A program made the translations under genes and the position numbers. A stretch of DNA of 12,029 nt from Ilumatobacteraceae bacterium (GTDB lineage: Bacteria; Actinomycetota; Acidimicrobiia; Acidimicrobiales; Ilumatobacteraceae): NCBI GenBank assembly GCA_016650435.1, contig JAENVT010000224.1, positions 1-12,029 of the forward strand, in the 5' to 3' direction. Positions within the stretch are counted from its first letter, which is position 1, and every line of letters begins with the position of its first letter. Of the stretch, positions 1 through 12,029 are shown one piece after another. The notes beneath the pieces are model-generated. The model saw only the letters and a list, made by a program, of their open reading frames with translations, made no database searches and was not told the origin of the DNA.

Positions 1-299
1 AGGATCACATCGCTGCCGCTGATGACGAGATGGGCACTGGCGATGTCGGTTTCGAGATGGGTTCGCAGGTATTCGAAGGCGGTGCGCACAGACTCGAGCT
101 TGATGCCCGCGTCGAGCAGGCTCTTGATGACACGCAGTTCGAGGAGATCGCGATAGCTGTACAAGCGGCGGCTGCCACTGCCGGCGGCGTCGGTCAGCGA
201 TGGTCGGATGAGATCGGTGCGCGCCCAATAGTCGAGTTGGCGGTACGTGATGCCGACAATCGTGGCGGCCTTCGTTCCACTGAAACCTGCTTCGCTCAT
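1..299 (-). CDS. MerR-family transcriptional regulator, Rv1830-like, C-terminus cut by window edge
   Basis: DNA-binding regulator of the MerR family; its effector cannot be told from this fragment. The 99 visible residues begin MSEAGFSGTKAATIVGITYR and hold the winged helix-turn-helix: a recognition region followed by QLDYWARTDLIRPS, the SRRLYSY wing, then LLELRVIKSLLDAGIKLE, the usual helix pair that leads to the dimerisation coiled coil. The reading frame runs off the left edge. The ATG at 299-297 is chosen because GGAGG (311-307) lies 7 nt upstream, the only textbook Shine-Dalgarno in the left half. It follows the DUF151 nuclease gene by 114 bp and has its own candidate promoter and palindrome there. 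The order MerR, nuclease, MerR, FHA, gcvH matches M. tuberculosis Rv1830 to Rv1826, so this is most likely the Rv1830 counterpart. Family assignment is firm; orthology is inferred from position. Confidence 0.9.
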   Translation of the reverse strand, partial: MSEAGFSGTKAATIVGITYRQLDYWARTDLIRPSLTDAAGSGSRRLYSYRDLLELRVIKSLLDAGIKLESVRTAFEYLRTHLETDIASAHLVISGSDVI

Positions 300-316
300 C
301 TTGGTGCCTCCGACTC

Positions 317-340
317 ACATCCGCGTAACTACGGCAATGT
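317..340. promoter_or_regulatory. 24-bp two-part palindrome, candidate operator in the merR leader
   Basis: Two inverted repeats share one centre (328.5): ACAT (317-320) with ATGT (337-340), and CGTA (324-327) with TACG (330-333) around a central AC. The three bases between the arms on each side do not pair. The site lies between the proposed TTGACC/TAGCCT promoter and the GGAGG ribosome site of the left-edge merR gene. That position suits autoregulation by a MerR dimer or repression by another dimeric regulator. The dyad is directly visible; the role is inference. Confidence 0.4.
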
Positions 341-350
341 AAGGACTGCC

Positions 351-379
351 AGGCTAGGCGACGAACTGGTCCAGGTCAA
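351..379 (-). promoter_or_regulatory. Candidate sigma-70-type promoter for the left-edge merR gene
   Basis: On the minus strand TTGACC (379-374) is followed after exactly 17 bp by TAGCCT (356-351), close to the housekeeping consensus. Transcription would start near 344, giving a leader of about 45 nt with the palindrome at 317-340 and GGAGG at 311-307. This suggests the second merR gene can be expressed apart from the upstream operon. Confidence 0.45.
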
Positions 380-388
380 ACACCACAG

Positions 389-404
389 GCGCGATCATTC
401 GCGC
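389..404 (-). terminator. Short GC stem-loop after the DUF151 gene, weak terminator candidate
   Basis: GCGCGA (389-394) and TCGCGC (399-404) form a perfect 6-bp stem around TCAT, 10 nt beyond the nuclease stop codon. The minus-strand sequence after it (CTGTGGTGTTTGACC) has only a weak T run, so termination would be poor. It also lies just upstream of the -35 element of the next promoter. It could be an attenuating or mRNA-end structure rather than a true terminator. Confidence 0.25.
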
Positions 405-413
405 TGACGGTGC

Positions 414-911
414 TCAGGCGTCGAAGTCTTCCGGCTTGATCTCGTCGAGGAAGTCGCGGAATTCGTCCAGGATCGCCTCGTCCTCGGGCTCGTCATCGGT
501 CAGACCGTCGGCAGCAACCATGCCGACTTCGTCGAGCAACGACTCTTCGGCATAGATCGTCGTGCCGGTGCGGCAGGCCACTGCGATGGCATCGGATGGC
601 CGGCACGAGACGACCGATTCGGTGCCGCTGACGCGCAGATGCAGCTCGGCGTAGAACGTGTGATCGCGGATCTCGGTGACGACAACTTTGTCGAGAGTCG
701 TGTCGGTGCTGCGCAGCAACTCGACGATCAGGTCGTGCGTCATCGGTCGTGGGGCGACGATGCCCGACAACGCGGTGTGAATAGCAGAAGCCTCGGGAGA
801 CCCGATCAGGATCGGCAACACGCGATGCGGCTCGGGCTGCTCGCGCAAGATGACCACTGGCGTGTTGGCGGGTACCTCAACACGCACACCGACCAACTCC
901 ATCGCGATCAC
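414..911 (-). CDS. Bifunctional nuclease family protein (DUF151/BFN), Rv1829-like
   Basis: Member of the BFN/DUF151 family, named after plant proteins with both RNase and DNase activity; the role in Actinobacteria is poorly known. The 165-residue protein begins MELVGVRVEVPANTPVVILR after a three-residue extension. It contains the family core: LPILIGSPEASAIHTALSG, PRPMTHDLIVELL, FYAELHLRV and the SCRPSDAIAVACR block near residues 103-113. The tail (about 135-165) is very acidic (DDEPEDEAILDEF). Two starts are possible. GTG at 911 has TACGCT ending 6 nt before it, matching the leaderless pattern seen at other genes here. ATG at 902 is three codons in and gives a better family-like N-terminus. 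Neither has a Shine-Dalgarno. It lies between two merR genes, as in M. tuberculosis. Family assignment is strong; substrate unknown. Confidence 0.88.
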   Translation of the reverse strand: MIAMELVGVRVEVPANTPVVILREQPEPHRVLPILIGSPEASAIHTALSGIVAPRPMTHDLIVELLRSTDTTLDKVVVTEIRDHTFYAELHLRVSGTESVVSCRPSDAIAVACRTGTTIYAEESLLDEVGMVAADGLTDDEPEDEAILDEFRDFLDEIKPEDFDA

Positions 912-917
912 GATCGG

Positions 918-923
918 AGCGTA
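918..923 (-). promoter_or_regulatory. Candidate -10 hexamer TACGCT for leaderless DUF151 mRNA
   Basis: Minus-strand TACGCT ends 6 nt before the GTG at 911. With no Shine-Dalgarno present, this geometry would place transcription start at or next to the start codon. No convincing -35 is seen. The identical hexamer stands before the phosphatidyltransferase gene. Confidence 0.3.
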
Positions 924-960
924 CCCCGTGGTGGTTGGCCCGCACCGGTCGGTTCGAAAA

Positions 961-1854
961 TCATCCGTCGAGGTGGTGACTCAGCGCCGAGTGCACGATC
1001 GCTGAGCGCAATTCGCCACCAAGCGCGGCAAGCGAGGACAGCGTGTCGACAGCCTGCTGACGGGCTTGCGGATTTCGCTGACGCAGAAGCGGCAGGATCA
1101 TCTGCTCGAACAGCGACGCTTCGCGTTCGGCGGCCTGGCGCCATGCCTTCAGGTGCCGGCCGCCGACACCATGTTGCATGAACCTGGCCGCAGCTTGGGC
1201 AATGGCGACGTCGCACGCCGTGTACATCGTTGCCGCGCCGCTGCCCTTCCCGTTCAGCAGTCCGTATGACTCGAGCTCGGCGAGTTGTGGCTCGGTCAGT
1301 TCGGCGAGATGACAGAGGTCGGCTGCCGAGTAACTGTCGCTGCGGTGAACCTGTGAAGTTGAGTCAGCGGCAGCACCGCCGGTGGGCCGTGAAGCTGGAT
1401 CCGCTGCGGGAACTGCAACCGAGGGTGTCGGTGGCGCAGCGACGCCGGCGATGATCGCGTGTTGCTGCGTGGGCATTGGCGTGTCGGTGGTGACGAGACC
1501 GCGATCGCGATCTTCGAGCACGCTGTCGTCGTCCGAACCCTCGGCTGACTGGAGATTGCGGATGCCTCGCGGCGGCGTGGTGGGCCCGGTTGGATCCTCG
1601 ATCGCCCCGCTCTCCAAGCGATCCCGAATAACGCGCAGCGGCAGGAAATTTTCGCGCTGTTCGCGCAGGATGACTCGGAGCAGATCGACGTCGTTGTCGT
1701 AGAACTTTCGATAGCCACTCGCCGTACGCTCGGGATCGATCAGGCCTTGGCTCTCGAGAAATCGAATCTTGGAGATGGTCACGTCGGGGAACTCCTCGAG
1801 CAGGAGACCGAGTACTTCGCCAATGGACAGGTAGGGACGCTCTTGCATGATCAT
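961..1854 (-). CDS. MerR-family regulator with long disordered linker, Rv1828-like
   Basis: Transcription factor of the Rv1828 subgroup of MerR proteins (297 residues; Rv1828 is about 247 by recollection). Residues 8-82 are the MerR winged helix: YLSIGEVLGLLLEEF, ISKIRFLESQGLI, the SGYRKFY wing and the RVIRDRL helix. Residues 85-172 are a Pro/Ala/Asp/Thr-rich linker with no obvious fold, which explains the extra length. Residues 175-297 are the C-terminal sensory or dimerisation part (SYSAADLCHLAELTEPQLAE...YGLL), a second helical module typical of this subgroup. The start ATG at 1854 lies 3 bp past the FHA stop, with a second ATG at 1848. Neither has a Shine-Dalgarno or a nearby TANNNT, so it is probably translated by coupling from the FHA gene. 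Its neighbours suggest a link to control of glycine/central metabolism, but that is inference. Confidence 0.9.
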   Translation of the reverse strand: MIMQERPYLSIGEVLGLLLEEFPDVTISKIRFLESQGLIDPERTASGYRKFYDNDVDLLRVILREQRENFLPLRVIRDRLESGAIEDPTGPTTPPRGIRNLQSAEGSDDDSVLEDRDRGLVTTDTPMPTQQHAIIAGVAAPPTPSVAVPAADPASRPTGGAAADSTSQVHRSDSYSAADLCHLAELTEPQLAELESYGLLNGKGSGAATMYTACDVAIAQAAARFMQHGVGGRHLKAWRQAAEREASLFEQMILPLLRQRNPQARQQAVDTLSSLAALGGELRSAIVHSALSHHLDG

Positions 1855-1857
1855 GTA

Positions 1858-2346
1858 TCAGCCGTCTGACCGCTCGAAGAAGACGAGACGAAACTTGCCG
1901 ACTTGCAACTCATCTCCTTGGTGCAGGAGAACTTCGTCGTCGATCCGCGCGGCGTTGAGGTATGTGCCGTTGAGGGAACCCGCGTCGCGGACGACGTAGC
2001 CGTTGTCGGTTCGCTCGACCTCTGCATGGCGACGCGAAACGGTGATGTCGTCGAGGCTGATCTCGCTGTCGGGATGACGGCCGAGACGGGTGAGTTGGTC
2101 GTGCAACGCAAACGCGTCGCCGGCCTGTGAACCGGAGCGCACGATCAACGAGGCCACACCAGTCGCGAGATCGCCGACGCTGACGACGACGTCGTCTTCG
2201 GGCCCCGCAGCATCCTGCAAGGGATCGACCTTGGCGAGCGTGATCGTGTGGTCGGCGATGCTGTCGAGCACGCTGCCACACGATGAACAGAACCCGGATT
2301 CCGGTGGGTTCCTGTGGCCGCATTGGTTGCAAAACACGTAGGCCAT
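1858..2346 (-). CDS. garA: Zinc-ribbon plus FHA-domain protein, GarA/OdhI-like
   Basis: Phospho-threonine-binding signalling protein in the position of garA (Rv1827). GarA/OdhI, controlled by Ser/Thr kinases such as PknG, inhibits 2-oxoglutarate dehydrogenase and regulates glutamate metabolism. The 162-residue protein starts MAYVFCNQCG. Residues 6-23 form a CxxC...CxxC zinc ribbon (C6, C9, C20, C23). Residues 65-157 are the FHA domain, with G89-R90, the S104-R105-R106-H107 block and N126-G127-T128, the phosphopeptide-contacting positions. Between them DHTITLAKVDP (32-42) lies where GarA carries its phosphorylated Thr-Thr motif, so T34 and T36 are candidate sites. The ATG at 2346 starts the zinc ribbon; upstream in-frame residues look non-coding. 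It has no Shine-Dalgarno but TAGTCT ends 7 nt before it. FHA identity is firm; the GarA role is inferred from synteny. Confidence 0.88.
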   Translation of the reverse strand: MAYVFCNQCGHRNPPESGFCSSCGSVLDSIADHTITLAKVDPLQDAAGPEDDVVVSVGDLATGVASLIVRSGSQAGDAFALHDQLTRLGRHPDSEISLDDITVSRRHAEVERTDNGYVVRDAGSLNGTYLNAARIDDEVLLHQGDELQVGKFRLVFFERSDG

Positions 2347-2353
2347 GTGCAGG

Positions 2354-2359
2354 AGACTA
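2354..2359 (-). promoter_or_regulatory. Candidate -10 hexamer TAGTCT overlapping the gcvH stop codon
   Basis: The gcvH stop TAG (2359-2357) is the first half of TAGTCT, which ends 7 nt before the FHA start codon. This would allow a leaderless transcript starting at the FHA gene inside the operon. A clear -35 at normal spacing is absent (TTGGCT is 20 bp away). Confidence 0.3.
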
Positions 2360-2737
2360 ACCGTCGATGAGAGCTTGATAGCCAACGGCGTCGAGCAGGC
2401 CGTCGATGTCGGCCGGATTGCTCATCTCGATCTCGCAGATCCAGCCAGCACCGTACGGATCGGAGTTCAGCGCATCCGGTCCGTTGGCGAGCTCATCGTT
2501 GACGGCGACCACGGTTCCCGCGACGGGTGCATAGATGTCGCTGACAGATTTGGTGCTCTCGACCTCGCCGAAACTGTCGCCGGCCGTCACGTTCGCACCC
2601 ATCGCGGGCACCTGCACGTACACAACATCGCCCAGCGCGTCTTGGGCGTAGTCGGTGATTCCAATGCGAGCGCGGGTGCCGTCGACGGCTATCCACTCGT
2701 GGTTGCTGGAGTACAGGAGGTGGCCGGGTACCGTCAT
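2357..2737 (-). CDS. gcvH: Glycine cleavage system H protein (lipoyl carrier)
   Basis: Lipoate-carrying H protein of the glycine cleavage system. It shuttles the aminomethyl group from P protein to T protein and is reoxidised by L protein in the cytosol. The 126 residues match the family length. Diagnostic parts are HEWIAVDGTRARIGITDYAQ at 13-32, the LGDVVYVQVPAMG strand, and GEVESTKSVSDIYAP at 57-71 with lipoylated K63. The C-terminal half has the expected NDELANGPDALNSDPYG...GWICEIE. The ATG at 2737 gives the standard MTVPGHLLYS start. GGAG lies too close to act as a Shine-Dalgarno, while TAGTCT ends 8 nt upstream. The frame stays open far upstream inside pgsA, but that part is a shadow. 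It sits 11 bp after pgsA and 10 bp before the FHA gene. The gcvP and gcvT genes are not in the window. Confidence 0.96.
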   Translation of the reverse strand: MTVPGHLLYSSNHEWIAVDGTRARIGITDYAQDALGDVVYVQVPAMGANVTAGDSFGEVESTKSVSDIYAPVAGTVVAVNDELANGPDALNSDPYGAGWICEIEMSNPADIDGLLDAVGYQALIDG

Positions 2738-2745
2738 GGCTCCGC

Positions 2746-2751
2746 AGACTA
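2746..2751 (-). promoter_or_regulatory. Candidate -10 hexamer TAGTCT overlapping the pgsA stop codon
   Basis: The phosphatidyltransferase stop TAG (2751-2749) begins TAGTCT, ending 8 nt before the gcvH ATG. It is the same hexamer, used in the same way, as at 2354-2359. No recognisable -35 element precedes it. Confidence 0.3.
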
Positions 2752-3336
2752 GCGGGCCGCTTCGCGCCCCTCGCGCAGACTCCTGCGGATGGTCGGGACA
2801 TATGTCACCGCGGTGTAGTAGCTCAGGATCAGTCCGGGAATTCCGAGGATCCACGCGGCGATCTCGAAGCCGAGATGGCCCGGGAAAGCGCTCGAGCCGA
2901 GCATGAAACCAGGAAACGCGAACATCAACAGGAACGTTGCCAACTTGCCCCAATAGGTGACATCGAAGCGCCTCATTCCGAAGAGCAAGGTGGCCAAGGC
3001 GACCGTTCCGCCGAAGACAATCTCGCGGATGACAACGGCCCAGCAGATCCACAACGGTGCCGCTCCGTCGATGATGATGCCGCCGATGCCGACGATGAAC
3101 AACAGCCGGTCGGCTGTGGGATCGAAGATCTTGCCGAACTCGCTGGTTTGATGCAGGCGACGCGCCAACCATCCATCGACCCAGTCGGTCGCGCCGAGCC
3201 CACCGAGCAGCCAAGCCGCGCCAGCACGGTTGTCGCGGCCGAACAACAAATACAGGAACAACGGAATGCAGCACAGTCGAAACAGAGTGAATGCATTCGG
3301 CACCGTGAGGTAGCGGTTCGGCGCCATTGTCTCCAT
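2749..3336 (-). CDS. pgsA: CDP-alcohol phosphatidyltransferase (PgsA family)
   Basis: Integral membrane enzyme that moves a phosphatidyl group from CDP-diacylglycerol to an alcohol, most likely glycerol-3-phosphate (phosphatidylglycerolphosphate synthase). From the ATG at 3336 it has 195 residues. The active-site signature is complete: D51xxD54G, A58-R59, G68, D72 and D76 within ATDWVDGWLAR...FGKIFDPTADR. Several hydrophobic membrane helices are visible: about 16-33, 37-50, 78-120 as two segments, 130-150 and 160-180. Two starts compete. ATG 3336 has TACGCT ending 7 nt before it, as for a leaderless mRNA. ATG 3327 has GGAG only 3 nt upstream, too close. It is the first gene of the minus-strand operon and diverges from the HIT gene. 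The family is certain; the acceptor alcohol could also be inositol phosphate. Rv1822 (pgsA2) is the positional equivalent in M. tuberculosis. Confidence 0.92.
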   Translation of the reverse strand: METMAPNRYLTVPNAFTLFRLCCIPLFLYLLFGRDNRAGAAWLLGGLGATDWVDGWLARRLHQTSEFGKIFDPTADRLLFIVGIGGIIIDGAAPLWICWAVVIREIVFGGTVALATLLFGMRRFDVTYWGKLATFLLMFAFPGFMLGSSAFPGHLGFEIAAWILGIPGLILSYYTAVTYVPTIRRSLREGREAAR

Positions 3337-3343
3337 GTGGTCG

Positions 3344-3353
3344 AGCGTACATT
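3344..3353. promoter_or_regulatory. Overlapping divergent -10 hexamers between pgsA and the HIT gene
   Basis: Only 23 bp separate the two start codons (3336 minus, 3360 plus). On the minus strand TACGCT (3349-3344) ends 7 nt before the pgsA ATG. On the plus strand TACATT (3348-3353) ends 6 nt before the HIT ATG. The two hexamers overlap by two bases, so both genes may be leaderless and compete for polymerase. A weak plus-strand -35 (TTGTCT, 3327-3332, 15 bp spacer) lies inside pgsA. Confidence 0.35.
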
Positions 3354-3359
3354 CGTACC

Positions 3360-3755
3360 ATGACCACAATCTTCAGCAGGATCATCGCCGGCGAGATTCC
3401 CGGCACGTTCGTGTACCGCGACGATCGCTGTGTGGCGTTCATGTCGATCAACCCGCTGGCACGCGGCCATGTGCTCGTCGTTCCGATCGACGAGGTCGAT
3501 CATTGGATCGATGCGTCGCCGGACCTCGTGGCTCATCTGTTCGAGGTCACGCATCGAATTGGCCGAGCACAGCGGCAGGTGTTCGACTGCGAGCGCGTGG
3601 GTGTGATCATCGCCGGCTACGAAGTCCCGCACGCCCACATCCACGTGATCCCAACCGAAAACATGAGTCAACTGTCGTTCGAGAATGCGGCTGCGTCAGT
3701 CGATCGCGACGAGATGGAAACTGCCGCAGCGGCGATTCGCAACGCGCTGACCTAG
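3360..3755 (+). CDS. HIT-family nucleotide hydrolase/transferase
   Basis: Small cytosolic histidine-triad protein of the HINT type. Such proteins hydrolyse AMP-linked substrates such as AMP-NH2 or aminoacyl-adenylates; the true substrate here is unknown. The 131-residue protein begins MTTIFSRIIAGEIPGTFVYR, a classic HINT start. It shows the NPLARGHVLVVP block (31-42) and the catalytic triad PHAHIHVIP, with H91, H93 and H95. Its length is typical for bacterial HINT proteins. The ATG at 3360 is preferred because the family N-terminus begins exactly there; the frame extends upstream but encodes nothing family-like. No Shine-Dalgarno is present; TACATT ends 6 nt upstream. It is the only plus-strand gene between minus-strand blocks, and its TAG stop overlaps the stop of the convergent SRAP gene. 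Confidence 0.93.
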   Translation: MTTIFSRIIAGEIPGTFVYRDDRCVAFMSINPLARGHVLVVPIDEVDHWIDASPDLVAHLFEVTHRIGRAQRQVFDCERVGVIIAGYEVPHAHIHVIPTENMSQLSFENAAASVDRDEMETAAAAIRNALT

Positions 3756-4468
3756 TCGATCGGCTCGACGAGTTCGGGGCCCCTGTTACGCACGTTGTTG
3801 ACGTCGGTCGACACCTTGTGCATCGTCAACAGGTTGTCGGGCGCTGGCACCAACAGACGTTGCAGCTCCTCGACATTGTTGTTGCCTGGATCAAGCCATT
3901 CCTGCCATGCAGTAGCTGGGAGCATCACCGGCATCCGGTTGTGAACTGGTTCCATCGTCTTGTTGGCGGATGTCGTGACAATGGTGCAACTGTGCAGCCA
4001 CGGTGCATCAGGGCCGGCGGTCTTGTCGCGCCACGTCGTCCACAGCCCGGCCACGGCCAGGGGTTCGCCATCGAGGCGATGGATGAACATTGGTTGCTTG
4101 CTGAGCTTGCCGGCCTTGGTGAGCGCGGCGCCTTCGCTCCCCTGCTGCCATTCGTAGAAGCCGTCCATCGGAATGATGATTCGCTGCTTCTTGAACACCG
4201 ACTTGAAGGCCGGCTTTTCCGCCAGTGTTTCGGAGCGGGCATTGATCATCTTCGAGCCGATCTTGATGTCCTTCGCCCACACCGGAACGAGCCCCCAGTG
4301 GAAAACCTGCAGCGTCGGCTGCCCGTCGGGCCCGGCCACGACTCCGTAGATGTCGCTGGTGGGTGCCGTGTTGTAGTTGTCCGGCAGCGACGTCTGCGGA
4401 TCAAATGACGCGCCGAAGTACTCAGCGATCCGTTCTGGGGAACTGGAGGACACGAACCTGCCGCACAT
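3752..4468 (-). CDS. SRAP-domain abasic-site processing protein (YedK/HMCES family)
   Basis: Protects abasic sites in single-stranded DNA by forming a covalent thiazolidine link through its N-terminal cysteine, and can slowly release it. The 238 residues cover one full SRAP domain. All key residues are visible. C2 of MCGRFV becomes the N-terminus after Met removal. N33 lies in NYNTAPT. R78 and E80 lie in MINARSET (74-81). E106 lies in GFYEW and H176 in VHNRMP. The ATG at 4468 is fixed by the need for Cys at position 2. There is no Shine-Dalgarno; TAGGCT ends 8 nt before the start. It lies 24 bp after the pilus operon on the same strand, so read-through is possible, but no functional link is implied. 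The C-terminal NVRNRGPELVEPID is the usual family ending. Confidence 0.95.
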   Translation of the reverse strand: MCGRFVSSSSPERIAEYFGASFDPQTSLPDNYNTAPTSDIYGVVAGPDGQPTLQVFHWGLVPVWAKDIKIGSKMINARSETLAEKPAFKSVFKKQRIIIPMDGFYEWQQGSEGAALTKAGKLSKQPMFIHRLDGEPLAVAGLWTTWRDKTAGPDAPWLHSCTIVTTSANKTMEPVHNRMPVMLPATAWQEWLDPGNNNVEELQRLLVPAPDNLLTMHKVSTDVNNVRNRGPELVEPID

Positions 4469-4476
4469 CGGCGACC

Positions 4477-4482
4477 AGCCTA
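4477..4482 (-). promoter_or_regulatory. Candidate -10 hexamer TAGGCT before the SRAP gene
   Basis: Minus-strand TAGGCT ends 8 nt before the SRAP ATG, in the 24-bp gap after the PilX-like gene. It suggests an independent leaderless transcript. No -35 is apparent, and any -35 would lie within the pilus gene. Confidence 0.25.
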
Positions 4483-4492
4483 AGGCCGAAGA

Positions 4493-5941
4493 TCAGATGG
4501 TCTCCACCACGTACGAGCCGATTGCGTAGTCGCCGGTGTCGTTGACCTTGACAACGGCCGTTGCGCTGAGCTTTGGGTTGTCGCTGACGGTCGTGGAGAC
4601 GATCTTGAAGGTCTTTTGCACGACCTGGTTGACGAGACCCATAGCGAAGGTAGCCGGTCGATCGACCGAGACGTTGATCTGCGCAGCCAGCAGACCGCCG
4701 ACCAGCTTGACGGTCTTGCCGACGGTCGCTCCCGTAGCGTCGATCACGCTGACGGTGCCTTGCGGTGTCGCTATGTAGCTCTCGATGTCGACGTTTGTCG
4801 TGGCGGCGCCGCTGAGGTTGATGTCGACGATCGGCAAAGCCGGAGGCGCGGGTGCGACCGTTGGTACGAGCGTCGAGGGCTTGAGCGTTGATCCGCTCGC
4901 CAGCGAGGGCGGCGTGGTGGACACGGTGGCTGCCGGGACGAAGATCTGTGGTTGGTTCAGATCGCCGATCGTCGTGCCGCTCAACGTGCCGTTGACGGAC
5001 ATGATCGACACGTTTTCCGAACTCTTCACGCCTGTTTCCGTCGGTGCGACCAGCCGCTTGTTGAACGTCAGGCTGGGACCGGTGCTCGTCGAGGCAGTCA
5101 CGTTGTCGACGACCAGTCGCCCTGCGCCACCGAACACGAACGTTGCGCCGGCACCGCTCTGGTTGTGGTTGAACGGTGCCGAGTAGTCGGCATAGCTCAC
5201 CGAATCGAGGTCATCCGCGCAGCCCTCCGTAGCGCCCAGTCCGACCACGACCTTGGCATCACCGCTGATACGGATGACGTTCTCGAAGTAGTACACGCCC
5301 GAGACGAAGTAGTAGTTGGAATTGGCGGTCAACGTCAGCGGGTCGGTGTACTTGCCGGGAAAGAACACCTTGCACGCACCGTACGCGCTCGGCATGTTGT
5401 ACGGCGTGGTGCTGCGCAGGTCGAGTGGTGTGGCTGGCAGCAGCGGAGCCCACACCTTGTTTCCAGTGGCTGTCGGGGTGGAATCGACGCTAAACCACGC
5501 GTTTGGGTTCGCCTGGCCGGACCCGGCGTACATGGTGCCACTCATCCCCGAAGGAAGGACCGAGCCGACCCACGTGCTGGCGCCGGCGAGCCACAGGCTG
5601 CCGGGATCCTGGGCGAGGGTGTCGTTGGTCGTCGTGCACTTGGTCGTGACGGCGACGTCGAGACCGGGCGAAGCCAGCGTGACGGCGGTCGTCAGACCCG
5701 AGCTCTTACACGCCTGGTAGAGACCCTTGCCGTTGGCCAACACGGTGCGCAGGCCACCCTTCACGGCCTCGGAACGCAGCACCTTGTTCTGCACGCTCCG
5801 CCCGTTCTGGGTGACCGTCATGGTGTAGTTGAGGGCCGGGATGACGATGAGGGCCGCCAGGATGATCATCACCAAGGCGAGGATCAATGCGACACCCTCG
5901 TCGCGGTCTGGTTCGGTCGAGACGTTCGGATCACGATTCAC
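4493..5941 (-). CDS. PilX-like minor pilin with beta-rich ectodomain
   Basis: Third gene of the pilus operon: a 482-residue membrane-anchored, surface-exposed protein. Residues 1-16 (VNRDPNVSTEPDRDEG) form a short polar leader. Residues 17-39 (VALILALVMIILAA...) are one hydrophobic helix, followed by NYTMTVTQNGRSVQNK, as in PilX-type minor pilins. A prepilin cleavage after G16 is possible, but the usual Glu at mature position 5 is missing, as in many PilX proteins. Residues 190-300 are Gly/Val/Tyr-rich with repeated short strands (YYFVSGVYYFENVIRISG), suggesting a beta-helix-like fold. Residues 341-370 are a Pro/Ser/Thr linker, and 371-482 form a second beta-rich domain. The GTG at 5941 overlaps the preceding gene's TGA as GTGA, a translational-coupling junction, which decides this start. 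Adhesin or tip-complex role is inferred from context. Confidence 0.8.
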   Translation of the reverse strand: MNRDPNVSTEPDRDEGVALILALVMIILAALIVIPALNYTMTVTQNGRSVQNKVLRSEAVKGGLRTVLANGKGLYQACKSSGLTTAVTLASPGLDVAVTTKCTTTNDTLAQDPGSLWLAGASTWVGSVLPSGMSGTMYAGSGQANPNAWFSVDSTPTATGNKVWAPLLPATPLDLRSTTPYNMPSAYGACKVFFPGKYTDPLTLTANSNYYFVSGVYYFENVIRISGDAKVVVGLGATEGCADDLDSVSYADYSAPFNHNQSGAGATFVFGGAGRLVVDNVTASTSTGPSLTFNKRLVAPTETGVKSSENVSIMSVNGTLSGTTIGDLNQPQIFVPAATVSTTPPSLASGSTLKPSTLVPTVAPAPPALPIVDINLSGAATTNVDIESYIATPQGTVSVIDATGATVGKTVKLVGGLLAAQINVSVDRPATFAMGLVNQVVQKTFKIVSTTVSDNPKLSATAVVKVNDTGDYAIGSYVVETI

Positions 5942-8900
5942 GGCGTGAACGTCACGTTCTGGATACACGACACGGCCTGGTTGGCGCCGACGGTGAGTCG
6001 GATGGTGTCCCAGGGGCCAGGGACGTCGACGATCGTCGGAGTGATGGCAACGCCGCCCGCCTTGCAGGTCCAAGCGGGACTGCTCGGTGCGTAGTGGTCC
6101 TGAAGGGTGGAGGTTTGAGTTTGCCGGATCTCAGCCGTGATCGATCCGCCGGAAGGGATGGCAAAGTCGAATGTGCCGCTGCGCTTCGAGCCACTCGTAT
6201 CCACCTTGGTGTTGTCGAGGGCGTTCAGGTACGTGAACGTATCGTTGGCGGGCGTTGTGCCGCCGACTCGAGTCTGCAGAGTGACAGTGCCGCCGCATTG
6301 GCCGAGGGCGATCGCCTTGAGAGCCGCCTGCACATCGCTCCACGCCGTAGTCGTGTACATGTTGGCGACCTCGGCGTTGATCACGTTGCCACCGGCATCC
6401 TTGATGGGATCAACGATCCCAGACGGATCGATGAGATCGCCAAGGATCTGGCGGTTCGTCTTCGAGTAAGTACGTGTGGCGTCGTATCCGGTGTACGGCG
6501 GTACGTACACCTTGGTCGCCGTCCATCCATCACTGTTGTTGGTCGGATCGATAGCGGTCTTGCCTGCGACATAGCTGGCCTCGTCGCTCACCTCGGACGA
6601 ACTGAACGGCGCCGTGTACGAGCGGTACGTCCTCCACCCGCTGGGATTGCCGCCGACGCCGGCGTTATAAGCGGCCTGGGTCGAGGCCTCCCAGCTGCTG
6701 TAGGGGGCCGTATACGAGGGAGCGATGCGCCAACCGTCGGTCGAGTCAGTTCCTGGCGTCGTGTTGCTCTTGTTGTACGAGGCAAGGGTGTATCCCCCAA
6801 CCCAGCTGGCGGCTCCGCCCGCATACGTTGTACGCCAGCCGTCGGTGGAACTCGAGTTGACGTTGCCCGTGTCATAGGCGGCCTCCGTGGAGGTGATCCA
6901 CGACGTGTTGGCCGTTGTGCTCCCGACGAACCATTGGAAGCCGTCGGTGGAGTTGTTGGTCGTCGTGGCGTCACCCAGGGTGTTGCTCTTGTTGTAGTCC
7001 GCAAGAGTGATGCTGGTCCATGGGGTCTGCGAAGCGCCCGTCACGATCGTCTGGTAGCCGTCGGTCGCCGTGTTGTTGACGTTGTTGGTGTCGTAGATCG
7101 CCTGTGTCGTGTTCTGCCACAGGGTGTACGGAGAACTCGCCACGTTGGCGATCTGCCAGCCGTCGGTCGAATCTGAGGGGGTTATGTTGCTCTTGTTGAA
7201 TGAGGTGAGGCTGTATCCCCCCACCCAGCTGCCGCCACCTGGATATGTCGTACGCCAGCCGTCGGTGGACGCCGACGTGCTGTTGTTCGTGTTGTAGGTG
7301 TTCTCTGAGACCGACTCCCAGCTGTCGTATGGGGCGGTGTAGGACTGGCTGATCATCTGCCACCCATCGGACGAGTCCGTCGTGGTGTTGCTCGCCAGGT
7401 ACTCAGCCAGTGTGACGGTGTTCCAGGTACCGCTCAACGATCCGTTGAGCCTCATGCGGAACCCGTCGTTGCCACTGTCGTTGTTGTTGATGTTGGCCTT
7501 GTCGTACTGGTCCTGCGTGATGGTGGTCCAGCCCCCGCTGCCCAGCGAGCCGCCGGTCAGGCGTGCACGCCAGCCGTCGGTCAACTCGCCCGGGTCGGTG
7601 TTGTTGGTGAGGAATTGCAGCTGGGTTCTCGACGACCAGGAGCTGCCGTTCCATTGCTCGTATGCCAGGCCGGAGTTGCTTATCTCGAAGACGATCTTGC
7701 TGTTTCGCTGGTACGTGGCGTGGTAGCCCTTTTCGAAGACGACGGTACTGGCCTTTTGATAGTCGAGGTGGTAGCCCTGCTGAGGCTGGACGTTGTTGGC
7801 TCGTTGGTATTCAAAGCCCTGCTGGAAGACGAGGTTGTTGGCTCGTTGATAGTCGTCGTGATAACCCTTCTCCCACACATCGTGGTACCACTTCAGCCAG
7901 TCGATCAGGTGATAGCCGGCATTGACGTCGGTCCAGTTCGACGACAGCGTGGTATCGGAGCCGACGAACACACCGATGTAGTCGACCTGCACGCCGAATT
8001 CACGGGCGATGCGGTTGGCCCTGTTCCAGGAGCGCTGGAAATAACCAGTGCCATTCGGCGTTTGGAGGCCTGTGTCGTCGGGAAATGACACGCCGGCGGG
8101 CAAGGCGGTTGAACCGGATTGCCCGGCGACTCCGCCCAATCGGTCGTAGCTCGGAATGCCATCGGTGAAGAAGATGACCTTGGAAGGCAAGCTGGCCTGG
8201 ATCGTTCCATCGCTGTTGCGGAAGGCCCGGTAGAGGGAGTCCTCCCAGTTCGTTGCATCGTTGATGGAATCGATCTTCTGTGCCACTACGCCCGTCGAGG
8301 TGGTGCCGCCGTTGACAAAGACTTTGAGGTCACTGACGTCGGTCTCTTTGAGCATGTCGAAGTACCTGGAGCCCGTGGGGGCGACACCACCGAGGACTGC
8401 GCCGACCCAGCCGAACTTGGTGAGCTCCAACTTCACCGGCGTGCCGGCAAACGTGTCGATCATCGATGTGATTGCGGCACGAACCGTCGTCATGTTTGTG
8501 GGATCGGCCCTGTTGATGGAGCCGGAGATGTCGATCACCATGCCGAAGTTGCCACCGCAGCGGGTGCGGGCAGCGGTGAGCGTCTGGTTGAACGACACGG
8601 AGTTGGTCGCCAGGTCCGGCTTGCGCTCGGTTCCACCGGCGCTGAGGCTGATCTGGTTCTTACCGCCGCCGGATCCGGCCACGTCGCCACCACCGTTGAT
8701 GGTCACGACCACGCGCTGTCCGTTCTTGCTCTTGAAGGTCGGATCGTCGACTGGCGCAGGTGTGCTGCCGGTCGTGTCACCGGGATCGAGTGCTTGGCTG
8801 ACCACCATGATCCAGGTCGGCTTCGTCACGCCCACGATGTAGGGGGTTCCAATCGGCGGTGCGTCGAGATCGTGGAGCACGATGTTCTTTTCACACGTCG

Positions 8901-9333
8901 GCAAACCACCGTTGACGGTCGTGCATTCGACGCGAATCATCTGATACTCGATGCCGACGAGAACATACCGATACGAGACTTTGGTCTCGGTCGGGACGGA
9001 TGTGCCGCCGGAACCTGGCACTGTGCCCTTCCATGTCAACATCAGGGCGTTTGTGCCGCCGACGTCGGCGCCTGCGGGGCAGTTCGGTGCGCACGGTGAC
9101 GCTGCCGGATCGGTGCTGACGGACTCCGCCGACGCCAGGTCGGCAGGCATCCAGATGTTCACGTTCTGCTCGGATCGAGCGTTGTTGGCACGTCCACTGG
9201 TGTTGTCGGACTGCCTGTAAATGACAGTGATCGACATCGACAGCGACGCGATGAGGATCCCGGTGAGCGCCACCGAGATCAAGAGCTCGGGAAGTGTCAT
9301 ACCCGAATCGCGATGTTGCTTGACCCTAGACAT
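5938..9333 (-). CDS. Giant PilW-like prepilin with VWA domain split by tandem DGW repeats
   Basis: A 1131-residue predicted pilus-tip protein. Residues 1-11 are the leader and G11-M12 the class III prepilin cleavage site (DSG|MTLPELLISV, with E16 at mature position 5), followed by a hydrophobic helix to about 38. Residues 40-255 resemble a minor-pilin globular part. Residues 262-460 are a VWA domain: MIDAS residues D268, S270 and S272 (DISGS), a Thr in GGTTST (342-347), D391 (FFTDG), then strand VDYIGVFVG (450-458). The VWA's last helix and strand return only at 962-1021 (QILGDLI...WSDVQAALKAIALGQCGG). Residues 483-960 between them are tandem repeats. Residues 1013-1131 resemble a SpaA-type prealbumin fold, ending in AVSCIQNVTF. 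The ATG overlaps the upstream stop by 8 nt, with AGGTGG about 9 nt upstream. The role is probably adhesion; the ligand is unknown. Confidence 0.85.
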   Translation of the reverse strand: MSRVKQHRDSGMTLPELLISVALTGILIASLSMSITVIYRQSDNTSGRANNARSEQNVNIWMPADLASAESVSTDPAASPCAPNCPAGADVGGTNALMLTWKGTVPGSGGTSVPTETKVSYRYVLVGIEYQMIRVECTTVNGGLPTCEKNIVLHDLDAPPIGTPYIVGVTKPTWIMVVSQALDPGDTTGSTPAPVDDPTFKSKNGQRVVVTINGGGDVAGSGGGKNQISLSAGGTERKPDLATNSVSFNQTLTAARTRCGGNFGMVIDISGSINRADPTNMTTVRAAITSMIDTFAGTPVKLELTKFGWVGAVLGGVAPTGSRYFDMLKETDVSDLKVFVNGGTTSTGVVAQKIDSINDATNWEDSLYRAFRNSDGTIQASLPSKVIFFTDGIPSYDRLGGVAGQSGSTALPAGVSFPDDTGLQTPNGTGYFQRSWNRANRIAREFGVQVDYIGVFVGSDTTLSSNWTDVNAGYHLIDWLKWYHDVWEKGYHDDYQRANNLVFQQGFEYQRANNVQPQQGYHLDYQKASTVVFEKGYHATYQRNSKIVFEISNSGLAYEQWNGSSWSSRTQLQFLTNNTDPGELTDGWRARLTGGSLGSGGWTTITQDQYDKANINNNDSGNDGFRMRLNGSLSGTWNTVTLAEYLASNTTTDSSDGWQMISQSYTAPYDSWESVSENTYNTNNSTSASTDGWRTTYPGGGSWVGGYSLTSFNKSNITPSDSTDGWQIANVASSPYTLWQNTTQAIYDTNNVNNTATDGYQTIVTGASQTPWTSITLADYNKSNTLGDATTTNNSTDGFQWFVGSTTANTSWITSTEAAYDTGNVNSSSTDGWRTTYAGGAASWVGGYTLASYNKSNTTPGTDSTDGWRIAPSYTAPYSSWEASTQAAYNAGVGGNPSGWRTYRSYTAPFSSSEVSDEASYVAGKTAIDPTNNSDGWTATKVYVPPYTGYDATRTYSKTNRQILGDLIDPSGIVDPIKDAGGNVINAEVANMYTTTAWSDVQAALKAIALGQCGGTVTLQTRVGGTTPANDTFTYLNALDNTKVDTSGSKRSGTFDFAIPSGGSITAEIRQTQTSTLQDHYAPSSPAWTCKAGGVAITPTIVDVPGPWDTIRLTVGANQAVSCIQNVTFTP
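6454..7677 (-). repeat. Eleven to twelve tandem DGW repeats (32-39 residues each)
   Basis: In the PilW/VWA protein, units begin at residues 586, 623, 656, 691, 724, 758, 797, 831, 866, 898 and 935, with a degenerate unit at 553-585. Working consensus: DG[WFY][RQ], 10-14 variable residues, W, three residues, T or S, three residues, [YF][ND]xxN, then an Asn/Ser/Thr-rich run ending ST. At DNA level the minus-strand complement of gccgtcggt recurs at the unit starts (about 6730, 6838, 6943, 7058, 7160, 7258, 7575). Units alternate between a YNKSN type and a YDTNN type, and units 5 and 9 are near-copies 420 bp apart. I recognise no named repeat family. Confidence 0.85.
7678..7887 (-). repeat. 16-residue Tyr-His/Tyr-Gln tandem repeat
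   Basis: Residues 483-552 of the PilW/VWA protein hold a short repeat directly before the DGW units: YHDVWEKG, then YHDDYQRANNLVFQQG (491-506), FEYQRANNVQPQQG (507-520, two residues shorter), YHLDYQKASTVVFEKG (521-536) and YHATYQRNSKIVFEIS (537-552). Consensus YHxxYQRxxxxVFexG, rich in aromatic, Gln and charged residues, unlike the Asn/Ser/Thr-rich DGW series. It may form a short stalk or aromatic-lined strand stack. Confidence 0.8.
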
Positions 9334-9823
9334 TGCTCTTGACCACCTGCATCGAACGAGTCACCTTTCCATTGGGACTGGTGATTGTGATCTTCACCAG
9401 TTGGACATCTTTTCCAGCGACACCCGGAGTGCTGCACGCGTCGTTGGGCGCGAGCGGCGTGTTCCAAGTACCGGGTGCAGTCGCATCGACGCCTGGTTTG
9501 TAGAACCAGTACGTTGCGTTTGCTGTAGCGGGATCCCAATTCGCAGCCTGGGCGGCGGCCTTCACGTATTGGTCGTAATTGCACTTCAACGGGGCCCGGT
9601 TGACGCGGTCGGCGGCATTCTGCAACACCGTCTCGATCTGGGCAAGATCTCCGGCCGATGTCGACGCCTTGATGCCGGCAAGCGAGGCATCCATGATCGA
9701 CAACAAGACGGTTGACATCAACGCGATGGTGATGACGACCTCGACGAGGGAGAATCCGTGGTCGCGGGCAGGGGTCATCGGATCGTCGTCCCTGTGCCGT
9801 CGCCTGAGACCTCGAAGCTTCAT
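9326..9823 (-). CDS. PilV/GspI-like type IV prepilin
   Basis: First gene of the pilus operon: a 165-residue minor prepilin exported through the membrane, cleaved by prepilin peptidase and methylated on its new N-terminus. The leader ends HG with cleavage at G23|F24. The mature start FSLVEVVITIALMSTVLLSI has Glu at position 5 and the standard hydrophobic helix. The remaining 115 residues form a small globular part with two Cys (C59 in LKCNYD and one in DACSTPG) that could form a disulphide. ATG 9823 gives a basic 23-residue leader (MKLRGLRRRHRDDD); ATG 9778 would give an 8-residue leader and is a real alternative. Neither has a strong Shine-Dalgarno, though a G-rich stretch precedes 9823. The TAG stop overlaps the next gene's ATG by 8 nt, so the three pilin genes are coupled. 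Confidence 0.88.
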   Translation of the reverse strand: MKLRGLRRRHRDDDPMTPARDHGFSLVEVVITIALMSTVLLSIMDASLAGIKASTSAGDLAQIETVLQNAADRVNRAPLKCNYDQYVKAAAQAANWDPATANATYWFYKPGVDATAPGTWNTPLAPNDACSTPGVAGKDVQLVKITITSPNGKVTRSMQVVKSNV

Positions 9824-9841
9824 TCCCGCCCGTCCCGTTGA

Positions 9842-9855
9842 TCATGGGGGCATGA
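9842..9855. promoter_or_regulatory. Small stem-loop in the pilus operon leader
   Basis: TCATG (9842-9846) and CATGA (9851-9855) pair around GGGG, 19 nt upstream of the PilV-like ATG. On the minus-strand mRNA this would be a hairpin with a C4 loop near the ribosome-loading region. Stability is modest; it is recorded as a possible translation-control element only. Confidence 0.2.
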
Positions 9856-9875
9856 CCAGTCCATGCCTGAATGTC

Positions 9876-9903
9876 CTATCGGTGCAGTGTGCAGGAGGGT
9901 TTA
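9876..9903 (-). promoter_or_regulatory. Sigma-28 (FliA/WhiG)-like promoter facing the pilus operon
   Basis: On the minus strand TAAA (9903-9900) is followed after 16 bp by ACCGATAG (9883-9876). The sigma-28 consensus is TAAA, 15 bp, GCCGATAA, so six of eight -10 bases and all four -35 bases match, with one extra spacer base. The predicted leader to the PilV-like ATG is about 45-50 nt. A nearby TTGACG (9918-9913) has no matching -10 at 16-18 bp, so it is less likely to be used. Confidence 0.4.
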
Positions 9904-9932
9904 GGGAAAAACCGTCAAGGTTTGGTCAGTTG

Positions 9933-9954
9933 ATTCACAAGAGTTCTTGTGAAT
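9933..9954. promoter_or_regulatory. Near-perfect 22-bp palindrome, candidate operator
   Basis: Arms ATTCACAAGA (9933-9942) and TCTTGTGAAT (9945-9954) are exact inverted copies around a central GT. The site sits between a plus-strand TTGATT (9930-9935) and TATGTG (9954-9959), which could be a weak promoter with an 18-bp spacer. It is also upstream of the minus-strand sigma-28-like promoter. Sequence on either side lacks a T run, so it reads as a protein-binding site rather than a terminator. It lies in an AT-rich island (about 9900-9960) of otherwise GC-rich DNA. Confidence 0.5.
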
Positions 9955-9966
9955 ATGTGCGCTCCC

Positions 9967-10065
9967 GCGGCTCGCTCCTGAGCCGCAGGGGTGTGACATC
10001 GGCGACATACCTAGTCGCCGAAGCGGCGACAAATACGCATGTCACCCGATGTGGTGACACACCCC
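9967..10065 (+). ncRNA. Multi-stem structured leader or dyad cluster, unknown class
   Basis: Stem A: GCGGCTC (9967-9973) with GAGCCGC (9980-9986). Stem B: GGGGTGTG (9988-9995) with CACACCCC (10058-10065). Stem C, stacked inside B: ACATCGG (9996-10002) with CCGATGT (10046-10052), leaving GGTGA as a bulge. Stem D: GACAT (10004-10008) with ATGTC (10039-10043). Stem E: GTCGCCG (10014-10020) with CGGCGAC (10024-10030). A competing local hairpin, TGTCACC (10040-10046) with GGTGACA (10053-10059), cannot form together with B, C and D. The layout resembles a switchable leader ahead of the small gene at 10085, but could equally be DNA operators. I do not recognise a named riboswitch. The coding strand is inferred from the downstream gene. 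Confidence 0.45.
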
Positions 10066-10084
10066 AGGGGCGCACACTCATCTC

Positions 10085-10273
10085 ATGTTCCACAACAACC
10101 AGCTCACATCCGCAGTCAGTGCCGATCGCCAGACCCGGCTCCGCAATGCAGCTACTCGGCAGCGACTCGTCCGCCGCAACAAGGCGCCGTCTAACGACGG
10201 GCCGCCGACGGGATTCCTCTCCGTCGTCTGGCCCGACGAAGCGAGCGACCATCGTGAGCACTGCGTCGGCTGA
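10085..10273 (+). CDS. Small basic hypothetical protein (62 aa)
   Basis: Starts MFHNNQLTSAVSADRQTRLR and continues NAATRQRLVRR, then a Pro/Asp-containing tail ending HREHCVG. The pattern of Leu, ADRQ, xLR, NAA, RQRLVRR resembles small Arg-rich proteins often seen as orphan genes in Actinobacteria, as I recall them; their function is unknown to me. Third codon positions are mostly G or C, as in the neighbours. No Shine-Dalgarno is evident: AGGGG at 10066-10070 is 14 nt from the ATG, too far. It ends 25 bp before the chosen start of the LuxR-type regulator and follows the multi-stem structure. The other plus-strand frame in this stretch is also open, so the call is only moderate. Confidence 0.45.
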   Translation: MFHNNQLTSAVSADRQTRLRNAATRQRLVRRNKAPSNDGPPTGFLSVVWPDEASDHREHCVG

Positions 10274-10285
10274 TTCACTCGGAGG

Positions 10286-10291
10286 TATCGT
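10286..10291 (+). promoter_or_regulatory. Candidate -10 hexamer TATCGT before the LuxR-type regulator
   Basis: TATCGT ends 7 nt before the ATG at 10299, matching the leaderless geometry at other genes here and supporting this start. GGAGG at 10281-10285 is 13 nt from the same ATG, too far for normal ribosome binding. No clear -35 is seen. Confidence 0.3.
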
Positions 10292-10298
10292 CGACGCG

Positions 10299-12029
10299 AT
10301 GCTGTCCGGGCGTCAGGGCCTGTCGTCGACAATGGTCGGTCGCGCCGCGGCTCTTGCCAGATTGAGCGGCTTGGTCGAAGCCGTCGAGGTTGCCTCGTGC
10401 GACGGCCCCGAACTGGTGCTCGTGTCGGGCGAGGCAGGTATTGGCAAGACTCGGTTGCTGCGCGAGTTCATCACCCGCCTCCCGGGCACTGTCACGTCGA
10501 TCGTCGCTGCCGCCCAGCCCGGCTCGCTCGGCCGAGCCTTTGATGTTGTCAGCCAGCTCTGCCCAGCGGGTGGTGACCCCGCTCAGGACGTGCTACCGGC
10601 CATCACCGCTGCCGTCGCGGCCAGCACCGTGGTGCTCGTGATCGAAGATCTGCACTGGATCGATGCCGACAGCGCCTACGTATTGGAGCACATCGCCCAG
10701 CAACCATTGCCGCGCCTGGTGATCGTCGGCACGTACCGCCCCAACGACCTTTCTCGCCGCGCTCCGGGAGGCGAGCTGATCGGCCGGCTCGAACGGCAGC
10801 ATTCGGTCGAGCAGGTGCGTCTCGACCGGCTCGATCGTGGCGATGTGGCCACGATGCTCGGCGCGATCGATGGCGCGCTCCCCTCTTCGGCGGCCGTCGA
10901 TGCTGTGTTCAGGCGTAGCGGCGGGGTGCCTTTCGTGATCGAGGAACTGATTCGCTGTTGCGGATACGGCGCCTGTTCCGAGGACCTGCTGACTGTGCAA
11001 CTTCCCTGGTCGCTCGACGAGGCGGTCCGCCAACAACTCGCCGAGATGCCCGTGGCCGAGCGATGCGTTGTTGATGCGCTTGCGGTGTTCGGGGGCTCGG
11101 CAACCTTCGAACTGATTTCGGCGATCTCGGGACTTGACGAAGTGGATCTGTTGGTTGCGCTGCGCGAGCTCGTCGGTCGCTCGATCGTCGTTGAAGTCTC
11201 CGACGATCTCTTCTGGTTCACCCACGCGCTCACCGCCGACAACGTGTACCAACAACTGCTCGGTCGCGATCGCCGCCGACTACACGAGCGGGCGCTCGCG
11301 ACGCTGCGTTCGCAGTCAGGTGCTGACCACGCCTCGCTCGCTCGCCACGCGCAAGGTGCCGGCGCCTTCGACCAGGTTGCCGGAATCGCCCGTGAGGGCG
11401 CACCGCGCTACCTCGCCCGCGGCGCGTCGTTCCAGGCGTTGCGCTTGGCCAGCGACGGACTCGCCGAGGCACCCGACGATCCGCAGCTCCTCGGGGTTGC
11501 CACAGACGCTGCCTGGCGGTTGCAATTCGGCGCCGAGGCGATGGCATACGCGCGTCGCTGGCGCGCCGTCGCGGCGACCGACGTCGATCGCGTTGAGGCG
11601 ATGCGGTTCATCGCCCGGTTCCACCACGAGGAAGGCGCGTACTCCGATCGCGACGCAGCGCTTGACGCGCTGATCGAATTTTCGGCGACGCTGCCCCGCG
11701 GCCTGGCCCTCGGGAGGTCGATGGGGGCCGTTGCCCAGATCATGATGCTGGCCGAGCGACTGAGCGAGGCAATCGAATGGGCCGACCGAACCCTTACCGA
11801 AGCGCGGCGCAATGGCGACGAGTGGCTGATTGCCCAAGCACTGGTCGAGCGCAGCTCGAGCGTCCGCAACGGTGAGACCATTACCGGTTTGCAGCAGGCC
11901 CTGATCGAAGCGCGCAACGCCGCGAATGCCGTTGGTGATGGTGTGCTGGAATGTCGAGCGCTGAACAACCTGCTGACCTTCGTGTCGCCTCATTCCGAGA
12001 TCGGAGCTTGGGCGCGCACGGAACTGGCG
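10299..12029 (+). CDS. LuxR-type large ATP-binding regulator (LAL/MalT-like), C-terminus beyond window
   Basis: Signal-transduction ATPase of the STAND class. ATP-driven oligomerisation exposes a DNA-binding domain, normally a C-terminal LuxR helix-turn-helix, which is not in view. The visible 577 residues show the LAL start MVGRAAALARL (12-22), Walker A GEAGIGKT (44-51), and Walker B VVLVIEDLHWID (111-122). GTYRPND (144-150) then leads to the winged-helix and arm region (about 230-330; LFWFTHALTADNVYQQLL). From about 350 on, helical pairs suit TPR-like sensor repeats. ATG 10299 is preferred (TATCGT 7 nt before it); GTG 10254 and ATG 10332 are alternatives. The Walker A to B distance of about 60 residues is short for the family. 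No stop occurs before the right edge. Effector and targets are unknown; control of the divergent pilus operon is possible but unproven. Confidence 0.88.
   Translation, partial: MLSGRQGLSSTMVGRAAALARLSGLVEAVEVASCDGPELVLVSGEAGIGKTRLLREFITRLPGTVTSIVAAAQPGSLGRAFDVVSQLCPAGGDPAQDVLPAITAAVAASTVVLVIEDLHWIDADSAYVLEHIAQQPLPRLVIVGTYRPNDLSRRAPGGELIGRLERQHSVEQVRLDRLDRGDVATMLGAIDGALPSSAAVDAVFRRSGGVPFVIEELIRCCGYGACSEDLLTVQLPWSLDEAVRQQLAEMPVAERCVVDALAVFGGSATFELISAISGLDEVDLLVALRELVGRSIVVEVSDDLFWFTHALTADNVYQQLLGRDRRRLHERALATLRSQSGADHASLARHAQGAGAFDQVAGIAREGAPRYLARGASFQALRLASDGLAEAPDDPQLLGVATDAAWRLQFGAEAMAYARRWRAVAATDVDRVEAMRFIARFHHEEGAYSDRDAALDALIEFSATLPRGLALGRSMGAVAQIMMLAERLSEAIEWADRTLTEARRNGDEWLIAQALVERSSSVRNGETITGLQQALIEARNAANAVGDGVLECRALNNLLTFVSPHSEIGAWARTELA

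Follow-up and report, generated by a model that had tools for sequence, protein, structure and literature searches.

The window analysed here, a 12,029-nt stretch of DNA from an Ilumatobacteraceae bacterium, encodes a prepilin whose von Willebrand factor A (VWA) fold is predicted to be interrupted by a long insert, consisting of a Tyr/His/Gln-rich ribbon followed by an array of tandem DGW units. The gene stands in a conserved operon, and its array varies in length and sequence among relatives. Considered jointly, these features suggest an adhesin of the pilus tip whose binding arm varies and can be exchanged, with units being duplicated or lost and whole arrays being swapped; we regard this reading as probable, with some reserve. 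VWA-bearing modular pilins are a known kind of protein; the repeat and its turnover look new.

Table 1. Positions in the window of the VWA-bearing prepilin, its parts and the neighbouring genes.
Feature	Positions	Strand	Basis
VWA-bearing prepilin	5938..9333	minus	1131 aa; NCBIfam TIGR02532 17.5 bits (cut-off 16.3)
Pilin N-terminal helix, residues 14-68	9130..9294	minus	AF2 model; N_methyl motif
VWA fold part one, beta-1 to beta-5, residues 261-457 (predicted)	7963..8553	minus	AF2 model and structural alignment
MIDAS DxSxS, residues 268-272	8518..8532	minus	D268, S270, S272 in 78/78 rows
MIDAS Thr361	8251..8253	minus	78/78 rows
MIDAS Asp391 (FFTDG)	8161..8163	minus	78/78 rows
GYHxDYQR-type ribbon opening the insert, residues 464-552; modelled strand at 464-498	7678..7944	minus	16-residue lag identity and AF2 model
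Degenerate N-terminal unit, residues 564-583	7585..7644	minus	10.3 bits, held-out profile
Eleven DGW units, residues 586-953	6475..7578	minus	Spacing and held-out profile; the last is a half unit running into the last strand of the insert
62-nt direct repeat, copy 1	6755..6816	minus	Family D5; 81% identical to copy 2
62-nt direct repeat, copy 2	7178..7239	minus	Family D5; 423 nt from copy 1
VWA fold remainder (predicted): helix 960-968, strand 992-995, helix 998-1013	6295..6456	minus	AF2 model and structural alignment
C-terminal part, mostly beta, residues 1015-1131	5941..6291	minus	AF2 model
PilV-like prepilin	9326..9823	minus	Overlaps the VWA gene by 8 nt; TIGR02532 20.5 bits (cut-off 16.3)
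PilX-like protein	4493..5941	minus	4-nt overlap with the stop of the VWA gene if the GTG at 5941 is the start

The prepilin, its operon and its VWA fold

The window protein carries the class III signal and N-methylation motif, as its TIGR02532 score lies above the cut-off (Table 1). PF07963 gives 19.7 bits with the whole protein, below the cut-off of 21.2, and 22.2 bits with residues 1-254. With a pilin module and an extra module, the VWA domain, the protein has the make-up of a modular type IV pilin. No PilW family occurs among its Pfam and NCBIfam matches, and its putative PilW assignment is one of gene position, between the PilV-like and PilX-like genes. A Pfam search of the full-length protein likewise yields no C-terminal PilY1 beta-propeller domain at E ≤ 1.

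The PilV–VWA–PilX arrangement near pilus genes is a conserved operon, which would hint only indirectly at incorporation of the protein in a pilus, at its tip. A relative of the PilV-like prepilin, which itself reaches 21.4 bits with TIGR02523 (PilV; below the cut-off of 52.2), lies directly upstream of the VWA gene in 33 of 34 loci, the exception being locus L034. On the other side, a PilX-like relative follows directly downstream in 28 loci, and the 6 remaining loci lie no more than 439 nt from a contig end on that side. The PilX-like protein has no NCBIfam match at E ≤ 0.001 and is presumably PilX-like, a name that we take from its position and an N-terminal motif. A T2SSF-family gene is present within 20 kb on the same contig in 6 of 10 genomes, although this broad family also matches 13 of 14 control genomes. 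Additionally, locus L001 contains PilT, which at 446.6 bits passes its cut-off of 319.1, alongside a PilB-like ATPase that falls short of its own (526.1 against 675.65), and L008 contains GspF/PilC- and GspE/PilB-like proteins, both below their cut-offs. Elsewhere in the window, a zinc ribbon and FHA domain protein is encoded at 1858-2385 (minus), and a long open frame at 9579-12029 (plus), running past the window end, contains a GEAGIGKT stretch, which we take to be Walker-A-like and perhaps part of a large ATP-binding regulator.

The VWA fold was assessed with an AlphaFold (AF2) model built from an alignment of 78 rows, comprising the window protein and 77 of 119 other listed relatives (mean pLDDT 77.8, pTM 0.51). 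The sequence-only reading had placed the array inside the VWA domain, between a penultimate strand at about 450-458 and a final helix at about 962-1010. In the model, the fold indeed breaks after the penultimate strand (451-457), and the insert follows, opening with a 35-residue strand (464-498) and closing with another (949-959), after which the fold resumes at 960-1013. The first boundary agrees with the model, and the supposed final helix is resolved into a helix, a strand and a second helix (Table 1). Solved VWA domains superpose on residues of about 256-1014, spanning the gap left by the insert; 180 residues of 4fx5 and 176 of the 189 residues of the integrin I domain 1bho_1 do so at 2.3 Å each. 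Since this coverage requires elements behind the insert, the modelled VWA fold is incomplete before residue 480, and a fold completed by that point with residues 962-1010 outside it, which would have spoken against the insertion, is not what the model contains. Foldseek with the full model returned 19 PDB matches (E ≤ 0.001), nearly all VWA or I-domain by title; a B19V capsid entry is the one match whose title leaves its VWA content unstated. The absence of a family from the VIA-align list, as with RrgA, does not exclude that family.

Neither Pfam VWA nor VWA_2 matches when the whole window protein is searched, and VWA_2 gives 20 bits for residues 255-561, below its cut-off of 27; PF00092 is precomputed for many listed relatives. 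The VWA fold is thus recognised through the predicted structure, though the Pfam cut-off is missed. The metal-site residues are invariant in the 78-row alignment (Table 1), in agreement with the earlier expectation that the insertion leaves this site intact. A natural control is provided by L034, in which only 25 residues separate the motifs VVGVIVG and LGDVV, versus 505 between YIGVFVG and LGDLI in the window protein (motifs paired by eye). In effect, the array appears, by prediction, to be inserted inside the VWA fold.

According to the model, the insert occupies the loop between beta-5 and helix 6. In the usual VWA topology, this loop lies on the metal-site face, and it is the loop in which the C-helix of collagen-binding integrins sits. 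An arm projecting from the side of the domain, as was initially proposed, finds no support in this placement. The position of the arm on the VWA domain is itself unsure, because the pTM of the full model is 0.51.

The ribbon and the DGW units

The whole insert begins at about residue 464 (nt 7944) and is about 490 residues long. The span first assigned to the array, 6454..7677, fits the DGW units (residues 553-960) and misses the earlier beginning of the insert. More generally, the sequence-only reading captured the DGW array and overlooked the ribbon before it, the existence of two types of unit, the operon context and the array turnover.

Detection of the units relies on a held-out profile, made from 400 of 622 units, none of which comes from the window or from the nearest 13 relatives in the list (P0003-P0015). 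This profile finds 12 positive domains within residues 564-953, scoring 8.8 to 38.9 bits: 564-583, 586-619, 623-655, 656-690, 691-723, 724-757, 758-790, 806-830, 831-862, 866-892, 899-926 and 935-953. Shuffling the array 1000 times gave a top domain score of 8.2 bits, which the weakest real unit (8.8 bits) barely exceeds, and 15 shuffles had a domain of at least 5 bits; both flanks of the array gave negative scores only. All 12 domains score above the best shuffle, and the earlier count of eleven clear units and one degenerate unit is reproduced, the eleven being of the DG[WFY]/SGW kind. The reported unit length of 32-39 residues likewise holds for the ten complete units, whose start-to-start spacings are 37, 33, 35, 33, 34, 39, 34, 35, 32 and 37. 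Lag autocorrelation was discarded as proof of repetition: the best lag was reached by 30 of 2000 shuffles, and a VWA control stretch performed equally (14 of 2000).

Two unit types can be distinguished, namely type A, with a 32-residue consensus, and type B, with 34 residues and a Pro-aromatic motif. In 300 units of each type, a central Trp (98-99%), a Tyr (84-91%) and a following Asn (98-100%) are conserved; the units were cut at D[GN]-aromatic, and hence D and G are fixed by construction. Alternation of A and B is not in excess when units are classed by the P[YFW] motif (302 versus 296.5 expected, sd 10.2), and this test was abandoned. Classed by profile score, the value is 313 versus 282.6 expected (sd 10.1), with A and B profiles that were themselves built from units split by the P[YFW] motif. 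Complete units number 1 to 13 per array in the 137 proteins where one or more units could be measured. Among these proteins, 89 have an A-block followed by a B-block (either may be absent), 38 alternate, and 10 follow neither order, including the window array (AABABAAABB) and that of P0003.

The better-modelled units form a strand-strand-helix in the AF2 model, and the conserved aromatic residues may constitute the core of such a unit. Model confidence over the array lies at 64-90 in blocks covering most units and falls to 33-56 at residues 651-720. Five units modelled alone (17 rows) gave no folded structure (pLDDT 41.6), with one short helix recurring in all five. Fold searches with the full model yield match lists filled by VWA domains. 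Moreover, residues 586-948 (window 6490-7578) are 39% Ser/Thr/Asn over 363 residues, contain no Cys and bear 17 N-x-S/T sequons, so that glycosylation of the array is possible from its composition.

The curated libraries that were searched (Pfam, NCBIfam and PHROGs) leave the array uncovered, consistent with the initial remark that no named family is known to show this pattern. Pfam has no family that matches residues 553-1131, nor any that matches the window row in the array alignment A3. Across all 17 rows of A3, 20 Pfam families match weakly, the commonest being DUF7311 in 3 rows (best E 0.037); the lowest E value, 0.001, belongs to DUF4177 in a single row. NCBIfam gave 0 families for the window row and 3 families in 1 A3 row each (best E 0.014), PHROGs gave 0 matches to the array, and PDB sequences gave a single match at E 0.43. 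Typed unit consensus strings reached E 0.032 at best in Pfam; a Baculo_p47 match to a typed octad string (25.8 bits, cut-off 25) was deemed an artefact of that artificial repetitive string. No match of the units to a known repeat family emerged from these profile searches. Within the literature searched, which takes in few subscription papers, no article combines Acidimicrobiia, pilin and von Willebrand; none joins 'von Willebrand factor A', inserted, tandem repeats, pilus and adhesin; and none joins pilin, 'vWA domain', repeats and Actinobacteriota.

The ribbon ahead of the DGW array is built of 8- and 16-residue repeats such as GYHDDYQR/ANNLVFQQ. Over residues 472-552, identity at a lag of 16 residues is 0.246, a value reached by 0 of 2000 shuffles, and G473, Y474 and H475 are conserved in 77, 77 and 73 of 78 rows. 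Versions of the ribbon elsewhere are YHYTYTHG-like or RSFHYQ-like (L016, L021, L017). In L016 (825-4091) and L021 (9980-13657), another repeat of about 27 residues (..YSAPFT..GSGYSSSDPSWAISAKQ..) is found in this stretch; the VWA socket therefore seems open to repeats of different families.

Distribution and turnover of the array

The first protein search found at least 242 proteins at E ≤ 0.001 (7996 candidates scored), and 120 were listed, including the window's own record; where organisms are named, the listed relatives are mostly Ilumatobacteraceae, Actinomycetia or Actinomycetota. A genome scan retained 34 loci out of 106 pattern matches. All 34 belong to MAGs titled Actinomycetota or subgroups, and 16 are named Acidimicrobiaceae, Acidimicrobiales, Ilumatobacteraceae, Ilumatobacter or Ferrithrix. 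With the array alone, at least 89 proteins were found (7991 scored), of which 22 had not been seen before, and all 22 match the VWA flank profile. A search for shorter proteins added 12 new ones among at least 14; 11 match a family flank, and P0155 matches the units only. Each of these protein searches scored a capped number of candidates within fixed length ranges.

Of 10 genomes to which the loci led, 8 have a match to the array profile, always within the VWA pilin gene; within the searches made, the DGW unit occurs with this one VWA pilin only. It is also rare, as the array profile has 4 matches in 296 genomes of one class, all in already known loci (at most 12 candidates scored per genome). 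The whole protein matches 34 of these 296 genomes, 9 of them strongly (E < 1e-30), and many of the others cover the pilin part only. Some of the strong or complete matches come from short frames, 570-664 residues in length (G036, G012, G282 and G288), and array-poor relatives thus seem common. The genome of L034 (G010, contig C30) encodes two adjacent VWA pilin relatives, at 20042-21073 and 24213-25997, in frames of 737 and 633 residues.

Insert length, taken as the gap between flank-profile matches in 148 of 154 proteins (six were omitted with one flank not found), ranges from 12 to 580 residues; the value of 12 belongs to L034 and is a gap between two local matches. Closely related proteins can differ mainly in this region. 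For instance, P0001 and P0003 share flanks of 99% and 95% identity and arrays of 72%, with arrays of 462 and 332 residues. Both flanks are at least 90% identical in 24 pairs, 5 of which differ in length by at least 25 residues. Without 7 loci nearly equal to listed proteins, 14 pairs remain, 4 with such a length difference; array identity is below 80% in 6 of the 14 and at least 80% in the other 8. Conversely, in 237 of 10,878 pairs array identity exceeds that of either flank by more than 3 points. The 62-nt direct repeat (Table 1) is likely a trace of the duplication of a block of units inside the window array. Reading frames broken within the insert were observed in several proteins, among them L019 (9959-13473) and P0128 and P0154 (both on a 462,633-base contig). 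Phase variation by frameshift was not retained as an interpretation of them, since assembly indel errors explain the broken frames equally well.

Alternative explanations and proposed role

The mosaic pattern of arrays and flanks would be accounted for by exchange, yet units drifting towards one consensus could make distant arrays alike without any transfer. Nearest neighbours by array and by flanks conflict in 24 of 141 proteins, with array identity above both flanks in 9 of the 24; in 20 of them the best array match is less than 75% identical, which leaves room for convergence to the unit consensus in those cases. The array of P0004, in contrast, is 85% identical to that of P0010 over 450 residues, with 40-column blocks up to 98%, against flanks of 74% and 77%; the flanks of P0004 are closest to P0003 (89% and 95%). 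The array tree accordingly groups P0004 with P0009/P0010 (support 84/93) and the flank tree with P0001/P0003 (99/99). The flank data reject P0004 with P0009/P0010 (p-AU 0.0001, for a group named after the similarity was noticed), whereas the array data fail to reject the flank grouping (p-AU 0.151), a result that convergence would also allow. This array looks transplanted, and we judge convergence as a general explanation rather unlikely; by sequence comparison, strings of units have probably been swapped between relatives that are alike elsewhere. A diversity-generating retroelement would equally target a hypervariable, Asn-rich segment in a likely adhesin. It is very improbable here, as a reverse transcriptase (PF00078) occurs in 1 of 10 fragmented genomes, where it does not share a contig with the VWA gene, and much of the variation consists of whole units.

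Other explanations concern function. The array could be a passive, hydrophilic stalk that holds the ribbon or another part off the VWA core, with a drifting sequence of no relevance. Its 39% Ser+Thr+Asn content and lack of Cys in residues 586-948, the wide variation of insert length and arrays often less alike than the flanks would all suit such a spacer. The conserved Trp, Tyr and Asn suit a folded unit instead, and the insert exits and re-enters one VWA loop and is therefore no spacer between two domains, which makes this an unlikely account. Retractile pili are common phage receptors, and phages or grazers binding pilus tips could select for array swaps as escape rather than for new ligands. 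Array turnover alongside more constant flanks is compatible with such a decoy or antigenic variation, an explanation that we place lower still. The VWA prepilin matches none of 50,697 phage records, which says little about receptors; nor did plasmid records give a match that would point to a phage or plasmid origin.

The reading that we prefer, an exchangeable binding arm, would work as follows. The modular minor pilin would hold the PilW position of a PilV–PilW–PilX set that caps a retractile type IVa pilus, with the VWA domain as carrier and its beta-5/helix 6 loop expanded into the arm. The arm would begin with the beta ribbon and continue as a chain of DGW units; each of these is probably a minidomain of two strands and a helix, packed about its conserved aromatics. 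It would offer a Trp/Tyr/Asn/Thr-rich surface near the metal site for the binding of environmental ligands. Duplication and loss of units, together with exchange of whole arrays among relatives, would alter how far the arm extends and what it binds, leaving the pilus machinery unchanged. By analogy with the systems below, a role as an adhesin arm is likely.

The integrin C-helix, in the corresponding loop, is likewise an extra element near the metal site and ahead of helix 6, but it is a single short helix and not a repeat array. In collagen-binding integrin I domains, the C-helix near the MIDAS becomes a turn of helix 6 upon ligation (PMC3726769). Load on the arm could gate the metal site in the window protein in the way that the C-helix does in integrins, since in the model VWA helix 6 follows the arm without a break. 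The pilus adhesins SpaC (6m48/6m3y), PitA (7w6b) and Mfa5 (6tnj), which appear in the structural-alignment rows, also contain VWA domains. They and RrgA belong to other pilus types (sortase, type V), and we know of no DGW units in any of the four. RrgA has a VWA domain with arms, as cited in PMC8179133. In the same paper, PilB of Streptococcus sanguinis illustrates that a VWA domain grafted on a pilin, modelled at the tip, can act in adhesion; processed PilB is 454 residues long and bears two arms, whereas the present candidate adhesin has one loop with an insert of about 490 residues that contains tandem repeats and differs in length among relatives.

In other bacteria, minor pilins form a tip complex with PilY1. 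We read the VWA gene as a merger of a PilW-like pilin with a VWA adhesin, modelled on this complex. ComC of Acinetobacter baumannii, a PilY1 protein at the type IVa pilus tip, is close in several respects, being a pilus VWA protein with a Tyr-rich antiparallel beta element embedded in the fold and with lineage-specific insertions; its gene cassette was replaced at least twice (PMC10374093). Deletion of only the Tyr-rich VWA finger had the effect of gene loss on twitching, DNA uptake and adhesion (same source). Unlike the window protein, whose tip location would follow by analogy, ComC does not belong to the pilins; its finger, as deleted, comprises residues 166-256, and the available text of PMC10374093 mentions no tandem units. 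Here, the VWA domain is fused to a pilin, and the insert combines a ribbon with a repeat array.

These observations address the question of how one pilus machine acquires many binding specificities. A graded series exists on one scaffold, from the 25 loop residues of L034 up to 13 complete units, and pairs that differ almost only in the array make the effect of the VWA arm directly testable. After the Acinetobacter ComC finger, this would be a second case of a type IVa pilus VWA domain serving as a socket for inserts. A more far-reaching and tentative possibility is that the type IVa pilus tip of Acidimicrobiia is an exchangeable tool head, in which a new DGW repeat fold would grow, shrink and travel between lineages in cassette form; swapping an arm within a folded domain would then direct a single pilus machine to new targets.
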